A DNA stretch of 42,220 nucleotides, taken from positions 1-42,220 of the forward strand of contig CACNGC010000012.1 of the NCBI GenBank assembly GCA_902619805.1, given 5' to 3'. The stretch is from an uncultured SAR116 cluster alpha proteobacterium. Its GTDB lineage: Bacteria > Pseudomonadota > Alphaproteobacteria > Puniceispirillales > Marisalimonadaceae. The translations under genes were made by a program, and so were the position numbers. The notes beneath the pieces were generated by a model, which had not been told where the DNA came from, made no database searches, and saw only the letters and a list, made by a program, of their open reading frames with translations. Of this stretch, positions 1 to 42,220 are shown one piece after another; within the stretch, counting starts at the first letter, position 1, and each line of letters starts with the position of its first letter.

Positions 1-26
1 CATTGATTTAGTATAAAGTTTTAATA

Positions 27-902
27 ATGAATAATAATAAATATATTTACAAAATTAGAATAAATGGCTGTGGTGGAGAATTTTATCATGGTAGTATTAA
101 TGATGATTTTTGGTCATGTTTTTTGCACAAGAAAGATGGTCTTTTTCAAGAATTCATGATGTCACAACCTGAAAAAAGAAGAGGTTTGTTCGAAAAAAAA
201 TATAATATTCCAAATTTAAAATATGAAAAAAAAAACTTGTATGATGATAACATCAGTTGGAAGGATATAAATGACATTATGTCAGTAGACGTTCCAATCT
301 TAGACGATAAAACTATGTTAAATATTGAATGCATCAAAAGTCCTTATGAAAAAATCAAATACGAATTAAAAATAGACGAGCTATTACATACAGATAAACA
401 TTTAAGTGAACTTCCTGACAAAGATGAAGATAGAAGTATTTTTTCAACTTATGGTAATGCTCTTATTAATCATCCAGAAGAATTTGAACCTATTCAAGGA
501 TTTCTTACCAACAATTATTACGAGGATAGTTTAGAAGGATTTGAAAAAGAAAAACATCAAAGAAAAGGAAGACAAGTTTTCACAACTGATTTAAAAAATG
601 GAACTTGGTTTTTTCAAGATTTAAATTTACCCTTACCTTTCGACAGTAGAAGATTATTTATTTACACAGGCACTTGGAAGGGATTAAGAAAAAAAGGTAT
701 AGATAATTTGAAACCAAAAACTAAAACTTTCGTTTTTCAATTAGTTTACAAAAAAGACCCACCAGAAAAAAGATTTCAAAGTTTTGGAGACGGAACAGGT
801 AAACCTTGGAATAAAGAGTGGACCATTTTGAATGTTAAAAAAGTTGATGCTGTATCTAATTTTAGGTCAACATGGATTGATTATGACAAAGTAGCTTTTT
901 AA
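27..902 (+). CDS. Unrecognised protein, possible mobile-element cargo
   Basis: This is a 291-residue soluble-looking protein with no signal peptide or membrane segment. It is rich in Lys, Asp, Phe and Trp, with several aromatic patches (for example GTWFFQDLNLPLPF and RLFIYTGTWKGL in the C-terminal half). I recognise no family. It converges on the integrase gene at 933-2081 with a 30-bp gap, so it probably belongs to the same integrative element. The style of the sequence resembles proteins of marine phages, but this is an impression and not a match. The ATG start lacks a clear Shine-Dalgarno sequence. Confidence 0.6.
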   Translation: MNNNKYIYKIRINGCGGEFYHGSINDDFWSCFLHKKDGLFQEFMMSQPEKRRGLFEKKYNIPNLKYEKKNLYDDNISWKDINDIMSVDVPILDDKTMLNIECIKSPYEKIKYELKIDELLHTDKHLSELPDKDEDRSIFSTYGNALINHPEEFEPIQGFLTNNYYEDSLEGFEKEKHQRKGRQVFTTDLKNGTWFFQDLNLPLPFDSRRLFIYTGTWKGLRKKGIDNLKPKTKTFVFQLVYKKDPPEKRFQSFGDGTGKPWNKEWTILNVKKVDAVSNFRSTWIDYDKVAF

Positions 903-932
903 AAATCTAATAGAGTTTCTTAAGTTGTTTTT

Positions 933-2081
933 TTAAATCATTTTTATGTATTTGAACAAAATTCTGATTTCATAACCATTTCCATATCCCTGCCCTACAC
1001 TTTTTAAACTCCACCCACCTAATTGGTCTATAATTTCTGGTGGACATTCAATAGCCCTTAATCTATCTCTGAAACTATGTCTAAATCCATACACAACGTA
1101 AGAATATAACAGTTTCTCTTTAAGCCACTTATTTAAAGCTGCACTTGCTGAGTTTGCATTGCATCTTTTTGAGGAGGTATATCTCGGAAAAGCAAATAAA
1201 CTATCCTTATTATGCTCTAGAATCCTCATACAAGCCCACTCAGACTCTTTTGTTAATGGGATACACCTTTTACTAGCTCTAGTCTTTAAACGTCTCCATG
1301 GATGAGGAATGAGTCTTATATGAGGTATCTCAGAATTAAGGTTTATATCTGATTTCAATAACCCAACCCCCTCACTTAATCTCATTCCAGTATCACTGAG
1401 TAAAGTTACTAACCATCTTAAATCATCATCATATTCTCTACATAGAGATTGAATATATTTTACAGTCTTAAAAGGAATGCTTTCTCTATATTGTTTATCC
1501 TCTATCTCAGGCATATAAGTTTTAGAAAATGGATTATTAATGTTCAATCCATACTCTTGAATAGTTAGATTAATAACAGCCTTAACTGAAGAGAAAACTC
1601 TCTTAACTGTTGATAGTGACATTCCCTGCTCTATCAACCAATCACGAAACTTACTCGCATCAGATGAAGAATATGATTTTATTGCTCTATTACCCAGAAC
1701 CTTAATTATATATTCAACATTTCTAGTCGCAGTTCTTATAAAGGTTATATCTTTGTCCTCACCTTTTAGTTTTAAATACAAATCTAATGCATCCGTAATA
1801 TTTGGACTACTATCGTCTAAGTTTTCATTAGAACTTACTAAATGAATAGCTGGTATATCCATCTTCTGAAGTCTTAACCCCAACCAATAATCATCAAGAC
1901 GTTGACATATTGATTTAGTAGCACGAATGGCTACACCATTTGATTTAGTTCTTAGACTCATAGAGATACGGTCAGATGAATAGTAAGATTTCACATCATC
2001 TGGAACACGTCTTACAAAGTAATAAATACCATCTCTACATCTAATATAAGGAACATTTTTGTGCATCACCATGTACATCAC
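933..2081 (-). CDS. Tyrosine site-specific integrase
   Basis: This protein of up to 382 residues has an N-terminal segment typical of phage integrases (RDGIYYFVRRVP), a SAM-like core-binding region around residues 90-190 and a C-terminal catalytic domain. Visible catalytic elements are the first Arg in DTGMRLSEG, the Lys region around RASKRCIPL, the second Arg/His in YGFRHSF, and LGGW followed by a terminal Tyr in GYGNGY. The annotated first codon is GTG; in-frame ATG codons follow within a few residues, so the start is uncertain. It lies directly downstream of tRNA-Arg(TCG), its probable integration target. It should catalyse integration and excision of the element extending left. Confidence 0.9.
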   Translation of the reverse strand: MMYMVMHKNVPYIRCRDGIYYFVRRVPDDVKSYYSSDRISMSLRTKSNGVAIRATKSICQRLDDYWLGLRLQKMDIPAIHLVSSNENLDDSSPNITDALDLYLKLKGEDKDITFIRTATRNVEYIIKVLGNRAIKSYSSSDASKFRDWLIEQGMSLSTVKRVFSSVKAVINLTIQEYGLNINNPFSKTYMPEIEDKQYRESIPFKTVKYIQSLCREYDDDLRWLVTLLSDTGMRLSEGVGLLKSDINLNSEIPHIRLIPHPWRRLKTRASKRCIPLTKESEWACMRILEHNKDSLFAFPRYTSSKRCNANSASAALNKWLKEKLLYSYVVYGFRHSFRDRLRAIECPPEIIDQLGGWSLKSVGQGYGNGYEIRILFKYIKMI

Positions 2082-2116
2082 CTATTAATACGTAAACAAA
2101 ATATGCATACATATCA

Positions 2117-2130
2117 ATGTGTTAACACAT
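2117..2130. promoter_or_regulatory. 14-bp perfect palindrome upstream of the integrase
   Basis: ATGTGTTAACACAT reads identically on both strands. It sits between tRNA-Arg(TCG) and the start of the integrase gene, where an operator or an integrase/accessory-factor binding site would be expected. The AT-rich ATATGCATACATAT immediately to its left is nearly palindromic too. Function is inferred from position only. Confidence 0.35.
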
Positions 2131-2145
2131 CAAATTGAAGTGAAT

Positions 2146-2222
2146 TGGTGCGCTCTGAGGGACTCGAACCCCCAACCTTTTGATTCGAAGTCAAATACTC
2201 TATCCAGTTGAGCTAAGAGCGC
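2146..2222 (-). tRNA. tRNA-Arg (anticodon TCG)
   Basis: All 77 positions fold as a cloverleaf. The acceptor stem GCGCTCT pairs with AGAGCGC, followed by A73 and an encoded CCA. The D arm is GCTC/GAGT, the anticodon stem TTTGA/TCAAA encloses loop CTTCGAA (anticodon TCG), and the T arm is GGGGG-TTCGAGT-CCCTC. It reads the CGA codon and probably others of the CGN box. Its 3' end abuts an integrase gene, marking it as the likely insertion site of the element to the left. Confidence 0.97.
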
Positions 2223-2270
2223 ATATATTAATTAATAAAAAATATATCAAATTTCAGATAAAATGAATAA

Positions 2271-3686
2271 TTAATCTTTTGAAATAGGAGGCATTACTCC
2301 GTCTGGTATAGGACAAATATATGGGTTTCTTGATATTTGATCATCAAAGTCTTTTTTTGCCTCTACAATTTTTTCTGGGTTTTTAATGAGCATAGATGCT
2401 GTAGATGCCATAATTTTTGCGGCATGAATCATACCTTTATGGGCAGCGGCAGATTTTCCTTGAGCAACGGTTTGCCATGTGTGAAATGGAGTTCCTACTG
2501 CGCAAGTTGCTACACGAGCTTGGACTGTTGGAACTACCCAGCTAACATCACCAACATCAGTAGAACCAATACCACCATTATTTGAACTATCTAAAGGTGC
2601 AACAAAATCACATAAGGGTAAGTCTAAAGGAGCTTTTATACCAATTCTTTGAAAACTGTCTAAAATTTCGGTTTCTGTAAAAGTTGAACGAATTTCATTA
2701 GCAAAATCTATGTCAGTTTTATCAAACTTCACAGGTCCTAACTTATCCCACTCGATCTGCATTATTCTTTCTAATGTCTTATTTCCCAATAAATTAGAAA
2801 CTCCACTATAAACCTTTTTTTCTACTATTGTTTCAGTCATTAAAGCAGCGCCATCTGCAATTTTATAAACTCTATCGACTAAAGATCGGAGTTCCATTAA
2901 ATTTGATGCTCTAATTAAATGCCTTACAGTTGCTTTAGCATGAACTACGTTTGCTGCATTACCACCAGTATCCATATAAGCATAATGCACTCTGGCTGAG
3001 TCAGGCATGTGTTCTCTCATATAATTCACGCCAACATTCATAAGCTCAATTGCATCTAAAGCACTTCTGCCCAGATGTGGTGCGGTTGCTGCATGAGCTG
3101 CTTTACCAAAAAATGTGAAATCAATTCTAGAATTCGCCAAAGAAATTGGCTTGTTAACAGAATTGAAAGTTGCTGGGTGCCAACATATAGCAACGTCAAT
3201 ATTATCAAATAATCCATCTCTAGCCATATAAGTCTTAGCAGCCCCTCCCTCTTCTGCAGGACATCCGTAATACCTTACTCTAGCCTTAATATTATTTTGT
3301 GATAGCCAGTCCTTAATGGCTGTAGCTGCAAGAAGTGAAGCGGCACCAAGCAAGTTATGACCACATCCGTGACCATTTTTAGTATTTTCTAATTGTTTTT
3401 GTTTAGTAATTCCAGCTTCTTGGCTCAAACCAGGCAATGCATCAAATTCACCTAATATTGCTATAATAGGTCCATCTTCTCCATATTCACCCATGACTGC
3501 CGTTGGCATATTACATATATTTTCAGTAACCTTAAATCCTTCCATTTTTAGCATTTTAATGTGCTCTGACGCTGACTTGAATTCTTGATATAAAATTTCG
3601 GGAGTGTCAAAAATTCGATCTGAAAAATTTATAAATTCTTCTTTTTTTTTTTCTACTAGTTCCCAAACTTGTTCTTCATTTTTCAT
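2271..3686 (-). CDS. M20 family amidohydrolase, AbgB-like
   Basis: This 471-residue zinc-dependent hydrolase belongs to the M20 peptidase/aminoacylase superfamily. Visible signatures are GEFDALP at about 79-85, GHGCGHN at about 105-111 (metal-binding Cys/His), CWHPA further on, and STDVGDVSW with GTPFHTW near 375-404. The pattern matches the p-aminobenzoyl-glutamate hydrolase subunit B/aminobenzoyl-glutamate utilisation group, which cleaves N-acylated amino acids. It is the last gene after a dipeptide-type ABC transporter on the same strand (32-bp gap), so it probably cleaves what that transporter imports. No signal peptide is seen, so it is cytoplasmic. The precise substrate is not established. 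Confidence 0.88.
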   Translation of the reverse strand: MKNEEQVWELVEKKKEEFINFSDRIFDTPEILYQEFKSASEHIKMLKMEGFKVTENICNMPTAVMGEYGEDGPIIAILGEFDALPGLSQEAGITKQKQLENTKNGHGCGHNLLGAASLLAATAIKDWLSQNNIKARVRYYGCPAEEGGAAKTYMARDGLFDNIDVAICWHPATFNSVNKPISLANSRIDFTFFGKAAHAATAPHLGRSALDAIELMNVGVNYMREHMPDSARVHYAYMDTGGNAANVVHAKATVRHLIRASNLMELRSLVDRVYKIADGAALMTETIVEKKVYSGVSNLLGNKTLERIMQIEWDKLGPVKFDKTDIDFANEIRSTFTETEILDSFQRIGIKAPLDLPLCDFVAPLDSSNNGGIGSTDVGDVSWVVPTVQARVATCAVGTPFHTWQTVAQGKSAAAHKGMIHAAKIMASTASMLIKNPEKIVEAKKDFDDQISRNPYICPIPDGVMPPISKD

Positions 3687-3718
3687 TTTATACTCATCAT
3701 TTCTAAAATTTTAATAAA

Positions 3719-5332
3719 TTAACTAATCAAATTTTCAATAGAAGGGCTAGCTTTTAATAAATCTTTTGTATATTTTTCTTTAGGAAAGTTAAACACATCA
3801 TCGGTTACACCTTGCTCAATAATCTTTCCTGATTTCATAACAATTACCCTATCAGCTAAATCTTTAACTACTGGCAGATCATGTGCAATAAAAATATATG
3901 ACAACGAAAATTTATTTCTCAAATTTAATAATAATTTTATTATTTGAGCTTGGATTGAAACATCAAGGGCAGATACTGCTTCATCACAGATAATAATTTC
4001 TGGATTGAGTGCCAAAGCTCTTGCAATAGCAATTCTTTGCCTTTGTCCACCAGAGAATTGATGAGGAAATTTGATTGCATCATCTGGATGTAAGCCTACA
4101 CTTATTAAAAGATCCGATACTTTACTTTGATGTAATTTTTTATTTAAAAAATCTGCATGAATTACCAATGGCTCAGATATAATGTCAAATATATTCATAG
4201 TTGGATTTAAAGATGCGTATGGATCTTGAAATACTACTTGAACTTTCCTCCTATAATTAAATAAATCTTTTTTATTAAAATTTAAAATATTTTTTCCATG
4301 GTACAAAATTTCACCATTTGAGGGACTTGCCAATCTTAAAATTAAATTAGAGATAGTAGTTTTACCTGAACCTGACTCACCTACAATTCCCAAAACTTCA
4401 TTAGGAAACAAATTAAAACTTACATCATCACAAGCAATAGTATCATAAGATTTTGAAATATTTTTTATTTCTAGGATTGGATCAGAAAACTTTTTTGACA
4501 TCTTCTTTTTCTGTTTTGTTATTTTTCCAGGAATAGAATCCATTAGCTGCCTTGTGTAACCATGATTAGGGTTAATGAACACATCCTTTGTTATCCCTTT
4601 TTCAACTATTTTTCCTTCATTAAGCACTATTACCTTGTCAGAGATTTCTGCAGCAATAGCTAAATCATGGGTAATTAAAATTAAACCCATATTTCTTTCA
4701 TCCCTAAGCTCACCTAACAATTCTAAAATTTTAGCCTGAATTGTAACATCTAACGCAGTAGTTGGTTCATCTGCTATGATTATGTCTGGTTCTAGAGCTA
4801 GAGCCATTGCAATCATTACTCTTTGCCTTTGTCCTCCAGAAAACTGATGTGGAAAGTCTTTAGCTCTTTTTGATGAATTTGGAATCCTAACTCTTTCTAA
4901 TAATTTTACTGCTCTTTTCCAACTCTCTTTTTTTGAGAGATTTTTATGTACCTCGAAACATTCAGCAATTTGTGACCCCACTGAAAAAACAGGATTAAGA
5001 TGAGATAAAGTGTCTTGGAAAATAATAGCCACCTTACTTCCCATTAGTTTTCTTCTATCGGTATCTGAAAGTTTTAATATATCAAGGTCATCTAATAAAA
5101 TCTCGCCACTTTTAATTCTTCCTGGAGGACAAGTTAGAATACCCATTATTACAGAAGCAGTAACGCTTTTACCTGATCCACTCTCTCCAATAATTGCTAG
5201 AGTTTCACCTTTTTTTAAGTCAAAGTTAACTTCTTTTACTGCATTAAAAGATCCTTCAGCAGTATCAAATGAAACTGAAAGGTTATTTACTTTTAATAAT
5301 GATTTATTTGCATCACTCACTTTTGTCACCAA
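3719..5332 (-). CDS. Dipeptide/oligopeptide ABC transporter, fused DppD-DppF-type ATPases
   Basis: Two complete ABC ATPase domains lie in one chain of about 537 residues. The first has Walker A GESGSGKS near 49-56, signature QFSGGQRQR and Walker B IIIADEP. The second has GESGSGKT in the middle of the protein, the same signature and Walker B IIICDEA. Each is followed by the oligopeptide-type C-terminal extension (NPNHGYTRQL after the first). It should energise import through the two permeases encoded just upstream. The longest frame begins at TTG and overlaps the permease stop; GTG codons at 5329 and 5320 are possible starts. Confidence 0.93.
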   Translation of the reverse strand: MVTKVSDANKSLLKVNNLSVSFDTAEGSFNAVKEVNFDLKKGETLAIIGESGSGKSVTASVIMGILTCPPGRIKSGEILLDDLDILKLSDTDRRKLMGSKVAIIFQDTLSHLNPVFSVGSQIAECFEVHKNLSKKESWKRAVKLLERVRIPNSSKRAKDFPHQFSGGQRQRVMIAMALALEPDIIIADEPTTALDVTIQAKILELLGELRDERNMGLILITHDLAIAAEISDKVIVLNEGKIVEKGITKDVFINPNHGYTRQLMDSIPGKITKQKKKMSKKFSDPILEIKNISKSYDTIACDDVSFNLFPNEVLGIVGESGSGKTTISNLILRLASPSNGEILYHGKNILNFNKKDLFNYRRKVQVVFQDPYASLNPTMNIFDIISEPLVIHADFLNKKLHQSKVSDLLISVGLHPDDAIKFPHQFSGGQRQRIAIARALALNPEIIICDEAVSALDVSIQAQIIKLLLNLRNKFSLSYIFIAHDLPVVKDLADRVIVMKSGKIIEQGVTDDVFNFPKEKYTKDLLKASPSIENLIS

Positions 5333-6227
5333 TGTTTTCTAGACGCCATCTCTGTCTTGGATCTAAAACAATTCTTAACCACGAAGACAATAAATTTAAG
5401 GATAAAGCTACTAACATAATAATTAAACCAGGGAAAAACGCTAACCACCACGCGATTTGCAGGTAGTTCCTTCCTTGAGCCACCATCAATCCCCAAGTAA
5501 CTTCTGGAGGCTGTATCCCAACACCAAGAAAACTCAGCGCTGATTCACCCAACATTACAAATGCAAAGTCTAATGTTGCAATCGTAATAAGTGTTGGAAT
5601 AGTCAATGGAGCTATATGTTTGAAAATTATCCTTAAGTTTGAAGCACCCATTGATATCGCGGCTGAAACAAACAATCTCTCTCTTATTTCAAGCACCTCA
5701 GCTCTTGCAGTTCTCATGTATATAGGCATTCTTGTGAAGGCTAGGACAATAACTAAATTTAATAAGCCAGGATCAAACATATATAAAACGATTACAGCTA
5801 ATAAAAGTGACGGAAAACTCATAATTATATCAGCCATTCTCATAATCAAATTTCCTGTTGTACCACCATAATAACCTGAAATTAGTCCTAAAACCCCACC
5901 CAAAGTCATTGATAAAATCACAGCACTACCTGCTATAAACATTGTATTTTGTGTAGCAAGTATAAGTCTTGCAATCATGCTTCTACCTAGTGCGTCAGCT
6001 CCAAAAAAGTACATAAAGTGATGATCAAAAGAAAAAGGTTCTAAGTTTCTAAGTCTTAAATTCATTTTTGTATAAGATTCACTAATTAGAGAGGGCCCAA
6101 AAATTGCTAAAAAAACCATAAATATTAAAAAAATTATTGATATTAAAGCTAGCTTGTCATTCATAAACATAGAAAATATTTTTCTAATTTTATTTACTAA
6201 ATGATTTTTTTCTAAAATTAATTGCAT
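5313..6227 (-). CDS. Dipeptide/oligopeptide ABC transporter permease, DppC type
   Basis: This 304-residue inner-membrane protein has about six hydrophobic segments. It carries the N-terminal OppC-type helix (LALISIIFLIFMVFLAIFGP), the periplasmic motif FGADALGRSMIARL typical of DppC/NikC permeases, and the cytoplasmic coupling region RTARAEVLEIRERLFVSAA followed by GASNLRIIFKHI. It pairs with the DppB-type permease, whose stop lies one base before this gene's start. Its own stop overlaps the start of the fused ATPase gene, which indicates translational coupling. Confidence 0.93.
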   Translation of the reverse strand: MQLILEKNHLVNKIRKIFSMFMNDKLALISIIFLIFMVFLAIFGPSLISESYTKMNLRLRNLEPFSFDHHFMYFFGADALGRSMIARLILATQNTMFIAGSAVILSMTLGGVLGLISGYYGGTTGNLIMRMADIIMSFPSLLLAVIVLYMFDPGLLNLVIVLAFTRMPIYMRTARAEVLEIRERLFVSAAISMGASNLRIIFKHIAPLTIPTLITIATLDFAFVMLGESALSFLGVGIQPPEVTWGLMVAQGRNYLQIAWWLAFFPGLIIMLVALSLNLLSSWLRIVLDPRQRWRLENIGDKSE

Positions 6228-6228
6228 T

Positions 6229-7146
6229 TTATTTATGCCTTATTCTTGGATCTAGAACTGCATATGCAATATCAATTATTATATTTATAGAAAGTATAAC
6301 TATTGCTGTAATTAAAATTGAGGCCTGTACAACTGCAAAGTCTCTTTGCATTATAGAATCTATCATAAGCTTACCAATTCCCGGCCATCCAAATATTGTT
6401 TCTACAATTACTGCACCATTAGCAATAGCTGCAGCTTGATCACCAGCGACGGTTATTACAGGTAACAAACCATTTCTAAGAGCATGTTTAAAAATCACTG
6501 CTTTTTCTTTTACACCTTTTGCTCTAGCTGTTTTAACAAAATCTGAACTGAGAGCAGTAATCATTGATCCCCTTACAACTTGAACTAAAAGTCCTAACGG
6601 TCTAATGACTAAAATACCTATAGGCATTATCCAATATGGGACTCCTCCAATTCCTGAAGTAGGCAACCATCCCAGAGAAACTGAAAATATTAATATAGCT
6701 GTTATCGCAACCCAAAAATCTGGTGCACTTGCAGCAGTTAAAGAAACAACTCTTGAAATCCTATCAAAAATTCCATTTGGCCTATATGCAGCCAAAGAAC
6801 CAATAAATATAGCACCTACTAGAGCTATTGACATTGCAACAGCAGCTAAAGACAAAGTAACTGGAATAGCTTCTAAAACTATGTCTATCGCGGGTCTTTC
6901 TTTTCTAAGTGAATAACCAAGATTACCATCAGTTAAGTCTCCTAAAAATTTTCCAAATTGAATGTAAATAGGATCATTAAATCCATGTTTTTCAGAAAAT
7001 TCTTTTCTAACCTCTAATGGAGCGTCTATAGGTAGATATAAGTGTCCTGGATCACCAGTTAAACGAGCTAGAAAAAAAACCACCACAAAAAGTCCAGTGA
7101 TAGCTAAAATACTAGAAAAAATTCTTTTTGATAAATATTGTCTCAT
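6229..7146 (-). CDS. Dipeptide/oligopeptide ABC transporter permease, DppB type
   Basis: This 305-residue inner-membrane permease starts with the DppB/NikB N-terminus MRQYLSKRIFSS and a first helix, then the LTGDPGHLYLP loop. Transmembrane segments follow, with the EAA-type coupling loop DFVKTARAKGVKEKAVIFKHALRNG and the family ending IIDIAYAVLDPRIR. It lies downstream of the binding-protein gene, separated by a strong hairpin, and upstream of the DppC-type permease. Together they form the channel for peptides or similar compounds bound by the 7220-8740 product. Confidence 0.94.
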   Translation of the reverse strand: MRQYLSKRIFSSILAITGLFVVVFFLARLTGDPGHLYLPIDAPLEVRKEFSEKHGFNDPIYIQFGKFLGDLTDGNLGYSLRKERPAIDIVLEAIPVTLSLAAVAMSIALVGAIFIGSLAAYRPNGIFDRISRVVSLTAASAPDFWVAITAILIFSVSLGWLPTSGIGGVPYWIMPIGILVIRPLGLLVQVVRGSMITALSSDFVKTARAKGVKEKAVIFKHALRNGLLPVITVAGDQAAAIANGAVIVETIFGWPGIGKLMIDSIMQRDFAVVQASILITAIVILSINIIIDIAYAVLDPRIRHK

Positions 7147-7172
7147 AGATTTATTGTATTTAAAAAAAAAAC

Positions 7173-7204
7173 GTTTCCAACCAGAAATATATCTAGTTGG
7201 AAAC
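7173..7204 (-). terminator. Intercistronic hairpin, possible partial terminator
   Basis: A perfect 9-bp stem GTTTCCAAC/GTTGGAAAC is followed on the minus strand by a long T run, and on the plus strand by a shorter one. It lies between the binding-protein gene and the permeases of the same operon. Such hairpins commonly stabilise or partly terminate the message, so that the binding protein is made in excess over the membrane parts. Confidence 0.75.
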
Positions 7205-7219
7205 TAATTTTTTATAATA

Positions 7220-8740
7220 TTAATTAAATTTTACCTGTGAAATTTGAATTTCACTATTTGTAGAAATAGTAGGCGTAAATTTAATTCTAGGGTTTACACG
7301 AGAAAATCCAACCATATGAAACATTTGCACATCAGGTATAATTTCTTCATGCAATTTCTTTTGTGCTTTGCGCCAAGTGTTTCTTCTCTTGGTTCCAGTA
7401 GCAGCTGTTGCTTCTGTAATCCAAGCATCTACTTGTTTGTCACATGTTGTAGATTGTGCCCCTTTACATGCATATTTATTAAACATGGAAAAAACAGCAT
7501 CACCATTATTGTTGTCATGTTGACTTTGTTGTAAAGCTGGTCCTCTGTCTTCAGCATAAGGCCTGCTTAAAAAATTAAGCCATCCTGCAGTTTCCATCAT
7601 TTTAATTTTTATATTGAAACCAACTTCAGTGAGCATCGCATGCATAGCTTCCATTGCTTCTGTGGAATTAGGATAGATACCTAATCTTCCAATCAAAACA
7701 ATTTCTTTATCTACTGGCACACCATCTGCTTTAGCAGCTTTAACTAATCTTTTTGCTTCAGCAGGATCATATGGCCACGGCTTAAGATTTGGGTTGTGAC
7801 CGTTGATACTCGGAACAACAATCTGAGTCATTTTGACTACACCTTTTGGAAAAATTGTTCCCATTAATCCATCAAGGTCAATAGCTAAATTCATAGCTTT
7901 TCTTACTCTAATGTCGTTTAGAGGAGCTCTTGTCATATCAATCCTAAGTCTAGAAGTTTCTGAGTTAAAATAACTGAAATCCATTTTTGGATCATTGGCA
8001 TCTTGGACACCAATACTTGCGGCTATATCAGCTTCACCAGTTTTAACCATAGCAGCTCTAACTGCAGACTCATTTCTCCAAACATATGTTGCATTCTCAA
8101 CCTCTGGCTTATCTCCCCAATATCCATCAAACCTTTTCAAGGTAACAGATTGACCAGGGGTCCATGTATTGAATAAATATGGACCAGTTCCTTTAGGATC
8201 ACGAACACCTTTTGCCTCTTGAGTTTTAGGACTTACAACAGTCATAGTACCCATCAAAGCTGGCATAATAGGTTGAGGTGATTCAGTTTTAACTGAGATA
8301 GTATGACTTCCTATTGCAGAAGCTTTTAATTTAATATTTCCAAAAAACTTCGTTCTAATTTCACAATCATACTTTGGGTTTAACGCTCGGTTAATTGATT
8401 TTACAACAGCCTGAGCATTTAGATCTTCACCATCATGAAACTTAATACCTTTTCTAATATTAAATTCCCAAGTTAGATTATCTGTTTGTTTCCATGATGT
8501 TGCAAGTCTGGGTGTTACAGAACCATCAGCTGGATTTATTTCAGTAAGTGTTTCAGTAACATTTTGTTTTACAATTTTTCCAACAACAGATCTTGTAGCT
8601 TCACAAGGATCAACAATGTCAGGTTCCTCAGCTATGACAATAGTAATATCTTTGCCAGCAGAATAAGCTGGAGAAAACAAACTTCCAAATGCCATAATAG
8701 TAGCTGTAGAAATTGCAAATGATAAATTTTTTAATTTCAT
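7220..8740 (-). CDS. ABC transporter substrate-binding protein, family 5
   Basis: This 506-residue protein begins with a Sec signal peptide (Lys-rich start, hydrophobic core, probable cleavage after SPAYSA near residue 28). The mature part shows SBP_bac_5 hallmarks: EPDIVDPCEATRSV, the region LATSWKQTDNLTWEFNIRKG followed by KFHDGEDLNAQAVV, and GTGPYLFNTWTPGQSVTLKRF. It is the first gene of the transporter operon and has a good Shine-Dalgarno AAGGAGG upstream. It should bind peptides or a similar ligand in the periplasm for the DppB/C-type permeases. Confidence 0.95.
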   Translation of the reverse strand: MKLKNLSFAISTATIMAFGSLFSPAYSAGKDITIVIAEEPDIVDPCEATRSVVGKIVKQNVTETLTEINPADGSVTPRLATSWKQTDNLTWEFNIRKGIKFHDGEDLNAQAVVKSINRALNPKYDCEIRTKFFGNIKLKASAIGSHTISVKTESPQPIMPALMGTMTVVSPKTQEAKGVRDPKGTGPYLFNTWTPGQSVTLKRFDGYWGDKPEVENATYVWRNESAVRAAMVKTGEADIAASIGVQDANDPKMDFSYFNSETSRLRIDMTRAPLNDIRVRKAMNLAIDLDGLMGTIFPKGVVKMTQIVVPSINGHNPNLKPWPYDPAEAKRLVKAAKADGVPVDKEIVLIGRLGIYPNSTEAMEAMHAMLTEVGFNIKIKMMETAGWLNFLSRPYAEDRGPALQQSQHDNNNGDAVFSMFNKYACKGAQSTTCDKQVDAWITEATAATGTKRRNTWRKAQKKLHEEIIPDVQMFHMVGFSRVNPRIKFTPTISTNSEIQISQVKFN

Positions 8741-8831
8741 AATTTATTTTCCTCCTTAAGTTTATTTAATAAATTTAATTTAAATTTTTTACCTCCTTTC
8801 AAAATTATTTTATTTTAATAATTACAGTAAT

Positions 8832-9797
8832 TTAGTTTAAAACTCTTTCCAACTTTTGAAGAGTTTTTAAATATTTTGGCTTTGCTTCTTCTCCATAATT
8901 GTATGGCCAATTTGTATATGAAACTTCTCCTACATATATACTTCCCTTGCTATCTAGCGATATGCCGTGAGGTGCTTGAAATTGACCTAATTCAAATCCA
9001 GCACCATTTTCACCCCCTAAACGTGATATTAAGTTACCATTATTATCTAAAATACTTAGCCTTGGTCCCAAGTTTTTATATTTTCTATTGACTAACAAGC
9101 CCGGCCCCAACTCTCCAACAATACAGATTGGGCATTTACCTCTAGGCATAAAAAGACCACATGGGCGGTGAAGATTATTCCACTGTGTCTCGTATTTACC
9201 ATCCGTATTAAAAACTTGTACTCTATGATTTTCTCTGTCTGCTACATAAATCCAGCCATCATCATCAGCAACAATATTATGAACAAGATTAAATTGACCT
9301 GGTCCAGAGCCAGACTCACCAAATGTTTTTATTAATTTTCCATCTGGAGAATATTTATGAACACAAGCATTTCCATATCCATCAGAGACAAAAATATTAT
9401 TATCTGGACACAATGCAGTGTGGGTACATCTATGAAATGGCAAATTAGACATAAATTCTGAAGGTTTTCCAGAGACGCCAATTTGAAAAATCAATTTTCC
9501 TTCAGGAGATATCTTTTTAACAGTATGATCTCCGTCGTCTGTACAATATATATAATCATCTGGACCAATATGAATTCCATGAGGTCTTGAAAAAAGATTT
9601 TCACCCCAAGATCTAAGGTAATTGCCATCTATGTCAAAAATAATCATTGGATGTTTACCACGGTTAAAGACAAATATTTCGTCTTTACTGCTTACCGCAA
9701 CTCCAGCAACATCCATAAAAGACCAGTTTTCTGGAATCTTAGCCCAGTCTTCAATAACTCTATATTTGTATTCACCTTGACCGAGTAATACTGACAA
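8832..9797 (-). CDS. NHL-repeat six-bladed beta-propeller protein
   Basis: About 321 residues are made of repeated NHL blades, each with a hydrophobic strand, D-x-x-x-x-I-Y-V/C, a short turn and a strand ending in F-x-x-x-G. Examples are HGIHIGPDDYIYCTDDG, VADDDGWIYVADRENHRVQVF and HGISLDSKGSIYVGE. Such proteins include peptidyl-alpha-hydroxyglycine lyase-like enzymes and binding propellers. No signal peptide is visible. The start is TTG at 9797, chosen because a seven-G tract lies six bases upstream. The enzyme activity, if any, cannot be told. It lies 91 bp upstream of the binding-protein gene on the same strand. Confidence 0.85.
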   Translation of the reverse strand: MSVLLGQGEYKYRVIEDWAKIPENWSFMDVAGVAVSSKDEIFVFNRGKHPMIIFDIDGNYLRSWGENLFSRPHGIHIGPDDYIYCTDDGDHTVKKISPEGKLIFQIGVSGKPSEFMSNLPFHRCTHTALCPDNNIFVSDGYGNACVHKYSPDGKLIKTFGESGSGPGQFNLVHNIVADDDGWIYVADRENHRVQVFNTDGKYETQWNNLHRPCGLFMPRGKCPICIVGELGPGLLVNRKYKNLGPRLSILDNNGNLISRLGGENGAGFELGQFQAPHGISLDSKGSIYVGEVSYTNWPYNYGEEAKPKYLKTLQKLERVLN

Positions 9798-9803
9798 ATA
9801 ATA

Positions 9804-9810
9804 CCCCCCC
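9804..9810 (-). promoter_or_regulatory. G-run Shine-Dalgarno-like site for the NHL gene
   Basis: Seven consecutive G on the minus strand (TTAGGGGGGGTAT context) sit six bases before the TTG start at 9797. The same TTAGGGGGTAT pattern precedes the PhyH start at 40695, and a six-G run precedes the TauD start at 17824. These are conspicuous in such AT-rich DNA. Confidence 0.45.
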
Positions 9811-9918
9811 TAAAATTATTATGTTTAAAAATGAATTTGTCTATAAAAAATATCAAGTATTGAAAAAAAATATTAACCATAGAATAATAAACATAAATTT
9901 AAGTAAATTTGTAAAATT

Positions 9919-10665
9919 ATGAAATCAATATTAATTACTGGTGCTGCATCTGGAATTGGAGCTGCAACAGCAAAAAAATTAGCTTCAAAAGAAGTATCTC
10001 TTACTTTAACAACCAAGTCTAACTTAAAGGGCTTAAAATCTGTCACACAAATTGCAAAAAATAAAGGTGCAAAAGTTAGCTATGTTTGTGGTGATTTATC
10101 AGAAAAAAATTTTTTAAAAGAATTAGTAAATTTAGCAAGAAGTAACACCGGCAATATTGACCAATTTATATCTAATGCAGGATATGCTGACAAAAAAGAA
10201 TTTGGAGAATTTAATAATGACGATCTTAATAGATCAGTTCAAACTATGGCAATCTCCTTTTCAGAGATTATAAAATTATGTATTGAAGATTTTAAAAAAT
10301 CGAGTTGTGGCAGGATTGTTGTTATAAGTTCATTTGTAAATAAAAGTATTGGATTAAACAATAAGATCTTTCCAATTACAGCCGCTGCAAAAGGTGCTTT
10401 AGAGGCACTTACAAAAACTCTATCTTTTCAATTAGCAAGAGACAATGTAACTGTAAATGCAATTTCACCAGGTTATACAAAAAAAGACGGTAATCATTCT
10501 GCTTTATCACGAGATGAATGGGATAAGATTATTAATAAAATCCCTTTATCTAGACTTGCAAGACCTGAAGATATTGCAAGTTTAGTAAATTTTTTACTAT
10601 CAAGTGAAGCATCTTATATAACTGGACAAGTAATAAAAGTTGATGGTGGTTTGTCACTTTTATAA
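9919..10665 (+). CDS. SDR family protein with altered catalytic Tyr
   Basis: This 248-residue Rossmann-fold protein has the cofactor motif TGAASGIG at 7-14, SNAG near 85-88 in place of NNAG, and Ser137-Ser138. The usual YxxxK is TAAAK at 154-158: Lys158 is kept but the catalytic Tyr is Thr. The ending VNAISPGYTKK and SYITGQVIKVDGG are FabG-like. Without the Tyr it may be a weak or non-enzymatic SDR, or use another residue. It is transcribed divergently from the NHL gene and converges on the DadA-type gene. Confidence 0.85.
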   Translation: MKSILITGAASGIGAATAKKLASKEVSLTLTTKSNLKGLKSVTQIAKNKGAKVSYVCGDLSEKNFLKELVNLARSNTGNIDQFISNAGYADKKEFGEFNNDDLNRSVQTMAISFSEIIKLCIEDFKKSSCGRIVVISSFVNKSIGLNNKIFPITAAAKGALEALTKTLSFQLARDNVTVNAISPGYTKKDGNHSALSRDEWDKIINKIPLSRLARPEDIASLVNFLLSSEASYITGQVIKVDGGLSLL

Positions 10666-10667
10666 AA

Positions 10668-11909
10668 TTACAACATAAATCTATCCGGTAAAAATGGATC
10701 AATATTAATAGAAGGTTTTTTATTTTCTATCATATCAGCTAAAACAACACTAGCACCAGCTGAAGTGGATAATCCAATGTGATTATGTCCAAAATTGAAC
10801 CATAAGTTTTTATGTTTAGGTGCTTTTCCTATCATAGGCAAACTATCTGCAATAGTTGGCCTTGAACCTAGCCAAGGAGCTTTTGTTAATTTATTTTTTA
10901 GGGGTAGAATTGTTTTTAATTTTTGGACTACTTCATTAATTTGTTCTTCATTTAAATCTGCTTCTCTAAAATTTAATTCAACACCTGATGTAACTCTAAT
11001 TTCATTTTTGTTACAGCTATAAACAAAACCACCATCCACGTCATGAATTGCTGGACTTAAATCAATAATCTTCTTAGTGCTAAAATGATGATGGTAACCT
11101 CTTTCCCATGCAAGTGGTATTTTATAACCTAAGTTATATAAAAAATCCTTAGACCAAGGACCTGTACAAATTACTACTTCATCAAAAATTTCTTTTTTTT
11201 TATTTAAAAAAACAGTCCAATGGCCATTAAGAAATTTTATATCCTTACAGATTTCCTTATAAAAACTGCCTCCAGATTTTATAAAATGTTTAAAGTAATT
11301 TTTTGACAATTCAATTGGAGACTTTACTCTCAGTGAGTTTTTAAAAAGAACGCCTTTGTAATACTCAATTTGCAAGTCAGGAAATTGTTCCTTTATTTCT
11401 TCTGTATTTAAGAAAGTATATTCAGCCTTATTTTTATCTAAAATATCTAACTCATAAGAATATTTTTCATAGCTTAATTGTTTCCTAAAAACCTTCAACC
11501 ATCCTGGTGCTTCGATGTTATTATCAGATTTAGTTTTTTTAATAAGTATTTTATGTGTTTTTAAAGATAAGACCTGTAATTCTCTTAATACTTTTGCAGC
11601 AAGTTCCATATGTTTTTTTTTACTAAACATTAAAAAGTTAATTACCCAAGACAATCTCGAAAATACAAATAATTTTGAATATCTAAATGATGTCTTTTTT
11701 TTAAAGATTAGACTAAACAAAGATGTAAGTAATTGAGGATTATTAATAATCATGAGAGAAGAATCTGTTAAGACACCTGCGTTTCCATATGAAGTTTGTG
11801 AACCAGGCTCATTTGGATCGATGAGTGTAACTGTAAATCCTCGATTAATTAACTCAACCGCCGTACAAATTCCAACTATACCTGATCCAATAATTACTAT
11901 TTTTTTCAT
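10668..11909 (-). CDS. FAD-dependent oxidoreductase, D-amino-acid dehydrogenase (DadA) type
   Basis: About 413 residues start with a dinucleotide-binding motif VIIGSGIVGICTAVEL (GxGxxG at 8-13). A DAO-fold body follows, with GNAGVLT near the N-terminus, the FAD region VVICTGPWSKDFL, and the C-terminal GSRPTIADSLPMIG plus NFGHNHIGLS. These proteins oxidise D-amino acids or glycine-like imino acids. I place the start at 11909 because this ATG overlaps the upstream stop codon as ATGA and begins directly with the Rossmann strand; the longer frame adds 13 unlikely residues. It is coupled to the 238-residue gene upstream. Confidence 0.88.
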   Translation of the reverse strand: MKKIVIIGSGIVGICTAVELINRGFTVTLIDPNEPGSQTSYGNAGVLTDSSLMIINNPQLLTSLFSLIFKKKTSFRYSKLFVFSRLSWVINFLMFSKKKHMELAAKVLRELQVLSLKTHKILIKKTKSDNNIEAPGWLKVFRKQLSYEKYSYELDILDKNKAEYTFLNTEEIKEQFPDLQIEYYKGVLFKNSLRVKSPIELSKNYFKHFIKSGGSFYKEICKDIKFLNGHWTVFLNKKKEIFDEVVICTGPWSKDFLYNLGYKIPLAWERGYHHHFSTKKIIDLSPAIHDVDGGFVYSCNKNEIRVTSGVELNFREADLNEEQINEVVQKLKTILPLKNKLTKAPWLGSRPTIADSLPMIGKAPKHKNLWFNFGHNHIGLSTSAGASVVLADMIENKKPSINIDPFLPDRFML

Positions 11910-12622
11910 TTGTTCAACAAATCTTGTTGGGTTAAAATATTTTGACAAATATAATAATTTATAATTAGGTCATTACTTTCCTTAAGAGAATATTTGTTTT
12001 TTAAATTATTTATAGCGGTTTCTAATGAAAGGTAATTCAAACCTTCAATAATAATTGCTTCAGACACTATTTGATCATTTAATCCTTGTGATGATCTATA
12101 TTTTTTCTCTTCAGTATTCATCTGCCCATAACTACTATCGCCTAGAATAATATGCATTCCTGTTACACCATTTAATTTAAGCATTTTAGGGACAAAGAAT
12201 TTTAAATTTTCTACATTATGATTATTTGGAATATTTTCACCTAAAAATCTTATGGTTGAGAGATAACCACCTACTCCAATTGATTTACTGGATATAACGC
12301 TACAAATCGTTCTAGATGGAGACAAGTAATTTGATAAGATTACTTTTGTCCATTCTGTTGGGTTATTTAACCTTTCTAGATATTTTCTGGATGTAAAAAC
12401 TTCTTTTCGTTCAGCCTCATACATCATAAAATATTTGTGATTAAAATGTGTGCCAGGAATTCCAACGGCTATCAAACCTCTTAAAAATCCGGGTAAAGAT
12501 ATCCTCTCTGGCATATGTTCTTTTGAATGCCACTCATTATATTCAATTTCTTTTTCTTCAACAATTCCACCCCAATTTACCAGAACGGCACTACCTAAAA
12601 GACCCATGAACTTTATTACCAA
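11906..12622 (-). CDS. Dimeric alpha/beta-barrel protein, EthD-like duplicated fold
   Basis: This protein of up to 238 residues contains two probable ferredoxin-like halves. The first has the YNEWHSKEHMPERI pattern and GFLRG, recalling EthD/ABM-type barrels; the second begins near residue 115 and has MLKLNGVTGMHIILGD. The longest frame starts at TTG 12622, but the ATG at 12607 (MGLLGS) is more likely. Its stop overlaps the start of the DadA-type gene as ATGA, so the two are probably translated together. The function is unknown; handling the product of the oxidase is an inference. Confidence 0.65.
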   Translation of the reverse strand: MVIKFMGLLGSAVLVNWGGIVEEKEIEYNEWHSKEHMPERISLPGFLRGLIAVGIPGTHFNHKYFMMYEAERKEVFTSRKYLERLNNPTEWTKVILSNYLSPSRTICSVISSKSIGVGGYLSTIRFLGENIPNNHNVENLKFFVPKMLKLNGVTGMHIILGDSSYGQMNTEEKKYRSSQGLNDQIVSEAIIIEGLNYLSLETAINNLKNKYSLKESNDLIINYYICQNILTQQDLLNK

Positions 12623-12785
12623 TATGTTTGATTGTGATCATAGTAGATAATTAACTTAATTTAATATCAACAATTATTTGATTTAAATATATTTATATCC
12701 AAAAAATTAACATGTTTACTCTAATTTATTTTTATTTAAGATAAATCAAACGAAGAGAAAAATGCTATTTATGTGGGATGATTAA

Positions 12786-13130
12786 ATGAGAATAATTGGA
12801 GTAATAATCATTATTGGGATGGTTGTTGGAGCCGTATCAACTATAGATTATAAAAAGTTTATTGATTTACCTTCATTTTTACTAGTTGTAGGAGGATCAT
12901 TAGGTTATGTTTTGGCAAAAGGTAAATCCAGTAATTTTATAAAAAACTTTGGTGATGGTTCAGTTTATATGGGTTGGATTGGCTTAATGATTGGGATTGT
13001 AATGATAGGCAATTTTCACGCAAACACAGAAAATATGTGGCCAGCTTTTTCAGTTGCATTTCTTCCTATATTATATGGTTATTTTATAAAATTAATCACA
13101 ACAGGTCTTGAAAAAATTAACAGTGAATAA
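12786..13130 (+). CDS. Small MotA-N-terminus-like membrane protein
   Basis: This 114-residue protein has about four hydrophobic helices. The segments DLPSFLLVVGGSLGYVLA and MGWIGLMIGIVMIGN resemble the membrane part of MotA/TolQ/ExbB proton-channel proteins (PSxLIVxGGxxGA pattern). It lacks the large cytoplasmic domain needed for a flagellar stator, and no MotB, ExbD or flagellar gene is nearby. It is a single-gene unit on the plus strand, flanked by minus-strand genes. Family assignment is by visual resemblance only. Confidence 0.6.
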   Translation: MRIIGVIIIIGMVVGAVSTIDYKKFIDLPSFLLVVGGSLGYVLAKGKSSNFIKNFGDGSVYMGWIGLMIGIVMIGNFHANTENMWPAFSVAFLPILYGYFIKLITTGLEKINSE

Positions 13131-13150
13131 TTAAGTCAACTTAACTTTTT
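13131..13150 (+). terminator. Weak hairpin after the MotA-like gene
   Basis: TTAAG/CTTAA with loop TCAA is followed on the plus strand by CTTTTTC. The stem is short and AT-rich, so this is only a candidate terminator between convergent genes. Confidence 0.3.
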
Positions 13151-13194
13151 CATTATTTTAAATTTCTATAACTATTTTTAAAATTAAAAGAAAA

Positions 13195-14040
13195 TCAAAA
13201 AGGTATGTCACCTTTAATAGTTACTCGCCTACCTTTTCTTTCATGAGGGAAATAATCCCATAATGCTTTATGTATCGTACACCTATTATCCCAGAAAGCC
13301 ATATCATTTTTATTCCACCTATATCGGATCTGAAATTCTGTTTTCTCAATATGACTAAATAAGAAGTCTAATATAAATTTGCTCTCTTGAGGCTCAAGAC
13401 CTAAAATGCGAGTAGTAAAAAATTTATTAACAAATATAGCTTTTTTACCTGTTTCTGGGTGTGTCCTTATAACAGGATGAATTGCTGAAGGATATTCTGT
13501 TTTACTTTCACTATTACTTTCAGTTTTATACCTACCACTATAAAAATGTTCTGATTCATGGGAAGCTTTAAGATCACTTAAAAACTTTTGCATTGGATTA
13601 CTTAAAGCTTCATAGGCCATATACATATTCGCAAACATAGTATCTCCACCACATTCAGGAAGAATATGAAGTTGGAGCATCGTTCCCAAAGGTGGTTCTA
13701 TGTCACAAGAAACATCGGAATGGAAGTCCTCTGCTCCATTAGCTATCTTACTATTTTTATCAGTATTTATTTCAAAAATTTGAGGATAATTTTTCATTTT
13801 AGGGGCTGCAGGATGGATATGTAAATCTCCAAAGCATCTACCTAACTTTATATGATTTTCTGGTGAAATTTCAGATTGATTTTGAAAAAATAAAACTTGA
13901 AACTTGTGAAAAGCATCTCTTATGCCTTTAAGCTCTACATCATTTATATCATTAGATAAATCTACATTAGTTATAACTGCTCCTAAATTTGGTGCAAAAG
14001 GTTTAATATTCAAACTATTTATTACATCTAATTTGTTCAT
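13195..14040 (-). CDS. TauD/TfdA family Fe(II)/2-oxoglutarate dioxygenase
   Basis: This 281-residue oxygenase has the metal pair H107-x-D109 in DFHSDVS and the distal His near 257 in CTIHKALWDYFP, followed by the Arg-rich strand GRRVTIKG that holds 2-oxoglutarate. Family members oxidise small carboxylates, sulfonates or betaine-like compounds. It is the last gene of the cluster 13195-17824, which also holds two PhyH-type oxygenases, a thiolase and a second TauD-type enzyme. A standard GGGGAGGT ribosome-binding site precedes the ATG. The substrate is unknown. Confidence 0.9.
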   Translation of the reverse strand: MNKLDVINSLNIKPFAPNLGAVITNVDLSNDINDVELKGIRDAFHKFQVLFFQNQSEISPENHIKLGRCFGDLHIHPAAPKMKNYPQIFEINTDKNSKIANGAEDFHSDVSCDIEPPLGTMLQLHILPECGGDTMFANMYMAYEALSNPMQKFLSDLKASHESEHFYSGRYKTESNSESKTEYPSAIHPVIRTHPETGKKAIFVNKFFTTRILGLEPQESKFILDFLFSHIEKTEFQIRYRWNKNDMAFWDNRCTIHKALWDYFPHERKGRRVTIKGDIPF

Positions 14041-14140
14041 ATATTACCTCCCCATTTTTTTTAATTTAAATTTTATTTTCAATTAATTTAACATTTTTAA
14101 TAAAGAAATAAATCAATTCAATTACCAGTTATTGACAAAT

Positions 14141-14956
14141 TCACCATTGATTTGCAAATTCACTTGAGTATTGAAACTTTTTTATTGGAGTAACTTCACC
14201 TCTAGGAATTTCTGCAGTTGGGTTATATTTAAAATTATCAACACCTCTAGCAAGTTGCGTTTCAAAATGTGGCCAAATTAATAAATCTGCTTTGACGTTA
14301 ACAGGCGCAAACCTCATAGTAATACCACAGCGTCTTCGATTTGAATGATTTGCTTCAGAACCATGAAGCAACCCGTCATCATGTAGTGAAATTTCACCTG
14401 CCCTTAAATTTAAAGAAATTATGTCATCTTGGTTAATTTGATCATAAGAAACCTCTTGATCAAGCACTAAATTACTAGCCTTGTTAGTATGGTGTTGAAA
14501 CATTCCTTGTTTGTGACTACCTTTTACAACCTTCATAGCAGCATTTTCTTCATCGGTATCGTATAATGCCAACCAAACGGTTACTGATTTAGCTGGCGAT
14601 AATGGCCAATATTGAGCATCTTGATGCCAAGGGACTACCGAACCATCGTTTGGTTCTTTTAAAAAAAATTGACCTCCCCATTGAAAAAAATTTGGACCCA
14701 ATAGATCTTCTACATAATCAAGAATTGCTGGTGTTCTGCATAAATTATAAAATTTTAAACTTGCTTTGTGCCACATATTTGTTTGATTGATGTCAATGTT
14801 GCCACTTAATCGAGAACTTAAAGAAACAAATAAATCGTTTAAATCATCTCTTGCTTCTTCATCAAAAACTGGTAACCCAGTCAAATATCCATCTTTTAAA
14901 TATTTGTCCTTCTCTTTGTTTGTTAGTCTTCTTACTTCGTTAGAAATCTTAAACAT
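14141..14956 (-). CDS. Phytanoyl-CoA dioxygenase (PhyH) family protein
   Basis: This 271-residue Fe(II)/2-oxoglutarate oxygenase has H111-x-D113 in PWHQDAQYWPL and the distal His198 in LHDDGLLHGSEAN, followed by RRRCGITMRFAP, which would bind the 2-oxoglutarate carboxylate. It is a paralogue of the 16178-16951 product and sits on the other side of the thiolase gene. The family hydroxylates acyl-CoAs and diverse small molecules. Its 25-bp gap to the thiolase gene upstream suggests co-transcription. Confidence 0.92.
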   Translation of the reverse strand: MFKISNEVRRLTNKEKDKYLKDGYLTGLPVFDEEARDDLNDLFVSLSSRLSGNIDINQTNMWHKASLKFYNLCRTPAILDYVEDLLGPNFFQWGGQFFLKEPNDGSVVPWHQDAQYWPLSPAKSVTVWLALYDTDEENAAMKVVKGSHKQGMFQHHTNKASNLVLDQEVSYDQINQDDIISLNLRAGEISLHDDGLLHGSEANHSNRRRCGITMRFAPVNVKADLLIWPHFETQLARGVDNFKYNPTAEIPRGEVTPIKKFQYSSEFANQW

Positions 14957-14980
14957 AAAAACCTCATATTAATGATAATT

Positions 14981-16165
14981 TTATAACACTTCAAATAAAC
15001 CAGCTGCGCCTTGTCCTCCTCCAATACACATTGTAACCACAGCATATTTAATTTTTCTTCTTTTGCCTTCCATTAATGCATGACCAACTAACCTTGCCCC
15101 ACTCATTCCATATGGATGACCAATAGATATAGAGCCTCCATTAACATTTAAGTTTTCATTTGGAATACCTAATTTATCTCTGCAATAAATTACTTGAACT
15201 GCAAAAGCTTCATTTAATTCCCATAATCCGATATCATCCATAGTTAAATTATTTTGTTTTAAAAGTTTTGGTATAGCATAAATAGGACCAATACCCATTT
15301 CATCAGGTTCACACCCAGCAACAGCTACTCCATGACAAATGCCAATAGGATTTAAGTTTCTCTTCTCTGCGAGTTTCATAGACATCAATACAGATGATGA
15401 TGAGCCGTCGGATAGTTGGCTTGCATTTCCTGCAGTTATAAATGAGTTTTCACCCATTACTGGTTTTAAATTTCTTAAGCCCTCAATATCTGTGCTTGGT
15501 CTATTACATTCATCCTTAGTAATTTCTACTTCTTCATAAAATGTTTGGTTATTTTCTGTATTTTTTAATGCTTTGGTTGTTTTAACAGGTATAATTTCGT
15601 CATTAAAATAACTATTGTTCTGAGCATTATATGTTCTTTTTTGACTTTGTAATGCGTATTCATCTTGTTGTTCTCTGCTAATATTATATCGTTTAGCTAC
15701 AACTTCAGCAGTTTCAATCATACTCATATATATGTCAGGCTTATTTTTCATTAATAACTTATCTTGAGATTTATATTTATTTGAAAACTCATTTTGAACT
15801 AGTGAAATCGATTCAACTCCTCCACCAACGACAATATCCATTTCTTTGCACGCTATCTGTTTTGCACCTATTGCAATAGCCATAAGACCAGAGGCACATT
15901 GTCTATCAACACTCATACCTGGGACGTTAACAGGTAAGTTAGAATTGATCGCCGCCAATCTTCCAATGTTATATCCTTGACTGCCTTGCTGAACTGCAGC
16001 TCCTAAAATAACATCCTCAATTTCTGATGGATCAAGTCCAGCTTTTTCGATAGATGCTTTTACAGAATAACTGGCTAATGTAGGAGCATCTGTATCATTA
16101 AACGATCCTCTATATGCTTTCCCAATAGCTGTTCTAGCAGTTGATAAAATCACAGCTTGATCCAT
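14981..16165 (-). CDS. Acetyl-CoA acetyltransferase (thiolase)
   Basis: This 394-residue thiolase has the full catalytic set: nucleophile Cys90 in [18 protein letters not shown], His350 in [10 protein letters not shown], and Cys380 in TMCIGGGQG. The N-terminus [15 protein letters not shown] is typical. It cleaves 3-ketoacyl-CoA to acetyl-CoA, or condenses in reverse. The flanking PhyH and TauD oxygenases suggest it completes chain shortening of a substrate first hydroxylated by them, but no acyl-CoA dehydrogenase or hydratase is present here. It is 12 bp downstream of a PhyH gene. Confidence 0.96.
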
Positions 16166-16177
16166 AATGTCCTCTTT

Positions 16178-16951
16178 TTAAGTATAGGTTAAATTATTTT
16201 TACCAGAAATATCTCTGCCTCTCATATGATATATTTTTCTATCCTGATATTTGCTAGCATTTAATTTTGAAAATAAATTTTTATCTTTTACCATTTGATG
16301 GTCAAAAACACTTGATGTTGGCATAAAGCGCATTGTAACAGCTCTCCTTGCCATTGAAGAATTATTTGCTTCAGATCCGTGCACTAAATAAACATCATGT
16401 AATGAGATCTGTCCTCTTTTAAGTGTCAAATTAACTGCATCTTTTTCGTTATATTCACTTTTATCAAGTTCCTGATTTAAAGTTAAATTTTCATTATCAT
16501 TAATATTATGACTTTTGAGTTTTTTCTCTTTATGTGAACCTTTAATAAAACGCAAACATCCATTTTCAACGTTTGCGTCGTCAATTGCCAACCATACAGT
16601 ACATGTTGCTAAAGGTCTTATGGGCCAATATTGTCCGTCTTGATGCCATGGAGTTGCATGACCATTGATTGCAGGCTTAGCAAAAAAACTTGAATTCCAT
16701 AAAGCAAAATCAGTACCTAAAATTTGTTCTAAATAATTCAAAATAATTTCATTTTTGCAAAATTCTAAAAAACTTTCATCATAATGTAAGATTGCAGGAC
16801 AATAATTTTTAAATTCTGGATGTTTTTTTAATAATTCACCATGTCTTTCTTCAATTTTTTTAAGTGTGTCTTCAGGCATTTTGAAGTCAGGGACAACATA
16901 ACCATCATTCTCATATTGCTCTATTTGTAATTTGGACAACAATTTATTCAC
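16178..16951 (-). CDS. Phytanoyl-CoA dioxygenase (PhyH) family protein
   Basis: This 257-residue oxygenase has the metal site H103-x-D105 in PWHQDGQYWP and distal His191 in LVHGSEANNSS, with the following ARRAVTMRFMP strand. It is similar over its length to the 14141-14956 product, including the QDxQYWPxxP and NxTVWLA-type segments, which points to an old duplication on either side of the thiolase gene. It is co-directional with the neighbours (12 bp to the thiolase gene). The substrate is unknown. Confidence 0.92.
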   Translation of the reverse strand: MNKLLSKLQIEQYENDGYVVPDFKMPEDTLKKIEERHGELLKKHPEFKNYCPAILHYDESFLEFCKNEIILNYLEQILGTDFALWNSSFFAKPAINGHATPWHQDGQYWPIRPLATCTVWLAIDDANVENGCLRFIKGSHKEKKLKSHNINDNENLTLNQELDKSEYNEKDAVNLTLKRGQISLHDVYLVHGSEANNSSMARRAVTMRFMPTSSVFDHQMVKDKNLFSKLNASKYQDRKIYHMRGRDISGKNNLTYT

Positions 16952-16990
16952 CTCATGCTAGCTAAATTATTTTCAAATATAAAATAATAT

Positions 16991-17824
16991 TTAAAAAACC
17001 TTTTCACCTTCAAGCATTACTCTATGCATTACTCTTAATTGACTAGTATCATAATCTGAATTCGCTTTATGCATAGTGCAACGGTTATCCCAAATAACTA
17101 AATCACCTTTTTCATAATTATGACTATATTGATATTTTTCTTGAAATGAAAAATCATATAACTCATCTAACAAAACATCACTCTCTATTTCATTTAATCC
17201 CTCAATGTAATCTATCCTATTTGGATTAATATAGATTGATTTTTTATTAGACATAGGATGTGTTCTTATTAGTGGATGATCAACAGGAGGAGTTTCTAGC
17301 TCTTGTTCTTTTGATAGCTTTGCAACTTTTGAAACGTTCCGTCTACTTTGCCATTTATGGATCGCCCGAGAAGTTAATATTTTATTTTTTATTTTTGAAG
17401 GAAGATCATCATAAACAGAATAACAATTTATAAAATCTGTTCCACCTCCGTTTTCTGGAAGAATTTCTGGATATATAAATGTTAAAGTTGCAGGTTCATC
17501 TCTATAAGAATCATCAGTATGCCAATGACTTGCATATACTGCAGGTTTGTTGTTTTTAGTTCTATTCGTGACAACTATTACCTCAGGAATATTTTCGATA
17601 GTTTCGTCTTTAACAAAATATTTTTTTGGAGTTCCAAATATCTTTGAAATCTCAACCAATTTTTTAGCACTAAGATTTTGATTTTTTATGCATATAACTA
17701 AATGATCAGTTATTGCTTTGATTAATTTCTGCTTGTCCTCATTACTTAATTTATTGTTCAAATCTAAGCCAGTTATTTCAGCGCCCATTACATTTGAAAG
17801 TGATTTAATTTTAAAATCTGCCAT
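16991..17824 (-). CDS. TauD/TfdA family Fe(II)/2-oxoglutarate dioxygenase
   Basis: This 277-residue oxygenase has H102-x-D104 in SHWHTDDSY, distal His252 in CTMHKANSDYD, and the Arg-containing ending LRVMHRVMLEG. The N-terminal MGAEITGLDL is classic TauD. It is the first gene of the oxygenase-thiolase cluster. A six-G run four bases before the ATG acts as a probable Shine-Dalgarno site. Whether it acts on taurine cannot be told; no taurine transporter is adjacent. Confidence 0.92.
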   Translation of the reverse strand: MADFKIKSLSNVMGAEITGLDLNNKLSNEDKQKLIKAITDHLVICIKNQNLSAKKLVEISKIFGTPKKYFVKDETIENIPEVIVVTNRTKNNKPAVYASHWHTDDSYRDEPATLTFIYPEILPENGGGTDFINCYSVYDDLPSKIKNKILTSRAIHKWQSRRNVSKVAKLSKEQELETPPVDHPLIRTHPMSNKKSIYINPNRIDYIEGLNEIESDVLLDELYDFSFQEKYQYSHNYEKGDLVIWDNRCTMHKANSDYDTSQLRVMHRVMLEGEKVF

Positions 17825-17828
17825 GACA

Positions 17829-17834
17829 CCCCCC
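17829..17834 (-). promoter_or_regulatory. G-run Shine-Dalgarno-like site for TauD gene
   Basis: Six G in a row on the minus strand lie four bases before the ATG at 17824. This resembles the sites at 9804-9810 and 40701-40705. Confidence 0.45.
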
Positions 17835-17915
17835 AGTCATAAAAATTTATAAATTTATGCTAATAAATAAATAAAAAATTACAAGAATCTTAATACTAAA
17901 AAAATATAAAAATTT

Positions 17916-20447
17916 TTAAAAATGAGACCTCAAAACAACTAAAGGCTTTGATATAATCAAACCAATCATTCTGAATAAACTAAATAAAGTGATTAAAAAT
18001 GGGACTAATAATGCCAAAACAAAAATCGTTTTGTAATCAACATTTATCTCAATATTGAATACATAATTTAATAAAATATAACTTACAAAAAATCCAATAA
18101 TTAGAGAAACAACTGATGAAATTAGACCTATTATGAAATATTCTTTAAACCAAAGATAGGCTACTCTTCTTGGAGTTGCACCTAGTATTTTTAAAATAGC
18201 AACTTCATATAATTTGTCTTTTTTTCCCACATCAATTATTCCTGATAGGACTATTATACCAGAAAAAAGAGTTATTAAAGCGATAGAATTTATAATAATA
18301 ATTAAAAGATTTAAAATTGAATTTATAGCTTTATAGCTTTCTTCAATAGATATAGATGAAATATTTGAAAATTCAGAAACTATTTTTTCAACAAAATTAT
18401 TATTTAGATTTTGTCCAACATTTTTTGTAGTTGCAATCCATGAATGAGGTGCATTTTCAATATTACTATTACTTAATATAAATACGAAATTAATATCCAT
18501 ATTCTCCCAAATGATTTCCCTTGTGTTAAAAATTTGAGCTTCAAAGTTTCTTCCAAGAATATTAAATTTAATTTTATCTCCAATTTTTAAATTCATACCT
18601 TTTGCAATTTTATCTCCAATAGAAACTAAAAGAGGTCCATCATAATTTTTAGGCCACCACTTACCAGAAATTAATTTAGTGTTTTTAGGCATTTCATTAC
18701 TCCAGGAAAATGCTCTATCTCTTCTTAATACCCATTCAACTTCTTTATTTACTTTCAAATCCTGAACTAATTGACCATTTATCTGCAGAATACGTCCTCT
18801 TAACATAGGCTGTGAGTTAAAATTGTTATCTCCTAAATATGATAAGGCGCTAGTCTTAATTTTTTCGATTTGCTGAGGCTGTATATCAATTAAAAAATGG
18901 CTTGGTGCTTGTTGATTAATTGCAATGGTAATTCTTTTATCAAGACTTGATTCAATAATATTTAAGGTAATTAAAAGTGATAGTCCTATACTAAAAGAAA
19001 TTACTATTGATCTTGCAAATGAGTTAACTTTCGTAATTTCTTTTCTAATGTATTCAAATGTTGTTCCTAATCTGAATTTAATTTTTGACAAAATATAAAA
19101 TTTTAAATTTGTTAATCCATATATAAACACAAAAGAACCTGTCATTGATATCAAAATATAAAATGATAATTTCTTATCATTAATCAAATTCATTGTTAAA
19201 ACACATAAAAAACATATTAATAGAAAAATTATAACCTTTATTTTATAAGATGATCTAATCAACGAATTCTCAGATGAGTTTCTTATTAATTCAATTGGCT
19301 TAATTTTATAAGTTTTTAAAAGAGGCAAGATAGTAAATAAAATACATGTAATTAAACCATATAAGAAACTAATAAAAATTGGTTCAAAAAAAATAGATGG
19401 TTCAAATGTATTAAAAATTTCCTGACTTATAATTGGTGAAAAGAAATATGGAATTGATATTCCTACTATTATAGCAGGTATAATACTTATTAAAAAAATG
19501 ATTATAATTTGATTAAGATATATGTTTAAAACTTTTGAATTTTTTGCTCCCAATGACTTCATGATAGCTATATTTTTAGTTTTCTTGATTATATAACCCT
19601 TAACACCGTTAGAAATTCCTACTCCAGAAATTAGTAGAGTTATCAAACCAACTAATGAAATGAATATTGAGGTTCTATCAACAAAATTATTAAAATTATT
19701 GGTAGTGTTTTCTATACTTCTTATAGAAACATTCGTTCCTTTTACTAAATCATTTAAGAATGCTAAATTAATTTTATTTTGATTGTTTGGAACAAATTTT
19801 ATTTTGTATTTTATCAATGAACCAGCTTTTATAAGACCTGTTTCAATTAGGGATTCTTTAGAAAGCAAAACTCTTGGACCAAACGTTGCAAAAGAAAACA
19901 TTCGATCCGGTTCTTTTTCTATTATCCCATCAATTTTAAACTTAGATTTACCTAAATTAATTAGATCACCAACGTTAATACCAAGTTGGTCTTTTAAAGA
20001 TTTATCAATTAAAATGTTTTTTGTATTTTTTTTAGTATTTAAAGACAGTTTAAGTTCTTGATTAGGAGAAATTACAACTTTACCAATTAATGGGTAATTA
20101 TTATCTACAGCTTTTAATTCTACAATACGACGCTTTATTTGAGATTGAGAGTTATAAGAAAGCATTGTTCTTAGCTCAATTATTTGAGTTGTCGCACCGT
20201 TTTCTTCTAACCATTTTTTTAAATTTTTTGGAAATTCTTGATAAGTAGTTGATAATTCAAAATTACCACCAAGCATCTCAGCTCTTTTACTCTTAATTTC
20301 AGATTTAAGGTTCTTAGAAATACTTCCAACTGCGGCAATTATAAAAACACCTAAAAATATTGAGGCAACAACAATTTTGAACTCATTGAAAGACCCACGT
20401 AATTCTCTAAAAGATAAAATTAAGTTTTTATAATTTTCTAGTAACAT
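17916..20447 (-). CDS. FtsX-like ABC transporter permease, YbbP type
   Basis: This 843-residue inner-membrane protein has an N-terminal helix, a large periplasmic MacB-like domain, and a first group of helices near 260-390 with the FtsX motif IAIMKSLGAKNSKVLNIYL. More helices and a second periplasmic domain follow, ending in a last FtsX group containing VAILKILGATPRRVAYLWF. The double FtsX arrangement and length fit YbbP. Its ATG directly follows the stop of the YbbA-type ATPase gene. The pair is divergent from a TesA-like esterase gene, the same association seen for ybbA-ybbP and tesA in many proteobacteria. The exported substrate is unknown, probably lipid-related. Confidence 0.9.
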   Translation of the reverse strand: MLLENYKNLILSFRELRGSFNEFKIVVASIFLGVFIIAAVGSISKNLKSEIKSKRAEMLGGNFELSTTYQEFPKNLKKWLEENGATTQIIELRTMLSYNSQSQIKRRIVELKAVDNNYPLIGKVVISPNQELKLSLNTKKNTKNILIDKSLKDQLGINVGDLINLGKSKFKIDGIIEKEPDRMFSFATFGPRVLLSKESLIETGLIKAGSLIKYKIKFVPNNQNKINLAFLNDLVKGTNVSIRSIENTTNNFNNFVDRTSIFISLVGLITLLISGVGISNGVKGYIIKKTKNIAIMKSLGAKNSKVLNIYLNQIIIIFLISIIPAIIVGISIPYFFSPIISQEIFNTFEPSIFFEPIFISFLYGLITCILFTILPLLKTYKIKPIELIRNSSENSLIRSSYKIKVIIFLLICFLCVLTMNLINDKKLSFYILISMTGSFVFIYGLTNLKFYILSKIKFRLGTTFEYIRKEITKVNSFARSIVISFSIGLSLLITLNIIESSLDKRITIAINQQAPSHFLIDIQPQQIEKIKTSALSYLGDNNFNSQPMLRGRILQINGQLVQDLKVNKEVEWVLRRDRAFSWSNEMPKNTKLISGKWWPKNYDGPLLVSIGDKIAKGMNLKIGDKIKFNILGRNFEAQIFNTREIIWENMDINFVFILSNSNIENAPHSWIATTKNVGQNLNNNFVEKIVSEFSNISSISIEESYKAINSILNLLIIIINSIALITLFSGIIVLSGIIDVGKKDKLYEVAILKILGATPRRVAYLWFKEYFIIGLISSVVSLIIGFFVSYILLNYVFNIEINVDYKTIFVLALLVPFLITLFSLFRMIGLIISKPLVVLRSHF

Positions 20448-21140
20448 TTAGATTACTTGTTCCACTATTAAGCCATTATCAATTTTTATAATTCTATCGC
20501 ATAATTTTGCCACAGATTTGTCATGAGTAACCAAAATTAATGTGGACCCAAAATCTTTTTTTAATTTGAAAAGTAACTTAATTACATCTTCACTATTTCT
20601 TTTATCTAAATTCCCAGTTGGTTCATCAGCGATTAAAATTTCTGGATTTGATATTAATGATCTTGCTATAGCAACTCTTTGCTGTTCTCCACCAGATAGT
20701 TGGTGGGGATAGTGAAAGATTCTATTTTTCAATCCAACTGCAGTTAATAGCTCTATTGCCATTTTATTATTTCTAAAACTTCCTGCAATCTCAATTGGTA
20801 AATTAACATTTTCAAGAGCGGTCATTGAAGGCAACAAATTGAATGCTTGAAAAATAACTCCGATATTTTTAGATCTATATATTGCCAAGTCATCTTCGTT
20901 TAAATTATGTATAGGTGAATTTTTAAAAAAAATTTCTCCTTTAGTTATCAGTTCCAAACCAGCAATACACATAACTAAAGTAGATTTACCTGCTCCACTT
21001 TCTCCAATAATACCAACACTTTCATTTTTAAAGATTTTTAGATTTATACCTTTTAAGACGTTGATTGTTTCAAACGCACTTTTTAGATCTACATGAATAT
21101 TTTCTAATTCAATCAGTTTTTTTTTATTTTCATTTTTCAT
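20448..21140 (-). CDS. ABC transporter ATP-binding protein, YbbA/LolD-like
   Basis: This 230-residue ABC ATPase has Walker A GESGAGKST near 43-51, Q-loop FQAFNLLPSMTALENV, signature LSGGEQQRVAIARSL, Walker B ILIADEPTGNLD and switch His in LVTHD. It is of the MacB/LolD/YbbA type that works with FtsX-fold permeases. The coupled YbbP-type permease follows immediately. A 76-bp divergent promoter region separates it from the esterase gene. Confidence 0.93.
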   Translation of the reverse strand: MKNENKKKLIELENIHVDLKSAFETINVLKGINLKIFKNESVGIIGESGAGKSTLVMCIAGLELITKGEIFFKNSPIHNLNEDDLAIYRSKNIGVIFQAFNLLPSMTALENVNLPIEIAGSFRNNKMAIELLTAVGLKNRIFHYPHQLSGGEQQRVAIARSLISNPEILIADEPTGNLDKRNSEDVIKLLFKLKKDFGSTLILVTHDKSVAKLCDRIIKIDNGLIVEQVI

Positions 21141-21216
21141 TTTAAATGTCTTTAAAAAATTTATGTTTTTGAAAAAATAATCTTTCTAAAAAAAATTAAT
21201 CAGGTTAAATAAAATT

Positions 21217-21846
21217 ATGAAATTTATAATTAGATTATTTTCTATATTAATTATTACATTTTGTTATATAGAACTTGCTTACTCAAAAACAACAAAAATC
21301 ATAATTTTTGGAGATAGTTTAATTGCTGGATATGGATTAGTTGTTGAAGATAATTTTGTAAATCAATTAAAGCTTAAAACTATAGAAAACAAAATAAACA
21401 ACTTAACTTTATTCAACAGTGGTGTTTCAGGAGAAACATCTACAGGTTTATCAAATAGATATAAATGGGTTCTTGAAGATAATTATGACGGTGTAATTAT
21501 TCTGATTGGTGCAAATGATGCGTTAAGAGGTATTGATCCAAGCATAACAAGTCAAAATATCGAAAAAATTTTAAGTTATTTAAAAGAAAAACAAATTCCA
21601 ACCATGCTAATTGGTATGAAAGCACCCAATAATTTAGGAGAAATATATGTAAATGAGTTTAATGCAATATATCCTAAGCTATCAAAAAAATATGATACAG
21701 CCTATTACCCTTTTTTCCTAAAAGATGTTGCTCTGAAGCCTTCATTAAATCAAAGAGATATGATTCATCCTAACAAAAAAGGCGTGAAAATAATAGTAAA
21801 CAATTTTTTCCCATACTTCTTAGAATTTTATGAGAGTTTGAAATAA
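21217..21846 (+). CDS. TesA-like SGNH esterase / lysophospholipase
   Basis: This 209-residue protein begins with a signal peptide (hydrophobic stretch to about residue 23, AYSK). The SGNH blocks follow in order: catalytic Ser in IFGDSLIAGYG, Gly in NSGVSGETS, Asn in GANDALRG, and Asp/His in DMIHPNKKG. This is the arylesterase/TesA/lysophospholipase L1 family, acting on acyl esters in the periplasm. It is divergent from the YbbA-YbbP genes, the conserved partner arrangement. Confidence 0.93.
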   Translation: MKFIIRLFSILIITFCYIELAYSKTTKIIIFGDSLIAGYGLVVEDNFVNQLKLKTIENKINNLTLFNSGVSGETSTGLSNRYKWVLEDNYDGVIILIGANDALRGIDPSITSQNIEKILSYLKEKQIPTMLIGMKAPNNLGEIYVNEFNAIYPKLSKKYDTAYYPFFLKDVALKPSLNQRDMIHPNKKGVKIIVNNFFPYFLEFYESLK

Positions 21847-22020
21847 TTACCGTCTAAAGATCAAAAACCTTACTAAACGCAATAAACCTCTTAAAGCTAT
21901 TGATCTAAAAAATGGATTGTTAACTAAAATTTTTAACTTATTTCTTATTTCGGGTAAATTGTTTTTAAATAACCACAATAATACAAATATAAAAATAAAA
22001 ATTAATATTGTTTTAATCAT
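21847..22020 (-). CDS. Small single-pass membrane protein (57 aa)
   Basis: A 57-codon frame starts with a long hydrophobic helix (MIKTILIFIFIFVLLWLF) followed by a basic tail ending RLVRFLIFRR. Its ATG overlaps the stop of the hydratase gene as ATGA, which strongly supports real translation. No family is recognised. Confidence 0.6.
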   Translation of the reverse strand: MIKTILIFIFIFVLLWLFKNNLPEIRNKLKILVNNPFFRSIALRGLLRLVRFLIFRR

Positions 22021-22781
22021 TTTAAATTAAGGCTAATTTCACCCAATTCACCAAAATTAGCAGTCACAATATCACCTGTAACAACCGGTATTGGTTTGGA
22101 GCATGTTCCTGTTGATACTATCATATCTTTTTCAAGTAAAATATTATTTTGAGATAATTCGTTCACCAACCAAGTTAATGCAATTCTAGGATCACCTAAT
22201 ACGTTAGATCCAATCCCTTGATGTGTAAATTTTGAATTTGATATTGAAACTTTATGATTAAAAAAATCTATGTCTTTCCAGACCATATCAACAGGTTTAG
22301 AAATAACAAATTGATCAGCACATGCATTATCAGCAATAAGACTTAGTTCTCCAACTGAAGAGAAGTTATTGAACCTGGAGTCAGGCAATTCAATTGCTAA
22401 ATGTAAGGTTTCAACTAATTCCATTACTTCTTTAACTTTGTAATATGAGATATTAGGTTTTATTTCAGTTCCAATCTTAAAAGCAAATTCAGGTTCAGCA
22501 ACTGCCATCTGATTATTTCCTAATTTTAGATTACTGTTTGGAAATTTTGCCTTATCTTTGAAAATTCTACCTGCTAAAGGGCCTGAAACTCCTATATGAT
22601 TTTGACCATCTTTGCTAGTGGCTGCTATTTTCCAACCTAATATTTTGTTTTCACTTACAATTTCAATTTGTTCTTGAATTTTATAAGCCTCTTTTCGAGA
22701 ATTAGGCTTCATTTTTTCTGACAAAGGACCTAATTTTTTACCTTCATTCCAACTTTTCCAAATTAATTTTGCAACTTCCAT
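22017..22781 (-). CDS. 2-keto-4-pentenoate hydratase-like protein (FAH superfamily)
   Basis: This 254-residue protein of the fumarylacetoacetate hydrolase superfamily, MhpD/hydratase branch, has the N-terminal AYKIQEQ, GWKIAATS and the metal-binding AEPEFAFKIG. ELPDSRFNN and the C-terminal SNVLGDPRIALTWLVNEL with PVVTGDIVTANFGELGEISL also fit. Relatives hydrate 2-hydroxypenta-2,4-dienoate or decarboxylate 2-oxo acids in aromatic meta-cleavage pathways. No other such gene is nearby, so the substrate is uncertain. Confidence 0.87.
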   Translation of the reverse strand: MEVAKLIWKSWNEGKKLGPLSEKMKPNSRKEAYKIQEQIEIVSENKILGWKIAATSKDGQNHIGVSGPLAGRIFKDKAKFPNSNLKLGNNQMAVAEPEFAFKIGTEIKPNISYYKVKEVMELVETLHLAIELPDSRFNNFSSVGELSLIADNACADQFVISKPVDMVWKDIDFFNHKVSISNSKFTHQGIGSNVLGDPRIALTWLVNELSQNNILLEKDMIVSTGTCSKPIPVVTGDIVTANFGELGEISLNLK

Positions 22782-22811
22782 TTATATAAAATTCCTTACA
22801 AATCAATAATC

Positions 22812-23314
22812 TTAATTATTTTTCGATTTTTCCCAAATAGTGATATCTTGTGGTATAGGAGGCAAAGGTGAAGATCCCATCATCTCTGCAATTATTCCTA
22901 TATGATAACCACCATGCATGACGATATGAGAAATGATCATAGATCTTGAAATTAAAACTTTATTACCACCTATTAATTCACATTCAACTTTTTCATTTAA
23001 ATCTTGTTCACTTAGGTTATTTGTATATTTTTTTATCTCTATCTCTTCATTTTTTTTAGCTCCCAAAGATCTCTAATATTTTCGTGCAAAATTGTTTGAA
23101 GATTATTTAATGAATGTTTCTGTTTCTTCATATTGGCTAACCAGATTTTGTCTATAACTAGTAAATGATTTAATGAATTTCTTATACTATTCATAAAAGA
23201 TTTACGTTGCTTATTAATTTCATCGACAGACAGTGTGATTATTGTCTTAAAAAACTCATTATTTGCCCAACTATTATAATCCAATAAATTTAAAAGATAT
23301 TCTTTTTCTTTCAT
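22812..23314 (-). pseudogene. DinB-family protein, frameshifted at an A8 tract
   Basis: Two overlapping frames join into one DinB-like four-helix protein of about 167 residues. The N-terminal half (23314 to about 23057) has LLDYNSWANNEFF and NHLLVIDKIWLANM. The C-terminal half has ISRSMIISHIVMHGGYHIGIIAEMM, the typical DinB metal-His helix. The frame is lost in a run of eight A on the minus strand (23050-23057); nine A would restore a continuous reading. This may be a sequencing or assembly error or a true frameshift. DinB proteins are probably metal-dependent thiol transferases or hydrolases. Confidence 0.8.
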
Positions 23315-23336
23315 TTAAAAATTCCCTAAATAATTT

Positions 23337-23501
23337 TTATTTATTTTTATCATTAAAGTTTTTGAATAGTATTTTATACAAACTTGATTTTGAGCTACTT
23401 TGAATATTCCACTTTTTTTTCAACAATCTATAAAGATATAAACACCCTATACCTATCAATAAATATAAAATAGCTGATGGATCTTCCATGGATATACTCA
23501 T
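23337..23501 (-). CDS. Small membrane protein (54 aa)
   Basis: A 54-codon frame beginning MSISMEDPSAILYLLIGIG has one central hydrophobic helix and a basic tail. It lies just upstream of the DinB-like gene on the same strand. It is supported only by its open frame, composition and position. No family is recognised. Confidence 0.45.
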   Translation of the reverse strand: MSISMEDPSAILYLLIGIGCLYLYRLLKKKWNIQSSSKSSLYKILFKNFNDKNK

Positions 23502-23680
23502 AATAAAATTTTTATTATTTTAATTTCATATTTTAACTAGGTTTAGTCAAGAAAACTATATATCAAAATTGTTTGCTTTGTTTGATATTTAATTATTATT
23601 TTAAAAAAAATATCGTAAGTAATTTTTAAAGTTCATTTAGTTAAGCTGTATTTTTTATTATTTTATGATATTTATAATAT

Positions 23681-23758
23681 ATGAAAATTATAGTCGGAAT
23701 ATTTTTGTTTTTTTGTGTTCTGAACATAGCTATGTATTCAATGTCCTTTTTTGGTTAA
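23681..23758 (+). CDS. Possible 25-aa hydrophobic peptide
   Basis: ATG at 23681 opens a frame MKIIVGIFLFFCVLNIAMYS ending in MSFFG, almost entirely hydrophobic after a Lys. It converges with and overlaps the 3' end of the MATE gene. It is supported only by a start codon and composition; chance is quite possible in AT-rich DNA. Confidence 0.2.
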   Translation: MKIIVGIFLFFCVLNIAMYSMSFFG

Positions 23759-25094
23759 TTTCTGATTTCCAATCTCGACCTAACATACATAAACCTAAAC
23801 CAATACCAGTAATCCCAAGACCAAAAGAAACTGCATAAAATATTGAGTTTATTGACCATGAAAATTTTATAGCTAAGTAACAAATAATGGATACAGACAA
23901 AAATCTAATCACCCCTACCAAAACAGGATAAAAAATCTTACCTGTTCCTTGACTAGCAAAATACAATGTTTGCCCAGCTGCAAAGAAACAGTAAAATGGT
24001 CCAACAATAATTAAATAAAGAATTGCTGATTGTTTTGATAAAAAATTAGTTTGAAAATTATCTAGCCATAATTCCGGATAAAACGATACAATTCCACTGA
24101 TAATTCCCACTACTAAAAATGAAATAATCGCTCCTACCCACGCTATGTTTCTTGCTCTATTAATCTGATTTGCCCCAGCGTTTATTCCAACTGTCGCTGT
24201 AAGAACAGATCCAATTCCAAAAACTAATGGAGTAATTATAATCTCTAATCTACTACCTAGACCGTAACCGGCAAGAGCGTCTACACCATAATAACTTACT
24301 GTAGCTGTAACCACGCCGACTGTTCCTGCTATTGTAGTACTATTTATTAGCCCTCCAACACCTACTTTCATTATATCTAAAAATGATTCTTTATTAAGTG
24401 GATAAGGACATAGTTTTACAATATTTTGTTTGAACTTAATATAAAAGTACAAATATATTACCATAATAAAATGTGATAAAATCATAGCAATTGCAGGTCC
24501 CACTATTCCAAGATTTGGAAACCCAAACCAGCCTAATGTTAAAGCTCCTGCTAAAAATATTTGTAAAAAGCAACCTGAAATTTGAACTATTGCTGGAATA
24601 ACAAATTCACCAATAGCTCTTAAAACTGCTGAGAGAATATATAATAACCAAGTAAATACAGCACCACCAAAAGCAATTTGTGAAAAGTTAACAGCTCCTT
24701 CTAAAACATCATTGTCACCTCCCATTGACATAAAAATATACTTTGGAAATAAAACAAAAATAACCGAGTAAATTATAGACATTGAAATACCAATCAAAAC
24801 CGCATGCCAAATTGCTAAATTAGCACTTTCGATTAAATTTGCTCCCAAAAATCTTGAAATAGAAGAAGTACTTGCACCACCAATTGCACCTGCTGACATC
24901 ATTTGCATTAATGTTATAAATGGGAAAACTAAAGCTAGACTAGCTAATGACACATTTCCTAGTTTCGATACAAAATATGCATCAGAAATTACGATTAATA
25001 CCATTGAAATACCAGTTATAGAATTCGGCAATGAAAGTTTACAGATCATTTTTAGAACTGGTCCATTGAGAATTAAATCAAGATTATTTTTCAT
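23730..25094 (-). CDS. MATE family efflux transporter
   Basis: This 454-residue protein has about twelve hydrophobic helices in the two-fold MATE layout. It begins NGPVLKMICKLSLPNSITGI, continues with SDAYFVSKLG and a SAGAIGGASTSSISRFLGA segment, and repeats the pattern in the second half (GLGSRLEIIITPLVFGIGSVLTATVGINAGANQ, shown here only as a location near residues 270-305). MATE pumps expel cationic compounds using Na+ or H+ gradients. Confidence 0.93.
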   Translation of the reverse strand: MKNNLDLILNGPVLKMICKLSLPNSITGISMVLIVISDAYFVSKLGNVSLASLALVFPFITLMQMMSAGAIGGASTSSISRFLGANLIESANLAIWHAVLIGISMSIIYSVIFVLFPKYIFMSMGGDNDVLEGAVNFSQIAFGGAVFTWLLYILSAVLRAIGEFVIPAIVQISGCFLQIFLAGALTLGWFGFPNLGIVGPAIAMILSHFIMVIYLYFYIKFKQNIVKLCPYPLNKESFLDIMKVGVGGLINSTTIAGTVGVVTATVSYYGVDALAGYGLGSRLEIIITPLVFGIGSVLTATVGINAGANQINRARNIAWVGAIISFLVVGIISGIVSFYPELWLDNFQTNFLSKQSAILYLIIVGPFYCFFAAGQTLYFASQGTGKIFYPVLVGVIRFLSVSIICYLAIKFSWSINSIFYAVSFGLGITGIGLGLCMLGRDWKSEINQKRTLNT

Positions 25095-25132
25095 AAATAA
25101 AAACTATTAGAGTATTATAATGGTTATGAATA

Positions 25133-26113
25133 TTATTCAGATAAAGAAGGACATCTGCCTTCAGATTTAAGTATTTCAAAGGCTCTAAAGGTATTTTCAA
25201 TTCCTTTTCTAATAGAAATTGAAGGATAATTACCTATGTGATTTCTAAGAGGTAAATCATCTAAATCTGGAGGAAAAGGAAAAAATTTATCAACACAACT
25301 TACATTTGCTTCTTTACTCAATTCTTTGATTAATGACAATCCATATTCAATAGTCTCACAGCTACCATTTAAATTAAATACATGCGAACCAGTTAAATCT
25401 TTATTCACTGACGTTATGAATGCTATCGCTGCCTCACCTGCATATAACCAGCTATATTTTCCATTAAATGGAATTTCGTATTTTTTATCCAATGCAGCAG
25501 CTTGAATGGCCAAAGTATTTTTTGAGCTCATACCTTGATCTCTTGCTAAGCCGTATACAATGTTGGGCCTAATACCTATTGAAGGCACTTGCCAATCTGA
25601 CCAGTATATGAAAGCTGTGTGTTCATTTGCTAATTTGTATGCTCCATAAAGGGTTTCCTTCCATGGACCATTTGGAGGAAATCCCAGAGCTGCTACTGAA
25701 GATGCATAAACTGTTCTTTTAATATTTGCTTTTTTTGCAATTTCTAAAATATTTATAGTGCCTTCAACATTTACACGAGCACCTAAAGCAGGATTTTCTG
25801 CACAAAAAGGAACTTGAAGACCTGCCAAATGAATAATGGCACTTGGTTTATAACTAGTTATGATTTTACTCAGTTTTTCAAGATGAGTAATGTCACATAT
25901 CTTCCAATCAATTTTTTTGGTATCATTTCCAAGAAGAAGTTCCAATCGATCTTTATTATCAGATAAATCTACAGCTATACAGGGAATTTGTGATCTATGG
26001 AGTATTGTTAAAACCCAAGCCGCTATACAACCTCCTGCACCCGTAACAACAACAGGACCATCAAAACTATTTTTTTTTATAAGTAAATCATCCGTTAAAA
26101 AGTCTAGATTCAT
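25133..26113 (-). CDS. NAD-dependent epimerase/dehydratase (extended SDR)
   Basis: This 326-residue extended SDR has the cofactor motif VVTGAGGCIAAW near 22-33, a conserved IIHLAG, catalytic Ser in VYASSVAALG, and YGAYK for YxxxK. GIRPNIVYG follows. The family acts on sugar nucleotides or other hydroxy compounds. It is followed on the same strand by the MATE gene (38 bp) and preceded by the epoxide hydrolase gene. The specific substrate is unknown. Confidence 0.88.
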   Translation of the reverse strand: MNLDFLTDDLLIKKNSFDGPVVVTGAGGCIAAWVLTILHRSQIPCIAVDLSDNKDRLELLLGNDTKKIDWKICDITHLEKLSKIITSYKPSAIIHLAGLQVPFCAENPALGARVNVEGTINILEIAKKANIKRTVYASSVAALGFPPNGPWKETLYGAYKLANEHTAFIYWSDWQVPSIGIRPNIVYGLARDQGMSSKNTLAIQAAALDKKYEIPFNGKYSWLYAGEAAIAFITSVNKDLTGSHVFNLNGSCETIEYGLSLIKELSKEANVSCVDKFFPFPPDLDDLPLRNHIGNYPSISIRKGIENTFRAFEILKSEGRCPSLSE

Positions 26114-26178
26114 TTTAATGCTCGCATAATAATATTTAAATTAAGACTGGCACATAGAAGAAGATTAATAAATACAAT

Positions 26179-27315
26179 TTATAAAACTTTTTTTACAAAA
26201 TTGTTAATATCCAATGCTATCTCTAGAGGTTTTTCCATTGCTGCAAAATGCCCTCCAGATTTATGGGATGACCACATAACAATATTTTTATAATATTGTG
26301 AAGCAAGACTTAATGGAGGTGAAAAAATTTCCTTTGGAAACTCACTATATCCCATTGGGGATAATATTGGCTCATCCTTACTAATTGGCCAATCTGACCT
26401 ATGCCTGATATAATAAGGCCAAAATGAAGCGCCAATACATCCAGTTATCCAATATAGGGTAATGTTAGCTAACATTTTATCTATATTGATTTTTGAAAAT
26501 AAATCGCCATCATGATCTATCCAGGTATAAAATTTTTCACTTATATATGAACATAATGATACAGGAGAAGCGTTAAGTGTATGAGCTAGAGTAAAAGGTT
26601 TAGTCCCTTGTAATTGCTGATAACCAGATTCAAATTGAAGAAAGTTCTTTAATTTTTGATAATATCTTTTTTCTTCATTATTATTTGGCATCTTATCTAA
26701 CCCTCTTGGCAGAGGTAACAAGTTTAAATGAATACCCTTAACTGATTTGGAATCATTTTTAGACATTATTGAAGCAATAAAAGACCCTAAATCTCCACCT
26801 TGTACAAAATAATTTTCATACCCCAAATTTTTCATAAGTGTTAAAAAATGATTGGAAATTTCTACTAGATCCATTGGTTTTTGATCAGTAAAAAAAGAAT
26901 AGCCTACATTTGGTAAAGAAGGAATTACAATATCAAAAGGCTGACATCCAAGTAAATTATGATCTTTGGGATTTGTTAACAAAGGTATTAAATCAAAGAA
27001 TTCAAATATCGATCCTGGCCATCCGTGAATAAGCAATAATGGTAAAGCATTTTTTTTTGGTGATTTAATATGTAAAAAATGAGTTTTTATGCCTTCATCA
27101 ATAAAATAAAATTGATTAAATGAATTTAGTTCTTTCTCGGATTTTTCCCATGAAAATTTATTTTTCCAATAATCTAAAATATAAGCAAGTCTATTATATG
27201 TAATACCCGCATCCTTATTAAAATCTGGTGCCCAATCTATAATTCTACTATTAAAAATTTGTAATTTAAGATTTTCTATTACTTTTGAATTTGTAACTGA
27301 AACAAATTTTTCCAT
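26179..27315 (-). CDS. Epoxide hydrolase, EHN-domain alpha/beta-hydrolase
   Basis: This 378-residue protein has the N-terminal EHN domain of microsomal-type epoxide hydrolases (about 20-85, DWAPDFNKDAGITYN and YWKNKFSWEKSE). The alpha/beta-hydrolase fold follows with HGWPG at 97-101, nucleophile Asp175 in VQGGDLGSF, and the catalytic His near 356 in SGGHFAAMEKP. It should open epoxides to diols in the cytoplasm. It is upstream of the epimerase gene on the same strand. Confidence 0.92.
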   Translation of the reverse strand: MEKFVSVTNSKVIENLKLQIFNSRIIDWAPDFNKDAGITYNRLAYILDYWKNKFSWEKSEKELNSFNQFYFIDEGIKTHFLHIKSPKKNALPLLLIHGWPGSIFEFFDLIPLLTNPKDHNLLGCQPFDIVIPSLPNVGYSFFTDQKPMDLVEISNHFLTLMKNLGYENYFVQGGDLGSFIASIMSKNDSKSVKGIHLNLLPLPRGLDKMPNNNEEKRYYQKLKNFLQFESGYQQLQGTKPFTLAHTLNASPVSLCSYISEKFYTWIDHDGDLFSKINIDKMLANITLYWITGCIGASFWPYYIRHRSDWPISKDEPILSPMGYSEFPKEIFSPPLSLASQYYKNIVMWSSHKSGGHFAAMEKPLEIALDINNFVKKVL

Positions 27316-27421
27316 AATTTATCCAACTCTTATTTTTTAAAAAAATATTTACATTATAATTATTGTTTTTCAAAAAAAAACTACCAAATATAAGCATGTC
27401 CAATTAATTAATAAAATAAAA

Positions 27422-27985
27422 ATGCGAATTCCTTTCAAAAAATTACTTGTTAACTCATTTGTTACTTTAATTAGTTTTACTTACTTCACATATCTAAGTA
27501 AGGCAGATACTTTTGTTTATTCTGGTGGATGCTTTTGGTGTACTGAAGCAGATACAGAAAAACTTGATGGAGTGTCAGATGTTATAAGTGGTTTCACTGC
27601 AGGAAAAACAAAGGACCCAAAATATATACCTGGGCAGTGGGGTGATCACCGTGAAGCAGCGCTAGTGATATATGATCCTAAGAAAATCACATTTAAAGAA
27701 CTTGTAACTCATGTATTCAAGACTATCGATTATGAAGATGCTGATGGACAATTTTGTGATAGAGGTAGGTCTTACACACCTGCAATTTATTATAAAAATG
27801 ATGATCAGAAAAAAATTATATTTTCTTTAGCTCCAAAAACTTCAATAGTTCCTGTAGAAAAAGAGAGCAAATTTTACCCTGTAAGAGAAGAGCATCAAAA
27901 TTACTACAAAAAACAAAGCTATAAATATGAATATTATAGATTTATGTGCAAAAGAGATAAAAGATTAGAACAATTAAATAATTAA
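27422..27985 (+). CDS. msrA: Peptide-methionine (S)-S-oxide reductase, exported
   Basis: This 187-residue MsrA has an N-terminal hydrophobic signal (residues about 8-28, ending LSKAD). GGCFWC at 35-40 carries the catalytic Cys37; the domain continues with VSGFTAG-like SGFTAGKT, GDHREAALVIYDP, FCDRGRSYTPAIYY and EEHQNYY. It repairs oxidised methionine; the signal suggests periplasmic or membrane-anchored action. It converges with the HPF gene. Confidence 0.93.
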   Translation: MRIPFKKLLVNSFVTLISFTYFTYLSKADTFVYSGGCFWCTEADTEKLDGVSDVISGFTAGKTKDPKYIPGQWGDHREAALVIYDPKKITFKELVTHVFKTIDYEDADGQFCDRGRSYTPAIYYKNDDQKKIIFSLAPKTSIVPVEKESKFYPVREEHQNYYKKQSYKYEYYRFMCKRDKRLEQLNN

Positions 27986-27991
27986 TTGATT

Positions 27992-28591
27992 TCATACTTT
28001 AGTTAATTCTCTATTGCCTCTTGGATCTACCCAACCAATTAAACCATCTTCCCTTTTATAAATCATATTAAGCCCTCTATGCTTTGAGTTTCTAAACATA
28101 AGCGCAGAAGCATTTCCTAATTTCATTTTTTCAAGGGCATCAACAACTGTTAATTCCTCTATCTCTGTATCTAATTCTGCAAAAATAAGTGGCTCTTGAC
28201 TGTTATTTTCTTTGGTTATAGAAACACTTGATGGAGGTTCATTAATTATTTGAAATTGTGCATCCAACACTTTTGATTTTAGAAAGTTATCGTTATGTTT
28301 AGAGTTTTTAATTTTTCTTTTATATCGTCTTAGTTGTTTTGAGAGTTTTTCAAGAGTAGAATCAAATGCTATTTTTGCAGTTTCACCATTTGATTGAGCT
28401 GTAAATTCCATTTTTTTTGTAATATGAAGTACTATGATAATATAAAAAATCTTATTTTTTTTTGAGACACTTACAATTGAAGAAACAGCATTTGGAAAGA
28501 ATTTAGTAACTGCATCAAATAAGTTTAACTCTGCATATTTGGTAAAAGATTGACCTACTTTAACTTGCTTACCAAATATTTTAAAGTTCAT
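27992..28591 (-). CDS. hpf: Ribosome hibernation-promoting factor, long form
   Basis: About 199 residues contain an N-terminal S30AE/HPF domain (MNFKIFGKQVKVG to about residue 95) and a C-terminal long-HPF dimerisation domain (DALEKMKLGNASALMFRNS followed by REDGLIGWVDP). I choose the ATG at 28591 because AAGGAGGG lies seven bases upstream; the longer frame from 28615 includes the ribosome-binding site itself. It binds 30S subunits and dimerises ribosomes in stationary or starved cells. Confidence 0.95.
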   Translation of the reverse strand: MNFKIFGKQVKVGQSFTKYAELNLFDAVTKFFPNAVSSIVSVSKKNKIFYIIIVLHITKKMEFTAQSNGETAKIAFDSTLEKLSKQLRRYKRKIKNSKHNDNFLKSKVLDAQFQIINEPPSSVSITKENNSQEPLIFAELDTEIEELTVVDALEKMKLGNASALMFRNSKHRGLNMIYKREDGLIGWVDPRGNRELTKV

Positions 28592-28699
28592 AAATTCCCT
28601 CCTTAATATTATCATTAAATTACAAAATTATTATAGACTATTGTCAATAATTTAATTTTTAAAATATAAAGTAATTTTAAATTGTAATGTGAGTTCGAT

Positions 28700-29002
28700 A
28701 TGACCTGTTACTTAATAGTTAAATCAGACACAAAGCTTGTTGATAGAGAAAAATTTGACAATTGGTATGAAAAAGAGCACTTAATCGAAGCAATAGAAGC
28801 ATTTATGGCTAAAAGTGCAAAAAGAGGCTGGATAAAAGATTCCAATTTTCATCTTGCCATATATGAATTTAAAAATAGTAGAGATGCTGAAAAAGCAATA
28901 AATTCAAAAAATTTAGAGAATCTTATAAAAAAATTTGATCAAAAATGGGAAAAAAAAGTACATAGAACGAGAGAGTTAACAGAATTTATACAAACCATTT
29001 AA
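28700..29002 (+). CDS. Small dimeric alpha/beta-barrel protein (100 aa)
   Basis: This 100-residue protein has the pattern FDNWYEKEHLIEAIEAFM then a strand FHLAIYEFKNSRDAEKAI, which resembles ABM/EthD-type ferredoxin-like barrels. No catalytic residues can be assigned. It converges with, and overlaps by four bases, the VOC gene. Confidence 0.6.
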   Translation: MTCYLIVKSDTKLVDREKFDNWYEKEHLIEAIEAFMAKSAKRGWIKDSNFHLAIYEFKNSRDAEKAINSKNLENLIKKFDQKWEKKVHRTRELTEFIQTI

Positions 29003-29394
29003 TAATTCTGATTAGATATCTCAATTAAGTTTTTATCTGGATCTCTGACATATATAGATTTAATTGTGCCATTAGCTCCAGTCTTTATGACTGGGCCATC
29101 TTCAATTTTAATATCAAATTTATCAAATATTTTTATCCAGTCATTAACATTTTTTTCGCTTAAAAAACAAATGTCCATAGTACCTGGGAGTGGTTTATGC
29201 GCATGCGGTTTAAAAGGTTTAGAAGCTTCATGTAAATTAATTTTTTGTATGCCAAATTTAAGAGATTTTCGTTTTACATTATCTGTTGTTGATAAAAATT
29301 CTTGTAATTCCATACCTAAAATATTTGAATAAAAATGTATGGATTTGTTTATATCAGTGACTGTTATTACGACGTGATCTATAAAAAGTGACAT
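28999..29394 (-). CDS. VOC/glyoxalase-family protein
   Basis: This 131-residue single-module pair has the beta-alpha-beta-beta-beta pattern. It starts FIDHVVITVTDINKSIHFYSN with the metal-ligand His near 6, has GMELQEF, a second half starting PGTMDICFLSEK, and ends YVRDPDKNLIEIS with the metal-ligand Glu. Such proteins are metal-dependent lyases or dioxygenases, or binding proteins for toxins. The substrate is unknown. Confidence 0.88.
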   Translation of the reverse strand: MSLFIDHVVITVTDINKSIHFYSNILGMELQEFLSTTDNVKRKSLKFGIQKINLHEASKPFKPHAHKPLPGTMDICFLSEKNVNDWIKIFDKFDIKIEDGPVIKTGANGTIKSIYVRDPDKNLIEISNQNY

Positions 29395-29477
29395 GATAAA
29401 ATACTTTATATTAATTAAAAAATTAGGTAAGTCTTACAATAATTATGAAAAAAAATTAACTAGAAAGTAAGAAAGTT

Positions 29478-29882
29478 GTGATTTTAAAAAGAAAATTTAT
29501 TCATGTAATTTTATTTATTGTTTTATTACCATTAAAATCAATGGCTAGTGATGTACATCTTCCGTCTGCTGGATTTAATTGTAGTGATACAAATAACAAG
29601 TTTGAGTTTTTATTTGACAGATCAAAAGACATGGACAATCCAAAAGTTTATAGAAGAATGAATGGGAAGTTTGTTTTAATTGGAAAATTGTTAGCTGAAA
29701 AACAAGGAGCTTACGTAATTTGGGAAGATAAATATTTTTTTACTACAACTGATTTTGCATGGATTTTTGATAAAGTAACTTCAAAATTATCATCAGCTGT
29801 ATTAAGCGTGGGATTGGGTACAGAAAATTTAAATAAAATACCAAAACCAATGACATGCATGCAAAAGATTTTTTATTACTAG
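29478..29882 (+). CDS. Secreted protein of unknown function (134 aa)
   Basis: A GTG-started frame of 134 residues has a clear signal peptide (basic start, hydrophobic core to about residue 21, cleavage near SMASD). The mature part has two Cys (GFNCS and MTCMQK) that could form a disulfide. No family is recognised. It precedes the 5' half of the split tRNA-Arg by about 55 bp on the same strand. Confidence 0.65.
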   Translation: MILKRKFIHVILFIVLLPLKSMASDVHLPSAGFNCSDTNNKFEFLFDRSKDMDNPKVYRRMNGKFVLIGKLLAEKQGAYVIWEDKYFFTTTDFAWIFDKVTSKLSSAVLSVGLGTENLNKIPKPMTCMQKIFYY

Positions 29883-29937
29883 CTTTTAAACAATTGTTTT
29901 GACTTAATTATTTATAAGTAATAATAAATTATTTAGT

Positions 29938-29976
29938 GGACGCGTAGCTTAGCTGGATAGAGCAACTGCCTTCTAA
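29938..29976 (+). other. 5' half of disrupted chromosomal tRNA-Arg(TCT); attachment site left
   Basis: These 39 bases match the complete tRNA at 30140-30216 from the first base to the end of the anticodon loop, with one difference in the D stem (GCTT versus GCTC). The match stops sharply after CTTCTAA (29970-29976), where TAGAC replaces the expected GCAGT. Its missing 3' half is at 35234-35278 in the same orientation. The 7-bp loop shared by both ends is the likely crossover core. Confidence 0.92.
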
Positions 29977-30043
29977 TAGACTTCTTTACCAAATCACCCT
30001 AAAATATATATTAAAAAACAATGGTTTATTTACATATATTCTG

Positions 30044-30106
30044 TATGTGAATCGTATGTGAACGATATGTGAATAGTATATCAGAAGTTTATGTGAATTG
30101 TGTGAA
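30044..30106 (+). repeat. Left arm-type repeats, TATGTGAA x4-5
   Basis: TATGTGAA occurs at 30044, 30055 and 30066 with an 11-bp period, again at 30090, and as TGTGTGAA at 30099. The block begins 68 bp inside the left core. Bases 30055-30077 recur with one mismatch at 35125-35147 near the other end. Paired arrays flanking a core are typical arm-binding sites of a lambda-type integrase. Confidence 0.8.
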
Positions 30107-30139
30107 TGGATTTGGGAAAGTAAAATTTGGTTGATTTAA

Positions 30140-30216
30140 TGGTGAACGCGAGAGGATTCGAACCTCTGACCTACTGCTTAGAAGGCAGTTGCTCTATCCA
30201 GCTGAGCTACGCGTCC
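30140..30216 (-). tRNA. tRNA-Arg (anticodon TCT), complete, element-borne
   Basis: The 77-base gene folds fully: acceptor GGACGCG with CGCGTTC (one G-T pair), A73 and encoded CCA, D arm GCTC/GAGC, anticodon stem ACTGC/GCAGT around CTTCTAA, and T arm AGAGG-TTCGAAT-CCTCT. It reads AGA, a heavily used Arg codon in AT-rich genes. It lies inside the element, opposite in orientation to the disrupted chromosomal gene, and probably replaces it. Its 3' half is identical to the right-hand remnant at 35234-35278. Confidence 0.97.
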
Positions 30217-30308
30217 ACAGTCATTAAAGTCCACAATCAAGTTCACCAGAGGTGTTCCAAAGTGTGTTCAAGTTTTATAGTGTATGATGTTATATCTGTA
30301 AATAAAAA

Positions 30309-30336
30309 ACCTCTCAGTCGTTTAATACTGAGAGGT
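30309..30336 (-). terminator. Rho-independent terminator
   Basis: A perfect 10-bp stem ACCTCTCAGT/ACTGAGAGGT with an 8-base loop is followed on the minus strand by TTTTTTATT (30301-30308). It lies 52 bp past the stop of the 55-aa ORF and about 90 bp upstream of the complete tRNA-Arg, so it would end minus-strand element transcripts before the tRNA. Confidence 0.88.
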
Positions 30337-30387
30337 TCTCTACCCCATAACAAATAACCACCTACAAGTGTGACAGTCTTTATTGGT

Positions 30388-30555
30388 TCAACTTTTTATA
30401 TTCAACTCACTTGAAGTAAATTGTCTAAATCTCTTTTCTGATTCTGATGGAATATGATTTGATTTTATTACTTGTTCGTATGCTGACCTCATATCAATAA
30501 TAGAGGGTATATTCTTAGTTCTTTCTTCTAATCTGTTGTACTGGTTTCTTTTCAT
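30388..30555 (-). CDS. Short ORF (55 aa), unrecognised
   Basis: This frame starts MKRNQYNRLEERTKNIP and ends SSELNIKS, charged and soluble. A stop codon lies nine codons before the ATG, so it is short in either reading. The strong terminator just downstream supports a transcribed gene, or the 3' remnant of one whose 5' part was replaced by the acyltransferase fragment. No family is recognised. Confidence 0.45.
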   Translation of the reverse strand: MKRNQYNRLEERTKNIPSIIDMRSAYEQVIKSNHIPSESEKRFRQFTSSELNIKS

Positions 30556-30581
30556 TTCCAGTTCTTTATAAAAATCATTTT

Positions 30582-30761
30582 AATGAGAGTGATTTAAGAA
30601 CTTTTGCAAAATTACCTCCACTTATAAAAGGATATCTCAGAGTTGGGGGGAGAATAAGTGACAGTTTTTTTGTCGATTATGATTTCAATACAATTGACCT
30701 TTGTGTGGTTGTCCAAACAGAGAACATAGATGAAAAATACAAGAATAAATTCTTAAATTAA
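30582..30761 (+). pseudogene. 3' fragment of an OlsB-like GNAT acyltransferase
   Basis: The last 59 codons read LPPLIKGYLRVGGRISDS, then FFVDYDFNTIDLCVVVQ, and end EKYKNKFLN. This is the C-terminal signature of ornithine-lipid acyltransferase/hemolysin-like GNAT proteins (PPLLKGYLRLGA...DFNTxD...YxxxFL). The frame has stop codons upstream and no start, and the N-terminal domain is missing. It is the only element gene on the plus strand. Either cargo decay or capture of chromosomal DNA would explain it. Confidence 0.65.
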
Positions 30762-30842
30762 AGTGATTGATTGTGACAGTTAAGCAAAATATATATTATA
30801 GTCCAATAGACAATCTATCATTTTTAGACAATTTCATTTTTA

Positions 30843-30864
30843 TTCTAAAGTTACTCCTTTAGAA
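30843..30864 (+). terminator. AT-rich hairpin after the acyltransferase fragment
   Basis: TTCTAAAG and CTTTAGAA form a perfect 8-bp stem with loop TTACTC. A run of six T begins five bases later on the plus strand. The stem is weak, so this is only a possible terminator for the acyltransferase fragment. CTTTAGAAC recurs at about 30929. Confidence 0.3.
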
Positions 30865-30957
30865 CATCATTTTTTGTGATTCAAAAGTGTTGGTTTTCTG
30901 GGAGTTTTTTATCCTCTTATTAAGAGGACTTTAGAACACCTATATTTGATTATCATA

Positions 30958-31383
30958 TTATTTTAATGGATATGTCGATGTAGCATGACACAGAATATCT
31001 CTACTCTCTTCTGAATAAATTTTTGTTTCACCAATTGCTATTGTACTACCAAACCTTTGAACCTCACTTTCAATTATAAAATAATCTCCAAAAGCTGGTC
31101 TTATAAAATTATTGTTTTGAGAAAGTGTTCCTCTTTGAGATTTGGTTGACGTATTCATTGCAATAGACATAACTGTATCAATTACTGACATCAAAATTTG
31201 TCCAGATAAAGCACCTGTAACAAATTGATAATCTTTAGAATTTTCTAATCTTGCGACAACCTTTCCTTCTTCAATACTTAAAAAAGACAATTTTAATTGT
31301 TTTACATAAGGAGCAAACACATAATCATATATCTGCTGAATATTTTCCATTGTTATAGTATCTTCAGGTAATTTTAAATTCAT
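30958..31383 (-). CDS. PaaI-like hotdog-fold thioesterase
   Basis: This 141-residue hotdog protein has the central helix ALSGQILMSVIDTVMSIAM, corresponding to the HGGxxxxLxDxAMG helix of PaaI-type thioesterases, and the strand NFIRPAFGDYFIIESEVQRFGSTIAIGE cited here by position (about residues 90-117). The Asp of the helix is kept, but the usual HGG is LSG, so the catalytic details are uncertain. It would hydrolyse acyl-CoA thioesters. It follows the methyltransferase gene by 14 bp inside the element and is unusual cargo for it. Confidence 0.72.
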   Translation of the reverse strand: MNLKLPEDTITMENIQQIYDYVFAPYVKQLKLSFLSIEEGKVVARLENSKDYQFVTGALSGQILMSVIDTVMSIAMNTSTKSQRGTLSQNNNFIRPAFGDYFIIESEVQRFGSTIAIGETKIYSEESRDILCHATSTYPLK

Positions 31384-31397
31384 ATGAAACCTTTCTT

Positions 31398-32780
31398 TTA
31401 ATAAACTTGAACATCATACCCTACAAATCTTCTATTGTATTGATTAGCGACATTACCAGTCGTTCCACTACCCATGAAAGGGTCAAGGACTAAATCACCC
31501 TCTTGAGTAGTTTGTAGGACTGGTAATGTTACTATCTTAGGAGGAAACGGAGCAGGGTGTTCAACTTCACCAAATGACTTTTGATTAACTACTGCACTTT
31601 TAACAATATCTTCATTCCACCAATCACCCATATTTTTACCCTCTCTAGGAATGTAAGGTGTCTGCATAGTTAAAGAACACTTTAAATTTCTATGTCTAGG
31701 TGCATGAGATGGTTTTGTATCCTCTTTTAGAGGTATTAGAGTGTGGTTATATTTGTAATCCATTGATTTAACCAGATGGAATATAAACTCGTATGTAGGA
31801 CATAAGTTATTCTTAGATGATGATGGTTTGGGATTTGTTTTAGCCCAGATAATTGTGTTTCTTAAAATCCAACCCTTTTCTTGTAAAGAAATGGCAACCC
31901 TATGGGGGATATTCATAAGGTTGCCCTGATGAAATGTGTCTCCAAGATTTAAGAAAAATGAACCAGTATCACTTAAAACTCTTTTACAATCATTAAGATG
32001 TTTTACTAAGTTAGAAACATATTCATCAGAATCTTTTTCATTACCCAGTCCACCATTCTCACAATACTTTCTTTTGTTCCAATATGGTGGAGATGTAAAA
32101 ATACAATCAACTTCATCAGTTAATAATTCATTCATTTTTGAAGAACATTTTTTGAAAAATCTAAAGTTATCATTAAATGTTTTTTTAGATGTTTTTCTAT
32201 TTTCTAATTGTGCATCTTGTTCTTTTTTGTCTCTACTGGTCTGAATATAGGCTTGGTTAATTGTAAACAATCCATTGTCTATCAAATCAATCAGCCCAGG
32301 ATTGTGTTTTTCAATGAATAATAATTTGGTTATCTGGACTCCAGATATGCCAATCAAATCTCCAACTATGTCTCTGGTACGACTTCGGTTCAGATTTACC
32401 GAAGTTAAAACTTCTTCACATAATATAAGGTCACTTCTTTTTCCTTGACCAATTTTATGTTCTTCCATCAATACTTTAGCTTCATTTAATAATTCTCTAC
32501 AGGTTTTTATCCTCTGTTTATTATGATGAATTAAATAAGTTATTACGTCTGATTCATTTACTTCTATTTGTTCACATTCTACTTCTTTCCAATTAAGATT
32601 ACAGACTGCTAAATATCTTCTATGACCACTTATGATTTGAAAATGTTGGTCAATAATAATCTTTTCTAACAAACCAACTGACCTAATAGATGTTCTTAAA
32701 TCATCAATATTAGATAATGAATATATTTCTTGGTTCTTAGGGTGTGGTTTGATTTTCTTGATATCTACAAACATAAACAC
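31398..32780 (-). CDS. ParB-domain DNA methyltransferase
   Basis: This 460-residue fusion starts with a ParB/Srx-like domain (PHPKNQEIYSLSNIDDLR, SIRSVGLLEKIIID, ISGHRRYLAV to about residue 60). A ParB-type helix-turn-helix region follows (about 90-180), then a beta-class amino-methyltransferase domain with TSPPYW at 229-234 and the AdoMet motif DPFMGSGTT at 433-441. The TSPPY form suits N4-cytosine or N6-adenine methylation. No restriction endonuclease is adjacent, so it is probably an orphan methylase, a common type in phages and elements. The start may be the second ATG (32774). Confidence 0.9.
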   Translation of the reverse strand: MFMFVDIKKIKPHPKNQEIYSLSNIDDLRTSIRSVGLLEKIIIDQHFQIISGHRRYLAVCNLNWKEVECEQIEVNESDVITYLIHHNKQRIKTCRELLNEAKVLMEEHKIGQGKRSDLILCEEVLTSVNLNRSRTRDIVGDLIGISGVQITKLLFIEKHNPGLIDLIDNGLFTINQAYIQTSRDKKEQDAQLENRKTSKKTFNDNFRFFKKCSSKMNELLTDEVDCIFTSPPYWNKRKYCENGGLGNEKDSDEYVSNLVKHLNDCKRVLSDTGSFFLNLGDTFHQGNLMNIPHRVAISLQEKGWILRNTIIWAKTNPKPSSSKNNLCPTYEFIFHLVKSMDYKYNHTLIPLKEDTKPSHAPRHRNLKCSLTMQTPYIPREGKNMGDWWNEDIVKSAVVNQKSFGEVEHPAPFPPKIVTLPVLQTTQEGDLVLDPFMGSGTTGNVANQYNRRFVGYDVQVY

Positions 32781-33026
32781 ATTTTGCCATACCCTTTTTG
32801 AAAATGCAACACCCTATATTTTTTAACGAAATTCAAAGTTAAAATTGATAAACAACAAATACTAAACACAACGGATATATGTTTATTAAACCTTTTTGGA
32901 ATATATATCGTTTATATAGTGATTGGGGGTGATTTAAGGGGTTCTGACGGATAGTTTACTCTTACTGAGAGTAGTTATAACCTAAGTTTCCGATAGTTCC
33001 GAAAAGTCCTTAAAATTGTCCGAAAA
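32781..33026. other. Non-coding gap between integrase and methyltransferase genes
   Basis: I see no gene in these 246 bases. They include AT-rich tracts that could hold the promoter for the methyltransferase and a short imperfect hairpin around TACTCT/AGAGTA near 32960. TCCGAAAA occurs twice near the integrase stop (about 32998 and 33019). No regulator can be named. Confidence 0.4.
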
Positions 33027-34346
33027 TTAGAAAGGTAATACTTTACTTGAGCCTATCTGATTACCTTTTGTGATTGTTTTAGCAAACTCTGGGTCTTTTG
33101 TTTTTGCATGAGAATAATAGTCCTCAATCATCTTTACACTTGTACCCATATTTACTGCTAACTGATATATCGGAACTTGGTTAATTCTCATAGTTGCATA
33201 GGTATGTCTTAACGAATAAATGGTTCTGTAATCACCATCATTATTTTCTCTTAATCCACATTTATCTAATAATGTTTTGTATCCAACTTTATAAGATTGA
33301 ACTGGTTTTCCATCTGGGTGACAAAAGATATGTTCTCTTAAATCAAACTTGTCTTTATCAATACCTAATTCTTTCAATCGAAAATCAAATAATCTCTTGA
33401 AGTATTCTTCAGTATTTGGATTTGCAATCGTATCTCTTTTTCCAGTTTTTCCATCAACTTTCAAAAGTAATCTTTCCTCTTCATTTGGAAGTGAAACAGA
33501 TTCTAAATCTACCCATCTCAATCCTCGAGCTTCTCCAACTCTCAATCCAGTATTACCCAAAATCAAAATGTAATGTTGTAGGTAGAATCTCTCTCTGTAA
33601 ATCTTAGGACTTACATACCCTTTCCCTTTAGAATAACTGAGTTCTTCATCTACCCATTTTCTCATAAAGTTTGTTAGTTTTCTCCAATCCTTTAATGAAA
33701 ACTCTGGTCTTGGATTTGATTTTCCTTTTGGAATATCAAAGATAAAATCTTGAGTAATATAATCTCTTTCTTTACAGAATTTGAAAAACTGATTTATCGC
33801 ACCTCTATGACTTCTCATTGTAGAGATTGAGTATCTACTTTTACCATTTGATTTTGCTTTAGATTTCTTGGAGTAATTATACTTTTTGTTCTGAAAAGAT
33901 TCATTGTACTTCTCATCAGAATATCTCCAGACAATCATATCTTGAATGTCTGAGTTTTTTATCTCATCAATTTTTTTACCTTTTAGGAACTCAACAACAG
34001 TATCTTCAACAACCCATATTGTATTCTTTTCTATGTTACTTGTAGTTCTATTTGTAATTCTACTAAGTACATACTTTTTCCATTCTTCGAAAACTTGTCT
34101 GATAGTTTTACCTTTTAGACTTCCACCTTTTTCTACTTTGTTTCTTAACTCAAAGTATTTGTTTAAACCTATTCTTTCAGCCTCTGACTTATCAGATGTT
34201 TTAGTTGAAAATACTTTGTAACCAGTAGAACCATCAACACTTACTCGACATTGCCATTTGGGATTAGAAACAACATCTGGTCTATGATAAAGAATGACTT
34301 TACCATCTCCTCTAACATCAATTTGGTTCATTTCAAACTTTGTCAT
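33027..34346 (-). CDS. Tyrosine integrase of the tRNA-splitting element
   Basis: This 439-residue recombinase has an N-terminal beta-rich segment (about 15-65, VILYHRPDVVSNPKWQCRV and STKTSDKSEAERIG), likely arm-binding; a core-binding region (about 75-215); and a catalytic domain. The first Arg is in GNTGLRVGEARGL, the second Arg/His is at 380-381 in YSLRHTYAT, and the nucleophile Tyr411 is in DYYSH. The 7-bp core and TATGTGAA arrays at both element ends are its expected sites. It is the third gene of an overlapping minus-strand set after the serine recombinase and the 57-aa ORF. Confidence 0.95.
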   Translation of the reverse strand: MTKFEMNQIDVRGDGKVILYHRPDVVSNPKWQCRVSVDGSTGYKVFSTKTSDKSEAERIGLNKYFELRNKVEKGGSLKGKTIRQVFEEWKKYVLSRITNRTTSNIEKNTIWVVEDTVVEFLKGKKIDEIKNSDIQDMIVWRYSDEKYNESFQNKKYNYSKKSKAKSNGKSRYSISTMRSHRGAINQFFKFCKERDYITQDFIFDIPKGKSNPRPEFSLKDWRKLTNFMRKWVDEELSYSKGKGYVSPKIYRERFYLQHYILILGNTGLRVGEARGLRWVDLESVSLPNEEERLLLKVDGKTGKRDTIANPNTEEYFKRLFDFRLKELGIDKDKFDLREHIFCHPDGKPVQSYKVGYKTLLDKCGLRENNDGDYRTIYSLRHTYATMRINQVPIYQLAVNMGTSVKMIEDYYSHAKTKDPEFAKTITKGNQIGSSKVLPF

Positions 34347-34506
34347 TTTTATCCTTTTTAGTATTCCAATCTATGTCATCAAGTTCAGCTTCTGAGACTT
34401 CTTTTATCAGTTGCTTTTCTCTAATAGTTCTTCTCTCAAGTTCCTTTAATGTTGGAAATCTTTTCCTAAAGTTTGTGTAATATTCAATGAACTTTGTAAT
34501 CTTCAT
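34333..34506 (-). CDS. Small charged protein (57 aa) coupled to both recombinases
   Basis: The frame begins MKITKFIEYYTNFRKRFPTL and ends DWNTKKDKNDKV, with a basic first half and acidic second half. Its ATG shares a base with the serine recombinase stop (TAATG), and its 3' end overlaps the integrase start by 14 bases. Such tight coupling supports real translation. Its size, charge and place beside an integrase would suit a directionality factor, but no excisionase signature is visible, so this is inference. Confidence 0.6.
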   Translation of the reverse strand: MKITKFIEYYTNFRKRFPTLKELERRTIREKQLIKEVSEAELDDIDWNTKKDKNDKV

Positions 34507-35096
34507 TACGCAACTTCATCTAAGACTTTGTAAACTGTACCAACTCCTACTTTGAGTTCTTTTGCAATCTTCCTAATACCTACTCCTTGTTCTTTCATAT
34601 ACTTGATAGAATGAGTAAGACCCTCATTAAGATTGGTTGGTCTACCAATATGTTTCCCTTGAGATTTTGCCCTGTTCTGTCCAGATATAACCCTTTCTCT
34701 AATCATACCTCTTTCAAACTCTGCAAACACTCCACACATTTGAAACATCATTTTTCCAAATGGTGTAGAAGTATCGATTCCAGATTGATGAATATACAAA
34801 TCACAACCTACTGAATGTATCTCATTAAGAAATGAAACTAAGTCTTGAAGACTTCTTCCAAGTCTATCAACTGACCAACAAAGTATAATGTCAAAATCCT
34901 TTTTGATTGCACCTTTGATAATGTTGTCAAAACCAGTTCTAAAATCTCTACCTTTTGCCCCTGAGATTCCTTCATCAGTAAAGATTTGAGTAACAACATA
35001 TCCTTTGAGTTCTGCAATCCTCTAAAGTTCTAAAAGTTGATTATCAGTAGATTGACTATCAGTACTAACTCTGGCATATATTGAACATCTTTTCAT
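34506..35096 (-). pseudogene. Serine recombinase (resolvase/invertase) with in-frame amber codon
   Basis: The 196-codon frame is a complete resolvase/invertase-type recombinase except for one TAG at codon 25 (35022-35024). Before it lies MKRCSIYARVSTDSQ with catalytic Ser11; after it come FTDEGISGAKGRDF, WSVDRLGRSLQDL, FAEFERGMIRERV, and a C-terminal helix-turn-helix GIRKIAKELKVGVGTVYKVL. A single base change from CAG, AAG or GAG would restore it. Everything downstream is intact, so the mutation is recent, tolerated, an error, or read through. Confidence 0.85.
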
Positions 35097-35124
35097 CGAG
35101 ATTACCTTTCACAAAAATACCTTA

Positions 35125-35147
35125 TATGTGAATGATATGTGAATAGT
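35125..35147 (+). repeat. Right arm-type repeats, TATGTGAA x2
   Basis: Two TATGTGAA at 35125 and 35136 keep the 11-bp period and, with the following TAGT, form a 23-bp block matching 30055-30077 at 22 positions in the same orientation. It lies about 90 bp inside the right core and just upstream of the serine recombinase gene, so binding there could also influence its promoter. Confidence 0.8.
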
Positions 35148-35233
35148 GTTTTGATGTAAAGTTTTGGTTTTAACAAGGTGTAAGGTGTTGTATTTAATGG
35201 GTTTTTATTAGAGTGATAGGATAAACCCCTTTA

Positions 35234-35278
35234 CTTCTAAGCAGTAGGTCAGAGGTTCGAATCCTCTCGCGTTCACCA
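35234..35278 (+). other. 3' half of disrupted chromosomal tRNA-Arg(TCT); attachment site right
   Basis: Forty-five bases from CTTCTAA (35234-35240) through the anticodon stem, variable loop, T arm, acceptor strand and CCA are identical to the complete element-borne tRNA. The sequence to the left (CCCCTTTA) does not match a tRNA 5' half. Joined to 29938-29976 at the 7-bp core it reconstitutes a normal tRNA-Arg(TCT). Confidence 0.92.
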
Positions 35279-35297
35279 TTTTTTAAAGGAGATATGA

Positions 35298-35465
35298 TTG
35301 TTCGGATTAGGATTAATTAAAGGTACTGCTTTAGGCTTGACTGGCGGTATATTAATAGGACTTGTCTTTAAAGAGGCTTGTAAACAATTAAAAGATAAAA
35401 AAAATCAGAGATTTAACAATTCATCCGTAAATGAAAATTCAAGTGATGATATACAAGAAGATTAA
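35298..35465 (+). CDS. Small membrane protein (55 aa), TTG start
   Basis: A frame starting at TTG, six bases after the Shine-Dalgarno AAAGGAG (35285-35291), encodes FGLGLIKGTALGLTGGILIG as a Gly-rich membrane helix, then a basic segment and an acidic tail ending DDIQED. The nearby ATG at 35294 is in a frame that stops after eight codons, so TTG is preferred. It lies 19 bp after the 3' tRNA half, so originally it was directly downstream of tRNA-Arg. No family is recognised. Confidence 0.6.
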   Translation: MFGLGLIKGTALGLTGGILIGLVFKEACKQLKDKKNQRFNNSSVNENSSDDIQED

Positions 35466-35486
35466 TAATATTTAATTATTGGCCGT

Positions 35487-36416
35487 TTATTTATTCCAAT
35501 CTCGGTACCAGTTTTTAAATAACGTATATTGACTTTCTGCATAATTTTTCTGACTCTCACTCAACTTATCAGTAGGATTAAAGTGCAAATCGTAAGCTTT
35601 TTCTCCGTTTAAAACCATTAAATATTTATAATAAAGCACCAGATCTGGTCCCTCATCAAAAGATGATAAAACTGCGAGTGCACATTCAAGTTCCATAGCT
35701 TTTTGTCTTGCTTTAGAGTTACCGCTTGCAGCTTTTTCACATAGATCAATTAAATGTAATACTTCTTTTGGAAACGCATTCCCCACTCCAGTTATTGCTC
35801 CAACTGCGCCGCAGTTTACATAGCCATGATATACAGTTGTATCTACCCCAATCATCAAGGATATATCATCATCTTTAGAAGTAATATGTTCTGCTGCATA
35901 ACTAAGATCATTGGCTCCTCCAAATTCTTTAAAACCCACTAAATTTGGATATTCTTTTCGTAAATCAAAAAATAAATCTGCTCTTGTTGAAAACCCATAA
36001 TAATGACTATTGTAAATAACTGCAGGAAGTTTGGGAGCTCCACTTAAAATAGACGCAAAATGTGCTCTCTGAGCTGAAAGCGAAGGTCCCCTAGATAAAA
36101 CTCTTGGAATTACCATGAGACCTAAAGCACCTACTTCTTGGGCATGTACAGCATGACCAGTGGCTTTTTTTGAATTAATTGAACCAGTTCCTACTATTGT
36201 AGGAACACCAGCTTTAACCAACCTAGAAACACCCTCTTGTCTTTCTTCGTCAGTTAATAAAGGCCAATCTCCCATTGATCCACAATAAACTACAGCGGAC
36301 ATCCCATAATTGATAAGCTCTTCAGCTTTTTGTACTAGTAAATCAAAGTTTGGAGAGAGGTCTTCGTTGCATGGCGTCATAAGAGCTGGCATACAACCTT
36401 TAAAAATATTTTTCAA
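35487..36416 (-). CDS. DapA-family aldolase/lyase
   Basis: This 309-residue TIM barrel of the dihydrodipicolinate synthase/N-acetylneuraminate lyase family has the Schiff-base Lys163 in LVGFKEFGG, Tyr near 135 in VIYNSH, and CGSMGDW at 45-51 in place of GTTGE. That variant, with PALMTPC at the start, marks a catabolic branch rather than lysine synthesis; a deaminase of hydroxyproline-type or a keto-acid aldolase is possible. It is followed on the minus strand only by intergenic DNA and preceded by two SDR genes, suggesting one catabolic operon. Confidence 0.88.
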   Translation of the reverse strand: MKNIFKGCMPALMTPCNEDLSPNFDLLVQKAEELINYGMSAVVYCGSMGDWPLLTDEERQEGVSRLVKAGVPTIVGTGSINSKKATGHAVHAQEVGALGLMVIPRVLSRGPSLSAQRAHFASILSGAPKLPAVIYNSHYYGFSTRADLFFDLRKEYPNLVGFKEFGGANDLSYAAEHITSKDDDISLMIGVDTTVYHGYVNCGAVGAITGVGNAFPKEVLHLIDLCEKAASGNSKARQKAMELECALAVLSSFDEGPDLVLYYKYLMVLNGEKAYDLHFNPTDKLSESQKNYAESQYTLFKNWYRDWNK

Positions 36417-36435
36417 ATTACCCTCCTAGATTAAT

Positions 36436-37200
36436 TTACCCGTTAATTGAATAACCTCCATCGACAGGGATAGCAGTGCCCGTGACATAATTAGAAGCAT
36501 CACTTGATAAAAATACGGCTATTCCTCCCAAATCATCCGGATCTCCCCAGCGCCCGGCAGGAGTTCTTTCTTCTACTCTTTTTTGAAGTTCAGGAATATC
36601 AACCCTAGCTTGTCGAGTTAAAGTGGTATCTATATATCCTGGTAAAACCGCATTTACTTGAATGTTGTCTTTAGCCCAAGTATTTGCAAGACTTTTTGTT
36701 AATTGTACTACACCCCCTTTACTTGCAGAATATGCACTTCCCAGAGGTGCGCCAAATAAAGAATGCATAGATCCAATATTAATAATTTTTCCACTGTTAA
36801 TATTCTTAAAATGTTTAAAAGCAGCTTTAGAACAAGTAAATGTACTTATCAAGTTTGTATCTATTATTGATATCCATTCCTTTAATTCATATTCCTCAGG
36901 TCGTTTTCTAATATTAGTGCCAGCGTTATTAATTAAAATATTTAGTTTTCCGTATGCTTGAACTACATCTTCGATAAGTGTATTACATGAGTTTTCATTC
37001 ACTACATCTACTATCAAAGATTTACACTCAATGTTCAAAGAGTTTAACTCTTCAATTGATTTCTTGTTTTTTTCTTCATTCCTTCCGGCTATAACAACAG
37101 TTGCACCTGCTTCTCCTATAGCTTTTGCCATCGCAAACCCTATACCACCATTACCACCTGTAATTAATGCAACCTTATCTGTCAGATTAAATAATTTCAT
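36436..37200 (-). CDS. SDR family oxidoreductase, gluconate 5-dehydrogenase-like
   Basis: This 254-residue classical SDR has TGGNGGIG at 14-21, NNAG at 91-94, Ser144 in NIGSMHS, Y157SASK161 and the ending NYVTGTAIPVDGGYSING. All catalytic residues are present. It resembles 2-deoxy-D-gluconate 3-dehydrogenase and gluconate 5-dehydrogenase. The DapA-family gene follows after 19 bp and another SDR gene precedes by 18 bp, suggesting one catabolic operon for a hydroxy acid or sugar acid. Confidence 0.9.
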   Translation of the reverse strand: MKLFNLTDKVALITGGNGGIGFAMAKAIGEAGATVVIAGRNEEKNKKSIEELNSLNIECKSLIVDVVNENSCNTLIEDVVQAYGKLNILINNAGTNIRKRPEEYELKEWISIIDTNLISTFTCSKAAFKHFKNINSGKIINIGSMHSLFGAPLGSAYSASKGGVVQLTKSLANTWAKDNIQVNAVLPGYIDTTLTRQARVDIPELQKRVEERTPAGRWGDPDDLGGIAVFLSSDASNYVTGTAIPVDGGYSING

Positions 37201-37218
37201 ATAGAACTCCTTTATGAT

Positions 37219-37938
37219 CTACCAATTTTCTTGAGATGTTCTTACATCTAATTCAAATGTCCATGCATCTTTACTTTGATTATATAGAAACATATAAGCT
37301 TCAGTAACATTCTCTATGTTAATAAGTTTACCTTCTTTAACTCTTTCTTCAAAATCAGATAATCGTTGTTTTATTCTTTCCCCTGCTAAACCTCCATCAA
37401 CAATTACATGACTTACGTGAATTGAGTTTTCAGCATATTCTTTTGCTAAAGCCTGAGCTAAATTTCTAAGGGCTCCTTTAGCAGAATTAAAAGCACCAAA
37501 ATTAGATTTACCTCTTAAAGATGCACTAGCTCCAGTAAAAATAAGGGTACCAGCTGTTTTTTCTAATAAAAATGTTTTAATAACTTCTTTAGCAAATAAA
37601 AATCCGCCAAAACAGCCGCTTTCCCAGCTTTCTCGAAAATAATTAGCATCCATTTCAACAATTTTACCAGGTCTATTATTACCAACATTATAAACAGCGA
37701 AATCTAATCCAGGGCCAATTTCTTTGATCATATTTTTTATTTGATTTTCATCAGTTGCATCTACAATTATTGGTATTGCTTTGTTCCCGTCATCTAAAAT
37801 AGTCTTGACTACATTATCTAATGATGACTTTGTCCTCCCTGCAACAAATACTTTAAAATTATTGTTTGCAATTTTTCTACATAATTGTCCACCTAAACCA
37901 TTTAATGGACCAACACCTATGACTAAAGCTTTTTTCAT
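37219..37938 (-). CDS. SDR family protein with Phe in place of catalytic Tyr
   Basis: This 239-residue Rossmann protein has VIGVGPLNGLGGQL at the cofactor site (a Pro/Leu-containing variant), AGRTKSSL, Ser138 in TGASASLRG, and F150NSAK154 where YxxxK is expected. The same F-x-x-x-K form is found in a subgroup of SDRs with GRP-type loops, so it may be genuine family variation and not damage. It heads the operon with the second SDR and the DapA-family gene. Confidence 0.82.
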   Translation of the reverse strand: MKKALVIGVGPLNGLGGQLCRKIANNNFKVFVAGRTKSSLDNVVKTILDDGNKAIPIIVDATDENQIKNMIKEIGPGLDFAVYNVGNNRPGKIVEMDANYFRESWESGCFGGFLFAKEVIKTFLLEKTAGTLIFTGASASLRGKSNFGAFNSAKGALRNLAQALAKEYAENSIHVSHVIVDGGLAGERIKQRLSDFEERVKEGKLINIENVTEAYMFLYNQSKDAWTFELDVRTSQENW

Positions 37939-37952
37939 TTGTTATTCTCTAA

Positions 37953-38231
37953 TTAATTTAAGTAAGAATCTACTCTTTGTAGCAAAGAATTAAGTCTAAT
38001 TTTCAAGTCTAATAATTGATTTTTTAAATTTTTATTTTCATTTTTTAGTTCTTTAATTTTTAATTTTAATAAAGAGTTATTTAAATTTTTACTAGGAGCT
38101 TGGTTTTTTTTGTCAGCTTTACATGTATTATAAATTGTAATTTCTTCAGCAGAAGTACCTTTTAAAACACACTCATGCGCCAATATTTGGGGTGAAAATA
38201 AAATAAAAAATGATAAAATTATAATCTTCAT
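37953..38231 (-). CDS. Secreted coiled-coil protein (92 aa)
   Basis: An N-terminal signal peptide (IIILSFFILFSPQILAHE) precedes a short Cys-containing segment (ECVLKGTSAEEITIYNTC). A Leu/Lys/Asn-rich heptad region (about 48-90, LKIKELKNENKNLKNQLLDL) is strongly coiled-coil. No family is recognised. It is the first gene on the minus strand before the SDR operon, with a 14-bp gap. Confidence 0.6.
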   Translation of the reverse strand: MKIIILSFFILFSPQILAHECVLKGTSAEEITIYNTCKADKKNQAPSKNLNNSLLKLKIKELKNENKNLKNQLLDLKIRLNSLLQRVDSYLN

Positions 38232-38300
38232 GTTAATATGTTAGTAGTTAGTTATACTGATACAATTACATACTAAGTATGCATTTAACAAGAGGTAAAA

Positions 38301-38585
38301 ATGTACACTAGAATTGCTGAATTTCAATCAACTTCAAAAGTTAATTGTGATATGATCATAGCTTTTTTTCAAAACGTAATGATACCCAGAAATATAGAAA
38401 ATGGACAATTGAGTTGTGAAGTTTATAGAGTTTCAGATACTACAGGCTTTGTCATATCTTGTTTTAAAAATAAAAATGATGCTTCAAAAATTATGAAAAT
38501 AATGGCAGACGAGGTTAATGAAGTAAAAGGTAACACTAAGATAAAGTTTATAGAAGGTGAACGAGTTTTCAAAATCGAAGGATAA
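38301..38585 (+). CDS. Small alpha/beta-barrel protein (94 aa)
   Basis: A frame of 94 residues begins MYTRIAEFQSTSK and has a middle strand TTGFVISCFKNKNDASKI, consistent with a dimeric ferredoxin-like (ABM-type) protein. It has a GAGGT-like ribosome-binding site and is followed three bases later by the Hsp20-type gene, so the two are co-transcribed. The function is unknown. Confidence 0.6.
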   Translation: MYTRIAEFQSTSKVNCDMIIAFFQNVMIPRNIENGQLSCEVYRVSDTTGFVISCFKNKNDASKIMKIMADEVNEVKGNTKIKFIEGERVFKIEG

Positions 38586-38588
38586 AAA

Positions 38589-39005
38589 ATGACTTTATTA
38601 CAAAATAAATTTTTAAAATATTATATTGGGTATAATGATTTTTTTGACGAGATTGATAAAGTTTCTTCAATTCAAAACAAATCAAACTTAGCCTTTGATA
38701 TTATAAAATATGACTATCATAATTACGAAATTCATGTAGCCTTAGCAGGGATTGAACCTAATCAAATAAAAATTAATACGTTTAATGATTATTTAGTGTT
38801 GGATGTAAAAAATAAAGCATTATCAATTGATAAAGATATAATACATAAAGGTATTCAAAATAATTCTACTAAACAAGTTTTTAGACTAGAGCAAAATATT
38901 TTAGTGGACGAAGCAGAATTAACCAATGGCATATTAAAAATCAAATTATACAAAAAAGATATGCAAGCATCACCTAGAAGAATTATTGAAATAATAGAAG
39001 AATAA
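38589..39005 (+). CDS. Small heat-shock protein, Hsp20/IbpA type
   Basis: This 138-residue protein has the alpha-crystallin domain. The strand YDYHNYEIHVALAGIEPNQI aligns with the YxIxxAVAGF segment of IbpA, followed by HKGIQNNSTKQVFRLEQN (usual hexapeptide region) and the C-terminal AELTNGILKIKLYKK then PRRIIEI, the I-x-I-type tail motif. It is an ATP-independent holdase. The N-terminus FLKYYIGYNDFFDEI fits the family. Confidence 0.85.
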   Translation: MTLLQNKFLKYYIGYNDFFDEIDKVSSIQNKSNLAFDIIKYDYHNYEIHVALAGIEPNQIKINTFNDYLVLDVKNKALSIDKDIIHKGIQNNSTKQVFRLEQNILVDEAELTNGILKIKLYKKDMQASPRRIIEIIEE

Positions 39006-39039
39006 ATCAAATCATATTAATTTTAAATAAGGAAAAGAA

Positions 39040-39807
39040 ATGAACCATATGATTGATACTCAAAAGTTAAAAAGTCAAATTACTGAAAAAGAATGGCAAT
39101 TAAGGCTAGATCTAGCTGCTACTTACAGATTAATTGCCATGTATGGATGGGATGATTTAATTTATACACATGTGTCTTTAAGAATACCTGGACCAGAACA
39201 TCATTTTCTAATCAATCCCTACGGTTTGATGTTTGATGAGATTACTGCTTCTAGCTTGGTTAAAATTGATCTTAATGGTGATGCAGTTATAGATACACCT
39301 TATGAAGTAAATCCTGCTGGTTTTACCATTCATAGTGCAATACATTCTGCAAGAGAAGATGCTCAATGCGTTTTACATCTTCACACTAATGATGGTGTTG
39401 CTGTTTCTATACAAAAAGATGGATTACTACCAATTAGCCAAACTTCTATGTTGATTCATCCACATATTGCATATCATGATTATGAAGGCCTAGCACTAGA
39501 TCGTAGTGAAAAAGAAAGATTAATTAAAGACATAGGAGATAAAAATCTATTTATACTTCGCAATCATGGAACTTTATCTGTTGGAAAAACATGCGGAATA
39601 GCTTTTATGGGAATATATTTTCTTGAGAGAGCTTGTTCGGCTCAGATAAGAGCACAGGCAGCTGGTAAAATAAATTTACCATCAAAGGAAGCCATTAAAA
39701 CCACTCAAGAACAATCTATTGGTATGTTTGATTTGGGAAAAGACAGGTTGGCTTGGCCAGCATTGCTAAGAAAACTTGAGAGATACTCGCCAGACTATAA
39801 AATTTAA
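39040..39807 (+). CDS. Class II aldolase/adducin-family protein
   Basis: This 255-residue protein has the class II aldolase fold: GWDDLIYTHVSLRIPG, metal His pair in VLHLHTNDG and third His in LRNHGTLSVG. These Zn-dependent enzymes split sugar phosphates or, in this long subgroup, act on less defined substrates. The ATG at 39040 is preceded by AAGGAAAAG. Its stop overlaps the end of the convergent PhyH gene by four bases. Confidence 0.9.
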   Translation: MNHMIDTQKLKSQITEKEWQLRLDLAATYRLIAMYGWDDLIYTHVSLRIPGPEHHFLINPYGLMFDEITASSLVKIDLNGDAVIDTPYEVNPAGFTIHSAIHSAREDAQCVLHLHTNDGVAVSIQKDGLLPISQTSMLIHPHIAYHDYEGLALDRSEKERLIKDIGDKNLFILRNHGTLSVGKTCGIAFMGIYFLERACSAQIRAQAAGKINLPSKEAIKTTQEQSIGMFDLGKDRLAWPALLRKLERYSPDYKI

Positions 39808-40695
39808 AATGCCGATTTAGCACCGCCTGTCTTTTGAGAAGTGAATATAGAACCATAATCTGGTGCTGGAGGAAGAGGTATTGTTACCGGAACATTATCC
39901 ATTCTAGGTTGGTAACTTACCTTCCCACACACCATTTGTTTTTCTAATTGATTGCACAATTGTACAGGATTTGTGCTTTTCATATATGCGCCTGCGCCAA
40001 CCAATGGCCATGCATCAGCTGAATTGCATTCGTAAAATAAAACTAATCTATCTCTTTTGCTGTTATTAGGTGAAGATCCATGAAGTGTTCTCGCATGATG
40101 AATAGTCATAGATCTTGCTTTTCCAGTTAAAGTTACTGCTTTGCTCATATCAAAATCTGAATCATCTGGATCAATTGCACCACAAAAAATACCATTGTTA
40201 AAATGACTTAACACTGGGCCTTTGTGACTCTTAGGTATTACCATTAATGGTCCATTATCTATATCAACATCATTTAACATCAAACCCAAAGCTAGAACAT
40301 TATCATTTGTGTGAGGATAAAATGCCCAATCTTGGTGCCATTCCACAGCAGCCCCCCCCACCAGGTGCCTTGGTGTTTAATTTACTTGTTTTTAAAGACA
40401 CATTATCACCAAGAAGATCTCTAAGAATTTCTTCAATTTTTGACTCTTTTATAATATCCCAAAAAAATTGAGAATGTTGGTGTGGCTGTTTAATTCTTTT
40501 AAGTCTGGGGTTATCAGATGAATGACCATCTTCAAGGTCAAAAATATTATCATTTTCTCTAATCATTTTTGATTTTTCAAAAAAACCATCTACTAAAGCT
40601 AACATTTCCTTGTGTTGATTTTCTGAAATAACATCTTCAACAAGTAAATAACCTTGGTCATTGTAAAAATTTATTTCATCCTTAGATAATGCCAT
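39804..40695 (-). pseudogene. PhyH-family dioxygenase, frameshifted at a G8 tract
   Basis: Two frames make one PhyH protein of about 296 residues. The 5' part (from 40695) has NFYNDQGYLLVEDVIS and LKTSKLNTKAPGG; the 3' part has the metal site WHQDWAFYPH, and HHARTLHGSSPNNS near the end. The break is at eight G on the minus strand (C8 at about 40352-40359); seven G would restore the reading. It may be an assembly error, decay, or slippage-based on/off variation. A TTAGGGGGTAT ribosome-binding site precedes the ATG. Confidence 0.85.
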
Positions 40696-40700
40696 CTATA

Positions 40701-40705
40701 CCCCC
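40701..40705 (-). promoter_or_regulatory. G-run Shine-Dalgarno-like site for the PhyH gene
   Basis: Five G in the context TTAGGGGGTAT on the minus strand lie five bases before the ATG at 40695. The context matches the site of the NHL gene at 9804-9810. Confidence 0.45.
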
Positions 40706-40784
40706 TAACAAATAGAAAAGTAATTATAATTTTAGTCATTTGTAAATTATATGTTAATTAAATAATTTTTAAGAGCAACAAGAT

Positions 40785-42011
40785 ATGAAGAATAATTTTA
40801 TAGAGCTAGACGGTAAGCAAGCTTGGCTAAGATTAATAATTATCTTTACAATGAGTGTTATTGGAACTGCAGGCATGTGGTCTGTTGTTATAATAATGCC
40901 AAATATTCAAAATGAGTTTGGACTAGATAGAGCTGCTTCTACCTATCCATATGTTGCAACAATGTTTGGTTACGGTATAGGAAACGTAATCATTGGTCGT
41001 ATGTTAGACAAAATTGGGATTAGAAAACCAATAATTTTTGCTTTAATATTATTAGTCTCTTCTTATTTATTTTCAGTTTTAGCAACAAATGTTTTTTGGC
41101 TGTCTATAATTCAGTTTTTTTTAGGTTTTTCTGCTGCCGCTTTTTTTGGTCCAATGATGGTAGATATATCTAAATTTTTTTATAAAAGAAAAGGTCTTGC
41201 TGTCTCTATAGTTGCAAGTGGTCAACATTTATGCGGTGCAATATGGCCATTTTTGATTAAAGACTTTTTAATTGATGGCCAATGGAAGAGTGCACATTTA
41301 TTTATCGCTGTAGTATGCAGCATTTGCATCCCAATATTATTTTTTTTTCTAGGAGAAAAGAGAACAAAATCAGATGAAAAAGTACAAAATTTTGAAAAAA
41401 ATAGAAATGTAAATTCTACTCAAAAATTATCAATAAGTAATAAAAAAATTCAAATTTTACTAATGTTTGCTGGAATTCTTTGTTGTGTTGCTATGTCTGT
41501 ACCACAAGTACACATCGTACCTTTATGCATTGATTATGGATATGGCTTAACGGTGGGTACTGAAATATTATCATTTATGTTATTTGCTGCTGTAACAAGC
41601 AGAATTTTGTTTGGCTTTTTATCAGATAAAATAGGTCCTATTCAAACACTTATTCTTGGTTCAAGTCTTCAAGCTATTTCTCTATCAATGTTTTTGCCTT
41701 TTAATAGTCAATTATCTTTGTACATTGTTGCAGTCTTTTTTGGATTATCCCAAGGAGGAATAGTACCTATCTATACTGTGATTATAAGTAAATTCTTACC
41801 TACTAATGAAGTCGCTGAAAGAGTTGGTTTACTCATATTCGCAACTATAATTGGAATGTCATTAGGTGGTTGGTTGTCAGGAGAAATATTTGATTATACT
41901 AATTCATATAAATTGGCATTTTTAAATGGTATATTTTGGAATATTATAAATGTCTCGATAATGGTTTATCTGTATTTAGTTTATATAAATTCGAAAAGGA
42001 TTAATGATTGA
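40785..42011 (+). CDS. MFS transporter, OFA-like
   Basis: This 408-residue protein has twelve hydrophobic helices in two groups of six around a charged loop (about 190-220). The MFS motif A is seen as GRMLDKIGIRKP after helix 2 and as GFLSDKIGP after helix 8. The early helices resemble the oxalate/formate antiporter and monocarboxylate group. It probably carries a small organic anion. Its stop overlaps the start of the next gene. Confidence 0.9.
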   Translation: MKNNFIELDGKQAWLRLIIIFTMSVIGTAGMWSVVIIMPNIQNEFGLDRAASTYPYVATMFGYGIGNVIIGRMLDKIGIRKPIIFALILLVSSYLFSVLATNVFWLSIIQFFLGFSAAAFFGPMMVDISKFFYKRKGLAVSIVASGQHLCGAIWPFLIKDFLIDGQWKSAHLFIAVVCSICIPILFFFLGEKRTKSDEKVQNFEKNRNVNSTQKLSISNKKIQILLMFAGILCCVAMSVPQVHIVPLCIDYGYGLTVGTEILSFMLFAAVTSRILFGFLSDKIGPIQTLILGSSLQAISLSMFLPFNSQLSLYIVAVFFGLSQGGIVPIYTVIISKFLPTNEVAERVGLLIFATIIGMSLGGWLSGEIFDYTNSYKLAFLNGIFWNIINVSIMVYLYLVYINSKRIND

Positions 42012-42163
42012 TGAATTTAAAAAAATTAATGTCTGATTTATGGAAAAAATATCTTGAAACAAAAGATGTCAAGTATCTTGCTGAAGCATGTGAAAAAGCA
42101 CCTTTTTTTGGACAAAAACAAATGGGAAAAGAAATTAGCAAAATTTTAAAAAATTTGTCATGA
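42011..42163 (+). CDS. Small protein (50 aa) coupled to MFS gene
   Basis: A 50-codon frame (MNLKKLMSDLWKKYLETKDV to SKILKNLS) starts at an ATG sharing one base with the MFS stop (TGATG) and ends overlapping the next start as ATGA. The double coupling supports a real gene. It is predicted helical and charged. No family is recognised. Confidence 0.55.
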   Translation: MNLKKLMSDLWKKYLETKDVKYLAEACEKAPFFGQKQMGKEISKILKNLS

Positions 42164-42220
42164 TTAATTCTATAATGATTTTAGATTTTTGGTTTAAAGA
42201 ATGTACTCCAAAGATGTGGT
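42160..42220 (+). CDS. Start of a DUF924-like protein (runs off the window)
   Basis: The frame reads MINSIMILDFWFKECTPKMW to the window edge. ILDFWF followed by P-x-x-W is typical of the N-terminus of DUF924 proteins, which are helical-repeat proteins of unknown function. The start at 42160 overlaps the previous stop (ATGA); an inner ATG at 42175 is possible. Confidence 0.55.
   Translation, partial: MINSIMILDFWFKECTPKMW

Follow-up and report, generated by a model that had tools for sequence, protein, structure and literature searches.

A 5.26-kb element in a SAR116 cluster genome that probably destroys its target tRNA-Arg(UCU) gene and supplies a replacement

The window, the whole stretch of 42,220 nucleotides analysed from an uncultured SAR116 cluster alphaproteobacterium, contains a host tRNA-Arg(UCU) gene interrupted within the 7 nt of its anticodon loop, with the two halves lying 5.26 kb apart on the same strand. 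A sequence-only reading had claimed that this gene is split exactly at CTTCTAA, that the identity between the ends is limited to the 7-bp loop and that a complete inverted tRNA-Arg(TCT) lies inside the element. All three claims were borne out: both halves were recovered in the same orientation, CTTCTAA is the only sequence they have in common, and ARAGORN finds one complete tRNA-Arg(tct) in the window, on the minus strand and 163 bp inside the integrase-distal end of the element. The core of 7 bp coincides with the anticodon loop and fits the overlap of a tyrosine recombinase. The features of the locus are:

29938-29976, plus strand: 5' half of the host tRNA-Arg(UCU) gene at the left junction, ending in the core CTTCTAA (29970-29976); 38/39 identical to the intact gene
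30046-30106, plus strand: left TGTGAA repeats at 30046, 30057 and 30068 (11-bp steps), 30092 and 30101; putative arm-type integrase sites
30140-30216, minus strand: the element's own complete tRNA-Arg(UCU) (ARAGORN), in inverted orientation with its 3' end facing the core; matches the intact genes of 22 genomes at 77/77 positions
30552-30758, plus strand: remnant of a GNAT gene, C-terminal 69 aa (PF13444, OlsB-like); whole in other members
30767-30835, plus strand: remnant of an acyltransferase gene, N-terminal 23 aa (PF01553, OlsA-like)
30958-31383, minus strand: 4HBT-family thioesterase (PF03061), cargo; 100% identical in G022
31398-32780, minus strand: ParB-N / N6-N4 DNA methyltransferase fusion (PF02195 and PF01555); 93.9-99.8% identical in four relatives
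33027-34346, minus strand: tyrosine integrase, 439 aa (PF00589, 4.1e-7; phrog_1, 1.2e-32); 98-100% identical in G003, G013, G022 and G035
34506-35096, minus strand: serine resolvase/invertase-like gene with a premature stop; 196 aa and whole in four relatives
35127-35143, plus strand: right TGTGAA repeats at 35127 and 35138 (11-bp step); putative arm-type integrase sites
35234-35278, plus strand: 3' half of the host tRNA-Arg(UCU) gene at the right junction, with the core as its first 7 bp (35234-35240); matches the intact gene at 45/45 positions

The TGTGAA repeats lie near both ends of the element and are likely arm-type sites of the integrase. Capsid, portal, tail and large-terminase proteins had no match among the four element ORFs of the window and selected ORFs of G035, G013, G048, G051 and G042. 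A secondary small-terminase match was seen for one HNH protein among the scanned element ORFs. Viral contigs contained no relative of the integrase, and neither the attP junction nor the left repeats were matched exactly there; phage records gave one weak match to the integrase (26%). Possibly, the element is a satellite moved by a helper phage. A scan of the window for a promoter of the carried tRNA gave nothing above chance and nothing on the strand of the tRNA.

Relative to the carried copy, the host 5' half deviates at one base (38/39 identical) and the 3' half at none; joined in a script, the two halves of the window give a complete tRNA-Arg(tct) that is still recognisable. AGA had been named a frequent codon, and it indeed accounts for 290 of 10,774 codons and for 290 of the 409 arginine codons in the 31 window ORFs of at least 200 aa, some of which may be spurious. 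The sequence-only reading had also proposed searching for a further tRNA-Arg(TCT) in the same genome and for empty sites in related genomes. No other UCU tRNA was present among the 35 tRNA matches of this genome, which is 91% complete. An uninterrupted gene was found at the same place in 22 of 40 genomes of the genus, identical in all of them (77/77); in 20 of these 22, both flanks of the window are adjacent to each other, and at all seven empty sites compared (7/7) the left and right flanks overlap by exactly 7 bp. The uninterrupted genes in the same place, together with this overlap, show that the split did not arise by chance.

Pattern and similarity scans revealed no second complete UCU gene in any genome of the genus. 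The genomes in which a UCU copy is carried are only 66-91% complete, and their assemblies could thus lack a further copy. The pattern of the UCU 3' half was unmatched in 12 of the 40 genomes, one of them being G006, which has a foreign gene. Two further candidates, G018 and G007, were rejected, since their UCU gene is intact and the islands that follow it are different ones, with neither a displaced half nor an integrase match; locus L041 of G010 was left out as a different locus at a tRNA-Lys.

In G035, the left end of the element is 98.6% identical to that of the window (444 bp) and the integrase module 97%, whereas the flanks are just 73-75% identical. A near-identical element between divergent flanks shows that the element moves. 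Both host halves are unchanged in G035. A decayed relative is found in G025: the carried tRNA is intact (77/77), while the host halves retain 27/39 and 39/45 identities and, when joined, are not recognised as a tRNA. No integrase match was found in the genome or at the locus; tRNA and cargo were kept after loss of the integrase. The window, G035 and G025 represent one kind of element end and not three independent origins. In G006, a single short contig, the host 5' half has 34/39 identities, and the carried tRNA is identical (77/77) to that of 8 of 13 genomes of the sister genus g13. Host halves do not all decay: besides both of those in G035, the 3' half is unchanged in the window, G003 and G013. 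The left ends of G003 and G022 are missing at a contig edge and cannot be scored.

A similar situation was observed at a second arginine tRNA. The tRNA-Arg(CCU) gene is split in 4 of 55 matched genomes, each with a second CCU copy; three of them show related integrases and the same arrangement, and the fourth shows the left end. The CCU halves were found by similarity search with known tRNAs, Rfam giving weak matches only on L114, L117 and L119. By one base, G067 and G068 had seemed to be further CCU splits; both have uninterrupted genes. Two genomes with the CCU layout, G042 and G048, are closed in one contig. Besides the carried gene, no CCU gene was detected in G048 (38/38 tRNA matches; 37 typed and one Met-like fragment) or in G042 (33 of 34 tRNA matches examined). 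In G048, G051 and G135, the carried tRNA is complete, divergent and in direct orientation. A group I intron interrupts the anticodon loop of the carried CCU tRNA of G042, and the intron mode of ARAGORN rebuilds the tRNA; the intron match (42.9 bits, E 9.1e-10) is below Rfam's curated 50 and absent at the gathering threshold. A UCU tRNA could read AGG by wobble, and therefore the CCU tRNA may be less essential. Relatives of the integrase also occur at tRNA-Arg(CCG), where an intact gene adjoins the integrase in 7/7 cases and a displaced 3' fragment is present in 4/7 within the stretch examined.

The inverted copy might be explained as a chimera from amplification or assembly, a fault to which single-cell genomes are known to be prone; the isolate names of the relatives suggest single-cell assemblies, and the inverted copy adjoins matching sequence. 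The same junction is however present in G035 and, decayed, in G025, and the CCU layout likewise occurs in one-contig genomes. This independent occurrence refutes a chimera, to which we give practically no credence. Inversion of the carried tRNA is also not the rule: it is inverted in the window genome, G035, G025 and G042 and direct in G006, G048, G051 and G135. The distance from carried tRNA to core is 121-266 bp in all eight cases, and the elements are about 3-16 kb in size.

The family is not uniformly replacing, since in G013 a 99%-identical integrase goes together with an uninterrupted tRNA at the left end, so that the target is restored. It could be argued that the element of the window is a canonical restoring island as well, in which an inversion between two tRNA 5' halves subsequently turned the restored gene around; recombination is conceivable between inverted tRNA halves separated by 163 bp, and the restored state is exemplified by G013. 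The product of such an inversion would hold an orphan inverted 5' half, and none is found in G013, for which we rejected this origin; nor can an inversion generate the divergent direct-orientation tRNAs of G048, G051 and G135. We regard a later flip as very improbable.

A somewhat less remote alternative, though still improbable, is that the carried tRNA persists as a passenger for a different reason, for instance escape from tRNA-cutting host nucleases, and that AGA is read by a tRNA gene not seen in the assemblies. Phage tRNAs have been proposed to counter tRNA-cutting defence, according to the account in PMC10865867, and the incomplete genome of the window leaves room for such a gene. The genus-wide lack of a second complete UCU gene in both scans, the carried gene being the only CCU gene found in G048 and G042, and the untouched copy beside two decaying halves in G025 speak against a passenger.

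We are thus confident that the 5.26-kb element destroys tRNA-Arg(UCU) by integration and supplies its own copy, which takes over AGA, and that the integrase clade repeats the scheme at CCU. The element would have entered the gene by tyrosine-integrase recombination, with the 7-bp anticodon loop as overlap and the arms of the anticodon stem as core sites; their position is observed, the strand exchange predicted. Since attP shares only 7 bp with attB, integration destroys the host gene, and the complete tRNA beside the integrase-distal arm would replace it. From then on the carried copy probably decodes AGA, as its sole presence and its conservation indicate. The host halves, released from selection, would decay, and loss of the element would thereby become lethal. 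Once the integrase is lost, carried tRNA and cargo would be retained, the state seen in G025. The same scheme would be used by the integrase clade on tRNA-Arg(CCU). Sole copy and host-half decay suggest that the carried tRNA may be needed for survival; addiction and lethality of element loss are predictions. The 'carry your own tRNA' interpretation of the sequence-only reading has therefore gained in strength from the tRNA scan of the genome, the empty sites, the moved copy in G035, the decayed element in G025 and the CCU parallel in closed genomes.

Somewhat better than evenly supported, in our view, is the broader proposal that a clade of small, cargo-bearing elements of marine Alphaproteobacteria, devoid of virion genes, takes over single-copy arginine tRNA genes, destroying the target, installing its own, even foreign or intron-bearing, tRNA next to its attachment arm and ratcheting both itself and its cargo into the lineage. 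Decayed elements would be the end point, at which the tRNA of the element becomes a host gene and holds the cargo in place. This suggests a way in which a conserved tRNA gene can be exchanged for a gene from a different genus or one containing a group I intron and, if true, provides a route for the replacement of essential tRNA genes between genera. One integrase clade holds replacing (window) and restoring (G013) states, the integrases being 99% identical, which opens the switch to direct study.

Canonical tRNA-gene islands (Islander) are described in PMC4383910 as carrying a tRNA fragment in attP that restores the target. Programs built on this principle search for a fragment of an intact target gene and may therefore overlook tRNA genes split in the manner seen here. 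The elements here share with them the tyrosine integrase and the crossover site in the anticodon loop; the target is however unrestored in the window, G035, G025 and the CCU cases, and restored in G013 and the CCG relatives. PhiLM21-like prophages are likewise reported to restore the tRNA (PMC12429752). Tycheposons resemble the elements in their ocean hosts, tRNA-linked tyrosine recombinase and cargo genes, and the description in PMC10872708 does not mention target destruction with replacement. In phage-related sequences of Sinorhizobium meliloti, also an alphaproteobacterium, an incoming isoacceptor, which resembles those of unrelated species more, has taken the place of an inactivated host tRNA, as outlined in PMC11476347, whose description does not include decay of host halves; prophage Lj965 is named in PMC10865867 as having likewise replaced a host tRNA. 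The listings of our literature search on tRNA-linked integration and phage tRNAs showed no comparable small element.

Among known systems, the nearest is tRNA-dependent lysogeny in actinobacteriophages (Fionnbharth, Gaia and others), for which PMC10865867 presents genetic proof that the tRNA is needed; the principle is thus not new here. As described there, these phages have a tyrosine integrase, an attB in a tRNA gene and a common core of 8-17 bp, do not rebuild the tRNA and carry one of the isotype of the target; related tRNA-rebuilding phages exist, and the authors left open the prevalence of such integration elsewhere and its relation to the restoring kind. The window element corresponds to this in its tyrosine-family integrase, an attB in a tRNA gene, a core whose 7 bp do not suffice for rebuilding that gene, and a carried tRNA matching its isotype. 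It works like tRNA-dependent lysogeny but is not counted as a member, since virion genes had no match among the scanned ORFs. In contrast to those temperate phages, the elements are small and without virion genes among the scanned proteins, the core is the anticodon loop, the targets are arginine tRNAs (UCU, CCU) with the carried tRNA close to the core, and the decay states provide natural evidence of a permanent takeover; these are the new aspects of the system described here.

The sequence-only reading had proposed that a tRNA-Arg(UCU) gene is split within its anticodon loop by an element with a complete inverted copy inside. Both parts are borne out: the two host halves have only the 7-bp loop CTTCTAA in common, and one complete inverted tRNA-Arg(UCU) lies between them.

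29938-29976: 5' half of the host tRNA-Arg(UCU)
35234-35278: 3' half of the host tRNA-Arg(UCU)

TGTGAA repeats, likely arm-type integrase sites, are present on both sides of the interior between the halves. The element encodes a thioesterase, a ParB-N/DNA-methyltransferase fusion and a tyrosine integrase, and contains a serine resolvase gene interrupted by a premature stop, as well as remnants of two lipid genes (69 and 23 aa). In the related UCU elements, both lipid genes are intact in length in G013 and G022, one is whole and the other shorter in G035, and both are open in G025 (75-78% identity). Their domains, PF13444 and PF01553, fit ornithine-lipid synthesis (OlsB/OlsA).

The element is an insertion: at all seven empty sites compared in related genomes, the window flanks show the exact 7-bp overlap. 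The 3'-half pattern was matched in 28 of 40 genomes of the same genus. A full gene is present in 26 of the 28, always with 77/77 identity: three inverted carried copies (own genome, G035 and G025), one gene in G013 and 22 uninterrupted host genes. Both flanks lie within 200 bp in 20/22; the remaining two, G018 and G007, each have another island behind the gene. These islands (loci L328 and L329), which come after an intact tRNA-Arg(UCU), are unrelated, measure roughly 11-13 kb and showed no displaced half and no integrase match. Between the window and G035 the flanks are 73-75% identical, whereas identity reaches 98.6% at the left end and 97% in the integrase module: the element has been transferred horizontally.

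No tRNA-Arg(UCU) other than the carried copy was found among the 35 tRNA matches of the own genome (1.98 Mb, 52 contigs, 91% complete; typed by ARAGORN, four fragments read by eye), the genomes of the UCU cases being incomplete. In the ORFs counted, 290 of the 409 arginine codons are AGA, which is indeed a frequent codon, as had been claimed. The carried tRNA thus looks like the UCU gene in use. The carried copies of the window, G035 and G025 are 77/77. Drift was seen in the host halves of the window (5', 38/39), G022 (3', 43/45), G006 (5', 34/39) and G025 (27/39 and 39/45); no change was seen in the 3' halves of the window, G003 and G013 or in either half of G035. The left ends of G003 and G022 are off contig. 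Joining the host halves gave a recognisable tRNA in five of six cases tried (window, G035 and the CCU cases G048, G051 and G042); no tRNA was recognised for G025. The G025 element has also lost its integrase and kept its lipid genes; it is a domesticated one.

Related integrases were found at tRNA-Arg(CCU). The CCU 5'-half pattern was matched in 55 of 136 genomes of the order, and in four of these 55 (G042, G048, G051, G135) the loop continues as foreign sequence. The first three show both an integrase and the 3' half; G135 has no integrase on its contig, which ends early. A second CCU sequence is present in each: in G048, G051 and G135 it is direct, divergent and about 121-156 bp away, and in G042 it is inverted and its anticodon loop contains an insertion of 213 nt that matches the group I intron family.

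L225:8963-9252 (G042): tRNA-Arg(CCU), interrupted by a group I intron in the loop that is used as attB by the integrase

A whole CCU gene was found in 29/30 CCU loci compared, in G048 the carried one; G042 is the exception, having no whole CCU gene without intron mode. Here, the intron would make the carried copy unrecognisable to the integrase and might so protect it. In the closed genomes of G048 (38 tRNA matches) and G042 (34), the carried CCU gene is the only one among 38/38 (37 typed, one Met-like fragment) and 33/34 matches examined, respectively. In G135 an Rfam Methylobacterium-1 RNA (95 bits, L226:9611-9711) follows the carried tRNA at a distance of about 235 bp.

The cargo scan covered 20 selected proteins of the CCU elements. 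G042 contains HSP70, TerB, M48 peptidase, cytosine methylase and HNH domains, and G048 two TET-associated glycosyltransferase-like proteins, a NERD protein and a Rep-like protein (PF23343). In addition to the main integrase, G048 (L115:7765-8364) and G051 (L116:13951-14547) each encode a second protein of the phage-integrase family, which is short (about 200 aa). Capsid, portal, tail and large terminase had no match among the 20 proteins. Since Rep and DNA-modification genes are present, there is room for a phage-satellite or plasmid-like origin.

In the integrase tree, the UCU elements, G042 and G048/G051 form one clade (support 91/82, below the 95 mark). The integrases of a neighbouring clade (96/96) lie beside intact tRNA-Arg(CCG) genes in 7/7 loci, with a displaced 3' fragment of 41-49 bp at four of the seven. 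G013, inside the UCU clade, combines an intact gene at its left end with a 3' half at its right end. In G006, a single 3.3-kb contig, a tRNA-Arg(UCU) in direct orientation follows 266 bp after the decayed host 5' half. It differs from the genus type but is 77/77 identical to that of 8/13 genomes of the sister genus g13, with unlike flanks, and so would be a foreign replacement. Because the sequence after the tRNA of G013 is similar to that after the direct tRNA of G006, collapse between direct tRNA repeats could convert an element that replaces its target tRNA into one that restores it.

At C1:185786-191917 of the own genome (L331), an intact tRNA-Arg(ACG) gene lies beside a distant integrase-like match, with a 62-nt displaced copy 6 kb from the gene, apparently a restoring contrast within the same genome. 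In G030, tRNA-Arg(ACG) is likewise cut in the anticodon loop (C45:6476-6515, L119), adjoining another integrase, and a 77/77 copy is found on a different contig (C71, L330). The own genome also has two decayed fragments that resemble tRNA-Met and are separated by about 6 kb (C1:49353-49410 and C1:55070-55128; L112 and L110), possibly an old island.

In the literature searched, we found no tRNA-replacing strategy for small elements without virion genes, and neither a fixed position of the carried tRNA beside the arm nor a decayed end state. The principle is already known as tRNA-dependent lysogeny, described in PMC10865867, and alphaproteobacterial prophage cases are reported in PMC11476347.
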